A stretch of 64,000 nucleotides of DNA. It comes from Hyphomonadaceae bacterium (GTDB lineage Bacteria > Pseudomonadota > Alphaproteobacteria > Caulobacterales > Hyphomonadaceae). Shown here piece after piece: positions 1 through 64,000 of the stretch (positions are counted from its first letter, which is position 1; each line of letters opens with the position of its first letter). The stretch spans positions 248,001-312,000 of the forward strand of contig JANSYM010000005.1 in NCBI GenBank assembly GCA_024742355.1. The letters are read 5' to 3'. The position numbers were made by a program, and so were the translations under genes. The notes below the pieces were generated by a model that ran no database searches, was not told where the DNA came from, and was given only the letters and a program-made list of their open reading frames with translations.

Positions 1-525
1 ACGATTGCACGGTGTGCGCTCGCCGGCGCGGTCGCCTGGCTCATCTTGACGGCATCACCCGGATCGATCTGGCCCCTGATCGCTTATGTCGGAGTCGCCA
101 TGACGGACTTTGTCGATGGTTTCGCGGCGCGGCGGCTGAACGCCGTATCCAGCTTTGGCGCGTTCCTGGACCCTGTCGCGGACAAGTTGCTGGTCGGCGC
201 CTGCCTCGTCGCCCTGACGATTTTGCGCGATTACGGCTTGCTCCTGCTCATCCCTACCGCGGCCATCGTCACGCGCGACGTGATCGCGACCGGCCTGCGG
301 CTCGTGCCGGGCATTTCCATGCCCGTGTCGCAACTGGCCAAGTGGAAGACCGGGATCGAGATGGTGGCGATTGCAGGACTGTTGCTCGCCTTGGCGCTTG
401 GCAGTGCCATCCTGTGGAATATGGGCCTCATCCTCATCTGGCTCGCCGCGACGCTCGCGGTTTACACGCTCGGGCTCTATATTGGCACGCTCATCCCCAA
501 CCAAAACGACCGCGCTAACACGTAG
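1..525 (+). CDS. pgsA: CDP-diacylglycerol--glycerol-3-phosphate 3-phosphatidyltransferase (5' end truncated by window)
   Basis: Frame open from base 1; CDP-alcohol phosphotransferase motif DFVDGFAARRLN...FGAFLDPVADK. Confidence 0.88.
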   Translation, partial: TIARCALAGAVAWLILTASPGSIWPLIAYVGVAMTDFVDGFAARRLNAVSSFGAFLDPVADKLLVGACLVALTILRDYGLLLLIPTAAIVTRDVIATGLRLVPGISMPVSQLAKWKTGIEMVAIAGLLLALALGSAILWNMGLILIWLAATLAVYTLGLYIGTLIPNQNDRANT

Positions 526-730
526 CGCGGCCGTCTCGTTCCGGTCCAGCGCGCCATTTAAGGGGGAGGAATAACCGCGCTGGTTGCCTGCTTAGCACAC
601 CGGGAAAGGGGACACCCGGCATGGACTCCTAAGTGGCATAGAAGGCTTTAACGCCCGTTTAATATTCCCGCCTAAATTGTGCCGCCAGTCGATCCTTATT
701 CGCGCCCAGTTTGCGGCGCACATCGGGTGG

Positions 731-829
731 ATGAAACAAATCTGCCATCGATACGGACTGCAATTGCTGCTCGGAGCGGCGATCGTCTTCATGACGATGC
801 CGGCCCTGTTTGCCTTTGCTGACAGTTAG
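731..829 (+). CDS. putative 32-aa small hydrophobic/signal-peptide-like protein
   Basis: ATG ORF MKQICHRYGLQLLLGAAIVFMTMPALFAFADS*, ends 2 bp before the convergent NUDIX gene; not in ORF track. Confidence 0.3.
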   Translation: MKQICHRYGLQLLLGAAIVFMTMPALFAFADS

Positions 830-830
830 G

Positions 831-1385
831 TCACCACATCAGAGATGGCGCTTCGCCGCTGAACACTTCGCGCAGGCGCCGATGCGTTCCCGGTGTTGCG
901 TCCGTCGGCGGCGCGGCCGGATCGCACCAGATAATCTCTGAAATCTCACGGCCGATCGGATCACCGCACGCGGTCCAGTCCGCGCTTGCGATGCGGTAAA
1001 GCACAACATGATCATTGCGAAACACGTGGTGGTTGGAGAAGACGCCAATCAATTCCGGCGCGCCCGTGACCTTGACCCCCCCTTCTTCCTCGAGCTCACG
1101 GCGCAAGGAAAAATCCGTCGTCTCGCCCCGCTCGACACCGCCGCCCGGCAGGAACAGACCCTTTGTATAGGTATGGCGCACGAGCAGGACCTCGCCGTGC
1201 TCATTCTCGACCAGGCCGCGTACGCCCAGCGTCATGGGCCGCGACAGGCGAAACCAGGTCCGGAACAGTTGCGATCTCAGGTCAAACAAGATGCGACACC
1301 ACGTTTTCAGTTTCAGGGCTCGCCAAATCGATAAAGACAGTCTAACAGGACGCAAGTTTAATTGAGGGCTGTTGCCATGATCCAC
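831..1385 (-). CDS. NUDIX hydrolase
   Basis: NUDIX box GGGVERGETTDFSLRRELEEEGG. Confidence 0.85.
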   Translation of the reverse strand: MDHGNSPQLNLRPVRLSLSIWRALKLKTWCRILFDLRSQLFRTWFRLSRPMTLGVRGLVENEHGEVLLVRHTYTKGLFLPGGGVERGETTDFSLRRELEEEGGVKVTGAPELIGVFSNHHVFRNDHVVLYRIASADWTACGDPIGREISEIIWCDPAAPPTDATPGTHRRLREVFSGEAPSLMW

Positions 1386-1463
1386 GCATCTATCTGGGCC
1401 ATCCTGGCCACTGTGGCTGTATTTGGAATTCTCAATCTGATCGATTTCCGTCGCATCGATTAA
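1377..1463 (+). CDS. putative 28-aa small membrane protein
   Basis: ATG ORF MIHASIWAILATVAVFGILNLIDFRRID*; one predicted TM stretch; below ORF track cutoff. Confidence 0.4.
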   Translation: MIHASIWAILATVAVFGILNLIDFRRID

Positions 1464-1496
1464 GCGGAGTATCCTCGCCGACCCAGGAGGATTTCA

Positions 1497-2267
1497 GTGT
1501 CAAATCGTGTATCCGAAGGACCGAAACGCGCGCTTGTAACCGGCGCGGGCGCACGTCTGGGCAAAGCCATGGCCGAAGCGCTTGGTGAAGATGGCTGGTC
1601 GGTTGCCGTGCACTATCGCGGCTCAAAGGCCGGCGCTGAAGCAACGGCGGAGACCATTCGCGCCGCAGGTGGCCAGGCCGAACTGGTTCAGGCCGACCTG
1701 TCTGACGAAGAACAGACCGCAACACTGGAACGGGCGGCGCACGAAGCGCTAGGCGGGCCGCTGACTTTGCTGGTCAATTCCGCCTCGACTTTCGAAGACG
1801 ATTCCGCGCTCGAGCATTCGCGCAAGAATTGGGATTTTCATATGGGCCCCAATTTGCGAGCACCGGTCCTGCTGGCCCAGCATTTCGCGCGCGCGCTGCC
1901 GCAGGATGAGGCCGGGCTGATCGTCAACATGATCGATATGCGGGTGCTGAAGCTCAACCCGCTCTTCTTCACCTATACCCTATCCAAGTCAGCTCTATGG
2001 TCAGCGACACGCACCATGGCGCAGGCCTTTGCGCCGAATATCCGCGTCAATGGCATCGGCCCGGGCCCAACCCTGGAAAATGTCCATCAGAAGCCGGGCG
2101 AATTTGCCGCCGAGGCCCAGGCGACGCTGACACAACAGGGCTCAAACCCCTGCGAAATCGTCAAGACGCTGCGCTACCTGATCGAGGCCGACAGTATTAC
2201 CGGGCAACTGATCGCCAGCGATGGCGGCCAACACCTGATGTGGCAAACGCCGGACGTGACGCTCTAG
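1497..2267 (+). CDS. SDR family oxidoreductase
   Basis: Rossmann TGAGARLGKAMAE, YTLSKSAL active-site motif. Confidence 0.85.
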   Translation: MSNRVSEGPKRALVTGAGARLGKAMAEALGEDGWSVAVHYRGSKAGAEATAETIRAAGGQAELVQADLSDEEQTATLERAAHEALGGPLTLLVNSASTFEDDSALEHSRKNWDFHMGPNLRAPVLLAQHFARALPQDEAGLIVNMIDMRVLKLNPLFFTYTLSKSALWSATRTMAQAFAPNIRVNGIGPGPTLENVHQKPGEFAAEAQATLTQQGSNPCEIVKTLRYLIEADSITGQLIASDGGQHLMWQTPDVTL

Positions 2268-2270
2268 ATC

Positions 2271-3299
2271 ATGAATTTCTCATCCGACACCGCCGCGCCT
2301 GCGCATCCCAAGGTCATTGAAGCCATCGCGGCGGTCAATCAGGGCCATCAGCCAAGTTATGGCAGCGATGAGGTGACAGCGCGCCTGCGGAATTTGCTGC
2401 GCGAGACTTTCGAAACGGACGATTTCGACTTCTGGATCTGTGCCAGCGGGACGGCATCGAATTCCCTGGCGCTGTCAGTCCTTTGTTCCTCCATCGGCGC
2501 CATTGCCTGCCATGAGGAAGCCCATATTGAGCGCGATGAGCGGGGCGCGCCGGAATTTTTCTCCGGCGGTGCAAAATTGCGGCTTTTGCCAGGGCAGGGG
2601 GGTCAGATCGACGAGCCGGCACTGCGCCAGGCGCTCGACGCCAACAATCCCGGGTTTGTGCATGAAACCCCGCTTGAAGCTCTGTCGCTGACCAATCTTA
2701 CGGAATGCGGCACCGCGTATCCGGTGGCAAGGATCGAACAGTACGTTTCGCTCGCCAAGGCTGAAGGCCTGAACGTGCATCTGGATGGCGCCCGACTGGC
2801 CAATGCCCTGATCTCAACCGGCGCCAGTCCGGCGGAAATGAGCTGGAAAGCCGGTGTCGATGTACTCACGCTCGGCCTCACCAAGACCGGCGCGATCGGC
2901 TGTGAGATTATTCTCCTGTTCGGCAAGGCCCGCGCCGCGTTCAGCGCGCTGCAGGCCCGCGCAAAACGATCCGGTCACATGCCCCCTAAAATGCGTTTCC
3001 TGGCGGCCCAGGCTGAGGCCATGCTGACAGACGGTCTGTGGTTGTCGCTGGCCGCAAAAGCCAATCAGTCGGCCGCCGAACTGGCCGACCTGCTTTGCGA
3101 GAAACCGGGAGCCTCTTTGGCTTATCCGACCGAAGGGAATGAAGTGTTCTGCGTCTTGCCGGCCGCCATCGAGGCCTTGGTCAAAAAGGCCGGGGTCAAA
3201 TGTTATCCGTGGCCGGGTGGCTCGTATCGCTTCGTCTGCTCATGGGCGACGCCAGCGAGCGACCTTCAAGCGGTGCGGGACTTATTGGCTGAGGCCTGA
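2271..3299 (+). CDS. low-specificity threonine aldolase-like PLP enzyme
   Basis: FSSDTAAPAHPKV, HLDGARLANAL, LTLGLTKTGAIGCE (PLP Lys). Confidence 0.85.
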   Translation: MNFSSDTAAPAHPKVIEAIAAVNQGHQPSYGSDEVTARLRNLLRETFETDDFDFWICASGTASNSLALSVLCSSIGAIACHEEAHIERDERGAPEFFSGGAKLRLLPGQGGQIDEPALRQALDANNPGFVHETPLEALSLTNLTECGTAYPVARIEQYVSLAKAEGLNVHLDGARLANALISTGASPAEMSWKAGVDVLTLGLTKTGAIGCEIILLFGKARAAFSALQARAKRSGHMPPKMRFLAAQAEAMLTDGLWLSLAAKANQSAAELADLLCEKPGASLAYPTEGNEVFCVLPAAIEALVKKAGVKCYPWPGGSYRFVCSWATPASDLQAVRDLLAEA

Positions 3300-3899
3300 G
3301 GCCAGCCAGGTCTGCATCAGTGTCATGAACCCATTCGTATCAATCGGGGAAGCGTCTTTGCCGCCCAACAATTGCTGGTGCAGGGTCATGACCAGGATGG
3401 GCGAGAGCATCATGAAAGCTGATGCCTTGCGTTCTGCAGCGGTTTCGGGCCGCCCCGGCGTCGCATCCATTTTCTCCGAAACCGCCTCGAGCGCCGGATC
3501 GAGCAGAAACTCGAGATAGGCTTGTCCGACGGTCTCGTCCGCCATGCCTTCGATCAATCCGAACGCGTGCGCGCGGGCGAACCCGCCATGGGTCAGGCCC
3601 GCTTCGGTGACGCGGAAATATTCTTTGACGGCTGTGGCGGTGTCTTCGGCGCCAGTCTTAATCACCCTCCAGAGCGGCAATGCGCGGGCGTGGATATGTT
3701 CCAGAATAGCAATGACGACACCTTGCCGGTCGCGGAAATAATGCCGGAGGGTTGGCTCCGACGCGCCTGCAGCGAGAGCGAACTGGCGCAACGACGGGCG
3801 GCGCAGGTCATCCTGCAAAGCGAATTCCGTCAACGTCTCCAGCAGGGCCGTGCGCTTTGCCTCAAAATTGTGATTTCGAACGCCTGCTGGTCGCGGCAT
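3282..3899 (-). CDS. TetR/AcrR family transcriptional regulator
   Basis: N-terminal HTH (LRQFALAAGASEPTLRHYFRDRQGVV). Confidence 0.8.
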   Translation of the reverse strand: MPRPAGVRNHNFEAKRTALLETLTEFALQDDLRRPSLRQFALAAGASEPTLRHYFRDRQGVVIAILEHIHARALPLWRVIKTGAEDTATAVKEYFRVTEAGLTHGGFARAHAFGLIEGMADETVGQAYLEFLLDPALEAVSEKMDATPGRPETAAERKASAFMMLSPILVMTLHQQLLGGKDASPIDTNGFMTLMQTWLASGLSQ

Positions 3900-3942
3900 C
3901 GGCCTCCCCGCCTCTTGTGTTTTTTGGGCCGACCTTTGTAGA

Positions 3943-3956
3943 CGTTGAATTCAACG
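3943..3956. promoter_or_regulatory. perfect 14-bp palindrome CGTTGAATTCAACG upstream of the TetR gene (candidate operator)
   Basis: Sequence palindrome 44 bp upstream of the TetR start. Confidence 0.45.
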
Positions 3957-3990
3957 GAACGCAACTGCAATGTGTGCGATGCACCGTTGG

Positions 3991-4707
3991 CTACAGGTTG
4001 CGCGGTTTGCGGCGCGCTCGCACCTGTTCAGCAAAGTCGAGGGCCGGACGCAGGATCTTGCCGCCCGTTTGCCCGACTTTCATGGCGCGCTGCAATTTCC
4101 GATCAATATAGCGGGCCAGGGCCTCGCGATCATCAGAATCAAGCCAGCGCAGGACGATCGAAGGGATGACCGCGCTGAGCAGGGCTCTTTTGGTCTGTCG
4201 ATTATAGTCGGTCGCGGTGTCGCCCGCCGCCTCCCAGATCGTGTCGGCGATCGCCCAGACCCGCTTGATGGCGCCGCCCGTGCCCCAGGGGGTGAGGCCG
4301 CGCCCGGCAGCTTTGCGCACAGCGCCCTTATGCGGCTCCAGCGCGTCCAGCCAGGCCAGCAAGCCCGCGGCCACACGCTCATGCGTGCGCAAGGCGGCAA
4401 GGTCCTGTGTCGCCAGGGATTCCAGCATCAGGTCCGCCGAACGCTCAAAAAAATGGTCGATGAGATCCGTCACACCCCCCGGCGCCGCGAGGGCGCGTTC
4501 GCCGGGGGTCAGGCTTGCTGCGGTCGCTGCACGCCGCATCGCGCCTGCGGTCCAGCCAACCTTCGACACTTCCGGCAACATGGCATCGAGCCAGCGATCG
4601 CGTAATTTTTCCGATGGGGTGCCCATATCTGACTCCGGGGATAGGCAAGGCGTTATCCACATGTTATAGGCGCGGCTTGTTTCGGCCCCTATAGGCCACA
4701 ACCGCAC
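3991..4707 (-). CDS. COQ9 family ubiquinone biosynthesis protein
   Basis: COQ9-like sequence; divergent from rpsU as is common in alphaproteobacteria; true start probably near 4626 ([10 protein letters not shown]). Confidence 0.75.
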
Positions 4708-4744
4708 ACTTGCAGGCCCGTCCTGCCCCGATTTTTATGGAGAG

Positions 4745-4960
4745 TTGACCATTATTCAGATTACCGTTCGCGACAATAATGTCGAGCAAGCCTTGCGCGC
4801 ACTGAAGAAGAAGATGCAGCGTGAAGGCCTGTTCCGTGAAATGAAATCCCGCACCTATTTCGAGAAGCCATCTGAAAAGAAGGCTCGCCAGAAGGCCGAA
4901 GCTGTGCGCCGCGCTCGCAAACTTGCTCGGAAGCGCGCCCAGCGTGAGGGCCTCGTCTAG
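4745..4960 (+). CDS. rpsU: 30S ribosomal protein S21
   Basis: [37 protein letters not shown] start. Confidence 0.95.
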
Positions 4961-4984
4961 ACGACGGGTTTGAACGAAAAAAGA

Positions 4985-5016
4985 AACCCCCGTGCCGAAA
5001 GGCGCGGGGGTTTTGC
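4985..5016 (+). terminator. Rho-independent terminator after rpsU
   Basis: CCCCCGTGCC-gaaa-GGCGCGGGGG followed by TTTT. Confidence 0.8.
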
Positions 5017-5039
5017 TTTTCTGGGGTATTATCCGAGGG

Positions 5040-6282
5040 TTACAGACACTCCTGCAGCTTGCGCCGCAGGATCTTGCCGATTGGATTCTTCGGCAGCTCT
5101 TCGATGAAATGCACCTGACGGGGCACTTTGTAGCCGGTCAGGTGGTCGCGGCAGTGGCCGAGAATGTCAGCCTGGCTGAGTTCGGCCTCGCCGCGGACGA
5201 CAAAGGCGTGCAGCTCCTCACTGCCCTCTTCGGTACGGATCCCGGCGCTCGGCGACGTGATCATGCAAGGCCGCGGCGCCAGAGATCGTGATCTTGAGGC
5301 TGCGGCCATGCTCGAGGAACCAGTCTTCGTCGAGCAGTTTTTCGAACAGCGTATTCACGCCCGGGAAATAGTCTGGCTTAAACCGCTTGAACGCCGCCTT
5401 CATATTGGTCAGCGGACGCGGATTGGGGATCAGGACCAGATGGCCGCCATTCGTAATCGCGATCACTGAGGCGAGCATTCCGAACACATGATAGACGGGC
5501 AGGGCGAGCAGCATGGTCTGTTGCGGCGTGTCGAGCAGCTCCGGCGACGCAATCGCGAACTGGGCGATATTGCTCATCAGCCCCTGTTCGGTCAGGCGCA
5601 CGCCCTTGGACACGCCAGTCGTGCCGCCGGAATATTGGTAGATCGTGTCACGCGCTGGCTCGAGCGTGTCGACATAGCGAACGCGATGCGGCGGATCCTG
5701 CGTCAGGATTTCAGTCAGACGTGTGTGTGCGCCTTCGAATGGGCGGTCCAGCTTCTTCACCTTTTGCAGCATGAAATTGAGGAAGCTGCGGGTCATCGGG
5801 CTGAAAAAGTCGGTGACCGAGATCGAAATCACCTGATCGACCTGCGTGCCCTCGATCGCATCTTCCATCATTTCCGAGAAGATCGTCGAGCCGATGAGGC
5901 AGCGGGCGCCGCTATCCTTGAGCTGACGCCGCGTTTCCGCCGCTGTGTAGAGCGGGTTCACATTGGTGATGGTGAGACCGGCCAGATAGACGCCCAGCAG
6001 GCTGACAATATAGGACGTGCAATTCGGCGACTGGATGGCGACGACATCGCCCTGATCATAGCCGAGATCTTCACGCAGGTATCTCGCCAGTTTCTGGGCC
6101 GATTGGATTGCCGTCTTGAAATCAGTGGTTTGCGACTGTCCGTTTGGCAGCGCAGTGGTCAGGAAAGGGGCATCGCCATAGAGGCGTTCGGCTTCGAATA
6201 TCTTGTCGTGCAACCGGCCCGCGTCAAGCGCGACAGAAGACTCCTGGGGGCGAACGAAATGCGAAACAGATGAAACGGCCAT
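5040..6282 (-). pseudogene. fadD: long-chain fatty-acid-CoA ligase remnant (internal deletion plus frameshift)
   Basis: N-terminal AMP-ligase part (YSGGTTGVSKGV...ITISGAAALHDHV) and C-terminal part (GIRTEEGSEELHAFVV...PKNPIGKILRRKL) are in different frames, with the intervening catalytic region missing. Confidence 0.8.
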
Positions 6283-6376
6283 GATGCTTTCCAGATTGGG
6301 AAGCTCAGAGCCTAGCGAAGCAAGCTTTGAATCTCGTTACAGTTGATTTTCGAATTTGTCGTTTGTCTGGAAACGA

Positions 6377-6934
6377 TTAGGCAAGACTCAGCGCCTGATT
6401 GGCGTCTTTGACGCGGAGATATTCTTCCAACAGACCTCGGGCAGCAAGCGATAGCGGTTTCGCAACATGTGGTTCGCCGAGCTCTCTCAGCATGTCAGCG
6501 CCCGTCACCTTGTTGCGACCGGCATGCGTGACCCGCGTAAGGTAAACAGAATTCAGGACTTCCGCGCCGGTCTCATCATACCAGGTGTGCTCGATCTCGA
6601 CATATTGATCGTCCCAGCCAACCACGCGTGTGTGGATTTCCAGCTCACCACCCGGAATGATTGGCTGTTGACGGGTCTGGACGGAACTGATCACGATCGG
6701 AATCCAACCATTGCGACGAACCACCGCAGACATGCGGGTTCCAATAAAGAAGTTGATAAGGGAAATATCGATAAAAGACGGGATCCTGGAGGAGAATAAC
6801 TGCCCGCTGCTGGTGCGATCCCAGAACTTTGGAGTGAAGCGGTGACGCGTCCCGTCCCAGACATTTGCATCGCGCGGACCAAGATAGGTCCGGAACACGG
6901 TTAACAAAAGGCTAAAGAATAGATCCATACTCAA
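6377..6934 (-). CDS. acyl-CoA thioesterase (hotdog fold)
   Basis: Thioesterase-like: RTRVVGWDDQYVEIEHTWYDETGAEVLNSVYLTRV. Confidence 0.7.
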   Translation of the reverse strand: MSMDLFFSLLLTVFRTYLGPRDANVWDGTRHRFTPKFWDRTSSGQLFSSRIPSFIDISLINFFIGTRMSAVVRRNGWIPIVISSVQTRQQPIIPGGELEIHTRVVGWDDQYVEIEHTWYDETGAEVLNSVYLTRVTHAGRNKVTGADMLRELGEPHVAKPLSLAARGLLEEYLRVKDANQALSLA

Positions 6935-7017
6935 CTCGAACTATAAGCACCGGGCCCGGGGGGACTCAAGGTTAATTTTATATAGCAACGAGTATGTTAA
7001 TTTTTATACTGCGATAA

Positions 7018-8286
7018 ATGACCACTCCCCTCTCCTCCGAAAAAGCGAACCATGCGCGCTACGTCATTCTAGGGGCCGGACCCGCTGGGCTGACCATGGC
7101 GAAGATGCTCGCTGATCGCGGGATCGAGGAGGTCATCCTGCTCGAGGCGAGCGATAAGGTGGGCGGCAAGTGCCTGTCGTCTGAAATCGGCGACCACATT
7201 GTAGAGTTCGGCACCTGCTATGCCATCTGGTCTCACAAATACATTCTCAAGCAGATGAAGAAGCTCGGCATTAAACGCAATTTCCTGCGGGCCCAGCGTA
7301 TCGATGACCGCGAGCTGATGGACTATATTCGCGATGGCAGCGGACCGTTCTTCTTGTGGCAGGTGTTCAAGTATTTGCGCTTACGGGGCCGCCTGATGTC
7401 CCGCGCCGAATCCAATGATCCGGAGGTCAATGCGACGCTGGCGCAGCCCGCCAGCGACTGGCTGCGGGCCAACAATCTCGGCAAGATTGAAAACATGATG
7501 CACCGCGTGGTGACATCGATCGGCTATGGCTATCTCAACCGCCTACCATTGATTCACGCTTTTCGCTGGGTCGATTTCAACATGATGGTCACTGGTTTGT
7601 TGAAGTTCACCGTGATGCCGGATGGCGGCTGGCAGCATTTCTGGAACCGTTTTGCCGAAGGCCTCGACATACGTCTGAAACAGGGGGCGACGCGCATTCA
7701 CCGCGACAGCGCAGGCGTGCGCGTGGTGACAGCGGACGGCGCGGAATTCAGCGGTGACCAGCTTATCAACACCATCCCGATGGATGCGTTCTGCAAACTG
7801 ACAGACCCATCTGACGCCGAAACACGCATTGCCGAGTCCATCGATTGGGGCGGATACACGACGTCGCTGCTTTCTGTCGCCAACTGGCCGCACGACGTGC
7901 CCGTAAACGCCTGGAGCGATACCTGCGCCACCGATGCCAATGACGGGCAGATCCTGTTCTCGCGCTTTGAGTGCGATGACGAAGACAAACGTCAATTGTT
8001 CACGGTCGGACAGCTATCGTCCGCTTATGGTCTCGACGAATTGACGGAACTGGCTCTGTTCAGCGCTCAGGAGCGCGGCGCGGCGGACCCGCGACTGGTT
8101 CAGCAAATCGTCTGGTCCTACATGCCGACTTACAAAGCAGATGCGGTGCGCGATGGACTGATTGCCGCGATGGCCGAGATGCAGGGCGAGAATCGCACCT
8201 TCCATTCCGGCGCCAGTTTTTCACATGAAGCGGTGTCGACGATTTCGAGCTTTAACGCACAGCTGCTTGCAAAGGTAGCACCTTGA
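7018..8286 (+). CDS. FAD/NAD(P)-binding amine-oxidase-like oxidoreductase
   Basis: N-terminal VILGAGPAGLTMAKMLADRG FAD-binding motif. Confidence 0.85.
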   Translation: MTTPLSSEKANHARYVILGAGPAGLTMAKMLADRGIEEVILLEASDKVGGKCLSSEIGDHIVEFGTCYAIWSHKYILKQMKKLGIKRNFLRAQRIDDRELMDYIRDGSGPFFLWQVFKYLRLRGRLMSRAESNDPEVNATLAQPASDWLRANNLGKIENMMHRVVTSIGYGYLNRLPLIHAFRWVDFNMMVTGLLKFTVMPDGGWQHFWNRFAEGLDIRLKQGATRIHRDSAGVRVVTADGAEFSGDQLINTIPMDAFCKLTDPSDAETRIAESIDWGGYTTSLLSVANWPHDVPVNAWSDTCATDANDGQILFSRFECDDEDKRQLFTVGQLSSAYGLDELTELALFSAQERGAADPRLVQQIVWSYMPTYKADAVRDGLIAAMAEMQGENRTFHSGASFSHEAVSTISSFNAQLLAKVAP

Positions 8287-9937
8287 GGTCCTGACCTGTG
8301 CTGTAGACATGATCGCCCGGGATGATCGCCACCAGGTTCACCGACTTATCGCCGCTGAGATTTTCCTGATACTGACCGCCCAGATTGGCGATGTGAGTCT
8401 CTGACATGTAGGACGCATACTCATCGAGCGTCACTTCCGAACCATCCGAAGTTTCGATCGTCTCCGTTACCGGCTCTTTTTCCAGCGTCGTTGTGGCCGC
8501 ATAGGCGCCGCGAACGATGAAACAGATCGAGCTCGACCCGTCTGTCATGGCGCGCACATAAAGCGACAGACGCCCGGTATTGCCAACCGTGCGGTGAGCC
8601 TTCAAGCACATCTGGCCAAGCGCACGGGTCAGCGACCCACTCGCCGAAGACTTCACCAGAAGGTCTTCCGGGATCGCCTTCACCAGGGAAGCAATCATCG
8701 TTTCGGAGAGATCCGACTGCGCCATCTGTGCGAATTCCTCGGCAAAGATTTCGCGTAGGCGCACAGCTTCGGCTTCCACCAGGTGTGCATTATCGTCCAG
8801 CGAATGACGGGTCATGGAGGACATCAGGCCTTCCAGATCCTTCGACGCGTTCATGATCAGATTTGCCAGGTTGCCCAGTTCGTCATCGTCAAACTTGATG
8901 CGCGAGTCTGGCTGCAACAGGCGTGCATATTTCCGGATCGTCTTGATCGGGTAGATCACTTCGCGGGAAATCGATTCAAAGAAGGCCGACTTGGTTTGCA
9001 GTGCCTGTTCGGCCTGCTGTCGTGATTCGAGGATGGTCTGCTGACTTTCGACCAGGGAGCTGACATTCTCGATCAGCTCAATCCGGTCGCCAGCAACGCC
9101 ATTATAGTCGGTCTTGCGGTAATACTGACCGTCAAAGAAATAGAAGCCTTCGCGGGTGCGGCCACCATGGTTGAGCGCTTCGCGGTTCTTTTCCATGTTG
9201 GCATTGCAGAACACGACCTCGCCCGAACTGTCCTGAATTTCGAGCCCGATGCCGAGCGTCTTAACCGCTGATTCCAGGCGGCCTTTAGAGAGCTGAAGGC
9301 CGAGCCGAACGCGCAGCATCTCGACCGTCTCATTGTATTTCAGGTGCGCCATATAGACCATGGTAACACCCAGCGTGCCGCCCATCGCCGCGGTAATGAT
9401 CGCGGCGGCGCCATCAATGAAGGACAGCGAGAAAATCGTCACGGGCAGCGCCCCGGCCAGGAACCGCGCCGACATGGCAGAGTTCGACCCGAGACAGGCT
9501 GCCGCCGCAGCGCACATGCCGGTCGACAGTGCTGCCAGCGTGATGTTCGCCGCCGGGTCGGGCCCGGCAAAGATGATACAGCTCAGCGCCCACCACGCGC
9601 CGAACAGGAAATTGTTGCGTGCGCCCTTCCTCAGGAAGCCGCCAGACAGCTTGGCATCCTTCGGCACATTGTCCATCGCCTTGGCGCCGACATATTGGAA
9701 GTATGAGAAATAGGCGATCGGCGCCCACCACATCAGCGCCAGCCACCACTGCGTAAATTGCGCAAAGATCAGGGTGACAACGGTGCCGTTAATGGCGGTG
9801 ATCAGCGAGAGCGGCTTCATCACCGCGGCCAACTGGTCGAACAGTTCGCGCAAAACCAGCTGGCGCAGCTCGCCCTCAGGGAGGTCGGTCTTGCCGTGCA
9901 CAATGCTGTTGAACATGGTTTTGGTGGTTATGCGCAT
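8252..9937 (-). CDS. multi-TM sensor protein, degenerate histidine-kinase-like (DHp lacks His)
   Basis: TM segments, PAS-like region, coiled coil, DHp-like KSAFFESISREVIYPIKTI. Confidence 0.7.
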   Translation of the reverse strand: MRITTKTMFNSIVHGKTDLPEGELRQLVLRELFDQLAAVMKPLSLITAINGTVVTLIFAQFTQWWLALMWWAPIAYFSYFQYVGAKAMDNVPKDAKLSGGFLRKGARNNFLFGAWWALSCIIFAGPDPAANITLAALSTGMCAAAAACLGSNSAMSARFLAGALPVTIFSLSFIDGAAAIITAAMGGTLGVTMVYMAHLKYNETVEMLRVRLGLQLSKGRLESAVKTLGIGLEIQDSSGEVVFCNANMEKNREALNHGGRTREGFYFFDGQYYRKTDYNGVAGDRIELIENVSSLVESQQTILESRQQAEQALQTKSAFFESISREVIYPIKTIRKYARLLQPDSRIKFDDDELGNLANLIMNASKDLEGLMSSMTRHSLDDNAHLVEAEAVRLREIFAEEFAQMAQSDLSETMIASLVKAIPEDLLVKSSASGSLTRALGQMCLKAHRTVGNTGRLSLYVRAMTDGSSSICFIVRGAYAATTTLEKEPVTETIETSDGSEVTLDEYASYMSETHIANLGGQYQENLSGDKSVNLVAIIPGDHVYSTGQDLKVLPLQAAVR

Positions 9938-10171
9938 GCTCGCACATAATCATACATGTCTTGAAAAACTGGTCGCTGCGATCGTTAATCTGCGTTCATG
10001 ATTTTTAGAAACCATCAATCAAGCTTGCGACTTGGTTAATGCGAAAGCGTCAGTTTCAAGTTCGCTGAGACAGTGTGAAAATTTTTTACGAAATGGTTCA
10101 CTATTGATGAGACGATTGACGCTGGAAATCACTCATGCTCAACGTAAAGAAAAACAGATGGGAAGAAATCC

Positions 10172-10645
10172 GTGATAGAAGCAAATGATCAAGTATACAC
10201 GATGATGAAAACATTCTTCGAGGAGAATGTTCCATACGCCAAACATAGCGGAATCGAATTACTTGAAATCGCCGACGGCCGGGGCACGGCGCAACTTCCG
10301 GACTGGAAGGAAACGCAAAACCATATGGGCTCGCAGCATGCTGGCGCGCTGTTCACGCTGGCCGAAGCCGCCTCTGGCGCCGCCATGGTTTCTCTTTTTG
10401 CCGACAAGGTCCTGATGGTGCGCGCCGCGATCACCACAGCGACCATCCATTATGCCAAGGCGGCGCGCGGTGTCGTCGTTGCAACGGGTCTGCTGCGCCG
10501 CAGCGGCGCAGAAATACTCGAAGAGTTCAATCGCGAAGGCCGCGTCAAATTTGAAGTCGATGTCTCGATGACCGATTCCAAGGATCGCGAGATCGGGACG
10601 ATGGAAGTGATCTGGTCGATCCAGCTCAATCAGCCACGCGCCTAG
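10172..10645 (+). CDS. PaaI/DUF4442-like hotdog thioesterase
   Basis: NHMGSQHAGALFTLAEAASGAA. Confidence 0.8.
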   Translation: MIEANDQVYTMMKTFFEENVPYAKHSGIELLEIADGRGTAQLPDWKETQNHMGSQHAGALFTLAEAASGAAMVSLFADKVLMVRAAITTATIHYAKAARGVVVATGLLRRSGAEILEEFNREGRVKFEVDVSMTDSKDREIGTMEVIWSIQLNQPRA

Positions 10646-10744
10646 AGTCGAAGCGCCCGTCACAGCGCAGCCTGCGCGATGGCATTCCCCTTGTCTTTGA
10701 TCCAGCCTATGTAGACCTTCACTGTGCATAGGCTGGAGCAAGAC

Positions 10745-11350
10745 ATGACCAAAACCCCCGTGAACGATGCCGCGCTTGACCAGATCTGGCGCCACGGCCG
10801 CTCTTATAATGGCTGGACGGACGAACATGTTCCCGAAACCCTAGTCCGCGCCACCTATGATCTGACCAAGATGGGCATGACCAGCGCCAATTGCTCGCCA
10901 GCGCGGTTCGTCTTCCTGCAATCAAGTGAAGCCAAAGAGCGTCTCAAGCCGCATCTGATGGAAGGCAATGTCGACAAGACCATGGCGGCCCCATGGGTCG
11001 TGATCATTGCGCATGATCTGGAGTTTCATGAGAAAATTCCGGAACTGTTCCCGCACAATCCCGGCGCCAAGGACTGGTTTGCGGACGAGCAGAACCGTCA
11101 CCTCACCGCCTTTCGCAATGGCACGCTGCAAGGCGCTTATCTGATGCTTGCGGCACGCGCCCTCGGCCTCGATTGCGGGCCGATGTCCGGGTTTAACAAT
11201 GCTGGGGTCGACGAGGAGTTCTTCCTCGGCAATGACGCCACCAAGACCTGGCGATCCAACTGGCTATGCAGCATTGGCCATGGTGATGACAGCACCATAT
11301 TCGAGCGCAGCCCGCGCCTCAGCTTCGAAGACGCCTGTCAGATCCTGTAG
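10745..11350 (+). CDS. malonic semialdehyde reductase / RutE-like nitroreductase
   Basis: RSYNGWTDEHVPETLVRATYDLTKMGMTSANCSPARFVF; LGLDCGPMSGF. Confidence 0.85.
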   Translation: MTKTPVNDAALDQIWRHGRSYNGWTDEHVPETLVRATYDLTKMGMTSANCSPARFVFLQSSEAKERLKPHLMEGNVDKTMAAPWVVIIAHDLEFHEKIPELFPHNPGAKDWFADEQNRHLTAFRNGTLQGAYLMLAARALGLDCGPMSGFNNAGVDEEFFLGNDATKTWRSNWLCSIGHGDDSTIFERSPRLSFEDACQIL

Positions 11351-11359
11351 CGAGCTGCG

Positions 11360-12007
11360 ATGATCGTTCTGGGATTTCACACGGCCGGTCCGGCCTGCGA
11401 ACTCGCTCTCATTCGAGATGGCGAGCCGCTGGCCGTGCGGACAGAAGCGATGCAGCGCGGGCAAGATGCGCGCCTGCCCGGTCTCACCCAGGCGCTGCTA
11501 TCAGATGCGGGGGTCGCCCTGGACGCGGTCGACCGGTTCGCCGTGGTCACCGGGCCCGGCAGCTTCACCGGCATTCGCGTCGGCGTCGCGTTCGCGCGCG
11601 GCCTGGCGCTCGCCACTGAAAAACCATGCCTCGGGATCACCACGCTCGAGGCCGCTTTGCCGGCCGGCCAGCAAGGCTCGGCGATCGTTGTGCTGCCCGC
11701 CCAGAAGCGCCCGCCGGATATTACCTATTGGGCTCAGACCTTTCGGTCCGGTACCGCCACGGATGCGGCGACCGAGATGTCGCTCTCTGCCATCGCCGAA
11801 TTGCTCACCAGCCACCCACACATGATCTATGGCGATGCCGACGCCCTGCAAGCAGAGAGTCCCGACCTCACCGTCCACGCCGCGCAGCCCAGCGCGTTGC
11901 GCACAGCCCAGCTCGCCGCCGGATTGAATCCCGAAGAGCGACCAGCGCGGCCGACTTATGCCCGCGCGCCGGACGCTGCGTTGCCGAAAACGTCTGCCCC
12001 GTCATGA
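11360..12007 (+). CDS. tsaB: tRNA threonylcarbamoyladenosine biosynthesis protein TsaB
   Basis: VVTGPGSFTGIRVGVAFARGLAL. Confidence 0.9.
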   Translation: MIVLGFHTAGPACELALIRDGEPLAVRTEAMQRGQDARLPGLTQALLSDAGVALDAVDRFAVVTGPGSFTGIRVGVAFARGLALATEKPCLGITTLEAALPAGQQGSAIVVLPAQKRPPDITYWAQTFRSGTATDAATEMSLSAIAELLTSHPHMIYGDADALQAESPDLTVHAAQPSALRTAQLAAGLNPEERPARPTYARAPDAALPKTSAPS

Positions 12008-12492
12008 CGGAGTCGTCGCCTCGTGAAGAATTGATCTCGCTGGCGCTGGCTGATGCCGCCCGAATGGCCGCACTACACGAGACTGCCTTCCCATCCGGTC
12101 AGGCCTGGGATGCGCGGCAGTTTGAAAATCTCCTGAACCAGGAATCCGTCTCTGCGCGCGCCCTAAGCCGCGGCAATGACATCTTGTCATTTGTGCTCCT
12201 GCAAATCGCCGTGGATGAAGCTGAGATCCTGACATTGGCCACTGCGCTCTCCGCACGCCGCCGAGGGTGCGCCGCGCGTCTGCTGCTCGGCCTCGAACCT
12301 CAACTGGTTGAAAGCGGCGTCACCAGATGGCTGCTCGACGTGGCTGAAGACAATGCAGGGGCGCTGAAATTCTACCAAGACAACGGGTTCGGGATCGACG
12401 GGCGCCGCCGAGATTACTATCAACGGCTTGAAGGACAGCGTGTTGACGCCATCTTGATGTCGAAGCCAATGGCTAGACAGGTCGCAACGTAA
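12004..12492 (+). CDS. rimI: GNAT acetyltransferase RimI-like
   Basis: GNAT fold; FYQDNGFGIDGRRRDYY; overlaps tsaB. Confidence 0.85.
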   Translation: MTESSPREELISLALADAARMAALHETAFPSGQAWDARQFENLLNQESVSARALSRGNDILSFVLLQIAVDEAEILTLATALSARRRGCAARLLLGLEPQLVESGVTRWLLDVAEDNAGALKFYQDNGFGIDGRRRDYYQRLEGQRVDAILMSKPMARQVAT

Positions 12493-12509
12493 GGGGCTAC
12501 AGGACCGTC

Positions 12510-12926
12510 ATGGATCGTTTGGAAAAACTCTGCGCCGAAAAAGGCCTTCGCATGACCGAGCAACGCAAGGTCATTGCACGCATCCTGTCCCTTGCGGACG
12601 ATCATCCAGATGCGGAAGAGCTGCACCGCCGGGCCAATGCGGTCGACAAGAATATTTCGCTCGCCACCGTCTATCGCACCGTCAAACTGTTCGAGGAATA
12701 TGGCATCATTGAAAGCCATGATTTCGGCGATGGCCGCGCGCGATATGAAGAGGTCCCGGACGAACATCATGATCACCTGATCGACGTGAAATCCGGCAAA
12801 GTGATCGAGTTCCACAATGAGGAAATCGAGCGCCTGCAGGAAGAGATTGCCCGCAAGCATGGCTATCGCCTGGTCGATCATCGCCTCGAACTCTACGCGG
12901 TTCCGCTCAAGGAAGGCGACGACTAG
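12510..12926 (+). CDS. fur: Fur family transcriptional regulator
   Basis: LRMTEQRKVI, ISLATVYRTVKLFEE, HHDHLI. Confidence 0.9.
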   Translation: MDRLEKLCAEKGLRMTEQRKVIARILSLADDHPDAEELHRRANAVDKNISLATVYRTVKLFEEYGIIESHDFGDGRARYEEVPDEHHDHLIDVKSGKVIEFHNEEIERLQEEIARKHGYRLVDHRLELYAVPLKEGDD

Positions 12927-12931
12927 GTCGC

Positions 12932-13618
12932 GTGGCACGCACGGCCCCCTTTCTGATTGCCATGTCCGGTGGGTCCGGGTCAGGAAAATCCACTGTCGCT
13001 GAGGCGCTGGTTGAAACGTGTCGGTCGGCCGGGGTCGTGATCTTTCACGAGGACGGCTATTACTGGCCAATGGCGCATTACGGGCCCGCTGAAACCGAAG
13101 AGCAGCGCCAGGCGATCATCGCCAAAGTGAATTATGATGACCCGGTCTCAAAAGAGACCAGCCTGATGGCGCGACAGCTCGCCGATCTGAAAGCCGGCGT
13201 CACCATCGAGCAACCGATCTATGATTACGACCTGCATGATCGCAAGACCGAAACACTGACCATCGCACCAGCCCCCGTGATCATCCTAGAAGGCATTCAC
13301 GCGCTGTCTGTTCCTGAATTGCGGCCACTCATTGACCTGTCGATTTACGTTGATACGCCGGATGATCTGCGTCTGGCGCGACGGATGCGGCGTGATGTGG
13401 TTGAGCGCGGCCGCAGCATTGAAAGCGTCCTGGCCCAGTATCTCGGAACAGTGCGCGCGGCGCATTACCGCCATACCTTCCCGGCCAAGTTCGAGGCCGA
13501 TCTGGTCATCGCCGACGAAGGCCTGCCCGCCTATGGGCAGGTGCGACCCTCGGACGAGGCCATCAACCGCATGATCTCGCCAATCATGTCGCGCTTGCAG
13601 GCCGAGGGTGTGCTTTAA
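12932..13618 (+). CDS. udk: uridine kinase-like P-loop kinase
   Basis: AMSGGSGSGKSTVAEAL; FHEDGYYW. Confidence 0.8.
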   Translation: MARTAPFLIAMSGGSGSGKSTVAEALVETCRSAGVVIFHEDGYYWPMAHYGPAETEEQRQAIIAKVNYDDPVSKETSLMARQLADLKAGVTIEQPIYDYDLHDRKTETLTIAPAPVIILEGIHALSVPELRPLIDLSIYVDTPDDLRLARRMRRDVVERGRSIESVLAQYLGTVRAAHYRHTFPAKFEADLVIADEGLPAYGQVRPSDEAINRMISPIMSRLQAEGVL

Positions 13619-13644
13619 TCCAATTGCCGCTAACATGTTGTGAC

Positions 13645-14556
13645 ATGCTGCGTGGTTTGATTCTTTTTCTTGCTCTGGCACTGGCGGTGCCAACCGCATG
13701 GTCGTGCGACATGCGCTCAAGCACGCGCTCGGCAACCGTGGCAGATTTCGTCCTCGACGGAGAATCCTGCCTTGAGGCACCGCCTCAGGATTTCCAGTTT
13801 GACCGCATCGCTGAGCAACAATTTGTCGATGCCGTCAACGCAGCCCGCGCCGATCATGGACTGGACCCCCTTTCCATCCGTTATGGTTTGCGGCCAGCAG
13901 CGCGGTTCCACAGTCTCGACATGGGCCTGAATGACTATTTCGGGCATGAATCGCCGAACGGACGCTCGCATGCGGCGCGCATTGCCGCGTTCGATCGGCG
14001 CCTTCTCGCGGAAGGGACAGCCGAAAACCTCGCCCAATTCGGGCCTTCAGTCTGCGTCGATCATCGAGATCGGGAAGTGTCCTGCTCACGCGTGCGTGGC
14101 TTCAAGCCACCGCAACGCGCCGACGTCGTCCGCAATCTCCATCAGCGCCTGATGGACAGCGAGGGGCATCGTCGCAACATCCTTGATCCGGACATGACAC
14201 ATATCTCGGTCGGCGTGGCGCGAACGGAAACCGGGTTCTATGTCACGCAACTCTTTGCCGATGTTCTGGGCGATTTGTCCGAGCCGGCACCGCTGACCGC
14301 GCGCGTGGCACAGGCGCTGGAGCTGTCGGCCGATGCACCCGGCTGGCAAGTCGCCAATCTGGCTTTATCTGACGCGGACGACATGATCGACCTCGAGATG
14401 GGGCAGATCCCCGCCGGCCTTTTCGGCGACAGAGGGCTGAGCGTGCGCGCCGAGATCACGCAGGAATTTGTCGAAGGCCCCATAACGCGAACCTTGGTGA
14501 CCTGGATCTATCCGTCTGGACCAACTATCGAGATTCTGCCCGCTACAGGAAGCTAG
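13645..14556 (+). CDS. secreted CAP-domain (SCP-like) protein
   Basis: Signal peptide; [37 protein letters not shown]. Confidence 0.85.
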
Positions 14557-15226
14557 CAATCTCGCCGAGCGGCTTCTTCACCAGGGCGTGGTTCGGCACC
14601 ATGGCGTCGGCTGCCGGATATCCGGCAACCAGGATCAGGAAAGGTTTTTCGGTCTCCGGGCGCCCGCACATGCCGTTCAGGAATTTCATCGGGTTGGGCG
14701 TGTGCACCAGTGTCGCGAGCCCCGCATTGTGACAGGCTGAGATGAGCATGCCTGTCGCGATGCCCACACTCTCGTGAATGTAGTAATTCTTCTTGTCATC
14801 ACCCTCGCGAACACCACCGCGCCGCTGCGCGAAGATGCAGATCAGCCAGGGGGCGATTTCCATATAGGGTTTGTCCGCATCCGTGCCGATCGGGGCGAGG
14901 GCATCGATCCATTCCTGCGCGGCGCGGCCGGAATAGAATTCGCGCTCTTCCGCCTCCGCCGCGGCCCGGATCTCCTTTTTCTTCGCGTCAGATCCGACAC
15001 AGGCAAAATACCAGGGTTGATGATTGGCCCCGCTCGGCGCGGTTCCGGCCGCGAGGACGCATTGCTCGATAATCGCCTGCGGGACCGCTTTCGGCGAGAA
15101 GGAGCGCACCGACCGCCGAGATTGCATCTGCTCATGAAACGCTAAAGCGCGGGCTTGCATTTCAGCTTCCGGATAATGCGGAAAGTCCGGGCTCAGAGGG
15201 ACATGCGTGTCAGGAGAAGTTTTCAT
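14543..15226 (-). CDS. nitroreductase family, iodotyrosine-deiodinase-like
   Basis: [46 protein letters not shown]. Confidence 0.8.
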
Positions 15227-15810
15227 TTTCGCGCCGCCTCGGCTCCAATCTTTTCAGCCTTTGCAAGCCATTTTCCGATTTTCTTTTCGTCGGCTGTCTT
15301 GGCCGCCGCGAAGTGAGAGTAATTCGTCACCTTCACACCGGTAAAGCCGAGCACCTGTTTTGTGATCCGGTGCTTGTGCGGGTTGCCGTACATCCACTTG
15401 ATGAAGAAGCCGGGCGTGTCAGCATTGACGAAGACATCTGCCGTGCGACCCTCGAGCAGCTTGTCCCACCAGGGATCATCATCGTGGTAAGCAAATGTGA
15501 GCCCGGGCAGGAATGTGCGATCGATCACGGCCTGCATCTTGGCCGGCATGCCGCCCCACCAGAGCGGGTGGAACCAGGTCAGATGATCCGCCCATTTGGT
15601 GTTCTCGAGATACTCGACCAGGCAGGGCTCATGCTCTTTGCGCTGCTTGTAGCCATGCGTCAGATCGAGATCGAACGCCATGTCATGCAGGTTCATCCGC
15701 CGAATTTCTGCTCCGCCCGCTTCGGCACCGCGCTGATAGGCATCAGCAAGACCGTGACTAAGCGAGGTGTCGTTCGGGTGCCCGACCCAGACGAAGATCT
15801 TCCTGGCCAA
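15223..15810 (-). CDS. flavodoxin-fold NAD(P)H dehydrogenase (quinone)
   Basis: [39 protein letters not shown]. Confidence 0.85.
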
Positions 15811-15813
15811 GGC

Positions 15814-16629
15814 CTACTCCTCCGGCAGCTCCGGTACACCGACAGCGTGGAATCCTGCATCGACATGCAGCACTTCGCCAGCAATCGAATGTCCGAGCGA
15901 TGAGAGCAGGTAAAGCGCGCATCCGGCGACGCCTTCCATGCGGGTGTCTTCTTTCAGCAGCGACCAGTCCTTGCCGGTGCCCATCAGGGATTTGCCGCCG
16001 CGAATGCCGGCAAGTGACAGGGTCCGCATCGCGCCAGCAGAGATCGCGTTCACACGAATGCCCTGCGTGCCGAGATCGCGCGCGGCATAGCGGGTCGACG
16101 CTTCCAGCGCTGCCTTGGCCACGCCCATGACATTATAGCTCGGCACGGTGCGCTCTGCGCCGAGATAGGTCATGCAGATAATCGCGCCGCCATCCGGCAT
16201 GATTTCCGACGCCCGGCGCGACGAATCGATAAAGCTGTAGACGGAGATATCCATGGCCCGGCGGAAGCCCTCACGCGAGGTGTTGGCGACCATTGAGCCC
16301 ATCAGCTCGTCCTTGCCAGCAAAGGCGATGGAGTGAACCAGGAAGTCGATCTTGCCCCATTTTTCCTTCACCGCGGCGAACGCCTTGTCCATGCTTTCAT
16401 CGTCGGTGACGTCGGCTTCGAGCATGAAATCCATGCCAATACTCTCGACCAGAGGCCGGACGCGGCGCTCCAGGCTTTCGCCCTGATAGGTGAAACAGAT
16501 TTCAGCGCCCTGAGCCGCCAATTGCTGCGCGATGCCCCAGGCAATGGAATTCTTGTTGGCGACGCCCATGATGATGCCGCGCTTGCCTGCCATCAGGTTT
16601 CCGGTCGGCATCTCTCCGTAATCGGCCAT
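15814..16629 (-). CDS. fabI: enoyl-[ACP] reductase (NADH)
   Basis: GKRGIIMGVANKNSIAWGIA; YNVMGVAKAALEASTRY. Confidence 0.95.
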   Translation of the reverse strand: MADYGEMPTGNLMAGKRGIIMGVANKNSIAWGIAQQLAAQGAEICFTYQGESLERRVRPLVESIGMDFMLEADVTDDESMDKAFAAVKEKWGKIDFLVHSIAFAGKDELMGSMVANTSREGFRRAMDISVYSFIDSSRRASEIMPDGGAIICMTYLGAERTVPSYNVMGVAKAALEASTRYAARDLGTQGIRVNAISAGAMRTLSLAGIRGGKSLMGTGKDWSLLKEDTRMEGVAGCALYLLSSLGHSIAGEVLHVDAGFHAVGVPELPEE

Positions 16630-16758
16630 GTGTCGGCTCCTTGCTGATCTAGTCGTTGAGGAGAGGGCTATTCGGGCGCGCCTGCCGCGTCAAGCAACGG
16701 GCTGAAAGCATGCGCAAAACAAGGCTCTAGCCGAAGCGAAAAACTTGGCCTAGGAAAA

Positions 16759-16776
16759 GGTTAACGGACATTAACC
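16759..16776. promoter_or_regulatory. inverted repeat GGTTAA-N6-TTAACC in fabI/secreted-protein divergent region
   Basis: Perfect inverted repeat 17 bp before the ORF at 16793. Confidence 0.4.
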
Positions 16777-16792
16777 GTGACGGGCGCTTAGA

Positions 16793-17287
16793 ATGAGGGC
16801 TGTAAAGCAAGGACTGCTATGGGCGCTGGTCACAGCGACCGGTGCCGCCGCTGAGGCGAGCACCGTGCATAAGGTGCGTTTCGCGCAACCAGCGCAAATC
16901 CTGGTCTGGGAAGACGGCAACCTGATCGCGCGCGGTGAAGAGGTTTTGCTCGCCGGTGAAGGCACGCCGACAATGGACCAAATCCCGGGCGATGGACGTC
17001 TCGTTCCAATCGAACATGGCTGGCAGGGTCAAAGGGTAATCTCTGTCGCCAGCAACACGGCATTCTCTGTGAAAGCACACCCACTCGGTCCAACGGACGA
17101 AATCGCGGTGCGCCTGCTCGGGGCGCAGGAAAATGCGCAAGTGCGCGGAGGTGAAACCGCAGACGCCCTATTCCGGCAGTCCGCCAAAACAGCGATTCGC
17201 CCAGGTGCACCCGCAAGCCAGGCGATTGAACTGGAAATCTCCTGGACCGGCGATCACGCGCCGGATGTTTACCTGATCGCGGATTAA
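16793..17287 (+). CDS. hypothetical secreted protein
   Basis: N-terminal signal peptide MRAVKQGLLWALVTATGAAAEAS; no recognised domain. Confidence 0.65.
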   Translation: MRAVKQGLLWALVTATGAAAEASTVHKVRFAQPAQILVWEDGNLIARGEEVLLAGEGTPTMDQIPGDGRLVPIEHGWQGQRVISVASNTAFSVKAHPLGPTDEIAVRLLGAQENAQVRGGETADALFRQSAKTAIRPGAPASQAIELEISWTGDHAPDVYLIAD

Positions 17288-17354
17288 CCACCCCGGTGCC
17301 TCAGACCATTACGGCTTAAGCGGTTCTTAGCGAACGCGTTTTAACCCTGTTGGC

Positions 17355-18209
17355 TTGGAACGGGCTTTTCGAAATCTGCTCCCCGCAATCGGGACGAGCG
17401 CGGCGCTATTGCTGACGCCGCTGACAGCTCAGGCCGAGCTGGTTGATCGCCCACATTTCAATGTCAAAGGCATGGTTATTGTCTGGGGCGCTGACGGCGC
17501 CAGCAACGCGCCGGTTGTTTCGGACTTCGTGCTCGATACCGGGTCCGGCGGATCTGCGGCAACGTCCGGTGATGTCGATCTCATCTCATCGGACGCCCAT
17601 ACCGTTGTTACAGGAACATTGGTGCCGACGCAGAATGGTGTGGCCAGCGCCACCGGCGGAATGCCCTTCCTGCTCACCAATACCAGTCGCGGCACCTTCT
17701 CAACCGATACCAATGGCGACGGCATTGTCAGCGGCGCTGATTCCTTCACCTCGTTCGGCCTGCAGAACATCACCGATGCGCGCGTCGATGCGGTGCGGCA
17801 GAATTCGAGCTTCTATGTCGCATCAAATGTCCCATTCGCGATCGACGCGCAGGCCTTCACGCCAAGCACGTTCACCGAGTTTATCCTGCTCCTGATCACG
17901 CGCGTGCAGCTATCCGCAACGCTGAACGGCGATGATGGCCTCGCCTTCGGGTCGAGCGCGCAGTTGCCCCATTCAGGTGGACCGAATTCCGGTTTCTCAC
18001 CTGTCTTGCGACTTTGGGACCTGCGAAATCCGCGCAACATGTTCACCGGGAATCAGCGCACGGCGCAGTCCCCCGGCACGATTGCCGACCAATCGGTTCG
18101 CTTTGACGCGGAATATTCGATCTCAGCCGCAAATCTGAACGGTTATGATCTGTCCCTCGGCACCTTCGATTTTCAGGTCGAAGTCGTCTATACGGTCTAC
18201 GTCCCTTAG
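17355..18209 (+). CDS. hypothetical secreted protein
   Basis: Signal peptide; low-charge, Ser/Thr/Gly-rich beta-type sequence; [12 protein letters not shown] Ca-binding-like loop; TTG start assumed. Confidence 0.65.
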
Positions 18210-18745
18210 GATTTCAGGCCGAGCTTATCGACCAGGCCTACGCGCATGTCCTTGGCGGTGTAGATCTTTTCGCCGTCAGCATAGACGCGGCCATCCGCGA
18301 TGCCGAGAATGAGGCGTCCGCGACGCACGCGCTTCATGTCGATCTCATAGCGAACGAGTTTGGTGTCCGGGGTAATCTCACCGGTAAAGCGGACATCGCC
18401 AACGCCGAGCGCCCGGCCTTTGCCATAGGATCCGCTCCAGCCCAGCCAATAGCCAACCGCCTGCCACATCGCGTCGAGGCCAAGACAGCCTGGCATCACC
18501 GGATCACCCGGGAAATGGCATTCAAAAAACCAGAGGTCAGGGTGGATATCAAATTCGCCGACGACATGGCCTTTGCCAAACTCGCCGCCATCTTCGGAAA
18601 TCTCGGTGATCCGATCCATCATCAGCATTGGCGGGATGGGCAGCTGGGCATTGCCGGGGCCAAACAATTCGCCTGCGCCGGACTTCAGCAAATCTTCCTT
18701 GCTGTAAGACGACTGCGGGGTGTGAAATTCGTGCGGTCCCTTCAT
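18206..18745 (-). CDS. fabA: 3-hydroxyacyl-[ACP] dehydratase/isomerase FabA
   Basis: [43 protein letters not shown]. Confidence 0.95.
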
Positions 18746-18842
18746 GGGTCTGACCTCGCTGTTGGATGCTGCGCCGGATCAGCGCGACTAAGGTGACGGG
18801 CCTGTTAACCGCTCGGCGGCAAGGCGGCAAGGCTTGAAGACC

Positions 18843-19460
18843 TTAAAGCGTCCCGGTAGCGACCTCAGTGCCCCAGAGGACAGACTTGGTGACCCAGCCG
18901 CGTTCGCGTCCGATTTCGACCTCGCACCAGCCTTTCTCGCAGTCACCGAGTTCGGCGATGACACCTGACTTCAGGCGCGCTTTTGACGGTGCGTCCTCTG
19001 ATGGACGGCGCTTTAATTCGACTTCACGTGTGATCAGGGCCGTGCGCGTGGCAGACAACATCCGGGCCTGCATCCAGACCTCATCGCCGTCCGGATCGCG
19101 GACCCGGCGCCAGCCATGGGTTTCGCGCACGACCAGCATAGGCAGGCCTTCGCGCTCGTATCGCCACAGGATGGGATGATCGAGATTGGGGCCCTGGCGG
19201 CCATGGACGGCGGAGTAACGCAGAGATTCAAATCGCGGCAAAGGCTTGCCGGAGAACCGGCTGATCTTTAACGTTTGCGTTTCCTGGCGGGCTTCCACAG
19301 CAAGCGTGCCAAGCCCGCCCAGAAGGGCGAAACAAAGCAGAAGGCGTGGAAATAGCGCTGTCATATATGCTTTTTTACCTATCGAGATGAATCGTCGGTA
19401 AAACAGCGCATTGGCGATCTGCAATTGCTCTGCTAAGCGCGGGTCAGAAAGCGAGGACAA
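18843..19460 (-). CDS. SH3-domain protein (secreted)
   Basis: Repeated SH3-like segments; true start probably near 19363 (MTALFPRLLL). Confidence 0.75.
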   Translation of the reverse strand: MSSLSDPRLAEQLQIANALFYRRFISIGKKAYMTALFPRLLLCFALLGGLGTLAVEARQETQTLKISRFSGKPLPRFESLRYSAVHGRQGPNLDHPILWRYEREGLPMLVVRETHGWRRVRDPDGDEVWMQARMLSATRTALITREVELKRRPSEDAPSKARLKSGVIAELGDCEKGWCEVEIGRERGWVTKSVLWGTEVATGTL

Positions 19461-20447
19461 ATGTCAGATAAGCGCCTGAAGGTTATTGTGACCCGCCGCC
19501 TGCCCGATGCGGTGGAACTGCGCCTGAAGGAACTTTTTGACACCGAGCTCAATCAATCCGACGAAGCGTTTAGCGCCGATCAGCTGGTCGATGCCGTAAA
19601 ACGCGCGGACGTTCTGGTATCAACCGTCACCGATCAGGTCGATGGCCGGGTCCTGGCCCAGGCGGGTGAGCAATTGCGCATGATCGCACAATTCGGCGCC
19701 GGCGTGGACAATATCGACGTTCAATCGGCGATCCAGCGCGGCATTACGGTGACCAACACGCCGGGCGTTCTGACAGATGACACCGCCGACGTCACGATGG
19801 CCCTGATCCTCGCCGTGCCGCGACGCCTGCATGAAGGCATCGAGCTGATGGATGCTGGCAAGTTTGATGGCTGGGCGCCGACCTGGATGATGGGGCGCCG
19901 CCTCTCCGGCAAGCGACTTGGGATCATTGGCATGGGCCGGATTGGTCAGGCGGTAGCCCGCCGCGCCAAGGCATTCGGGCTGCAAATCCATTATCACAAT
20001 CGCAAAAAGGTCTCGCGGCCGATTGAAGAAGAGCTCGACGCGACTTTCTGGGACAGTCTCGATCAAATGCTGGCGCGCATGGATATTGTTTCTGTGAACT
20101 GCCCGCATACGCCGGCGACATTCCACCTGCTCAATTCCCGCCGGCTCGATCTGATGAAACCGGACGCCTTTATCGTCAACACGGCCCGCGGCGAAGTGAT
20201 TGACGAAGCCGCGCTCGCGCGCGCCATCAAGGGTGGCAAGCTTGCCGGTGCCGGTCTCGACGTGTTCGAGCGCGAACCCGCCGTCAATCCGGACCTGGTC
20301 GGCCTGCCCAATGTCATCCTGCTGCCGCACATGGGGTCAGCCACGGTCGAGGGCCGCAATGAGATGGGCGAGAAGGTCATCATCAATATCAAGACCTTCG
20401 CCGACGGGCACCGCCCCCCGGATCGCGTCATTCCTGCGATTTTGTAG
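19461..20447 (+). CDS. D-2-hydroxyacid dehydrogenase (glyoxylate/hydroxypyruvate reductase-like)
   Basis: GKRLGIIGMGRIGQAVARRAKAFG; NTARGEVIDEAAL. Confidence 0.88.
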   Translation: MSDKRLKVIVTRRLPDAVELRLKELFDTELNQSDEAFSADQLVDAVKRADVLVSTVTDQVDGRVLAQAGEQLRMIAQFGAGVDNIDVQSAIQRGITVTNTPGVLTDDTADVTMALILAVPRRLHEGIELMDAGKFDGWAPTWMMGRRLSGKRLGIIGMGRIGQAVARRAKAFGLQIHYHNRKKVSRPIEEELDATFWDSLDQMLARMDIVSVNCPHTPATFHLLNSRRLDLMKPDAFIVNTARGEVIDEAALARAIKGGKLAGAGLDVFEREPAVNPDLVGLPNVILLPHMGSATVEGRNEMGEKVIINIKTFADGHRPPDRVIPAIL

Positions 20448-20479
20448 AGATCAGGTTTTGGCGCGACCGCCCTGAGCTC

Positions 20480-20552
20480 GGTTCATGTGAGCGCCGAAGG
20501 CGCGATACGGAACCTGCTTCGCACGGCTGGCGCGAAGCGCCTCACGGCCGTG
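20480..20552. repeat. two adjacent nested palindromic hairpins (REP-like)
   Basis: GGTTC..GCGCC-GAA-GGCGC..GAACC and CACGGC..GGCGC-GAA-GCGCC..GCCGTG between convergent genes. Confidence 0.45.
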
Positions 20553-20559
20553 CCAACCT

Positions 20560-20802
20560 TTAGTGCACGCTTACAGCCTGCAGCTTGTACGCTTCCGCAG
20601 CAGCTTCAGCAGCTTCGCGGCCTTCAATGATGGCGAGCTTCTGGCCTTCACCATTGGTGACAACCACAAGGTTCTCAACATCGTCGATGGAACGCAGCGC
20701 CTCTGGCGGCAATTCCGCAAGTTCGCGCTCATTAATGTCGCGAAAATAGACAAATCTGCTGAAATCAGGTGTCTCAGCGGACAGGTTCGTCATGTCAGTC
20801 AT
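20560..20802 (-). CDS. DUF1150-like small protein
   Basis: FVYFRDINERELAELPPEALRSIDDVENLVVVTNGEGQKLAI. Confidence 0.55.
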   Translation of the reverse strand: MTDMTNLSAETPDFSRFVYFRDINERELAELPPEALRSIDDVENLVVVTNGEGQKLAIIEGREAAEAAAEAYKLQAVSVH

Positions 20803-20977
20803 GGTCTACTCCTTCCGTTACAGACAGGACCAGAACACCCGCACCTCATGGAGCCCCATCTTGGCAGCCCCGCCGATAGAGGTTTGGTGTCACGGTGAAT
20901 CTAGGTTTCGACCTTGTCACCTTCAAGGCGACCATATTCACATTCAGTTGTTAAGAAATCTGAACGCTCGGGCGGAT

Positions 20978-21343
20978 TCAGGCCGTGCGCTCCAGTTCCT
21001 GGAAGAATCCGATGACTTTGACGATCTTGCCGGAATCGTTGACTTCCGTGACATCAAATCCCGCCATAAGAAGCTTATCATCCATCTGAATTGCCCAGTG
21101 ATAGCGGCAGAAATTGTTCTGCATATCGACAGTGCTGGCACGCGAGTAGACCGCGCCCGGGATCTGGCTTTGCACAAGCGCGGCCATTTTCAGGAATGCG
21201 TCGCGGCCAATAATGTTGTGATTGGGGTCAACGAAATGGACATTGTGTTCCATCGCCACATCGACAAGCGCGCGTTGTTCGGCAGCGTCACTGGTATTCC
21301 AGACCGCCATCATCTTCTCGAGATTGTCCATATATGCCGCCAT
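20978..21343 (-). CDS. SnoaL-like / NTF2-fold protein
   Basis: Pattern of a nuclear transport factor 2 family protein (WNTSDAAEQRALVDVAMEHNVHFVDPNH). Confidence 0.7.
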   Translation of the reverse strand: MAAYMDNLEKMMAVWNTSDAAEQRALVDVAMEHNVHFVDPNHNIIGRDAFLKMAALVQSQIPGAVYSRASTVDMQNNFCRYHWAIQMDDKLLMAGFDVTEVNDSGKIVKVIGFFQELERTA

Positions 21344-21371
21344 GCCTGGTCTCCTTGCATAAAATAACTAT

Positions 21372-21388
21372 AAACCGACCGCCGGTTT
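21372..21388. promoter_or_regulatory. inverted repeat AAACCG-N5-CGGTTT (candidate TetR operator)
   Basis: Located in divergent promoter between NTF2-like and TetR genes. Confidence 0.5.
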
Positions 21389-21424
21389 GTTTACAAGAAG
21401 ATGGCAGCGCTGTAAAGGAACCGC

Positions 21425-22003
21425 ATGGCGACCCAGCAGCAGCGATCCGACGAAACACGGCTGAAATTGCTGAACGCGTTTCGGATGTCTTTCCTCGAGC
21501 GCGGATATGCGGCGACGACCGTGAAACATGTGCTGGACCAGACCGGCTTGTCGAAGGGCGCGCTCTACCATCATTTTCGCAGCAAGGAAGAAATCATCGA
21601 AGCCTTGTTCGAGCATGAATCGCGCAGCACGATTGAGCGGGTCATGGCACGCGTCGACCCTGCAAGCTCGCCGCTGGACCGGCTGCGCGCCGCGTGCCTC
21701 GACTGGACCCGCGAAGTGCGGGCACCGGACATTTCGAAGATCATTTTCGAGATCGGTCCGGGTGCACTCGGCGCCCGCAAGGCAAAAGAGATCGAGGATC
21801 GCAACAGTCTCTTTCGGATTGAAGCCTTGCTGTCAGAAGCCATAGCGGCAGGCGAGTTGCGCGCATCCGATCCAAAACTGATCGCCGCCTTCCTGAATGC
21901 CCTGGTCGCGGAAGCCGGGCTCTATGATTTGCGAACGGGTCGGGATTCAGTACCGACGTTGGCCGCGTCGATCGATGCATTGTTTGCGGGCATGCGACCA
22001 TAG
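21425..22003 (+). CDS. TetR family transcriptional regulator
   Basis: GYAATTVKHVLDQTGLSKGALYHHFRSKEEII. Confidence 0.9.
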   Translation: MATQQQRSDETRLKLLNAFRMSFLERGYAATTVKHVLDQTGLSKGALYHHFRSKEEIIEALFEHESRSTIERVMARVDPASSPLDRLRAACLDWTREVRAPDISKIIFEIGPGALGARKAKEIEDRNSLFRIEALLSEAIAAGELRASDPKLIAAFLNALVAEAGLYDLRTGRDSVPTLAASIDALFAGMRP

Positions 22004-22016
22004 GGTGGAGGTCCGA

Positions 22017-22259
22017 CTAATCCAGGCGTTTCTTTGAGAACGCTCGTCCGGAATGCGATTTCAGGTACCGCTCGAAGTCCAATGCCTTCTGTTTGTCGCG
22101 ATAGGCGCAATACCAGACAATGTTCCACGGTTTGTATTTCGCGGTGTGTTTCGATTTTCCGGAATTGTGGTCTCTCAACCTGCGCCGCAAATCAGATGTG
22201 AAGCCGACATATTCATGTTCCGGTGCAGCGAGGCTTCTCAGAATGTACACGTACCACAT
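22017..22259 (-). CDS. GIY-YIG nuclease family protein
   Basis: WYVYILRSLAAPEHEYVGFTSDLRRRLRDHN. Confidence 0.88.
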   Translation of the reverse strand: MWYVYILRSLAAPEHEYVGFTSDLRRRLRDHNSGKSKHTAKYKPWNIVWYCAYRDKQKALDFERYLKSHSGRAFSKKRLD

Positions 22260-22382
22260 AAGACGGCTCCAGCCCGTCTTCGCTTCCAGCTACGCCGGGC
22301 ACGCTTCGATTTGGTCGTCCCTGTAAGTACTCCGGTGCAGCGCCCTCAAGGCTGCGCCACGCGTAGCCCAAAGGGCGAAGCG

Positions 22383-22458
<76 letters not shown>

Positions 22459-22506
22459 ATCTGTGGGAAAGGCGGGAATAGAATCTCCCGCCCGAGCAAT
22501 CAAGCC

Positions 22507-23037
22507 CTATTTATCATCGCCTTCGGGTTCAATGTCGTCGGCATCAGGTTCGCCGAGTTGATTGCCATCATCGAGATCGATGTCCCCGCCTAGATCGAAC
22601 TCTTCGTCGAGATCGATATCGTCGCTATCATCTTCATCATCGTCGGAATCAACGCCGTCTTCGCTGAAGCCCGCAGGCATCTTGCCAGGGGCCTCGTCAT
22701 CATCGTCTCCGCCGCCAGACATGTCGAGGACAACTTCATCCTCGTCACCGCCAAGTTCCTTGGCTTCGTCTTCCGGAGCAGCCTCTTCCTCATCATCTGT
22801 AGAGGTTGCTGCAGCTTTCGCGGCCTCTTCTTCTTCCAGCTCTTCGTCTTCGTCCTCCGGCACAGCTTCTTTCGCTGCCGCAGTGCGGACCTTGGTCTTG
22901 GTTGCCTGGACGGTTTCGTCTGCCGGGTCGAAAGCGTGTCCGCATTTCGGACACGTCGCCGGACGTTTGTTCAGATCGTAGAATTTTGCTTCGCAGCTCG
23001 GGCAAACCTGTTTGGTACCCAGTTCCGGATCAGCCAT
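22507..23037 (-). CDS. TIGR02300 family protein (Zn-ribbon + acidic tail)
   Basis: CPSCEAKFYDLNKRPATCPKCGHAFDP. Confidence 0.85.
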   Translation of the reverse strand: MADPELGTKQVCPSCEAKFYDLNKRPATCPKCGHAFDPADETVQATKTKVRTAAAKEAVPEDEDEELEEEEAAKAAATSTDDEEEAAPEDEAKELGGDEDEVVLDMSGGGDDDDEAPGKMPAGFSEDGVDSDDDEDDSDDIDLDEEFDLGGDIDLDDGNQLGEPDADDIEPEGDDK

Positions 23038-23144
23038 GTTTTTTATCCATCGGTGTGAAATTCGTTGCCCGCGCGCTTGCCAGAAACGCTCCCGCCTGTC
23101 AAAGCGCTTTTCGCGAGGTACTGTAACTCAAGGACCCACAAAAC

Positions 23145-24464
23145 ATGATGTGGACTTCCCATCCGGTGAACAAGATCACCGGAACCCTGCGTGCACCTGG
23201 CGACAAGTCGTGCTCGCACCGCGCGCTTATTCTCGGTGGCCTGGCCACCGGCACTTCTGAAATTTCCGGCCTGCTCGAAGGCGAAGACGTGTTGAACACT
23301 GGCCGCGTCATGGCCGCCCTCGGCGCAGATGTTGAGCGCGTCGGCACCGGCGCCTGGCGTGTCACCGGCGTTGGCTCAGCCGGACTGCACTCTCCGTCTG
23401 TCGATCTCGATTTCGGCAATTCCGGCACCGGCTCGCGGCTGATGCTGGGCGTTGTTGCCGGCTATCCCATTGAAGCGCGCTTCATCGGCGATGCCAGCCT
23501 GTCAGGCCGACCCATGGGCCGCGTGCTCGATCCGCTTGAGCAGATGGGCGCAACTTACAAAGCGAGCAAAGGCAAGACCTTGCCGCTGACGCTGACCGGA
23601 AAGGCCGACCTGGCCGGGATATCATATCAGCCCCCGCACGCATCGGCACAGGTGAAATCATGCCTGTTGCTCGCCGGACTGAATGCGAACGGGGTCACAG
23701 AGGTGGGCGAAAAGCGGATCACCCGCGATCATTCGGAGCGCATGCTGCGCGGCTTCGGCGCCGAAGTGAGCAGCCGCCGAGAAGGCGCGGGAAATGTGGT
23801 CTCGATCCGAGGGGGTCAGACGCTCATCGCCCAGGAGACAATCGTTCCAGGTGATCCGAGCTCTGGCGCCTTCCTCGCTGCTGCAGCGATGATATCCGAC
23901 CAAGGCGGCGTCGTCATCGAAGGCCTGATGTCGAACGAAACCCGCGATGGGTTCTATCGCGCGGCAAGCCTGATGGGCGCGCATGTCGGCGCTGAGGATG
24001 TCGGCGATGCCGCGGGTGAACGTCTGATCGACATGAGCTTCGAAAGCGCCGACCTGAAAGGCACCGAGATTCCGGTCGACCTGGTGCCCAGCATGATTGA
24101 CGAGTTTCCAATCCTCGCCGTGCTCGCCGCGCACGCCTCAGGCGTTACCGTGGTCAAGGGCGCTGAAGAGCTCCGCGTCAAGGAAAGCGATCGCATCAAG
24201 GCGGTCGTGAACATGCTGCGCGTCAATGGTGTTGAGGTTGAAGAAACCCAGGACGGCTTCATCGTTCAGGGCTGCGCCGGCGCGATTCCCGGCGGCGGGC
24301 TGGTCGAAACGCATCACGATCACCGCATTGCCATGAGCGCCCTGGTTATGGGAACCGCGAGTCAGAAGCCGATCAGCATCGACGATGCCAGCATGATCGC
24401 GACGAGCTATCCGGACTTCATGGCCCATATGGCAGAGCTGGGGGCGGACCTGAGGTCCGCATAA
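23145..24464 (+). CDS. aroA: 3-phosphoshikimate 1-carboxyvinyltransferase
   Basis: GTLRAPGDKSCSHRALILG; LDFGNSGTGSRLM; KESDRI. Confidence 0.95.
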   Translation: MMWTSHPVNKITGTLRAPGDKSCSHRALILGGLATGTSEISGLLEGEDVLNTGRVMAALGADVERVGTGAWRVTGVGSAGLHSPSVDLDFGNSGTGSRLMLGVVAGYPIEARFIGDASLSGRPMGRVLDPLEQMGATYKASKGKTLPLTLTGKADLAGISYQPPHASAQVKSCLLLAGLNANGVTEVGEKRITRDHSERMLRGFGAEVSSRREGAGNVVSIRGGQTLIAQETIVPGDPSSGAFLAAAAMISDQGGVVIEGLMSNETRDGFYRAASLMGAHVGAEDVGDAAGERLIDMSFESADLKGTEIPVDLVPSMIDEFPILAVLAAHASGVTVVKGAEELRVKESDRIKAVVNMLRVNGVEVEETQDGFIVQGCAGAIPGGGLVETHHDHRIAMSALVMGTASQKPISIDDASMIATSYPDFMAHMAELGADLRSA

Positions 24465-24549
24465 GCCAACCATTTATTAACTATAACGCTTGCAATCCCA
24501 ACTAATTGCGTATATCGAAATTCGATATGCAGAAAAGGGACAAATAACC

Positions 24550-26658
24550 ATGCGATTGACATTGATTGCGGGCGCCAGCGTGCTGGCGCTCGGCGCTTGC
24601 GCGACGCTCACGACCGAGACTAATACAGTCGAAACAGACATTGCGGTAACCGAAGCGGTCGAGGCCGTCGAGACGGTGACCGAGGCAATTGCGGCAGACC
24701 CGACGCCGATTATTGAGCGCGCCGCAATTTTCGGAAATCCGGAGCGCACACAGGGCCGTATCAGCCCAGACGGCGCTTATATCAGCTGGATCGCCCCGGT
24801 CGACGGCGTCATGAATGTATGGGTCGCGCCAGCGGATGATCCGGCGGCGGCGAAGGCGGTAACCAATGACACCTATCGCGGCATTCGTGGCCATTCCTGG
24901 GCACCGAATTCGAGCTTCATCTACTATACGCAAGATGATGGCGGGAACGAGAATTTTCACGTCTATTCGTCAAATGTTGAGACCGGCGAGGTCAAAGACC
25001 TCACCCCCGTCGCTGATGGCGTCCGCGCGACCATTCAAGGTGTTTCATCCGATAAGCCGGATCATATTCTGATCGGCTTGAATGAGCGCGATCCGCAGAT
25101 TTTCGATCTGTATATGGTCAACGCCTCGACCGGAGAGCGCGAACTCGTCAAAGAAAACCCGGGATATGCCGGCTGGATCATCGATAATACGCTCACCCCT
25201 CGTTTCGGCTTGGTGCAGACCGCAGGTGGCGGCATGGACATTGTCGATATGGAGGGCGGGGTCCTGATGTCGATCCCGGCAGAAGATTTCCTGACCACCA
25301 ACACGTTCGGCTTCAACGGAGCCAATACCCACATGTATGCGGTCGACAGCCGCGGCCGCGACACCGCCGCACTGGTCAAGATCAGTGCCGAGGATGGCAG
25401 CGTCGAAGTTCTGGCGGAGAATGACAAAGCCGATATCAGCAATGTCCTGATCCATCCGGAAACCTATGAGTTGCTGGCCTATGCCACTGACTATCTGCGC
25501 AGCGAATGGACGCCACTGAATGAAGAAACGGCGGCAGACCTGGATTACCTGAAGACAAAGCTGAGCGGCGATTTGCAGATCCTCGCCTCTACAGATGACC
25601 TGTCCAAAGCGATCGTCTATTCCGATTCCGCCGAAGCCCCCGGCGTCTATTATGTCTTTGATCGTGAATCTAACGCACTGACCAAGATGTTCGCGACGCG
25701 CCCAGAGCTGGCGGATGCAGACCTTCAGGCCATGCACCCGGTCGAGATTCAATCGCGCGACGGCCTTACCCTAGTGTCCTATCTGACCCTGCCACCCGGC
25801 TCTGATGCCGATGGCGACGGTCGACCGGAGTCACCTATCCCGATGGTTCTGGCCGTACATGGTGGACCGTGGGCCCGTGACAATTACGGCTATAATGGCT
25901 GGCACCAATGGATGGCCAATCGCGGCTATGCAGTGCTGTCAGTGAATTATCGCGGCTCAACGGGCTTCGGCAAGAATTTCGTCAATGCCGCGGTCAAAGA
26001 ATTCTCGGGCAAGATGCATGATGATCTCATCGATAGCGTCGACTGGGCGATTGCTGAAGGCATCGCTCAAGCAGACAAGGTTGCCATTGCGGGTGGATCT
26101 TATGGTGGATATGCGACGCTGATCGGTGTCACATTCACACCGGACACGTTTGCCTGTGGCGTCGATATTGTCGGACCATCCAGCCTGGTCACCCTAGTCG
26201 AGAGTTTCCCGGAATACTGGAAACCATTCCTGGAAGGCACCTGGTTCAAATATGTCGGCGATCCGGCGAATGAGGAAGATCGGGCGGATATGCTGGCCCG
26301 CTCGGCAATTTCAAAAGTGGACAATATCTCCGTTCCACTCCTTATCGGACAAGGCGAAAACGATCCGCGCGTGACCAAGCTGGAATCCGATCAGCTGGTG
26401 GAGGTGATGGCGGAAAAAGGCCTGCCCGTCACTTATGTGAATTTCCCGGATGAAGGACACGGTTTTGCGCGGCCTGAAAATCGCCTGGCATTCTACTCCG
26501 TAATGGAAGGTTTCCTGTCGGAGTGCCTCGGCGGACAAGCGCAGCCAATTGGCAATGCCTTTGATGGCTCAACCGTGCAAGTCCTACATGGCGCTGACTA
26601 TGTCGCTGGCGTCGCCGATGCCGTCGCCGCAATGCCGACGGAAGAGGTGGCCGAATAA
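24550..26658 (+). CDS. S9 family (prolyl oligopeptidase-like) peptidase, lipoprotein
   Basis: Lipobox LALGAC; GGSYGGYA nucleophile elbow; VNYRGSTGFGKNF. Confidence 0.9.
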   Translation: MRLTLIAGASVLALGACATLTTETNTVETDIAVTEAVEAVETVTEAIAADPTPIIERAAIFGNPERTQGRISPDGAYISWIAPVDGVMNVWVAPADDPAAAKAVTNDTYRGIRGHSWAPNSSFIYYTQDDGGNENFHVYSSNVETGEVKDLTPVADGVRATIQGVSSDKPDHILIGLNERDPQIFDLYMVNASTGERELVKENPGYAGWIIDNTLTPRFGLVQTAGGGMDIVDMEGGVLMSIPAEDFLTTNTFGFNGANTHMYAVDSRGRDTAALVKISAEDGSVEVLAENDKADISNVLIHPETYELLAYATDYLRSEWTPLNEETAADLDYLKTKLSGDLQILASTDDLSKAIVYSDSAEAPGVYYVFDRESNALTKMFATRPELADADLQAMHPVEIQSRDGLTLVSYLTLPPGSDADGDGRPESPIPMVLAVHGGPWARDNYGYNGWHQWMANRGYAVLSVNYRGSTGFGKNFVNAAVKEFSGKMHDDLIDSVDWAIAEGIAQADKVAIAGGSYGGYATLIGVTFTPDTFACGVDIVGPSSLVTLVESFPEYWKPFLEGTWFKYVGDPANEEDRADMLARSAISKVDNISVPLLIGQGENDPRVTKLESDQLVEVMAEKGLPVTYVNFPDEGHGFARPENRLAFYSVMEGFLSECLGGQAQPIGNAFDGSTVQVLHGADYVAGVADAVAAMPTEEVAE

Positions 26659-26683
26659 GGCCACGAATCCAACACTATGATGA

Positions 26684-26717
26684 CCGCCGCTCGATCGCTC
26701 GGGCGGCGGTTTTCGTG
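26684..26717 (+). terminator. Rho-independent terminator after S9 peptidase
   Basis: CCGCCGC...GCGGCGG then TTTT. Confidence 0.65.
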
Positions 26718-26769
26718 ACCCACAGATGCACCGTTGACTTCCGCAGCCTGATCCCGCATCGCAGCGGAC

Positions 26770-27402
26770 ATGATTATCGCAATTGATGGCACGCTCGCCT
26801 CCGGCAAAGGCACAATCGCGCGTCGATTGGCGCGCTGGTACGGGTTGGCGCATATGGACACGGGCCGGCTCTACCGCGCGACCGGCGTTGCCGCGCTGAA
26901 CAAGGGAGTCGATTTCGACAACCCCGACGCACTGGCGGATGTCGCGCTTCGACTTGATCTCAATGATTATGATGAGGACCAATTGCGCACAGCGGAAGCC
27001 GGGCAAGCGGCCTCAAAAGTTGCGGCAATTCCCACCGTCCGCGCCGCCTTGCTTGAGCTGCAGCGCGCATTCGCACACCAGGCCAAAGGGGCTATTCTGG
27101 ATGGCCGCGACATCGGCACTGTCGTGTGCCCCGATGCTGATGTGAAACTCTGGATCGACGCCTCGGTCGAGGTCCGTGCGACCCGGCGCTGGAAAGAGTT
27201 GACCGAGAAAGGCGAGACGCTCTTGCTGGACGAGATGATCGCGCAGCTGAAAGAACGCGATGAACGCGACCGCAATCGCGCGGATGCACCGATGGTTGCA
27301 GCCGCAGATTCAGTCTTGATCGATACAACTCACCTGACTATAGACGCGGCTGTGGATAAAGCACGGGCAGCGGTCGAGGCCGTTATTGCCCAAAAACCTT
27401 GA
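26770..27402 (+). CDS. cmk: (d)CMP kinase
   Basis: IAIDGTLASGKGTIARRLA; HMDTGRLYRA. Confidence 0.93.
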   Translation: MIIAIDGTLASGKGTIARRLARWYGLAHMDTGRLYRATGVAALNKGVDFDNPDALADVALRLDLNDYDEDQLRTAEAGQAASKVAAIPTVRAALLELQRAFAHQAKGAILDGRDIGTVVCPDADVKLWIDASVEVRATRRWKELTEKGETLLLDEMIAQLKERDERDRNRADAPMVAAADSVLIDTTHLTIDAAVDKARAAVEAVIAQKP

Positions 27403-27531
27403 GAGCTCTGAGCCGTAAGGCCCAAATCTAAAAGCCCTCAACAGCTTATCCCTGACATCGCAGCAACGTCTGACCGGAGGCATTGGGCATCTGGCAGTGA
27501 ACCCCGTACTGGCTGCGTTATTGGAGACCCC

Positions 27532-29358
27532 ATGACTGACTCTATGACCCCCTCGACTGAGGATTTTGCCTCTATGTTCGAGGAAAGCGCTGGCGCTTCC
27601 ACCCTGCAAGAGGGCAAGGTTGTTCCAGCCACCGTCATTTCTAATAATGGCGATTTTCTCGTGCTCGACGTTGGCCTGAAAACCGAAGGCCGTGTCGCAG
27701 CCAAAGAATTCCTGCTTGAAGAAAAGCAACCAGAAGCCGGCGATATTGTTGAGGTTTACCTCGACCGGATCGAAAACCTTATGGGCGAAGCGGTTCTGTC
27801 CCGCGACAAAGCCCGCCGTGAGGAAAGCTGGATTCGCCTGGAAGACAATTACAACAAGGAAGAGCCTGTCAAAGGCGCCATTGTTGGCCGTGTCAAAGGC
27901 GGTTTCACCGTCGATCTTGGCGGCGTAAATGCCTTCCTGCCTGGCTCACAAGTCGATATCCGCCCTGTGCGCGACGTTGGCCCACTGATGAACGAAGTTC
28001 AGCCTTTCGCAATTCTCAAAATGGACCGCGCCCGTGGCAACGTTGTTGTCTCACGCCGTGCCATCCTTGAAGAGAGCCGTGCCGAACAGCGTGCCGAGAT
28101 CGTTGGCGATATGAACGAAGGCGATACGCGTGAAGGCGTCGTCAAGAACATCACCGATTACGGTGCGTTCGTTGACCTTGGCGGCATTGATGGCCTCCTG
28201 CACGTCACTGACATGAGCTGGAAGCGCGTCAATCACCCAAGCCAGGTCGTCAATGTTGGCGACACGGTCAAGGTTCAGATCATCAAGATCAACCCGGAAA
28301 CCCAGCGCATCAGCCTTGGCATGAAGCAACTCGAAAGCGATCCATGGGACGATATCGAGAGCAAGTACACCATTGGCACCCGCATGAACGGCCAAGTCAC
28401 CAACATCACCGATTATGGTGCGTTTGTTGAGCTGGAAGATGGCGTTGAAGGCCTGATCCACGTCTCTGAAATGAGCTGGACCAAGAAGAACGGTCATCCT
28501 GGCAAAATCGTCTCGACGTCTCAGGAAGTCCTCGTTGAGGTGCTTGATGTCGATAGCGAGAAGCGCCGGATTTCACTCGGTCTCAAGCAGACTCAGGACA
28601 ATCCATGGTCGGCCTTCATGGCTGAGCATCCGGTCGGCACCGACATTGAAGGTGAAGTCCGCGGGATTACCGAGTTCGGTCTGTTCGTTGGCCTTGGCCC
28701 AGACCTCGACGGGATGGTCCACATCAACGACATCTCCTGGGAACAGTCTGGCGAAGAAGCCATCCAGGGCTTCCAGAAAGGTGACACCGTCACCGCACGT
28801 GTCCTCGACGTTGATACTGAGAAAGAGCGTATCTCGCTCGGCATCAAGCAGGTCGGCGGCGATCCAATTGCCGACAATAGCAGCGTCAAGCGCGGTGCCA
28901 TCGTCACCTGTACGGTGACCGAAGTTGCCTCTGGCGGCATCGAGGTCCAGTTCGGCGATCCCGCCGTCAAAGCCTTCGTCCGTCGCTCTGACCTGTCTCG
29001 CGATCGTAGCGAACAACGCCCTGAGCGTTTCGCGGTTGGCGACAAGGTCGACGCGAAGGTCACCCAGGTCGACCGCTCGTCTCGTCGTATCTCTGTGTCG
29101 ATCAAGGCGCTGGAGATTTCCGAAGAGCAAGAGGCTGTCGCGCAATATGGTTCTGCCGATAGCGGCGCATCACTCGGTGATATCCTGGGTGCGGCCCTCG
29201 CCACCGGTGACGCTCCCGAAGCTGCGGCTGAAGCGCCAGTAGAAGAGGAAGTGAAAGCCGAGGCAGAAGCTGAGGAGAAGCCTAAGAAAAAGAAGGCTGC
29301 CCCGAAGAAGAAAGCCGCGCCTAAGAAGAAAAAAGCAGAGGAAGGCGATGACGCCTAA
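27532..29358 (+). CDS. rpsA: 30S ribosomal protein S1
   Basis: Repeated S1 domains; KNITDYGAFVDLGGIDGLLHVTDMSW. Confidence 0.96.
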   Translation: MTDSMTPSTEDFASMFEESAGASTLQEGKVVPATVISNNGDFLVLDVGLKTEGRVAAKEFLLEEKQPEAGDIVEVYLDRIENLMGEAVLSRDKARREESWIRLEDNYNKEEPVKGAIVGRVKGGFTVDLGGVNAFLPGSQVDIRPVRDVGPLMNEVQPFAILKMDRARGNVVVSRRAILEESRAEQRAEIVGDMNEGDTREGVVKNITDYGAFVDLGGIDGLLHVTDMSWKRVNHPSQVVNVGDTVKVQIIKINPETQRISLGMKQLESDPWDDIESKYTIGTRMNGQVTNITDYGAFVELEDGVEGLIHVSEMSWTKKNGHPGKIVSTSQEVLVEVLDVDSEKRRISLGLKQTQDNPWSAFMAEHPVGTDIEGEVRGITEFGLFVGLGPDLDGMVHINDISWEQSGEEAIQGFQKGDTVTARVLDVDTEKERISLGIKQVGGDPIADNSSVKRGAIVTCTVTEVASGGIEVQFGDPAVKAFVRRSDLSRDRSEQRPERFAVGDKVDAKVTQVDRSSRRISVSIKALEISEEQEAVAQYGSADSGASLGDILGAALATGDAPEAAAEAPVEEEVKAEAEAEEKPKKKKAAPKKKAAPKKKKAEEGDDA

Positions 29359-29401
29359 GTCTGACCACGTCCCAATCTAACAAGTTAGTAATGGACAAGT
29401 A

Positions 29402-29438
29402 TTTTGCGCCGGAGGCCTAGTCTCCGGCGCATTTTTCG
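29402..29438 (+). terminator. Rho-independent terminator after rpsA
   Basis: TGCGCCGGAG-loop-CTCCGGCGCA-TTTTT. Confidence 0.8.
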
Positions 29439-29453
29439 TTTAGGTTCAAAGAC

Positions 29454-29753
29454 ATGCTGAGATCCGAATTGATTGCGAAGCTGGCGGATGAAAATCCAGA
29501 GTTGCGCCCCGAAGACCTCGAAAAAGTTGTTGGTGTGATCCTTGATGAGATCGCCGACGCCCTGGCCCGCGGCGATCGGGTTGAGCTGCGCGGATTTGGC
29601 GCCTTCTCGGTGCGCCATCGCAAAGCCCGCAAAGGCCGTAATCCGCGTACAGGCGAGTCCGTACAAGTGGATGCCAAATCGGTCCCATTCTTCCGCCCGG
29701 GCAAGGAATTGCGCGCGCGGGTCAATGATGGCGTCGACCCAGAATCCCGATAA
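29454..29753 (+). CDS. ihfB: integration host factor beta subunit (HU/IHF family)
   Basis: [42 protein letters not shown]. Confidence 0.93.
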
Positions 29754-29773
29754 CCTATTGTAATTCTTAATGT

Positions 29774-29840
29774 TTCAGGGAATTGACCCTGAACCAGAAT
29801 TCCAACATTCTATGATATGACCTTTCGGGGGTCTGGTTCA
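29774..29840 (+). promoter_or_regulatory. mscL 5' region with two mutually exclusive inverted repeats
   Basis: TTCAGGG-N6-CCCTGAA (29774-29793) overlaps the left arm of TGAACCAGA...TCTGGTTCA (29790-29798/29832-29840). Confidence 0.4.
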
Positions 29841-29855
29841 TAGAAGGGGTTTATT

Positions 29856-30272
29856 ATGTTCAACGAATTCAAAGAGTTTGCCATGAAAGGCAATCTCGTC
29901 GACATGGCGGTCGGTTTCGTCATGGGCGGCGCTTTTGCCACCGTGGTCACGGCTTTCATTCAAGGCGTGTTCCTGCCAGCGCTCAGCCCGGTCCTCGGCG
30001 GGCTTGATTTTGGTAGCTGGGAATATGTGATGGCTCCTGCCGTTCTCGGCGAGGATGGTGCGGTCGTCACTGAGGCCGTCAGTATCAAGATTGGCGAATT
30101 TGTCGCTGCCGTGATTTCATTCCTGATCGTCGCTTTTGTCATGTTCATGATCATCAAGGGCATGAACAATATGATGAAAAAGGAAGAGGAAGCCCCGGCC
30201 GAACCACCAGCGCCGCCACGCCAGGAAGTGTTGCTCGAAGAAATTCGCAATCTCCTCGCGAAACAGTCGTAA
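29856..30272 (+). CDS. mscL: large-conductance mechanosensitive channel
   Basis: FNEFKEFAMKGNLVDMAVGFVMGGAFATVV. Confidence 0.95.
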   Translation: MFNEFKEFAMKGNLVDMAVGFVMGGAFATVVTAFIQGVFLPALSPVLGGLDFGSWEYVMAPAVLGEDGAVVTEAVSIKIGEFVAAVISFLIVAFVMFMIIKGMNNMMKKEEEAPAEPPAPPRQEVLLEEIRNLLAKQS

Positions 30273-30324
30273 TTCATTAATAATGACGATGTATACACGC
30301 TCACAAGTAGAGTGTGTTGAGTGT

Positions 30325-30354
30325 TCAGGGGCGGCTTCCGGCTGCCCCTTTTCA
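30325..30354 (+). terminator. terminator-like hairpin after mscL
   Basis: GGGGC...GCCCC followed by TTTT. Confidence 0.55.
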
Positions 30355-30360
30355 TTTGCC

Positions 30361-30843
30361 CTAACGGCGCCTCAGGAAAACATACCAGGCACCCGTCCCG
30401 CCATGTTTGGCATGGGCCGGCGCGAAGCCACTGATCAGGGCCCGGGCCTCTGGTAATTCCAACCAGTGCAGGAAGCTCTGCCGGAGGACTCCTTCGCCGC
30501 GTTTTCCCTTGCCCGTAATCACGATAACGCATTGCGAGCCCCTGGCCTGTTCCTGCCGAAGAAAGCGCGGCAGGATCTGAAACGCGCTCTCTCTGGTATG
30601 GCCATGAAGATCGAAGCTCGCAGAAATGGCCTGCTTACCCCGCCGCACCGCCTTTTCGTTCTGCCGGTTTTGCGGAGCGGGCAGGGGTCGGTTTCGAAGT
30701 TTGACTGGCGGTAAGACACCCGGCTCATCACGCGCGCGCGGGGTTCCAGCGGGTGTGCCGCGTCGTCCGGTCAGCGGTTTGACGGTGCGCGTCGCCGCCG
30801 ACCAGGCGCGTTTTTCTTTATCTGTCAGGTCGCGCCCACTCAT
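30361..30843 (-). CDS. Smr/MutS2-domain protein
   Basis: LDLHGHTRESAF-like (FDLHGHTRESAFQILPRFL), VITGKGKRGEGVLR. Confidence 0.88.
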   Translation of the reverse strand: MSGRDLTDKEKRAWSAATRTVKPLTGRRGTPAGTPRARDEPGVLPPVKLRNRPLPAPQNRQNEKAVRRGKQAISASFDLHGHTRESAFQILPRFLRQEQARGSQCVIVITGKGKRGEGVLRQSFLHWLELPEARALISGFAPAHAKHGGTGAWYVFLRRR

Positions 30844-30853
30844 GCCCAGCCTT

Positions 30854-32086
30854 CTAGGGCGTCAGCACCACAGGTCCAGTACTTGTTGCCTGCGCGGCGC
30901 TGTTCAGCCGGATACGTTCGGCAACGGCCCGCGGCAGCAGGACCCACATGCGGCCGGGTGCATTGACCGTGTCCGCGCGCGCGCCAGCATCCAAGCCCGT
31001 ACCGAAGTAAAGATCCCCGCGCACCGCGCCCTTGATCGCCCCGCCTGTATCCTGGGAGACGACGAGGCCCGACCAACTGCCCCCAAGCCCCGGCGCGGTG
31101 GTTTGTACGAACAGCGGTACGCCGCCGGCATGGAAGTCGAGATCGACCGCCATGGATCCGAGCGGTGTCAGCGGCACGCCGAACGAGCCTTTGGGTCCAA
31201 GTCGCGGATCACCCTCCGGCTCAATGTCAAAGAACACAAAGCGCGGATTCGAATTCATCGCCTGGCGGGCGCGCTCTGGCGTGGTGCGATCCATCCAGGC
31301 ACGAATGCCCTGCATACTGGCTTCGCCCCGGGTGATCCAGCCGCGCTCGAGCAACCAGTTCGCGGTCGACCGAAACGGTTGACCATTATTCGCCGCATAG
31401 ACGGCGCGCAGGGTTCGCCCGTCTGGCAGCATCAGACGGCCTGAGCCCTGAATTTGCAAAAAGAACACATCGGCGGGATGCGCATAGGCCAGGGGTCGTA
31501 CCCCAAGACGTGTAATCTCCGCCCGGATCGGATATTCCCGCCGCGATCCGTCGGGAAGAGTCTGATAGACCTTGCCCGACGAGGTAATCAGATCATGCGG
31601 GCGCCCCGGAACCGGTTCTGTAAAAGGCGGTTCGGGAGACAGGCGCGCCTCATAAGTCGGTTCGAAATAGCCGGTGAATCGCGAGGCCCCATCCGGCGCA
31701 GCAATCTCTACCGGTGTGAACAAGGCTTGCATCACCGCCCGCGCACTTTGCGCATCGCCAATGACATCCAGCGCCGCACAGGCGGGCGCCCAGTCATCAT
31801 GACGGCCGGCCCAGGGCGCTCGCGTCGAGACCAGGCTTTGCGGCGACCGCCGCGCGAACACCTCGCAGCTGCGCACCATGGCCGACAGGCCAGGGGCAAG
31901 ATCGGCGCTTTGCCAGCCGGGCAAGCTGTCATAGGCGACCGGTCGCGGCAGCGTCTCCCACAGGCTCGGATCAACGGGCTGAGACGGTGGGACCTGTACC
32001 GGCTGCGGAGGGACGCGGCGCGGTGCACTGGACACACATCCCGACAGGACCAGCAAGGCGCCGCAAAGAAGGCCGATGATTCGCAT
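30854..32086 (-). CDS. mltA: membrane-bound lytic murein transglycosylase A
   Basis: RFTGYFEPTYEA; FLQIQGSGRLMLPDG; DTGGAIKGAVRGDLYFGTG. Confidence 0.92.
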   Translation of the reverse strand: MRIIGLLCGALLVLSGCVSSAPRRVPPQPVQVPPSQPVDPSLWETLPRPVAYDSLPGWQSADLAPGLSAMVRSCEVFARRSPQSLVSTRAPWAGRHDDWAPACAALDVIGDAQSARAVMQALFTPVEIAAPDGASRFTGYFEPTYEARLSPEPPFTEPVPGRPHDLITSSGKVYQTLPDGSRREYPIRAEITRLGVRPLAYAHPADVFFLQIQGSGRLMLPDGRTLRAVYAANNGQPFRSTANWLLERGWITRGEASMQGIRAWMDRTTPERARQAMNSNPRFVFFDIEPEGDPRLGPKGSFGVPLTPLGSMAVDLDFHAGGVPLFVQTTAPGLGGSWSGLVVSQDTGGAIKGAVRGDLYFGTGLDAGARADTVNAPGRMWVLLPRAVAERIRLNSAAQATSTGPVVLTP

Positions 32087-32146
32087 GCCGCGGAGTCTAG
32101 GCGCGAATGTCCTGGTGGCTCAAGTTACGAAATGGGATTGGCGCCG

Positions 32147-32761
32147 CTAGTCGGCCGTATCGACATCGTCGAGCAACCAGTTTGGATCGGATGACTGGGT
32201 CTGGCGCATGAACGTCCACAGCTCGCTGGCCTTGGTCGTCGTCTCGCCATCACCGAGCTCGGATTCATAATGCACGGTGACGCGGGCCATGCCGCTGGAA
32301 TCCAGCGACGCGTCAGAAATTTCGGCTCTGCGAATGCGCAGCAATTGAAGCCCTTCGGCGCCGCTGGCTTCGCGCTCGGTGATTGCCGCGTCCCAGGCCT
32401 CATAGACATCCGTATCCAGAAGCGGCTTCAGGGCAGCGCGATCGCCGCGGCCAAATGCAGCGACGATCATCTCATACGCGCCGCGGGCGCCGCGCATGAA
32501 ACTGACCGGCTCGAAAGATGGATCCGCACCATAGATGGCTTCCATACCGTCCGCCGCCGGACCCGTGAAGTTTGGCCGCATCTGAACCACATCGCCGCCC
32601 GTTGGCGCCTGTTCTGTCGGCACCGGGCGCGGGCCTGGTGTGGGTGTCCGGTTTCGTCCTTCCGGCGGACCATCATCCTGGCCGAGTGTCACGAACAGCC
32701 GCCAACCGATAAACAGGGCAATCCCCGCCAGGAGCAGAAATTCGATCATGGATGAAGACAT
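32147..32761 (-). CDS. Tim44/TimA family membrane adaptor protein
   Basis: Tim44-like C-terminal domain; synteny with secB. Confidence 0.88.
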   Translation of the reverse strand: MSSSMIEFLLLAGIALFIGWRLFVTLGQDDGPPEGRNRTPTPGPRPVPTEQAPTGGDVVQMRPNFTGPAADGMEAIYGADPSFEPVSFMRGARGAYEMIVAAFGRGDRAALKPLLDTDVYEAWDAAITEREASGAEGLQLLRIRRAEISDASLDSSGMARVTVHYESELGDGETTTKASELWTFMRQTQSSDPNWLLDDVDTAD

Positions 32762-32885
32762 GTGTGATTCTTTCTTTTGTCTTGCTCAGTGTCATATAGG
32801 CGCTTTCGCCGAAGTGCCACCCACCGTTGCGCCACTTTCTGGCACATGTTACGCGCGTGTCATCTTAGCCTTAGAGTGAATTTCA

Positions 32886-33401
32886 ATGACCGACACCCCC
32901 GATATGGCAACTCAGCCGCAAGACAATGCCCAACCGCAAGGGCCCGCTATTCGCGTCCTCAGCCAGTATATCAAGGACCTGTCCTTCGAAAACCCGGGCG
33001 CCACGGTACAGGATCAGCCAAATATCGAGCTTGGTATCGATGTCGGCGCTGCCCCGCGCCAGGGCCAGGAAGGTGTATTCGAAGTCACATTGAAGCTGAA
33101 AGCCCGTGCCGGCACCGAGACGACCGCGCTGTTCCTGATCGAAATGGATTATTCGGGCCTGTTCCATCTCCAGGGTTTCGCGCAAGCCGACATGGAACCC
33201 ATCCTGCTGATCGAATGCCCGCGCATCCTGTTCCCGTTCGCGCGTCGCATCATTGCGGATATTTCAGCCGAAGGCGGTTTCCCACCGCTACGGATTGACC
33301 CTGTCGATTTCGGGGCGCTTTACAATTCTCAGAAACAGCGGGCGGCCCAGGCTGCTGCGCAACAGCAAGCCGCGCCGGAGTCGACCGAACCTCAGGCGTA
33401 G
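32886..33401 (+). CDS. secB: protein-export chaperone SecB
   Basis: YIKDLSFENPG; PRILFPFARRIIADISAEGGFPPLRIDPVDF. Confidence 0.96.
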   Translation: MTDTPDMATQPQDNAQPQGPAIRVLSQYIKDLSFENPGATVQDQPNIELGIDVGAAPRQGQEGVFEVTLKLKARAGTETTALFLIEMDYSGLFHLQGFAQADMEPILLIECPRILFPFARRIIADISAEGGFPPLRIDPVDFGALYNSQKQRAAQAAAQQQAAPESTEPQA

Positions 33402-34090
33402 CGTTTCCAGATCGCATCCTCGCCGAGCGTTTCGACGAACTCGGCGTGGGTGGTCTGATCCGTTTCGGAAATCTCCTGATCCAGCGGGGCAGGGCGTTGC
33501 ACCGCCGGAGCGCGTTCACCGCTCGTAGTGCCGGCCTGTTCGCCAAAATCAAACTTGTGGGCGCGGCCGCCAAGCAATTCCAGATAGACCTCGGCGAGTA
33601 ACTGGCTGTCGAGCAAGGCGCCGTGAAAGGTTCGCGCGTCGGCATTGACGTCAAAGCGCTTGCACAAGGCATCCAGACTGGCTGGTGCGCCCGGATATTT
33701 CTTGCGCGCGATCGCAACTGTGTCGACCCAACGCTCTTCCGGAATAATCGCCTTTCCGCAGCGCTGCAGCTCCATATTCAGGAAGCCCCGGTCGAACTTG
33801 GCATTGTGGGCGACCAGCGTCGCATCGCCGATAAATTCCAGAAACGCGTCAACGATCGATGGGTCTTCGAAGCCCGGCTTGTCGACCAGATCGTCATCGG
33901 TGATCCCGGTTATCCGGATCGTTGCTTCCGAAACCGGGCGGCCAGGATTGATATAGGTCTGGAAGGTTTTGCCGCTGGGCACATGATTGATCAGCTCGAC
34001 CGCGCCGAGTTCAATGATGCGATCATCCTTGTCCCATTCAAGGCCAGTGGTTTCTGTATCGAAGGCGATCTCGCGAATAGCGTCAGGCAT
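33392..34090 (-). CDS. dnaQ: DNA polymerase III epsilon subunit
   Basis: IAFDTETTGL; VAHNAKFDRGF. Confidence 0.94.
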   Translation of the reverse strand: MPDAIREIAFDTETTGLEWDKDDRIIELGAVELINHVPSGKTFQTYINPGRPVSEATIRITGITDDDLVDKPGFEDPSIVDAFLEFIGDATLVAHNAKFDRGFLNMELQRCGKAIIPEERWVDTVAIARKKYPGAPASLDALCKRFDVNADARTFHGALLDSQLLAEVYLELLGGRAHKFDFGEQAGTTSGERAPAVQRPAPLDQEISETDQTTHAEFVETLGEDAIWKRYA

Positions 34091-34688
34091 CAGCTTGGTC
34101 CAGGCCGTTTAGAAGGTCTATTATGGCTTGAACGTGTGCGCGGGTGAAGTCAAAGCCAAAAGCCGTGCTGATGACAAAGTCTGCCCGCGCGCGCTTGTCC
34201 GCGTCGGACATTTGTTTGGCTCGGATCTGTTCGAACTGCTCAACCGACATTTCGCCCCGCGCCAGAACGCGCGCCTCCTGAAGATCGGCGGGCGCGGTGA
34301 CCACGGCAACATAGTCGCATCGCTGATCGCCACCCGTTTCAAACAGGAGCGGAATGTCGAGGACGGCGATTTTTGAATCGCTTTCAAGGGCTTGCTGGCG
34401 AAAGTTCAACTGGCTCCGCCCGACCAGGGGGTGCACAATCCGCTCCAGATCCTTCATCGCGTCCGGATCATCCACGACTTTCGCCCGCAAAGCGGCACGG
34501 TCGACGGCGCCATCCTTGAGAATATCGCCGAATCTTTCGGACAGGGGTCCGACAGCGGCCCCGCCTTTTTCGTACAGCGCGTGCACGGCTGCATCAGCAT
34601 CATAGACCGGGAGTCCGGCGGCGGCGAACATGGCGGCCGTTGCCGTCTTACCCATCCCGATCGATCCGGTGAGTCCTAGAATGATCAT
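34083..34688 (-). CDS. coaE: dephospho-CoA kinase
   Basis: LGLTGSIGMGKTATA; LDIPLLFETGG. Confidence 0.94.
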   Translation of the reverse strand: MIILGLTGSIGMGKTATAAMFAAAGLPVYDADAAVHALYEKGGAAVGPLSERFGDILKDGAVDRAALRAKVVDDPDAMKDLERIVHPLVGRSQLNFRQQALESDSKIAVLDIPLLFETGGDQRCDYVAVVTAPADLQEARVLARGEMSVEQFEQIRAKQMSDADKRARADFVISTAFGFDFTRAHVQAIIDLLNGLDQADA

Positions 34689-35497
34689 GACACAGCCTCC
34701 AATGCGGCGCGGCATCTTCGCAAGCCTGACTCGAGATCCGGCATTTCATCAAACCAGATTTTGAAACTATATGCCGCCTGCGCCACAAGCATGGTTAAAC
34801 CATCAATCGCGTTCCAACCCTGATCAGCCGCGTGCTTGATCTGCGGCGCGGCGATCTTGCCGTAGGACAAGTCGAAGAAGGTCCGTCCTTCTCCACCTGG
34901 TAAGGAGAGGATGTCGCCCCGGTGTCCCATACTCGTCGTGTTGACGACGATCGTTGCAGATTCGATATATTCTTTATACTGACTTATTGGTGCCACTTCA
35001 GCTAAATCAGGTGCCAATTCCTCGCAGAGATCCCGCGCTTTTTGCAGGGTTCGATTCAGGATAGAAAGCGATGCTCCGTACTCTGATAATGCGTGAATAA
35101 CGGCTCGGGCCGAACCTCCCGCGCCGAGGATAACCACCCTGTCTGCTACCGGGTCGATCGCGCCGAGCGCCTCCAGGAATCCAGGCGCATCTGTATTGTC
35201 GGCATACCAGGCGCCATCGCCCCTAAATGTCAGTGTGTTCGCGGCGCCGATTGTCTGCGCGGCGTCGCTGCTTTCCCGGGCGGCCCGTAGAGCCGCCTGC
35301 TTATGTGGCAGGGTTACATTGACGCCAAGACATTCACGTTTTTCAAGTATTTTCAAAGCATTGCCGAATGCGCCGTCTGGAACATGCATCGCTTCATAAG
35401 TCGCGTTGAACCCCATATCGCGCAGCCATCCATTGTGAATGAGTGGTGACAGGGAATGCGCGATGGGGTCGCCGATTACGCCGAGCAGTTTGGTCAT
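34685..35497 (-). CDS. aroE: shikimate dehydrogenase
   Basis: GVIGDPIAHSLSPLIHN; VTLPHKQAAL; GAGGSARAV. Confidence 0.94.
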   Translation of the reverse strand: MTKLLGVIGDPIAHSLSPLIHNGWLRDMGFNATYEAMHVPDGAFGNALKILEKRECLGVNVTLPHKQAALRAARESSDAAQTIGAANTLTFRGDGAWYADNTDAPGFLEALGAIDPVADRVVILGAGGSARAVIHALSEYGASLSILNRTLQKARDLCEELAPDLAEVAPISQYKEYIESATIVVNTTSMGHRGDILSLPGGEGRTFFDLSYGKIAAPQIKHAADQGWNAIDGLTMLVAQAAYSFKIWFDEMPDLESGLRRCRAALEAVS

Positions 35498-36087
35498 GCC
35501 GTCAACACCTCGCGCACGCGCAAATAATCGAGCAGAGGCAACAGCGGGAGGCCGAGAATGGAAAAATAATCGCCCTCGATTTGAGAGAATAATTGTGCCC
35601 CGCGACTTTCCAATTGATAGGCGCCAACAGTCGTCAGCAACGCCTCTCCGCACTCTTGTATGTAACCATCTATGAAAGTATCACTCAGTGTACGGATTGT
35701 AAGTTTGGGGCGCGCCAGGAAGCGCCAAACAGGCTCGCCATTTTCCGCCACGACAATCGCGGTTTCCAGGTAGTGGGATTTGCCTGATAGCTTTCGCAAA
35801 TGGTTTCTCGCCCTGTCGAGATCGGCGGGCTTGTCGAAGGCTTCATCCCCCAGATTGAGCATCTGGTCTCCGCCAATCACCAGACCTGGTGTCGAGCGCG
35901 ATACTTTCACAGCCTTCATTTCGGCCAGCTGCATAGCCTGGTCTCGTACGCTCAATCCTTCAGCGCGCATGGCGATTTTCGCCGCATCCTCGTCGACATT
36001 GGGTTTGATTGAAACGGCATCCACGCCGGCACCAGCAAGAAGGGCGCGGCGGCTGGCGCTGCCAGAAGCCAGAATAATGTCCAGCAT
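35494..36087 (-). CDS. maf: Maf-like nucleotide pyrophosphatase
   Basis: LASGSASRRALLAGAG; GGDQML. Confidence 0.92.
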   Translation of the reverse strand: MLDIILASGSASRRALLAGAGVDAVSIKPNVDEDAAKIAMRAEGLSVRDQAMQLAEMKAVKVSRSTPGLVIGGDQMLNLGDEAFDKPADLDRARNHLRKLSGKSHYLETAIVVAENGEPVWRFLARPKLTIRTLSDTFIDGYIQECGEALLTTVGAYQLESRGAQLFSQIEGDYFSILGLPLLPLLDYLRVREVLTA

Positions 36088-36911
36088 CAGATGAAGCCCC
36101 GTCTTTCATTAAGCTTGTTGAGAATGGCCGCGGCGGTTTCCTCGACGCTGCGCCGCGAGACGTCGATGACCGGCCATTTATTGCGTTGGAACAGGCGACT
36201 GGCTTCGGTCACTTCGGCGCGCACCGCTTCCTCATCGACATAATTGGTTTTCGTTTGCTCATTCAGCGACATCAAACGCTGGCCGCGAATCTGGAGCAGG
36301 CGCTCCACTCCGATTTTCAGGCCGACCACCATTGGATGCTTTAATTCCTCAACGAGGGACGGGAGCGGAATGCCGGGCACGAGCGGAATGTTGCCCGCTT
36401 TCACGCCGCGATTGGCAAGATAGACACAAGTCGGCGTCTTCGACGTTCGACTGACTCCAAGCAGGACAACATCGGCATCGACCAGGCCGGTAACATTCTG
36501 GCCGTCATCATGATTAAGCGCAAAGTCGATCGCCGAGATGCGTTTGAAATAATCCTCGTTCAGCGCGTGCTGGCTGGCAATTTTCTCGCTCGCCGCGATG
36601 CCGAGATGGCGCGAGAGCATATGGATTGAGGGGTCCAGGACCGGAAGGGTCTGAATGCCGCGCTGGCGGCAGAACTGTTCCAGCTTGCGCCGCAGATTCT
36701 CGTCTGAAACCGTGTACCAGACGACGCCCGGGGCAGCTTCAATCTCGGCCATCACCCGATCGAGCTGACGTTCGGACCGGACCAGGTAATAATTGTGCTC
36801 CAGCGGAATGGTGCGGTCGAACTGCGCGGCCGCAGCGCGCATGACCGCGTTCAACGTCTCGCCCGTGGAATCCGAGACAAGGTGTACATTGAAATAGATA
36901 GAAAGCCGCAT
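36087..36911 (-). CDS. ppsR: pyruvate,water dikinase / PPDK regulatory protein (DUF299)
   Basis: HLVSDSTGETLNAVMRAA; GVSRTSKTPTCVYLANRG. Confidence 0.93.
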   Translation of the reverse strand: MRLSIYFNVHLVSDSTGETLNAVMRAAAAQFDRTIPLEHNYYLVRSERQLDRVMAEIEAAPGVVWYTVSDENLRRKLEQFCRQRGIQTLPVLDPSIHMLSRHLGIAASEKIASQHALNEDYFKRISAIDFALNHDDGQNVTGLVDADVVLLGVSRTSKTPTCVYLANRGVKAGNIPLVPGIPLPSLVEELKHPMVVGLKIGVERLLQIRGQRLMSLNEQTKTNYVDEEAVRAEVTEASRLFQRNKWPVIDVSRRSVEETAAAILNKLNERRGFI

Positions 36912-37261
36912 GACCGCCCTGATTTAATTCACATGTCCTGTGCCGGAAGGGATGGAATTCGACAAGCCCTGTGGATGAATTGTGGATAAGCCGATTGTGC
37001 CCCGAATCCGACTCTGAATCGCACAAGTGACCGAATCTGACTCATCCGGTTTCCGACCTGTTCCAGACATCTGTTACGCGCCATGGTTAACCAATTATTT
37101 ACAATTTTTTCAGACCGTTAACAAAGTGTTAACCTTGCACCGATCTGGGGACAAGCTGTGGATACAGCAGGGACAAATGACCTCACCTGATGTTTTCCAC
37201 GAGACTCCGGTCTTAATAATGATAAGTCGTTTCGAGTTTGGTTTTGGGTTTGAAAATTCTA
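36912..37261. other. oriC: putative chromosomal replication origin
   Basis: DnaA-box-like 9-mers TGTGGATGA (36970), TGTGGATAA (36981), TGTGGATAC (37157); AT-rich 37084-37135; CtrA-type site; GANTC cluster; next to hemE. Confidence 0.8.
37118..37133. promoter_or_regulatory. CtrA-type binding site TTAA-N7-TTAAC
   Basis: TTAACAAAGTGTTAAC; a second near-match TTAA-CCAATTA-TTTAC at 37087-37102. Confidence 0.65.
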
Positions 37262-38305
37262 ATGGCTGAGTCGCGTTCATCACGTTTTCTGAAAGTGCTT
37301 TCTGGCACCCCCACGTCTCCCGTACCCATCTGGATGATGCGACAAGCCGGACGGCATTTGCCTGAATATCTCGAGCTGAGATCGCGGGCGAAAGACTTTC
37401 TCGATTTTTGCTATTCTCCGTCCATGGCAGCCGAAGCCACACTGCAACCCATTCGCCGATACGATATGGATGCGGCGATCCTGTTTGCCGATATTCTCCT
37501 CATTCTCGATGCCATTGGTCTAGATGTACGGTTCGAGAAAGGTGTGGGACCGATCGTCGAAACTGTGAAAGATGAAAGCGATCTCCGGCGCGTTCCTATG
37601 GAAAAGGCGGTTCAGAGATTGTCGCCCGTTTATGAAACAGTAGATCGGGTTCGCTCAAAACTAGATCCAGACAAAGGACTGATCGGATTTTGCGGGGCGC
37701 CCTGGACTGTAGCGCTCTATGCGATTGAAGGGCGCGGCGGAACGGACAAAAGTACAGCCCGCGGATGGGGGTACTCAAATCCGGATCTTCTAAACAAGCT
37801 GCTCGATCTGATCATTGAGGCGAGTGCGCAATATCTGGCGGAACAGGTGAAGGCCGGCGCAGATGCATTGATGATCTTCGAATCCTGGGCAGAGGGTTTG
37901 CCATCGGACCTGTTCCAAACTCTGGTAATCGACCCGAATGCGCGGCTGGTTCAGCGGCTTCGAGATATGGGTATTTCTGTGCCGATTATCGGATTTCCAC
38001 GCGGCGCCGCGACCATGTTGAAATCGTACACATCACAGGTGGCGGTGAATGGCGTGGGTCTCGATACGGCGATTGATCCTGGGCATATTGCTGGCGCGGT
38101 GCCGCAAAATATGGCGGTGCAAGGTCATCTCGATCCTCTTTTATTGATCGCTGGCGGCGATGCGATGGATGCGCGGGTTCGAGAATTACTCGCTGCATAT
38201 TCGGGCCGGCCACACATTTTCAATCTCGGCCATGGTGTCCGGCCGGAAACGCCGATTGCACATGTTGAGCGCGTCGTTGAACTCGTCCGGGAAGGGGCGC
38301 AATAG
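37262..38305 (+). CDS. hemE: uroporphyrinogen decarboxylase
   Basis: PVPIWMMRQAGRHLPEYLELR; GFCGAPWTVALYAIEG; FNLGHGVRPETP. Confidence 0.96.
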   Translation: MAESRSSRFLKVLSGTPTSPVPIWMMRQAGRHLPEYLELRSRAKDFLDFCYSPSMAAEATLQPIRRYDMDAAILFADILLILDAIGLDVRFEKGVGPIVETVKDESDLRRVPMEKAVQRLSPVYETVDRVRSKLDPDKGLIGFCGAPWTVALYAIEGRGGTDKSTARGWGYSNPDLLNKLLDLIIEASAQYLAEQVKAGADALMIFESWAEGLPSDLFQTLVIDPNARLVQRLRDMGISVPIIGFPRGAATMLKSYTSQVAVNGVGLDTAIDPGHIAGAVPQNMAVQGHLDPLLLIAGGDAMDARVRELLAAYSGRPHIFNLGHGVRPETPIAHVERVVELVREGAQ

Positions 38306-38737
38306 ATGACGCTCTATCTGTGGATCAAGGCGGCGCACATCATTTTTGTCATCGCGCTGATGGCAGGGCTTCTGATCTATCCGCGCTATAAATTGCATCA
38401 GCTGGGTTCGAAGCCAGGTGATGAGCTGTTCGAAACGATGAAAGAGGCGTCGAACCGGTTGCGGAAGATCATCCTAAACCCAGCGCTGGTGATTGTCTGG
38501 ATCCTCGGATTGACCATGCTTTATCTGAACCAGGCGCTGCTCAGCCAGGGGTGGATGCACACGAAACTTCTGCTCGTTTTAATTCTTAGCGGTTTGCACG
38601 GATATTTCATTTCCATTGGAAAAAAAATCGATCGTGGTGATGTGGCGCCAACACCTCGCACATTGAAGATGCTCAATGAGGTGCCATTCCTGATCATGAT
38701 CGGTGTTGTGATCCTCGCAGTTGGTAAACCTTTCTAA
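38306..38737 (+). CDS. hemJ: protoporphyrinogen IX oxidase HemJ / CopD-like membrane protein
   Basis: LWIKAAHIIFVIALMAGLLIYPRYKLH; downstream of hemE. Confidence 0.88.
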   Translation: MTLYLWIKAAHIIFVIALMAGLLIYPRYKLHQLGSKPGDELFETMKEASNRLRKIILNPALVIVWILGLTMLYLNQALLSQGWMHTKLLLVLILSGLHGYFISIGKKIDRGDVAPTPRTLKMLNEVPFLIMIGVVILAVGKPF

Positions 38738-38863
38738 GGCTTCACAGTCAGACCTCTTGACCAAAAGGCCGCTTAGGCGCATATGCGGGACAAGTCGCCG
38801 TCCGGCGCGCGGGCACTTTTCGCCCATATTTCCCCATTTTCAAAATCTGGAAACCGGCACCCT

Positions 38864-40159
38864 ATGCCTGATACTGCACCCGAAATCGATCTTCCGACCG
38901 AAGTTTACCTGCGCGAACTGAAAGCAAAATCCCCAACCGAGCTGCTCGCTTATGCCGAGATGCTGGAAGTGGAAAATGCATCGTCGCTGCGGACGCAGGA
39001 TATGCTGTACGCCATCCTGAAAGAACTTGCCGAGCAGGAAGTTCAGATTGTCGGCCGCGGCGTGGTCGAAGTTTTGCCAGACGGTTTCGGCTTCCTGCGC
39101 TCGCCGGAATCGAATTATCTCGCCGGGCCGGACGATATCTATGTCAGCCCAAAAGTCTTGAAAAAGGCTGGACTCAAGACCGGAGACACGGTGGAGGGTC
39201 CAATTGCTGAACCTGGCGAGAATGAACGATACTTTGCGCTCACTGGTGTCAGCTCAATCAATTTTGAGGACCCAGAGAAAGCGCGTCAGAAAGTCCATTT
39301 TGACAACTTAACCCCGCTTTATCCGGAAGAACGCCTCCTTATGGAAGGCCAGGACCCAACGAAAAAGGACCGTTCCGGCCGGGTCATCGACATTGTTTCG
39401 CCGATCGGCAAAGGTCAGCGCGCCCTGATCGTGGCGCCGCCGCGGACTGGTAAGACCGTCCTGCTTCAGAATATCGCCGCTGCGATCGAAGAAAATCATC
39501 CGGAATGTTACCTCCTGGTCCTTCTCATCGACGAGCGTCCGGAAGAGGTGACCGACATGAAACGGTCGGTCAAAGGCGAGGTAATTTCGTCCACGTTTGA
39601 TGAACCGGCATCCCGCCACGTTGCGGTCGCCGATATGGTCATCGAAAAGGCCAAGCGCCTGGTCGAGCATGGCCGCGATGTCGTCATCCTGCTCGACTCG
39701 ATTACCCGTCTCGGTCGGGCGTACAATACAACCGTCCCAAGCTCCGGTAAGGTTCTGACAGGTGGTGTTGATGCCAATGCGTTGCAGCGCCCGAAACGTT
39801 TCTTCGGCGCCGCACGGAATGTCGAAGACGGCGGATCGCTGACCATTGTTGCCACAGCGCTGATCGATACCGGATCGCGTATGGACGAGGTCATCTTCGA
39901 GGAATTCAAAGGCACCGGTAACTCGGAAATCGTCCTCGATCGCAAAGTCGCCGACAAGCGCACTTTCCCAGCCATCGACATCATGAAGTCTGGCACACGG
40001 AAAGAAGAGCTGATCACCGACAAGGCGCAGCTTCAGAAAATCTATGTCCTGCGCCGCATCCTCAATCCGATGGGTACCTCGGACGCCATCGACTTCCTGC
40101 TCGACAAGCTGAAGCAGACGAAGACGAATGACGAATTCTTCGAGGCTATGAAAAACTAA
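38864..40159 (+). CDS. rho: transcription termination factor Rho
   Basis: [41 protein letters not shown]. Confidence 0.97.
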
Positions 40160-40161
40160 GG

Positions 40162-41484
40162 ATGGCGATGCGCCGGGACACAATATGTGCTCTGGCAAGC
40201 GGCCATCCGCCCGCGGCCATTTCCGTGATCCGGGTTTCCGGCCCGGAGACCACAAGCATCATCGCTGAGCGTTTATCAGTGTCGCAATTGAAGCCGCGAC
40301 ATGCGACGCTGGTCGAGTTGAGATCTGAATCCGGTGATCAAATTGATTCCGGCCTCGCGGTCTTCATGCTTGGCCCTGCGAGCTATACCGGCGAAGACAC
40401 GCTGGAAATCTCGCTCCACGGCGGACGGATGATCACCGAACTGGCGCTGCAATCGATCATGTCCGCGGGCGCGCGCCTGGCCGAGCCTGGAGAGTTCACC
40501 CGCCGCGCATTCGAGGCCGGAAAGCTCGATCTCACGCGCGCCGAAGCGGTTGCGGACCTGATTGATGCTGAAAGCGAGGCCCAACTCGACCAGGCTTTGA
40601 AGCAAATGGATGGCGCGCTTGAAACGCTTTATTCCGGTTGGCGCGAAGACCTGACAGAAACGCTGGCGCTCCTCGAGGCGAGTATCGATTTTCCCGATGA
40701 GGAAGATGCGCCCGAACGAGTCGACGCCCCGGTTCGGCAAAAGCTCGAGAATTTGAAGTCGGCCCTGCAACAGGCGCTCGCCGACGGCAATGTGACCGAA
40801 CGTATTCGCGACGGATTCCGAATTGCCATTCTCGGCAAACCGAATGCCGGGAAGTCCACACTTCTCAATCAACTCGCCAAGCGCGAAGCGGCGATTGTCA
40901 CCGACATACCGGGTACGACCCGTGATGTGGTCGAAGTCCGACTGACCATGGGCGGATATCTGGTGTGGGTTTCGGACACAGCCGGACTTCGCGAAACGCA
41001 CGATGTGGTCGAAGCCGAAGGCGTGCGCCGGGCCTTGAAAGCGGGTGATGAAGCCGACCTTCGGATCTGGCTTCATGATGCCCGCGAACCGTTTCGGTCA
41101 GACCGGGTGCGACCGGGCGATCTCGTGGTTTCCAACAAGTCGGACCTGGTCGACCCAAAAAGTGTTTCACGTGAAACATTGGCGATTTCTGCGAAGGCCG
41201 GAGACGGCATTGATGAGGTCGAGGCGGAAATTGTGGCCCGGATTTCGAGCCTGACAAAGAATGTCACCGCGCCCATCATCACGCGGGCCCGGCATCGCCA
41301 GGGAATTGAGAGGGCTCTGGCGCATCTCGAAACCGCATCTCAAAATCTGGACAATGGCATCGGCGCCGAACTTGTTTCGGAAGATGTGCGCCTCGCCAGC
41401 CGTGACCTCGGAACTTTGACCGGCCATGTCGATCCAGAGTCTGTTCTCGGCGCTGTGTTTTCTTCCTTCTGCATCGGTAAATAG
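40162..41484 (+). CDS. mnmE: tRNA uridine-5-carboxymethylaminomethyl modification GTPase MnmE
   Basis: LGKPNAGKSTLLNQLAKREAAIVTDIPGTTRD; C-terminal FCIGK. Confidence 0.97.
   Translation: MAMRRDTICALASGHPPAAISVIRVSGPETTSIIAERLSVSQLKPRHATLVELRSESGDQIDSGLAVFMLGPASYTGEDTLEISLHGGRMITELALQSIMSAGARLAEPGEFTRRAFEAGKLDLTRAEAVADLIDAESEAQLDQALKQMDGALETLYSGWREDLTETLALLEASIDFPDEEDAPERVDAPVRQKLENLKSALQQALADGNVTERIRDGFRIAILGKPNAGKSTLLNQLAKREAAIVTDIPGTTRDVVEVRLTMGGYLVWVSDTAGLRETHDVVEAEGVRRALKAGDEADLRIWLHDAREPFRSDRVRPGDLVVSNKSDLVDPKSVSRETLAISAKAGDGIDEVEAEIVARISSLTKNVTAPIITRARHRQGIERALAHLETASQNLDNGIGAELVSEDVRLASRDLGTLTGHVDPESVLGAVFSSFCIGK
41163..41178. promoter_or_regulatory. parS: parS centromere site (in mnmE)
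   Basis: TGTTTCACGTGAAACA exact palindrome. Confidence 0.95.
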
Positions 41485-41538
41485 TCTGTTTCTGCGGCGC
41501 TGAATATTATATGAGGCCCTCGAGAGAAGGCGCGAGCG

Positions 41539-43419
41539 ATGCAAGCAGATATGAAATTCGATGTCATCGTGGTCGGTGGCGGCCACGCTGGGTGCGAAGC
41601 CGCATCCGCGGCGGCGCGCATGGGCGCGACGACGGCGCTGATCACCCACAAAATCGAAACCATCGGTGAAATGTCTTGCAATCCGGCGATTGGCGGCTTG
41701 GGCAAAGGCCATTTGGTGCGCGAGATTGATGCGTTGGATGGATTGATGGGTCGCGTCTCGGACAAATCCGGCATCCAGTTCCGCATGCTCAATCGCTCAA
41801 AAGGGCCAGCGGTCTGGGGACCGCGCGCGCAGATTGATCGCAAACTCTATCGCAAAGCGATGCAGGCAGAGATCCTTCATCATGAGAATCTCTCCGTCGT
41901 TGAGGATGGTGTTGAGGATCTGAGCGTCTCGGGCGAAAAAGTGTCGGGCGTTATTGGCGAGTCCGGAACGGAATATACTGCATCGGCGGTCGTCATCACG
42001 ACGGGGACATTCCTGAAAGGGATTATCCATCGCGGCGCCGAACGCATTCCGGCCGGGCGCGTCGGAGAAAAACCGGCCATTGGTTTGGCGGAGCGCCTAT
42101 ATGCGCTCGAGCTCCCGATGGGGCGATTGAAAACCGGAACGCCGGCGCGGCTGAACGGTGAGACCATTGATTGGGACCCGCTCGAGAAACAACCCGCCGA
42201 TGACGATCCGATCCCGTTTTCGTATCTGACGGACCGTATCGAGGTGCCGCAGGTTTCATGTGGGATCACCTTCACCAATCCAGAGACGCACGAGATTATC
42301 GCGGAGAATATCGAGCAATCCGCAGTCTATTCCGGTGCCATTGCCGGGCGCGGCCCACGCTATTGTCCGTCGATCGAAGACAAGATCCATCGCTTCGCTG
42401 ACAAAACGCGCCATCAGATTTTCCTGGAACCAGAAGGCCTCGATGATCCGACGGTCTATCCAAATGGGATTTCCACGTCGCTTCCACGCGATGTCCAGGA
42501 TGCTTTCATTCGAAAGATCGAGGGGCTCGAAAATGTCGAGATCCTCGAATACGGCTATGCGATCGAATATGATTATGTCGATCCGCGCGCTCTGGACTCC
42601 GGACTCCAGGTGAAAGCGCTTCCCGGATTGTTCCTCGCCGGACAAATCAATGGCACGACAGGATATGAAGAAGCAGGCGCGCAGGGCCTCGTCGCCGGAT
42701 TGAACGCGGTCCGTTATGGGCGCGGTGATGACAATGCGCTGTTTGATCGGGCCGAGGCGTATATCGGAGTCCTGATCGATGATCTCGTGACGCGCGGTGT
42801 GACGGAACCCTATCGAATGTTTACATCCCGCGCCGAGTATCGGCTGTCACTGCGGTCTGACAATGCCGACCAACGCCTGACACAGCGCGGCATTGATCTC
42901 GGCTTGGTCGGAAAAACCCGCGCCGAAATGTTTCACGTGAAACATGCGGCGCTGAAATCCGGACGGGATTTGATGCAATCGGTTCAGATGACACCCAATG
43001 AGGCGCAAAAGCTCGGATGGAAAGTCAATCAGGATGGCCAGCGCCGGAGCGCCTGGGAATATCTTGCCTATCCAAGCATTGATATGGCGGCGATTGAATC
43101 GGCCTTCCCGGAGATTGCCGCCCTGGATGGGATGGTCAAAACGCAACTCGAAATCGAGGCGATGTATGCCGGCTATATCGAGCGCCAGAAGGATGATGTC
43201 GAAGCCTTGCGCCGCGAAGAGGCTTTGGCGCTTCCGAGTGATCTTGATTATGCCGCGGTCGGCGGCCTGACCAATGAAGTCCGCGCGAAACTGGAATTGA
43301 TCCGGCCGGCGACATTGGGGCAGGCGGGTCGGATTGAAGGGATAACGCCCGGCGCATTAACGGCGCTGCTCGCCTATGTTCGCCGCCGCCCTGAACGAAA
43401 GACGTCCGCCCATGCGTGA
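41539..43419 (+). CDS. mnmG: tRNA uridine-5-carboxymethylaminomethyl modification enzyme MnmG
   Basis: [42 protein letters not shown]. Confidence 0.97.
42929..42944. promoter_or_regulatory. parS: parS centromere site (in mnmG)
   Basis: TGTTTCACGTGAAACA exact palindrome. Confidence 0.95.
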
Positions 43420-44044
43420 CAAAGACGGATTCGGGCCCGAAGACCTGAAAGACCATGTCGATGTTTCACGTGAAACACTCGAGCGGCTTCAGATCATTGT
43501 TGGTGAGCTCGACGCCTGGCGCCGCAAGACCAATCTGATTGGCCCTTCCGAATTCGGCCGGGTCTGGCGTCGACACGTCCTCGATTCTATTCAGCTCCAT
43601 CCGCACGTTCCGACTTCAGGACATACGATTGATCTCGGATCAGGGTCGGGATTTCCGGCCTTGATACTCGCCGCGTGCGCTACGGACCCGGCCGCAAAAT
43701 TCTCCTTAGTGGAGAGTGTTGGAAAGAAGTGCGCCTTTCTGCGCGCGGCGATCGAAGCGGCGAATTTGCCCGCCAAAGTCATCCAGGGCCGGGTCGAAGC
43801 GATTAAGCCCGTCCAAGCCGATTGCATAACGGCGCGGGCCTTCGCGCCATTACCGAAATTAATCAATTATGCCGCCCCCTGGTTTGAGAATGGCGCGTAT
43901 GGCGTGATTCCGAAAGGTCGACGCTGGGAAGAGGAATTGACGGATGCCTTGGAATCTTGGAGATTCGCCTATGAAGCGATTCCCAGCGTGAGCGGGGATG
44001 GGGCTATATTGAAAATCTCGGAGGTTTCACGTGTCGAACGCTAA
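43412..44044 (+). CDS. rsmG: 16S rRNA (guanine527-N7)-methyltransferase RsmG
   Basis: [24 protein letters not shown]. Confidence 0.95.
43462..43477. promoter_or_regulatory. parS: parS centromere site (in rsmG)
   Basis: TGTTTCACGTGAAACA exact palindrome. Confidence 0.95.
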
Positions 44045-44843
44045 CACACGCATACTCGCGATCGCCAATCAGAAAGGCGGTGTCGGGAAGACGACGACTT
44101 CGATTAATCTCGGCACGGCGCTCGCCGCCGTCGGTCGAAAAGTCCTGGTCATCGATTTCGATGCGCAGGGAAATGCCTCGACTGGACTCGGAATTACGCG
44201 CCCCGAGCGTCAGCTGACGACTTATGACGTGGTTGTCCACAACGAATTTCTGGGGGACGCGGTCCTCAATACATTGGTACCGCGCCTCGATATTGTCCCT
44301 GGTGACGAGAACCTCGCTGGCGTTGAAACCGAGCTTTCAACCGACCCACACCGGTCTTATCGACTGCGCAATGCATTGCGCAAATATGTCGACGAGGCCG
44401 GCGGCCGGGGTCTGACCGAGTATGACTATATCCTGATCGATTGCCCGCCGTCTTTGTCAGCCCTGACGATCAATGCGATGACGGCAGCCGACTCCCTGCT
44501 GGTGCCGCTGCAATGTGAATTCCTCGCCCTCGAAGGTCTGAGCCAACTTCTGAAAACTGTGGAACTGGTACGCTCGGGCCTCAATCCGGATCTGGATATT
44601 CAGGGCGTGGTCCTGACTATGTATGATCGCCGTAACAATCTGTCGGACCAGGTCGCTGATGAGGTCCGCTCGGTTCTGGGCGCGAAAGTCTATAATACGG
44701 TCATTCCACGCAATGTGCGTTTGTCCGAAGCGCCGAGTTTCGGCAAGCCGGCTTTGCTTTATGATTATCGGTGCCCGGGTAGTGAAGCCTATATTCGTCT
44801 TGCATCGGAAATGTTGAAGCGCGAACGCGCGTTGCGAGCCTAA
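44031..44843 (+). CDS. parA: chromosome partitioning ATPase ParA
   Basis: IANQKGGVGKTTTSINLGTALA; GTG start. Confidence 0.97.
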   Translation: MSNANTRILAIANQKGGVGKTTTSINLGTALAAVGRKVLVIDFDAQGNASTGLGITRPERQLTTYDVVVHNEFLGDAVLNTLVPRLDIVPGDENLAGVETELSTDPHRSYRLRNALRKYVDEAGGRGLTEYDYILIDCPPSLSALTINAMTAADSLLVPLQCEFLALEGLSQLLKTVELVRSGLNPDLDIQGVVLTMYDRRNNLSDQVADEVRSVLGAKVYNTVIPRNVRLSEAPSFGKPALLYDYRCPGSEAYIRLASEMLKRERALRA

Positions 44844-44846
44844 TCA

Positions 44847-45767
44847 ATGTCGCCAGCCAAACAAAGCCGTCTTGGGAAGGGACTCTCTGCGCTGATTGGA
44901 GAGGTCGAGGGTGTCGGTCTTGCCGCGCCAGATGAGACCAACGAGTCTGGTTTCACCGGATCGAGTGGCACGCCGGTCGATGAGTACAAATTAGCGGACA
45001 TTCGTCCGAACCCGGCCCAGCCGCGACGCACTTTTTCCGAACAAGAGCTCGACGAACTCGCAAATTCGATCAAACAACGCGGCGTCTTGCAGGCAATCAT
45101 CCTTCGCCCCGATCCGGACGCGCCAAATCAGTATCAGATTGTCGCCGGCGAACGCCGTTGGCGCGCCGCGCAACGCGCGGGCCTGACAACCATTCCAGCC
45201 GTCGTTCGCGATATGGACGAGCTTCAATTGCTGGAAGTCGGGATTATCGAGAACGTTCAGCGCGAAGACCTCAACCCGATTGAAGAAGCCGAAGCCTATG
45301 GCGCACTGATCAAGCGCTTTGGCCGGACCCAGGAGAACCTGGCTGAGAGTGTCGGCAAGTCGCGCGCGCATATCGCGAATACGCTGCGCCTACTCAATCT
45401 CGGAGAATCGGCGCGCGAGCATTTGCGCCAGGGCCGGATTTCGGCCGGGCATGCCCGCGCTGCACTCGGCGCATCGGACCCCGATCCGGTCGTCGATATG
45501 GCGGTCGCAAAGTCCATGTCGGTGCGCGAGGTCGAGGCGCTGGTGAAACGCCTCAAGGATGGCAATTCGCTCGATGCGGTGGCCAGCAAAGTCAATCAGA
45601 TGGACAAGGACGTCGACACCGAGGCGCTGGAAAGCGACCTTGCCCGTGTTCTGGGTCTGAAAGTCGACATTCGACAGGGCGCCAAAGGCGGCGAATTGCG
45701 CATCAAGTATGGCGATCTCGAACAATTGGACGAATTGTGTCGCCGGCTGACAGCTAAGCGCGGATAA
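44847..45767 (+). CDS. parB: chromosome partitioning protein ParB
   Basis: GLGKGLSALIG-like start, IRPNPAQPRRTF, VAGERRWRAAQRAGL, ENVQREDLNPIEEA. Confidence 0.97.
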   Translation: MSPAKQSRLGKGLSALIGEVEGVGLAAPDETNESGFTGSSGTPVDEYKLADIRPNPAQPRRTFSEQELDELANSIKQRGVLQAIILRPDPDAPNQYQIVAGERRWRAAQRAGLTTIPAVVRDMDELQLLEVGIIENVQREDLNPIEEAEAYGALIKRFGRTQENLAESVGKSRAHIANTLRLLNLGESAREHLRQGRISAGHARAALGASDPDPVVDMAVAKSMSVREVEALVKRLKDGNSLDAVASKVNQMDKDVDTEALESDLARVLGLKVDIRQGAKGGELRIKYGDLEQLDELCRRLTAKRG

Positions 45768-45897
45768 GTTCCTGTAAATATTGAAATATTCGGACACTTG
45801 CGGTTGCAGGCCCGTCGACTGCGTAAGCGCTCGCGGGTCCTTGTCGTCGAGTGACGTATTCCCGTTTGCGAGAAAATGCCTAGTCTAAGCCTCACCG

Positions 45898-47253
45898 TTG
45901 AGCCTCAGACTTGGACGATCGATCATGGCAGACACGCATTATCAGGGCCCGAACACGCTTGAGCGCCCAGTACTTTCCTATCGGGAGCCCTCTTTACCGA
46001 GCTATCTGAAGCGCGGCGATCCGGTTCCGCCAGCGAGCGAACTTGACCTCGAAACGATCGATCTCGCCGATGTTGAGGTGTGGCGCCAAAACAAGATGTG
46101 GGACCGATTCGAGCGTCTGCGAAAAGAAGACCCGGTCCATTATACGCCCGACAGTTTCTTCGGACCGTATTGGTCGATCACGCGCCATCGCGACATTGTC
46201 GCCGTCGATTCCGATCACAAGCGGTTCTCTTCTGACTCGTCCCAGGGCGGAATCACGCTCAGCAATATGACCGAGAGTCTGGTTGGGCGGAGCTTCATCA
46301 CTGCCGATGAGCCCGAACATTCGGCGCAGAGAAAAACCGCGCAACCGGCCGTCGCGCCGACCGCGCTGAAAACCTATGAGCCTCTGATCCGTCGGCGTAC
46401 CCAGGCCGTCCTCGACAGTTTGCCGGTCGGCGAACCGTTCGATTGGGTCGACAATGTCTCGATCGAGCTGACTGCGATGATGCTCGCCACCCTGTTCAAC
46501 TATCCACAAGAGCGTCGCCGGGAACTCACGCGTTGGTCCGACGTCACCACCAATCCGAGCGACCCGGACATTTGTCCTGGCGGGATGGAACAATGGCGGG
46601 CGGAACTCACACAATGTGCGCAAGTGTTCTGGGAAATCTACCAGGGCCGCAAGAATGCCGAACCGGCCGGCGACCTGATGAGCCTGCTCGCCCATGGCGA
46701 TGCGACCCGCGATATGGACCCGCGCGAATTGCTCGGCAATGTCATCCTGTTGATTGTCGGCGGCAACGACACGACCCGCAATTCCATGTCAGGCGGTGTT
46801 TATGCGCTCAACAAGTTTCCGGGAGAGTATGAAAAACTCAAAGCCGATCACAGCCTGATCCCGAACATGGTGTCCGAGTTTATTCGCTGGCAGACGCCGC
46901 TTGCCTATATGCGCCGCACCGCGCTCGAAGATGTCGAGATGCATGGCAAACTGATCCGCAAGGGTGACAAGGTGGCGATGTGGTATGTCTCGGGCAATCG
47001 CGACGAAACATTCTGGGATGAAGACCCGAACAAGCTGATCATCGACCGCAAACAGGCGCGAAACCATGTCTCGTTCGGCTTCGGAATCCATCGCTGCGTC
47101 GGAAATCGCCTGGCTGAGTTGCAATTACGGATTCTGTGGGAGGAAATCCTCGCCAGATTCGAGCATGTGGAAGTGTTAGATGAACCCAGCCGTGTCTCGA
47201 GCAGCTTTGTGAAGGGCTATTCCTGGCTGCCTGTGGTGTGTCATCCAAAATAG
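45898..47253 (+). CDS. cytochrome P450, CYP153-like
   Basis: GGNDTTRNSMSGGVYALNKFP; IRWQTPLAYMRRTALEDVEM; FGFGIHRCVGNRLAELQLRILWEEIL. Confidence 0.88.
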   Translation: MSLRLGRSIMADTHYQGPNTLERPVLSYREPSLPSYLKRGDPVPPASELDLETIDLADVEVWRQNKMWDRFERLRKEDPVHYTPDSFFGPYWSITRHRDIVAVDSDHKRFSSDSSQGGITLSNMTESLVGRSFITADEPEHSAQRKTAQPAVAPTALKTYEPLIRRRTQAVLDSLPVGEPFDWVDNVSIELTAMMLATLFNYPQERRRELTRWSDVTTNPSDPDICPGGMEQWRAELTQCAQVFWEIYQGRKNAEPAGDLMSLLAHGDATRDMDPRELLGNVILLIVGGNDTTRNSMSGGVYALNKFPGEYEKLKADHSLIPNMVSEFIRWQTPLAYMRRTALEDVEMHGKLIRKGDKVAMWYVSGNRDETFWDEDPNKLIIDRKQARNHVSFGFGIHRCVGNRLAELQLRILWEEILARFEHVEVLDEPSRVSSSFVKGYSWLPVVCHPK

Positions 47254-47301
47254 TCGGCGGAAACAAGTCGCTTCGACTGACACGACCTCTGGCAAGTCCC
47301 G

Positions 47302-48540
47302 CTAAAACGGAAGTGCACTGCAATTGCCGTCGGGGGCGTCGTCCGCGAATGCCCTGGCGACAAACGGCTTGGATTTCGACTGTGAGTGATTCAATACCGT
47401 GAGGTGATCAAACCCCTTGAAAAAATGGGCTTCGATTGATGACCCGGCGGCGCAAGCGGCTTTGACGAATCCTGCCTGCATGCGCGGCGGCGTGTCCCGG
47501 TCGTCCGACCCGACACCGACAAAGACGGGCACCGGCAAATGCAGCGATGGAAATTGCATCCGCTCAAATGCCTGCCGGAGAGGTTCGGTCGGCGGGGTTG
47601 TGAATGCCTTGTTATAAGTGAGTCCGGCTTCGGTGATTTTCGTGCGCATATCGCGGTTGCAGATCTCGGTCACGCCGCGGGCGAGCGGCAGCGCCTGTTC
47701 GGAGACATAATCTTCAACTCTGAACTCCGGATCGATTTGCTCGATTAGAGTCAGCGCCAGGAAATTGTAGCCCAGCATCGGATCGACCTGGTCATTGGGC
47801 CGCGCGGCTTGTACCGCGAGCAAGGCATCCGGCGTGAAAAACGGGACGCCGGTTGCGACGACAGCGCGAATGTCGAGCTCCGGAGCATAGTCAGGCGCAT
47901 AACCAGCCGTGGCGATGGCCGCGCCTGCGCCTTGCGATTGCCCGGCCAGAACGACGCGATCCGAGACCGGGAATCCGGCCGATTGCACCGCGCGGATGAC
48001 ATCCAGATTGCTGAACGCCGCCGGACGGGTGGCGAGATAAGGATGTGTCCCCTGCGTTCCGAGACCCTGGTAATCAGAAGCGACAATCGCGTACCCCTCA
48101 CTGAGCCATTCGGACAAATGCTCCTGATGGAATGGAACATAACCGGTCCAGGTTGGCGCGCATTTGTCAGCTATTCCCACGGTGCCATGCGACCAGAGCA
48201 GCAAGGGCCAACCGCCTTCCGGTGGATCGCCGGCCGGTAGAAACAAGGCGCCCGACACAACAATCGAACCGCCGTCCGCGAGCCCGTCACTGGACGAATA
48301 AAGCAGGCGAATAGAGTCTGCCGCATTCGGCACTGTCTGTTTCGGGCTCAGTGTTTCTTGCCGCAGTAAAGTCCCGGGCGCGGGTACCTCATCGGAAAAA
48401 TCATAGAACGCCGAAACACCGCCATCGCCAAGCGTGTATCGCGGATCGAGCTCGGTGTCGTTTTGCGCCGGGCTGACCGCGCATGCGGCGAGAACGAAGA
48501 GGCCAAGCAAGGCCGGAATTTGCTTTTTCATTGCGGTCAC
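47302..48540 (-). CDS. alpha/beta hydrolase lipoprotein (secretory-lipase-like)
   Basis: Lipobox VLAACAV; SDYQGLGTQGTHPYL; AGQSQGAGAAI. Confidence 0.85.
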   Translation of the reverse strand: MTAMKKQIPALLGLFVLAACAVSPAQNDTELDPRYTLGDGGVSAFYDFSDEVPAPGTLLRQETLSPKQTVPNAADSIRLLYSSSDGLADGGSIVVSGALFLPAGDPPEGGWPLLLWSHGTVGIADKCAPTWTGYVPFHQEHLSEWLSEGYAIVASDYQGLGTQGTHPYLATRPAAFSNLDVIRAVQSAGFPVSDRVVLAGQSQGAGAAIATAGYAPDYAPELDIRAVVATGVPFFTPDALLAVQAARPNDQVDPMLGYNFLALTLIEQIDPEFRVEDYVSEQALPLARGVTEICNRDMRTKITEAGLTYNKAFTTPPTEPLRQAFERMQFPSLHLPVPVFVGVGSDDRDTPPRMQAGFVKAACAAGSSIEAHFFKGFDHLTVLNHSQSKSKPFVARAFADDAPDGNCSALPF

Positions 48541-48660
48541 GCTCCCGGAAAAGTCTAGGCAGACATATCGACGTTACCTGTCCTTGGTGTCGTCAATCGA
48601 TTTCTCGAAGCCAAACGCGATCGAGCGGCGACCCGAGGAATGTATTTTGCCGGAAAAAGT

Positions 48661-48734
48661 TGGAGCGGGTACACGGAATCGAACCGAGCTACACAGCTTG
48701 GAAGGCTGGTGCATTACCACTATGCTATACCCGC
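48661..48734 (-). tRNA. tRNA-Gly(TCC)
   Basis: Reverse strand GCGGGTATAGCATAGTGGTAATGCACCAGCCTTCCAAGCTGTGTAGCTCGGTTCGATTCCGTGTACCCGCTCCA. Confidence 0.92.
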
Positions 48735-48783
48735 TCACGGGTGCGATGGCCTTAAGATGGGCCTGTCTCAGGAATTGTGCAAG

Positions 48784-48868
48784 TGGTGGAGGGGACTGGA
48801 TTCGAACCAGTGTACGCAAAGCGGCCAGATTTACAGTCTGGTGGATTTAACCACTCTCCCACCCCTCC
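48784..48868 (-). tRNA. tRNA-Tyr(GTA)
   Basis: Reverse strand GGAGGGGTGGGAGAGTGGTTAAATCCACCAGACTGTAAATCTGGCCG...CCCCTCCACCA; class II tRNA, 85 nt. Confidence 0.95.
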
Positions 48869-48963
48869 GAAGGGTCTTGCACAACGCCATTTGACGTCGC
48901 TGTTTCCGACCGTCAGAAGGGGGGCTGACACCCACCGCCTTTCAACCGGAAACCGGCCTTATA

Positions 48964-49734
48964 ATGAGCAAGCCCCGCCCACGCAACCGTCCTAATTCAC
49001 ACAAGCGAAAAATGTCTGGCCGCACGCATGGCAGCGGCGAAAACTGGGTCTGGGGCGCGCATGCCGTCACCGCGGCTCTGGCCAATCCGAAACGCAAATT
49101 GAAACGCCTGGTCGGGACCCGGAACGGGCTCAGCCGGCTCGGTGAGAAAGCTTCGCGCGGAGAGGATCTGGCGCCCGCCGCGATCGATGCCTTGCTGCCG
49201 CGCGATGCTGTGCACCAGGGTCTGGCGGCGCAGTTCGAGCCGCTGGTTCCCGTACAAATAGACGACATAATCGAGGCCGGACTCCAGCGCGTCGCCGTGC
49301 TTGATCAGGTTAGCGATCCGCACAATCTCGGCGCGATTTTCCGCTCCGCGGCGGCGTTCGGGTTTGGCGCCCTCATCCTGCAAACCCGCAACGCCCCAGC
49401 AATCACGGGTATCGTGGCCAAATCCGCTGTCGGTGCCATAGAAACCGTACAGGAGTGCAGGGTGGTTAATATTTCTCGCGCACTCGAGACACTGGCCGAG
49501 GCAGGGTATCACACGGTCGGGCTGGCGGGGGCTGCTCAGGCGTCGATCGAGGCCGCGGTCAGCGGCGCGGAAAAGCTCGCCATTGTGCTCGGTGCCGAAG
49601 GGCCGGGTCTGCGCCCGGGCGTTGCCAAGGCGTGCGCCGAACTCGCCCGCATTCCGATCGCGCCCGAGATGGAAAGCCTGAATGTGTCGAACGCCGCGGC
49701 GATTGCTTTCTATGCGGCATCGCGCGGCGGATAA
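48964..49734 (+). CDS. rlmB: 23S rRNA (guanosine-2'-O)-methyltransferase RlmB / SpoU family
   Basis: NWVWGAHAVTAAL; LDQVSDPHNLGAIFRSAAAFG; NVSNAAAIAFY. Confidence 0.92.
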   Translation: MSKPRPRNRPNSHKRKMSGRTHGSGENWVWGAHAVTAALANPKRKLKRLVGTRNGLSRLGEKASRGEDLAPAAIDALLPRDAVHQGLAAQFEPLVPVQIDDIIEAGLQRVAVLDQVSDPHNLGAIFRSAAAFGFGALILQTRNAPAITGIVAKSAVGAIETVQECRVVNISRALETLAEAGYHTVGLAGAAQASIEAAVSGAEKLAIVLGAEGPGLRPGVAKACAELARIPIAPEMESLNVSNAAAIAFYAASRGG

Positions 49735-49798
49735 GGAATTCCCCGGATTGTCGGTGACGTGTGGATCGGCTCTGGCTTAGCGAAACACAGGAGCGGTT

Positions 49799-49927
49799 AT
49801 GGGCAATCTCATATTCGATCCTCTGGCCATCGCGGCATTGGCGGGCTTCGGGATCCTCATTCTCATCTCAGTCGGAATCTTCGTCTGGCTGATGCGCAAG
49901 GCAGGCAAAGCCGCTGGCGAGCGCTAG
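49799..49927 (+). CDS. 42-aa small single-TM membrane protein
   Basis: ATG ORF MGNLIFDPLAIAALAGFGILILISVGIFVWLMRKAGKAAGER* with AGGAG 6 nt upstream; not in ORF track. Confidence 0.6.
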   Translation: MGNLIFDPLAIAALAGFGILILISVGIFVWLMRKAGKAAGER

Positions 49928-50796
49928 GCGGTTAGCGCCTGCACCGCCATGGCCATGAAGAATCCGAGATTCTTGCCTTCGAGCGGGTAGAGGTATGGCT
50001 CGATCAGCTCGAGCTCCATCAGCAGCAATCGACCATCATCACCGCGCAACATGTCGACGCGGGCATAAAGTGGAATCTCGCGTAGAATATCCAGGATCAC
50101 TTTCGCGTCTTCCAGGTCTTCTTCGCTTGGTGTGATGGCGGTTTCGATGCCGCCATAGGTTGATTGAATGCGATAATCCCCGGCTTTGGCCTGCTTGAGC
50201 AGCGCGTGGGAGAAGGAGCCATAGATAAAGACGAAACTGTACTCGCCCTCTTCCTGAATCCTGGACAGGAAGGGCTGCACCATCATTGGGTGCGGCATGT
50301 CCGGGCGTGGATCATTGGGCGACAGCCGAAACTGTCCGTCAGCCCCGGCCCCGACCTGGCGCTTGAAGACGAGATCGTCACTGCCAAGCGTTTCAAACGC
50401 GCGCGCGAAATTTTCGTCATCGACCTTGTCGATCCACAGGGTCGGGATCAGGCGTGCACCCTCTTCGGCGAGTTTTTTCAGATAACCCTTATGACTGTTC
50501 CAGCGCACCAGTTCGGCGGAGTTGAAGAGCCGTGTTTGCTGCTCAATCCTGTCCAGGGTCGCCAGGAATTCCTCGGCGTGGTCCCAATAATCCCAGGTCG
50601 TGCCGATTATCACCGCGCGATAGCTGCCCCAGTCCTGGGTCTTGTCAGCCCAATCGACATCGATCAATTCCATCCCCAGTTTCTCGAACTGCGGGCGCAG
50701 CGCGTCCATCATCCGATCATGCTCAAACGCGTCCGAGCGGCGCAGGGGCGATCCGGGCAGAGTCGCTTTCGAGGCGAGGTAGGCAATCTTGGTCAT
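49924..50796 (-). CDS. ATP-grasp domain protein (RimK/glutathione-synthetase-like)
   Basis: VFKRQVGAGADGQFRL; RVDMLRGDDGRLLLMELELIEPYLY. Confidence 0.8.
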   Translation of the reverse strand: MTKIAYLASKATLPGSPLRRSDAFEHDRMMDALRPQFEKLGMELIDVDWADKTQDWGSYRAVIIGTTWDYWDHAEEFLATLDRIEQQTRLFNSAELVRWNSHKGYLKKLAEEGARLIPTLWIDKVDDENFARAFETLGSDDLVFKRQVGAGADGQFRLSPNDPRPDMPHPMMVQPFLSRIQEEGEYSFVFIYGSFSHALLKQAKAGDYRIQSTYGGIETAITPSEEDLEDAKVILDILREIPLYARVDMLRGDDGRLLLMELELIEPYLYPLEGKNLGFFMAMAVQALTA

Positions 50797-50894
50797 AGCC
50801 CCGCCATAACTGGCCATAATGGTTGCGTCTACCACCTGCATCTGGCACACGCGCCTGAGCGGTTTTTGCGAGCAGTTTCCAGAGGATATCTTCA

Positions 50895-51893
50895 ATGACA
50901 GCAGCGCTTTATGACGTGGTCGGACTTGGCAATGCGATTGTCGATGTGATCTCCAAACAGGATGATGGCTTCCTGGCCAAGTGGGGCATCAATAAAGACG
51001 CGATGAACCTGATCGAGGAAGATCGCGCCGACCTCCTGACCAAGGCCTCTGTCGATGCACTGGAAACCTCCGGTGGCTCCGGCGCCAATACGATTGCCGG
51101 AATTGCGAGTTTTGGCGGCAAGGCCGCGTATATCGGCAAAGTTTCGGACGACCGGCTCGGCAAAGTCTTCAAGGCGGATATGGAACAGGTCGGCGTGCCT
51201 TTCCCGACGGCGCCGCTCACCGAAGGTCCGGCAACCGCGCGCTCGATCATCTTCGTGACGCCGGATGGCAAGCGCAGCATGAACACATTCCTCGGCGCCT
51301 CGGTCGAGTTTTCTCCAAGCGATGTTGACCGCGCCACGGTTGAGGCGGGCGGCATTCTCTATCTGGAGGGCTATTTGTTCGACAAGGAAGCGGCGAAGGC
51401 CGCCTTTGTTCATGCGGCTGAGATCGCGCATGCTGCGGGCCGGAAAGTGTCATTGACCTTGTCAGACAGTTTCTGTGTCGACCGTCACCGGGACAGTTTC
51501 CGCCAGCTAATCCGCACTCAGGTCGACATCCTGTTTGCGAATGAAGAAGAATTGCTCAGCCTGTACGAGACCCGCGATTTCGATGAAGCCGTCGCGAAAC
51601 TGCAGACCGAGACCGGCTTTGCCGCTGTCACGCGGGGCGAAAAAGGCTCTGTCGTGATCGGCGATGGTGATCCAATCGTGGTGCCGGCGGAGCCGATCGA
51701 CCGGGTCGTCGACACGACCGGTGCCGGCGACCAATACGCAGCGGGATTCCTGTTCGGGGTTTCGCGCGGTTTGCCGCTCGCAACCTGCGCGCATCTCGGT
51801 CACATTGCTGCCGCCGAGGTCATCTCACATTACGGCCCACGCCCGGAAGTCTCTCTGGCGGATCTGGCCAAGAGCGCCGGGATCGACGCTTAA
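50895..51893 (+). CDS. adenosine kinase / PfkB family carbohydrate kinase
   Basis: GGSGANTIAGIASFGGKAAYIGKV; VDTTGAGDQYAAGFLFG. Confidence 0.92.
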   Translation: MTAALYDVVGLGNAIVDVISKQDDGFLAKWGINKDAMNLIEEDRADLLTKASVDALETSGGSGANTIAGIASFGGKAAYIGKVSDDRLGKVFKADMEQVGVPFPTAPLTEGPATARSIIFVTPDGKRSMNTFLGASVEFSPSDVDRATVEAGGILYLEGYLFDKEAAKAAFVHAAEIAHAAGRKVSLTLSDSFCVDRHRDSFRQLIRTQVDILFANEEELLSLYETRDFDEAVAKLQTETGFAAVTRGEKGSVVIGDGDPIVVPAEPIDRVVDTTGAGDQYAAGFLFGVSRGLPLATCAHLGHIAAAEVISHYGPRPEVSLADLAKSAGIDA

Positions 51894-52492
51894 GCAGTCA
51901 GCGCTTCTTCAGCATAATCGAGCCGATCATGGCCGAAGAACATCTGGTCGCCGACAAAGAAAGTCGGCGCGCCGAAGGCGCCGCGCGCGACAGCTTCTTC
52001 GGTGTTGGCGCGCAGGATGGCCTTGGTTTCCGGGTCGTTTCCGAGTTCCCAGAGCCGGTCGGCGTCGAACCCTTCTGAGCCGAAGGCCTCCTTGAATTCA
52101 GCCTCGTCGCCCGTGTTGACGCCGCCATCCTGGCGACCCCAGACATGTTTGAAGCCAACATTCATCAGTCTGATCTGCTCGTCCTGATCATCCTCGAGGC
52201 GGATCGTCGCGCCGGTGAGCGGGCGTGTATTCATCATCGGGAAATGCTTATTCGAGAAGATCTGAATGCCGTGGCGCTTGCAGCACCGGGCCATGTCCTG
52301 CTGCATATATTTGCCTTTTGCGGGAACCATTCCGGGCGGCTGGTTGCCCGTCGCCTTCATGACGCCACCAAGAAACATCGGTCTGATCTTCAACTCGGCG
52401 CCGGTCCGTTCTATGACACCGGGCACGACGGCCCAGCCCAGAAATGAAGTTGGGCTCATATAATCGAAGAAGAATTCCAGGGTCTTGGCCAT
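51890..52492 (-). CDS. 2-hydroxychromene-2-carboxylate isomerase / DsbA-like
   Basis: EFFFDYMSPTSFLGW; GAFGAPTFFVGDQMFFGHDRLDY. Confidence 0.88.
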   Translation of the reverse strand: MAKTLEFFFDYMSPTSFLGWAVVPGVIERTGAELKIRPMFLGGVMKATGNQPPGMVPAKGKYMQQDMARCCKRHGIQIFSNKHFPMMNTRPLTGATIRLEDDQDEQIRLMNVGFKHVWGRQDGGVNTGDEAEFKEAFGSEGFDADRLWELGNDPETKAILRANTEEAVARGAFGAPTFFVGDQMFFGHDRLDYAEEALTA

Positions 52493-52531
52493 GCGCGCGC
52501 TCCAGCATTTGAGGCCTCAGATTCGGGCCAT

Positions 52532-52554
52532 GTAAGTTCTTATTTGGAACTTAC
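52532..52554. promoter_or_regulatory. inverted repeat GTAAGTTC-N7-GAACTTAC (candidate HxlR operator)
   Basis: Perfect 8-bp arms between divergent isomerase and HxlR genes. Confidence 0.65.
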
Positions 52555-52579
52555 TGCAAATCAGGTTAGGCTGGCAAGT

Positions 52580-52918
52580 ATGAAGTGGACAGATCTAGAT
52601 GATAATTGGTGCCCGGTGGCACGCACGCTGTCGCTGGTCGGCGATCGATGGACCTTGTTGATCCTGCGAGATTGCTTTCTCGGCATGTCGCGGTTCGATC
52701 AATTTGCCGATAGTACCGGCGCGACGCGGCACGTTGTGTCCAGCCGTCTCAAGCGACTGGTCGAGGCAGGCATTCTTGAAAAGACGGCTTATTCGGAGCG
52801 CCCGAAGCGATACGAATATGTGTTGACGGAAAAGGGCCAGGAATTCGCGCCGGCCCTGATCGCGTTCAAGGATTGGGGCAAGAAGCATTTGCCGGTGCGT
52901 CGCCCAACGCAAGCCTAA
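52580..52918 (+). CDS. HxlR family winged-helix regulator
   Basis: CPVARTLSLVGDRWTLLILRDCFLGMSRFDQF. Confidence 0.92.
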   Translation: MKWTDLDDNWCPVARTLSLVGDRWTLLILRDCFLGMSRFDQFADSTGATRHVVSSRLKRLVEAGILEKTAYSERPKRYEYVLTEKGQEFAPALIAFKDWGKKHLPVRRPTQA

Positions 52919-52924
52919 GCGCCT

Positions 52925-53344
52925 CTAGTCTTCCTCAGGATCCAGATCGCGGGCCACGTCGGCGCGCCGGAACACTTCATTCATATCCGCCGCCTCGTCA
53001 TAGGAAAGGTCGGCAATGAAGTGCAGTTGCGGCGTAAATTTCATGTCGATTTCGCGCCCGAGCCGGCCGCGCAGGAATCCCGACGCGCGGTTGAGCGCTT
53101 CGGCGATGGCGTCCATTTCTTCCTTGCCGGACTTGCCGAGCGCCGAGCAAAAAATATTGGCATGACGCAGATCAGGTGAGGATCGCACTTCGCCAATGGT
53201 GATGGCGACGCCTTGCAGCGCCGGGTCGCGAAACTCCTCGCGCGCGAGGATTTCGACGAGCGCATGGCGCACGAGTTCGCCGGCGCGCAATTGGCGCTGG
53301 GTCGGGGCGTGGGCGCTTAAATTTGATTTTCGGTTTCGGGCCAT
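52925..53344 (-). CDS. rbfA: ribosome-binding factor A
   Basis: RQLRAGELVRHALVEIL; ALNRASGFLRGRLGREIDMKFTPQLHF. Confidence 0.94.
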   Translation of the reverse strand: MARNRKSNLSAHAPTQRQLRAGELVRHALVEILAREEFRDPALQGVAITIGEVRSSPDLRHANIFCSALGKSGKEEMDAIAEALNRASGFLRGRLGREIDMKFTPQLHFIADLSYDEAADMNEVFRRADVARDLDPEED

Positions 53345-53868
53345 GCGCCCTTACTGCCTTGCCCGAGCCGTCTCATAAAGATCTCGCACGCAGTTTTTTC
53401 GCCAAACCAGTCATGTGGCAACATGAGGGGGTCGGTGCCATCGAACAGAATCAGCGTGTAGCTCCGCTTCGAAATGATCGAATTAATGGCTTCCCAATCC
53501 ACCCGCGTCTCGACCAGGTCGCGACGAATGATGAGTTGATCATCTTCGAGCCGCACCTCCGTGTTCTGATTCATCTCGGCGGCGCGGCCATGTTGGTGGC
53601 GATAGGCCCAGCGCATGAAAATCAGATACCAGGCAATCCCTGCCATGGCGGCAACCATCGCCGAAATCATGATCGTCCAATAGGGCGAGAAATTGATGTG
53701 AGACAGCGCGCCTTCAGAGACCAGTGCCATACTCGCACCAATGATCGGGGCTGTAACACCGGCATAGTAAAGCGTTGTCGGACCGACGGTGCCGGTCCGG
53801 ATAGCCTTGGTCATGCGCCGCGCGTCGCGTTTGCTTAGCGAGCCCTGGATTGAATAGGTGCTGCCCAT
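53317..53868 (-). CDS. YcxB-like membrane protein
   Basis: Two TM segments followed by PH-like RLEDDQLIIRRDLVETRVDWEAINSI. Confidence 0.6.
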   Translation of the reverse strand: MGSTYSIQGSLSKRDARRMTKAIRTGTVGPTTLYYAGVTAPIIGASMALVSEGALSHINFSPYWTIMISAMVAAMAGIAWYLIFMRWAYRHQHGRAAEMNQNTEVRLEDDQLIIRRDLVETRVDWEAINSIISKRSYTLILFDGTDPLMLPHDWFGEKTACEIFMRRLGQGSKGAWPETENQI

Positions 53869-53919
53869 CGCTCCAGCGCTAACGCAAAGAGTTTTGAATT
53901 TCGAAAACCTAATCGATAA

Positions 53920-53950
53920 AAATGAAAAGACCGCGCAATTTTGCGCGGTC
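53920..53950 (-). terminator. Rho-independent terminator after infB
   Basis: Minus strand GACCGCGCAAAATTGCGCGGTC-TTTTCATTTTTA. Confidence 0.85.
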
Positions 53951-53975
53951 CTCTCAATCTTGCTTTGTGGTGTGC

Positions 53976-56546
53976 CTATTCCAGCGAGCGGGCAATCATC
54001 TCGATCTCGAAACACTCGATCCGGTCGCCTTCGCGGATGTCTTCATATTTCTCGAACGCCATGCCGCATTCCATGCCATTGGTGACTTCTGGGACTTCAT
54101 CCTTGAAGCGTTTCAAAGTCTTGAGCATGCCTTCATGGATCACGACATCGTCGCGTAGAAGGCGAACACCACAGCCGCGCTTGACCACGCCCTCGGTGAC
54201 CTTACAGCCAGCAACCTTGCCGACCTTGGTGATGTTGAAGACTTCCAGAATGTCTGCATAGCCGATGAAGGTTTCTTTCTTCTCTGGCTCGAGCATCCCG
54301 GAAAGAGAGGCTTTCACATCATCGATCAGCTCATAGATGATCGAATAATAGCGAATCTCGACACCTTCTTTCTCCGCCAGTTCGCGTGCCTGCTTGTTGG
54401 CGCGAACGTTGAAGGCAAAGACCGGCGCACCGGATGATTGGGCGAGCAGGATGTCGCTTTCGGAAATACCGCCGGCGGCGCCATAGACGACATTCGCCCG
54501 GACTTCTTCGGTGGAGAGGTTTTCCAGCGATTGTGTAATCGCTTCGACAGATCCCTGCACATCGCCTTTCAGGACAATTGGCAAATCCTTGGTGTCGGCC
54601 GAACCGTCTTTCAGGCTGGTCATGAACTGTTCCAGAGACGCGCGTTGGGTGGCGACGCCTTGTTTCTGGCGTTTCATGCGCTGGCGATATTCGGTGATTT
54701 CCCGGGCCCGCGCTTCGCTGTCGACAACGTTGAACGCATCGCCAGGTTCCGGCGTGCCATCCAGGCCAAGAATCTCGGCCGGCATTGATGGCACGGCCTC
54801 TTTCATCTGCTGGTTGCGTTCATTGACCAGTGCGCGAACTTTGCCCCACTGCGCGCCGGCAACGACAATGTCGCCCCGCTTCAGGGTTCCGCGCTTGACC
54901 AGAACGGTCGCAACCGGGCCGCGACCCTTGTCGAGTTGCGATTCGACCACGATGCCGTCCGCTGGACGTTTCGGGTTGGCTTTCAGTTCCAGAAGTTCCG
55001 CCTGCAGCGTGATGGCTTCAGTCAGGTCATCAAGGCCGGTTTTCTTCAGCGCCGACACTTCGATCGCCTGAACTTCACCGCCCATGGCTTCCACCTGGAT
55101 ATCGTGCTGCAGCAAGTCGGTGAGAACCCGATTGGCGTCGGCGTCCTGCAGATCGACCTTGTTGACCGCAACGATGATCGGAACTTCCGCCGCCTTGGCG
55201 TGTTTGATCGCCTCGATGGTCTGCGGCATGACGGAATCATTGGCCGCAACGACCAGAATGACGATGTCCGTAACGTTCGCGCCGCGGGCACGCATGGCAG
55301 AGAATGCGGCGTGGCCAGGCGTATCCAGGAAGCTGATCTTGTCGTCAGACTTCAGCTGGACCTGATAGGCCCCGATATGCTGGGTAATGCCGCCGGCTTC
55401 ACCCGCCACGACATCGGTCGATCGCAGCGCGTCGAGCAGCGAGGTCTTGCCGTGGTCGACATGGCCCATAATCGTCACGATAGGCGGACGGCCTTCGAGA
55501 TCCTTCGGATCATCCTCGACGCCTTCCAGGCCGATTTCCACGTCAGCTTCAGACACGCGTTTGACGGTATGACCAAACTCTTCCGCGATCAGCTCCGCTG
55601 TGTCGGCATCGATAATGTCATTGCCGCGCAGCATTTCGCCTTGCTGCATCATGAATTTCACAACGTCGGCGACGCGCTCATTCATCCGGCCGGCAAGATC
55701 CTGCAGCGTGATGGTCTCTGGCAGGGTCACCTCAACAGAGACTTTTTCGCTCGGGTCATTGCCCATGCGGCGTTCACGTTCCCGCTCGCGGGCACGCTTC
55801 ACAGAGGCGAGAGAGCGCTGGCGATCACCATCGTCTCCGAGCGCCGATGCGATGGTGAGTTTTCCGCGGCGCCGTTTGGAGTCGCCACCGCGTCCGCCAC
55901 GTCCGCCGCCCTGATCGCGTCGGCCGCGATCGTCGCGGTCATTGCGTCCGCCCTTGCGTCGCCCGCCGGTTGAGCTGGCAGCGGCTTCAAGGTCGGCCTG
56001 GCTCGGAGCGGCATCTCGTTTCTTGCCGCCGCGGTCTGGACGTGCGGTCTTGGTCTCGGTCTCAGCCTTTTTCTTGGCCTCGGCTTCAGCTTTCTTGCGC
56101 TCAACCTCTTCGGTCTTGCGGCGCGCTTCGGCTTCTTCGCGCTCTTTTTCTTTTTGCTTCTGCGCGTGCTGCTTCTCTTCGAGCGCCTTGGTCCGAGCGT
56201 TTTGCTTTTCCTGCTCAGCCTTGCGCGACTCTTCGGCCTTCTTGCGCTGCAACAGCACTTTCTGGCGCTGGATCAGTTCTTCTTCGGTGATCCCGAGTTT
56301 CGCGGCGGCGGCCGCCAGTTTCGATTGCGGCTTGCCAGACGCAGGCGCCTTCTTGCCGCCTCCGGATGATTTGCCAGCACCAGGCTTGGATTGCGCCCCG
56401 ACCGTGCGGCGCTTTTTGGTTTCGACAACAACCTGTTTCGAACGGCCATGGCTGAAGGTCTGCTTCACGGTCCCGGATCCTGATCCGCGTGAAACAGTAA
56501 GTGGCTTGCGTCCGCCGGTAGTACCTTTGTCTTTCGTATCGCTCAT
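53976..56546 (-). CDS. infB: translation initiation factor IF-2
   Basis: [40 protein letters not shown]. Confidence 0.97.
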
Positions 56547-56596
56547 GCGTACCCTGGTGTTTAACCTTTCATTCGAGGCGAAATCGTCCGCCCCTC

Positions 56597-57274
56597 CTAT
56601 AATTCTTTTCGTCTGCCGGAGAACCAGCCTGTCTCAGGCGCATCGCGGAATCCCGTCAGCCGCCGATAGGCGACTGAGAAGGCATCCGCAAGAGAACCGT
56701 ATTCAAGCAGCGCATGTATCACATGCTGCCGCCCAAAGGCTATGCCCAATTCAGCGGACGATAATGCGCCCGCGACGTTGACGTCTTCATATATTGCCTT
56801 GGCAAGAAAATGAACCTTGTTGCGGCCATCTTCTGCACCATCGCTTGCTTCGAGCAGCAAGCCAGGCGCCTGTTTGCGGATATAGTCGCGAACCTGGTCG
56901 AATCCAAGCACCGCGACGCCGCTCTTCTTGGCCATGCCGAGCAGGCCGAGGCAGCGCTGCAACAGTTGGCGTTCGACTTCGCTGGCCAGCCCGTCCATCG
57001 GATGAGACTTGGCTTTGAAAGCCCTCGAGAATACATCCGACTGCAAGCCGGATTCGAGCGTTTCCCGATTTGCTGTGACCCAGGCGCCACGCCCGGGCAG
57101 CTTTCCAAACCCGTCGGGTACAACAATCCCGTCCGGGCTTCGGACAAAGCGGATCAGCGCGTCGGGCGCCAGGCGCTCGCGCGTCACCGCACACTGGCGA
57201 ACAGTTTCGCCAGCGCGCGATTTTTGATGCGCCTCTAGGCGCTTGTCGCTATCATTGAGGCTCTGCGGCTTCAT
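56597..57274 (-). CDS. RNA-binding protein (YlxR/DUF448 plus L7Ae-like)
   Basis: [31 protein letters not shown]; between nusA and infB. Confidence 0.88.
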
Positions 57275-59063
57275 CGCCGCCCTCCATGAGAAGATCCTCG
57301 TCAAGATCGAGGCCTTCCAGTTCTGCCAGGATGTCTTCATCGCTGACATCCAGGGTTTCTTCGACTGCCGCCTCTTCGGTGGTGCCAGATTTTCCAAGCT
57401 CACCGAGCGCCAGCAACGCGCGCTCTTCCTCGGTGAGGTCCTGCGGCTCTTCGCCAGCCGCTTCAGCGGCCATTTCGGCTTCAAGTTGTTCCAGCGCTTC
57501 CGGCTCGACCCAACCTGCAATGACGCGGGCTTTCATGATGAAGAGCTGCGCATCGTCTTTGCGCATTTCGCCTTTCTTCAGGATACCTTCCTGCCAGACC
57601 GGCTTGCCTTCCTTATTGTTCTCGCGCCAACCGGTGAGGTCGTCCGGCACAAGTCCGGCAACATCTTCAACCGTTTTGACCTCGTTCTCGCCGAGTTTCA
57701 CAGCGAAGCCAGGCGACATGCCGTCAAGCTCCATGACCGCGTCCTCAACGCCAAGTTCAAGGCGTTTGGCATCTTGTTCAGCGGCAAGTTTCTCCAGGTA
57801 TTCGCGGGCGCGTTCCTGGATTTCAGCCGCGACTTCTTCGTCAAAGCCTTCGACTTGCATGAACTCTTCAGGCGCGATGTAGGCAATATCCTCAACCTCG
57901 CCGAAGCCTTCAGACGCGAGCAGCTGGGCCAGGGTTTCGTCAGCATCAAGCGCCGCCATGAACAGCTCGGTGCGGCGCTGGAAGTCGATCTGGTAACGCT
58001 CGGAATCGTCGCTCTCGGTAACCAGGTCGATCTGCCAACCTGTCAGTTGCGAGGCGAGCCGTACGTTCTGACCGCGGCGGCCAATGGCCAGCGGGAACTG
58101 GTCATCTGCGACCACGACTTCGACGCGGTGCTCGTCTTCATCGAGCACGACTTTCGAAACCTCTGCCGGCTGCAGTGCGTTCACGATGAAGGTCGCGTCA
58201 TCATAATTCCATGGAATGATGTCGATCTTCTCGCCGGAAAGTTCACCAACAACCGCTTGCACACGCGCCCCGCGCATACCGACACAGGCACCGACCGGAT
58301 CGATCGAGCTGTCATTCGAGATCACACCGATCTTCGCGCGTGAGCCTGCGTCACGGGCACAAGAGCGAATTTCGATCACACCTTCATAGACTTCCGGAAC
58401 CTCGGCCGCGAACAGCTTGATCATGAAGTCAGGATGCGCGCGCGACAGGAAGATCTGCGGACCTTTGATCTCGCGGCTGACTTTATAGAGATACGCCCGG
58501 ACGCGGTCATTCGGCTGGAAATTCTCACGCGGAATGCCGTCATTGCGGCGGATAATGCCTTCGGCGCGGCCCAGGTCGACGATGACGTGGCCATATTCAA
58601 CACGCTTGACGATGCCGTTAATGATCTCGCCTTCGCGGTCTTTGTACTCGTCAAACTGGCGCTGCCGTTCAGCGTCACGCACTTTCTGCATGATCACCTG
58701 TTTCGCGGTTTGCGCCGCGACACGGCCAAAGTCGAATGGCGGAAGCTCTTCCTTGATCTCGTCGCCGAGCTCGAGGCTGGCATCGATTTTCTTGGCATCC
58801 TTCAGCGTGATCTGCTGGGCAGCATCTTCCATTTCCTCTTCGGAAACGACGGTCTGAATGCGCCACAGGCTCTGTTCACCGGTCTCGTGATCGATGATCG
58901 CGCGGATATCATGTTCCTGGCCGTAACGGGACTTCGCGGCCTTTTCGATCGCTTCCTGCATCGCCTCAATGACGATGGCGCGGTCGATGGCTTTTTCTTC
59001 AGCGACCGCTTTTGCGATCTGCATGATTTCCAGCCGGTTTGCGGAAACGCCAACATTAGACAT
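57252..59063 (-). CDS. nusA: transcription termination/antitermination factor NusA
   Basis: DPVGACVGMRGARVQAVVGELSGEKIDII. Confidence 0.97.
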   Translation of the reverse strand: MSNVGVSANRLEIMQIAKAVAEEKAIDRAIVIEAMQEAIEKAAKSRYGQEHDIRAIIDHETGEQSLWRIQTVVSEEEMEDAAQQITLKDAKKIDASLELGDEIKEELPPFDFGRVAAQTAKQVIMQKVRDAERQRQFDEYKDREGEIINGIVKRVEYGHVIVDLGRAEGIIRRNDGIPRENFQPNDRVRAYLYKVSREIKGPQIFLSRAHPDFMIKLFAAEVPEVYEGVIEIRSCARDAGSRAKIGVISNDSSIDPVGACVGMRGARVQAVVGELSGEKIDIIPWNYDDATFIVNALQPAEVSKVVLDEDEHRVEVVVADDQFPLAIGRRGQNVRLASQLTGWQIDLVTESDDSERYQIDFQRRTELFMAALDADETLAQLLASEGFGEVEDIAYIAPEEFMQVEGFDEEVAAEIQERAREYLEKLAAEQDAKRLELGVEDAVMELDGMSPGFAVKLGENEVKTVEDVAGLVPDDLTGWRENNKEGKPVWQEGILKKGEMRKDDAQLFIMKARVIAGWVEPEALEQLEAEMAAEAAGEEPQDLTEEERALLALGELGKSGTTEEAAVEETLDVSDEDILAELEGLDLDEDLLMEGGDEAAEPQ

Positions 59064-59067
59064 GGCT

Positions 59068-59664
59068 TCAGGCTCCACTCTCTTGATTGTCTTCAATTGT
59101 ATCAGTTTCGGCTTCATCCGTCTCGAAGCCTTCAAAATCTTCATCGCCTGGTTGTGGCGGCAGTGTGCCGTCATCGGTGGCGGCGTCGATCAGTTCATCG
59201 GTCAGCACCAGGCTCGCCTTGGTCATTTCATGTACCTGCGCGACCAGCTCGCTGTCATCATCGAGCAGGATGGCAACGCCGTTCACATCCTCGCGCTGAA
59301 TGATACCCTGAAAGCGACGGCGCCCATCGAGCGGCATGGTCAGCTCGATCTTTGCCAGATGACCCGCCCAGCGCCCGAAATCACCGACGCGGGTGAGCGG
59401 GCGATCAATGCCGGGCGTGGAAACCTCCAGGCGATAGGCTTCGCTGATCGGGTCTTCTGCCTCCAGGGTCGGCGACAGCATGCGTGACAGGGAGGCACAG
59501 TCCTCGACATCGGTTGGCGCGCCGCCCGATTTCTCGATCATGATCTGCAGCAAGGGTCGGTTTCCGCCCATGATACGGATGCGCACAATCTCCAGGCCCA
59601 GCTCGCTGGCAAGCGGCTCGGCCATGGCTAGAATACGCTCTTCCTGTTGGCTGATCGTGATCAA
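59068..59664 (-). CDS. rimP: ribosome maturation factor RimP
   Basis: LGLEIVRIRIMGGNRPLLQIMIEK; LEVSTPGIDRPLTR. Confidence 0.95.
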   Translation of the reverse strand: MITISQQEERILAMAEPLASELGLEIVRIRIMGGNRPLLQIMIEKSGGAPTDVEDCASLSRMLSPTLEAEDPISEAYRLEVSTPGIDRPLTRVGDFGRWAGHLAKIELTMPLDGRRRFQGIIQREDVNGVAILLDDDSELVAQVHEMTKASLVLTDELIDAATDDGTLPPQPGDEDFEGFETDEAETDTIEDNQESGA

Positions 59665-59684
59665 GGGGTTGGCTTTCAGACAAA

Positions 59685-59720
59685 GAAAAGCGGCGGCCCC
59701 GTTCCCGGAACCGCCGCCGA
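59685..59720 (-). terminator. terminator-like hairpin after cold-shock gene
   Basis: Minus strand GGCGGCGG...CCGCCGC-TTTTCTTTG. Confidence 0.6.
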
Positions 59721-59765
59721 TATGTTTCGACTTGGCGCCTAGATAGGCGCTAATCGAGGATTTGT

Positions 59766-59975
59766 CTAGATCAGTTTCAGATCGACCGCAGACGTCTTGC
59801 CGCGGCGCTCGTCATTGTAGAGTTCGTACTCGACAGGCTGATCATCCTGGAGGCCTTGCAGGCCTGACTTTTCAACTGCAGAAATGTGTACAAACACATC
59901 CTTGCCGCCTTCGTCCGGGACGATAAATCCAAATCCTTTTGTGGCGTTGAACCACTTCACTTTTCCGGTGGCCAT
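59766..59975 (-). CDS. cold-shock protein
   Basis: [33 protein letters not shown]. Confidence 0.97.
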
Positions 59976-60060
59976 TTAATGAGCCCTTTTCCGTTATACC
60001 GTGCCGGTCCTGCACTGTGCAGGCGGTCACGAGCTCGATTACGGGGAGGTAGGGACATTC

Positions 60061-60207
60061 ATGAACCGCCGGTCTGGCGGGGTCTTCTCATTACAGACCG
60101 GCCGTATTCGATTTCGGGAGCAGGCTCACATTCTGCGGGTGCGGTCAAGCAAAACCGGCTTAATCGAGCGCGAATGTCAGTGGCTGGACGAGATTTGCGC
60201 GCTCTAA
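60061..60207 (+). CDS. putative 48-aa small protein
   Basis: MNRRSGGVFSLQTGRIRFREQAHILRVRSSKTGLIERECQWLDEICAL*; GGGAGG upstream; 3' end overlaps the convergent TonB-like gene. Confidence 0.35.
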   Translation: MNRRSGGVFSLQTGRIRFREQAHILRVRSSKTGLIERECQWLDEICAL

Positions 60208-61089
60208 TCGGCAAGAAACACCGACGGCCCTTCGATCATCCGGCTTGAATTTCCACTTTCCGACGACGCGCAGCGATTTTTCATCAAACACCCCTTCCGG
60301 AACGGAGGCGCGGACGCGCGGATTGATCACTTGCCCTTCCGAATCCAGGTCAAGCTCCAGAATGACGGCGCCGAAGCGGCCGCGATTGGCGTAGCCTGCA
60401 GGGTATCTCATTTTCGGCCTCTGGATCATCCTGCCAGCACAGAATGGGAGGCCGCGCTCATCCAGCGACCGGTCGGCGCGGGCATTGCGACTGGCCACAT
60501 CCGCATTGTATCCAGCGAGAATTGCCTGGATTTCGCTCTCGTCCGGATGATCTTCCCGCGCACTGTCGAAATAGGCATCCATGGCCATGCCCCAGGCATC
60601 GGCTTTCCATTCCAGTGTTTTGGCCCAGTCGGGACGTTCGCCGATCTCATCCTCATAAGCGCGGGCGCGACCCTCGACATGCGCCATTTCGATCATCGCC
60701 TCAGGCACCTGGTTGATATTGAATTGAGCGATTGCAGCGAGAAGTCGCGCTTCCAGATACTGTTTTGGAATGATGTCGGCGACGGGCTCGAAGTGTGCCG
60801 TCGCAGCGGTTGCGGATTGATAGAGATCTTCGCTGCTTTCACCGGTCCCGTCATGCAGGAGCAGTGTGACATAAGCGTTGACCGACTCGACGGTGGCATC
60901 GCCGGAATAATCTGACAGCGCGCCCATCAATGCGTCGCGCGTGGTTTTTGAACGGGCCGCCGAAAAAGCGTCATTGGCAGTGACAATGTCTGTGACATCG
61001 AGTTCTTGCGCGTGGCCGTCGAAATCAGACGCGATTGCCAGCACAAACAGACAAAACGCCAACAATATACGCATCCAAGTCTCCTGCAT
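60160..61089 (-). CDS. secreted protein with TonB C-terminal-like domain
   Basis: Signal peptide; GYANRGRFGAVILELDLDSEGQVINPRVRASVPEGVFDEKSLRVVGKWKFKP. Confidence 0.8.
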   Translation of the reverse strand: MQETWMRILLAFCLFVLAIASDFDGHAQELDVTDIVTANDAFSAARSKTTRDALMGALSDYSGDATVESVNAYVTLLLHDGTGESSEDLYQSATAATAHFEPVADIIPKQYLEARLLAAIAQFNINQVPEAMIEMAHVEGRARAYEDEIGERPDWAKTLEWKADAWGMAMDAYFDSAREDHPDESEIQAILAGYNADVASRNARADRSLDERGLPFCAGRMIQRPKMRYPAGYANRGRFGAVILELDLDSEGQVINPRVRASVPEGVFDEKSLRVVGKWKFKPDDRRAVGVSCRLERANLVQPLTFALD

Positions 61090-61126
61090 TGATCACCGAT
61101 ACTATGCGGGTCTTCCGGCGCGTCAA

Positions 61127-61870
61127 TCAGAATTGCTCAGAGAGAATAAAGTCGTAATAAACCGGCTCGATATCGCCCAGCTTTTTCATCTGATAGCGGG
61201 TTTCGATATGGTCCTGCGGGGCCGTGCGCCAGTCATCCGCCAACCGCGCGGTCCACGTGAAGTCGGGGTGGGCGAGGAAGCGTTCGAGCGCTTCGTCTGC
61301 ATAGGACCGCACATCGGTTGCAAAGCGCACGCGTCCGCCGGGTTTCATGATACGGGCGAGGGCGTCGAGAAAATCCGGCTGGATGATGCGTCGTTTCTGA
61401 TGCCGGGCCTTGGGCCAGGGATCAGGAAACAGGATGAAGGCGCGATCGATACTCTTCGCGCTCAGGCCGTCAATCATCTGGCGCGCATCCTCGGGCCAGA
61501 CGCGGACATTGCTCAGCCCCTCGTCTTCAATCTGGCCGAGCAGTTTGGCGATGCCTTCAAAGAAGACCTCGCTGGCCAATATGCCCACATTCGGATGCGC
61601 TGCCGCCTGTCCGCTGACATGTTCACCGCCGCCAAAGCCGATCTCGAGCCAGATTTCGGCGGCGTCTTCGAGCAGTGTTTTGGGGTCGAGCGCGCCGGGC
61701 GCATCTATTGGTACGCTGATTCTCGGCAAAAGCTCGTCCATGAGAATTCGCTGGCGCCGGGAAAGCGGGCGGCCACCGCGGCGGCCAAAGGTTTTGAGCG
61801 GCCCTCCGGCAAAAGGAGATTTTGAGTCGGTCATCAGGATCGATCCATTGTCAGGCGAAATCGGTTTCAA
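61127..61870 (-). CDS. trmB: tRNA (guanine46-N7)-methyltransferase
   Basis: FGRRGGRPLSRRQ; LEIGFGGGEH; FPDPWPKARHQKRRI. Confidence 0.95.
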   Translation of the reverse strand: MKPISPDNGSILMTDSKSPFAGGPLKTFGRRGGRPLSRRQRILMDELLPRISVPIDAPGALDPKTLLEDAAEIWLEIGFGGGEHVSGQAAAHPNVGILASEVFFEGIAKLLGQIEDEGLSNVRVWPEDARQMIDGLSAKSIDRAFILFPDPWPKARHQKRRIIQPDFLDALARIMKPGGRVRFATDVRSYADEALERFLAHPDFTWTARLADDWRTAPQDHIETRYQMKKLGDIEPVYYDFILSEQF

Positions 61871-62007
61871 TGCAGCGCGCTCTGCCCGAAAATCGGGGGC
61901 GACTCAATCCGCCAGCGCTGCAATCGCAAAATAGTCTCAGAAAAAGCTTGCACCGCAAAGACGAGAAGCGCACAACCCGCGCCTTGGTTAATACGCGAGC
62001 AGGCAAA

Positions 62008-63246
62008 ATGAGCAGTCCCGAAGCAGCTATGGATGAGGCGCAGCGCCGCGCGCTTCCCATGCCGCAATGGGAATTGGTCGTTATGGTTGCTGCGCTGATG
62101 GCGCTGAACGCGCTGGCCATTGATATCATGTTGCCAGCGCTGAGCGATATTTCGGACCATTACAGCCTCAAGCACGACAATCACCAGCAATGGGTCATCT
62201 TCGCCTATATTGCCGGATTCGGCGCGCCGCAGCTGGTTTTCGGGCCGGTCACCGACCGGTTCGGGCGCAAGGGCCTGCTTCGGATCTGCCTGATCAGCTA
62301 CGCCATTGCGGGCATTGCCTGCATGCTGACGAGTTCGTTCACAACGCTGCTGATTGCGCGTTTTGTCCAGGGCATGTTTGCCAGCGGCATTCGCGTCATC
62401 GCGGTCTCCGTCGTCCGCGACCTGCTGGCGGGACGAGCGATGGCACGCATCATGTCACTGGTCATGACCGTGTTCATGGTCGTGCCCATCCTCGCCCCGA
62501 CCATTGGCGCGGCGGTCATGCTCGTCGCGCCGTGGGAGTGGACCTTTGGCGTTCTTGGTGTGGCGGCCCTGCTCAACCTGGTATGGATTCAGATCCGCCT
62601 GCCGGAGACGCTGGCGCCGGAAAACCGGCAACCGTTCAATCTACGCCAGACGGGCAGCGCCTATTGGCAGGTCGTCTCGACGCGGATCACATTCGGCTAC
62701 ATGTGCGCCAGCGGCGTGATATTCGGCGCCCTGTTCGCCTTCGTCGCGGCGTCGGAACAGATCTTTACCGATGTGTTCGAACAGCATGAAACATTCGTTC
62801 TCTGGTTCGCTGGCGTTGCGGCTTCTCTGGCGGTGGCAAACTTCACCAATTCGCGGATTGTCGAGCGGTATGGCATGCGCCGGATCAGTCACACGGTTTT
62901 GCTCCTGTTTATCGCGCTGGCGCTCGTAAATGTGCTGACGCTGTACACGGTGGGCGAGAAATTGTGGGTGTTCTATCCACTGTTCTGCCTGACCTTTGCC
63001 TGTTTCGGCATGCTCGGCGCTAACTTCACGGCCCTTGCGATGGAGCCGCAAGGCAAGATTGCCGGTACGGCGAGCGCGGCCTACGGATTTGCATCGACCA
63101 CGGTGTCGAGCTTTCTCGGCTTTCTCGTTGCCGGACAATTCAACGGCACGATTGCTCCGTTCATGTGGGGTTTTGTGGCGCTCGGGGTCAGTTCCCTGAC
63201 CATTATTCTGATCACGGAAGGCGGAAAACTGTTCCAGACCCGCTAG
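62008..63246 (+). CDS. Bcr/CflA family MFS multidrug transporter
   Basis: NALAIDIMLPALSDIS; GPVTDRFGRKGLL; 12 TM pattern. Confidence 0.9.
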   Translation: MSSPEAAMDEAQRRALPMPQWELVVMVAALMALNALAIDIMLPALSDISDHYSLKHDNHQQWVIFAYIAGFGAPQLVFGPVTDRFGRKGLLRICLISYAIAGIACMLTSSFTTLLIARFVQGMFASGIRVIAVSVVRDLLAGRAMARIMSLVMTVFMVVPILAPTIGAAVMLVAPWEWTFGVLGVAALLNLVWIQIRLPETLAPENRQPFNLRQTGSAYWQVVSTRITFGYMCASGVIFGALFAFVAASEQIFTDVFEQHETFVLWFAGVAASLAVANFTNSRIVERYGMRRISHTVLLLFIALALVNVLTLYTVGEKLWVFYPLFCLTFACFGMLGANFTALAMEPQGKIAGTASAAYGFASTTVSSFLGFLVAGQFNGTIAPFMWGFVALGVSSLTIILITEGGKLFQTR

Positions 63247-63313
63247 GGTCTTGCGCTTCCGCTGCGACAGCGTCCTTATCTCCGCCCGACCTCAATCGAA
63301 GACAGGAAATCCC

Positions 63314-64000
63314 ATGGCGCTCAAGACCCGTATCACCGAGATGCTCGAAATCGAGAAACCGATCATTCAGGCCGCCATGGGTTGGATTGCCCGCTCGCAA
63401 TTGTCCTCGGCCTTTTCGAATGCCGGCGGCATGGGGATCATCGAGACCAGTTCCGGCGAACTCGACGCGGTGCGGGCCGAAATCCTCAAGATGCGCGACC
63501 TCACTGACAAGCCGTTCGGCGTCAATGTTGCGCAGGCCTTTGTGCGCGATCCCGACATTGTCCAGTTCGTGATCGACCAGGGTATCAAATTCGTCACCAC
63601 CTCGGCCGGTAATCCGAAGAAATATACCAGCCAGCTCAAGGAGGCCGGCCTGATCGTGTTTCATGTCGTGCCGAGCCTGAAGGCCGCGCTTGGCGCCATT
63701 GATGCCGGGGTCGATGGCCTGATTGTCGAAGGCGGCGAGGGCGGCGGCTTCAAGAATCCCAAGGACGTCGCCTCCATGGTGCTGATCCCGCAAGTCTGTG
63801 AGGCGGCCGACGTCCCGGTTGTTGCGGCGGGCGGCATCATGGACGGGGGCAGCATGGCAGCCGCTTTTTCGCTGGGCGCCGAAGGCGTTCTGATGGGTAC
63901 GCGCATTCTGTCGTCTGCCGAGAGCCCGGTGCATGAGAACTGGAAACAAGCCATTGTCGATGCCGATGCCACGGACACCGTCTTCCTCAATCGCGACGGC
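63314..64000 (+). CDS. nitronate monooxygenase (2-nitropropane dioxygenase-like), 3' truncated by window
   Basis: Open frame to window end: MALKTRITEMLEIEKPIIQAAMGWIARSQL...GLIVEGGEGGGF...AAGGIMDGGSMAAAFSLGAEGVLMGTR; not in ORF track. Confidence 0.88.
   Translation, partial: MALKTRITEMLEIEKPIIQAAMGWIARSQLSSAFSNAGGMGIIETSSGELDAVRAEILKMRDLTDKPFGVNVAQAFVRDPDIVQFVIDQGIKFVTTSAGNPKKYTSQLKEAGLIVFHVVPSLKAALGAIDAGVDGLIVEGGEGGGFKNPKDVASMVLIPQVCEAADVPVVAAGGIMDGGSMAAAFSLGAEGVLMGTRILSSAESPVHENWKQAIVDADATDTVFLNRDG

Follow-up and report, generated by a model that had tools for sequence, protein, structure and literature searches.

In Caulobacter crescentus, the replication origin Cori is located between hemE and a gene of the COG1806/DUF299 family, which corresponds to ppsR (PMC1914354). 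This origin harbours DnaA boxes, five CtrA sites of the TTAA-N7-TTAA type, an AT-rich stretch and GANTC sites, and parS is found about 8 kb away (PMC1914354, PMC6399470, PMC3973325). It was also shown to use weak G- and W-boxes (PMC4468827). In Hyphomonas neptunium, marker frequency is maximal near hemE, parAB is about 7 kb from hemE and parS is perfect; the authors considered GC skew and DnaA sites as inconclusive (PMC6650430). In this species, CtrA is bound in vivo next to the origin, as indicated by a ChIP-seq signal adjoining it (PMC7200025).

Here, we analysed a window of 64,000 nucleotides (C5:248001-312000) that belongs to a 316-kb contig, C5, of a draft genome of 3.46 Mb in 18 contigs; coordinates are those of the window unless a contig or genome is named. 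Since close relatives by hemE are Henriciella and Hyphomonas assemblies, the window is assigned by sequence to a Henriciella-like member of the Hyphomonadaceae, within the Caulobacterales. H. neptunium, which belongs to the same family, is likened to it by published description, the sequence compared here being that of H. johnsonii (L077). We propose that the intergenic gap between ppsR and hemE (36912-37261) is the oriC of this bacterium; as the genome is Henriciella-like, this gap would be the orthologue of Caulobacter Cori. We give this reading a probability of about 95%. Four lines of evidence agree on it: GC skew, parS, the retained gene adjacency together with an excess of motifs in relatives, and published experiments. 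The sequence-only reading had already pointed to this gap as a candidate chromosome origin, with the remark that the Caulobacter and Rickettsia origins adjoin hemE. The published Cori is indeed found in this very gene pair (PMC1914354), and the candidacy is now supported by a cluster of DnaA boxes, the skew minimum, parS, synteny and the data on Hyphomonas and Caulobacter. An origin at hemE was to be expected; the less ordinary parts of the locus are a GANTC array and a genome-unique block close to hemE. Like a pair of CtrA-type sites, these two parts had not been named in the sequence-only reading.

On its left side, the gap is bordered by ppsR (36087-36911, minus strand; COG1806/DUF299, Kinase-PPPase, PF03618, E 4.8e-90) and on its right side by hemE, encoding uroporphyrinogen decarboxylase (37262-38305, plus strand; PF01208, E 2.2e-107). 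A longer hemE ORF could start from a TTG at 37238, in frame with the ATG at 37262, and the alignments of many relatives begin at residue 9, which is this ATG. The ATG is most likely the start, hence a gap that ends at 37261 and measures 350 bp. Its GC content is 47% vs 58% for the window. The adjacency of ppsR and hemE is retained in nearly all the alphaproteobacterial loci that we checked. Gene orientation had been described as diverging from this point, and Pfam matches agree for the genes from MltA to Kinase-PPPase (minus) and from hemE to parB (plus), with the exception of secB, which is on the plus strand (32886-33401).

The cumulative GC skew of the full contig C5 reaches its minimum at C5:284353 (36353), 0.56 kb to the left of the gap. 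Taken alone, this minimum is weak evidence, because the draft is split into 18 contigs, C5 extends for only 31 kb beyond the right side of the locus and, in this part, the skew reverses, falling again at about C5:303-310 kb. In this part of the right arm, close to the origin, infB and nusA are on the minus strand (53976-59174) and coincide with the local reversal. We also computed the skew on sampled stretches of relatives. In a closed genome of the same genus (G026), the two halves of the chromosome have skews of opposite sign, with the change from minus to plus at hemE; across 460 kb of contiguous sequence, the lowest point (2,913,278) falls within hemE, 269 bp away from its start. The skew of another closed genome (G016) is noisier, with a local minimum 11 kb from hemE.

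These data also bear on the proposal that the origin is located at dnaA (C4:83751-85205) and that the gap would only hold promoters regulated by DnaA and CtrA. While dnaA is the usual origin landmark in many bacteria, and one exact DnaA box is found upstream of it at C4:85533, this is the single box of the locus, no parS is nearby, and in G026 about 548 kb separate dnaA from the skew switch. Together with the marker-frequency peak of H. neptunium near hemE (PMC6650430), these observations led us to reject the dnaA locus as the origin, which we regard as very improbable.

The origin reading of the gap is also consistent with the distribution of parS. Perfect sites (TGTTTCACGTGAAACA) are found three times in the whole genome, at 41163-41178 (C5:289163), 42929-42944 (C5:290929) and 43462-43477 (C5:291462), that is 4-6 kb from the gap and near parA (44031-44843, plus strand; PF13614) and parB (44847-45767, plus strand; PF02195/PF17762/PF23552), as for an origin linked to ParABS. 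The closeness of parS to the origin gap is repeated in six relatives. None of the three parS sites is intergenic: they fall inside the coding sequences of mnmE, mnmG and rsmG.

Within the gap, the three DnaA-box-like 9-mers that had been reported, TGTGGATGA (36970-36978), TGTGGATAA (36981-36989) and TGTGGATAC (37157-37165), are present as described. All three are on the minus strand, where the second is indeed an exact TTATCCACA and the first (TCATCCACA) and third (GTATCCACA) have one mismatch each. The TGTG core of the first two is invariant among 25 aligned Hyphomonadaceae, and the position of the third is conserved in relatives. A single exact box is uninformative, because TTATCCACA occurs 15 times genome-wide, fewer than the 24 copies of its reversed control; clustering is the unusual feature. 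Indeed, the window has 9 boxes with no more than one mismatch, 3 of which are in the gap and, among the 70 such boxes (0.10/kb) in 699 kb of the own genome, no other 330-bp span holds three. In dinucleotide-shuffled versions of the gap, at least three boxes are reached with a P of about 0.0005. The gap has one exact strong box and no match to the Caulobacter G-box (TGATCCACA), in contrast to Cori with its weak G- and W-boxes. Strong DnaA boxes are missing from the ppsR-hemE gaps of some relatives. Elsewhere in the genome, two exact boxes are found 225 bp apart (C13:159514 and 159739, or L018:4515 and 4740). This pair, considered as an origin, falls within a 431-aa ORF in a minus-skew stretch devoid of origin signs; we treated it as a chance occurrence, and it could possibly be a DnaA sink.

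Across the family, comparison of 38 non-redundant Hyphomonadaceae gaps with their dinucleotide shuffles gave 41 vs 3.0 DnaA boxes, 33 vs 0.5 exact CtrA sites and 207 vs 68 GANTC sites; these gaps come from related genomes and the counts are not independent events. Exact CtrA-type sites are present in 27/38 of these gaps. In the gap under study, a CtrA-type site with one mismatch (TTAACCAATTATTTA, 37087-37101, plus strand) is found where many relatives have an exact TTAA-N7-TTAA, and an exact site (TTAACAAAGTGTTAA, 37118-37132, plus strand) follows at a spacing of 31 bp, about three helical turns; many relatives have exact sites at both matching positions. The gap therefore differs from Cori, with its five CtrA sites, in having one exact and one near site. 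CtrA-type control sites thus occupy fixed positions across Hyphomonadaceae. The genome encodes CtrA (one match above the curated cut-off, 414 bits). The gap also differs from Cori in that a consensus scan, which is insensitive and concerns an accessory feature that varies among origins and that we do not take as defining, gave no IHF match on either strand.

Both CtrA-type sites lie in the AT-rich stretch (37084-37135) that had been put forward from the sequence. The stretch is real: its weakest 30- and 50-bp segments rank among the 0.03% of the window with the lowest stability, in line with the raised AT content and weak duplex of Caulobacter-type origins. This low stability makes it a candidate unwinding region; at least in part, it is a pair of CtrA-type sites, and a better module by published rules lies nearer to hemE. 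It may serve as both CtrA-type sites and unwinding region.

The better module, at 37193-37226, is the best candidate for an unwinding module by these rules. It begins with a DnaA-box-like TTTTCCACG (37193-37201, plus strand; two mismatches), also seen in aligned relatives, and ends with a conserved block, TTAATAATGATAAG (37213-37226, plus strand). We applied the published loose BUS rule, which asks for a DnaA box mismatched at no more than two positions, a spacer of at most 16 bp and at least three NAN triplets (PMC8287927). The TTTTCCACG box, an 8-bp spacer and five NAN triplets agree with it. On the box strand the triplets read GTC.TTA.ATA.ATG.ATA, a departure from the canonical 3′-GAT-5′ triplets that are most frequent beside the box of a BUS, and the gap gave no match to a simple triplet-repeat string. 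For the strand and reading direction of these triplets, we relied on what we take to be the arrangement of the B. subtilis origin, the published rule coming without a worked sequence. The module shares with the BUS of Bacillus subtilis and others a DnaA-like box followed, after 8-11 bp, by four or more triplets whose middle base is conserved, which falls within the published search rule (PMC8287927), but differs from it by the two mismatches of its box and by triplets that are mostly not the favoured 3′-GAT-5′. We thus do not class 37193-37226 as a BUS member, but as a candidate that could function in the same way.

The block TTAATAATGATAAG, a candidate non-canonical DnaA-trio element, could instead belong to the promoter of hemE or serve as a regulator site, a possibility that concerns this element only, does not conflict with the origin reading and to which we give somewhat less than even odds. 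It is positioned 36-49 bp upstream of the hemE ATG, agrees with the trio rule only in its loose NAN form, canonical 3′-GAT-5′ triplets being few, and, while nearly invariant among Hyphomonadaceae, is unrecognisable beyond the family. Against this, it has a single copy genome-wide, also when one mismatch is allowed, unlike a widely used regulator site, although a -10 element need not recur exactly; moreover, a DnaA-like box precedes it on its 5′ side at a conserved distance, some relatives have tandem boxes there, and other Caulobacterales have canonical modules, made of a box and CTACTACTT or CTATTACTA, at the corresponding place near hemE (e.g. L105, L101 and L108). A Fur-like reading of the block was considered and found no support, the block being unique in the genome. 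In the Hellea/Algimonas-type gaps (L101, L105 and L108), the unwinding-type modules that adjoin hemE combine a canonical DnaA box with CTA.CTA.CTT or CTA.TTA.CTA.

From the observed sequence elements, their conservation, skew, synteny, parS position and gene content, we infer how binding, unwinding and regulation could proceed at the proposed origin. The genome contains dnaA (with the DnaA C-terminal domain), ctrA, gcrA and a ccrM-like gene. By orthology and motif anatomy, DnaA would bind the tandem boxes (36970-36989) and the third box (37157), then spread over weaker sites close to hemE and separate the strands, with the opening located in the low-stability stretch (37084-37135) or in the module formed by the TTTTCCACG box and TTAATAATGATAAG (37193-37226). 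In non-replicating cells, phosphorylated CtrA on its two sites 31 bp apart would exclude DnaA and block initiation. ParAB would move the new origin copy through the three parS sites found at a distance of 4-6 kb, and hemimethylation of the five-GANTC array could signal that the origin was recently copied. Altogether, this provides a motif-level origin map for a marine, mostly uncultured group of Caulobacterales, in which the methylation array and the unwinding element are testable candidates.

The array is composed of five GANTC (CcrM) sites, at 37004, 37010, 37016, 37033 and 37039 (37004-37043), with a sixth site (GACTC) at 37203-37207. Cori also has GANTC sites (PMC3973325), and the compact array is a further difference between the gap and Cori. 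Five sites in 40 bp make it the tightest array in the 699 kb of own DNA that were scanned, and the triple with 6-bp spacing (GANTCNGANTCNGANTC) has one copy genome-wide, in the origin gap. This triple is also single and located at the origin in four relatives (G003, G006, G008 and G023), and a fifth (G001) has one extra copy elsewhere. Close relatives keep the same GANTC positions, distant Hyphomonadaceae have an excess at other positions, and Hellea-type loci have few or none. With a first-order Markov null, five sites in 40 bp were reached in 2/30 simulated contigs, whose GANTC sites numbered more than double those of the real sequence, so that the array is moderately rare by this measure. 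The argument for it is therefore based on conservation and the uniqueness of the triple, and by sequence we regard this tight, lineage-specific array as a less ordinary feature of the origin. On the protein side, the genome has a GcrA gene and a single CcrM-type protein with a RAMA domain, a family that among 14 control genomes is found in Caulobacter only.

The array might act on the promoter of ppsR or hemE as a GcrA/CcrM element, with no role in replication, a reading of this part only that we slightly favour. Indeed, GANTC sites are generally enriched in intergenic DNA, where they control promoters, and initiation control in C. crescentus was shown to be independent of CcrM methylation (PMC3973325). 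The tightness of the array and the uniqueness of a triple confined to the origin in several relatives weigh on the other side, but are in themselves no sign of a replication role. In Agrobacterium, CcrM depletion affects a secondary origin (PMC11514494). Since CcrM was not needed in Caulobacter, a replication role for the array is only a possibility. We consider it improbable that the array makes the Henriciella-lineage origin CcrM-sensitive, such that a hemimethylated, just-copied origin would be held inactive. Gating of this kind would be a counterpart of Dam/SeqA sequestration; in Caulobacter, no such effect of CcrM was found. Finally, the ppsR-hemE gaps of Azospirillum (L116-L129) contain 7-11 GANTC sites vs about 1 expected, with DnaA boxes at fixed positions, and dense GANTC at hemE-type gaps is thus also found far outside Caulobacterales.
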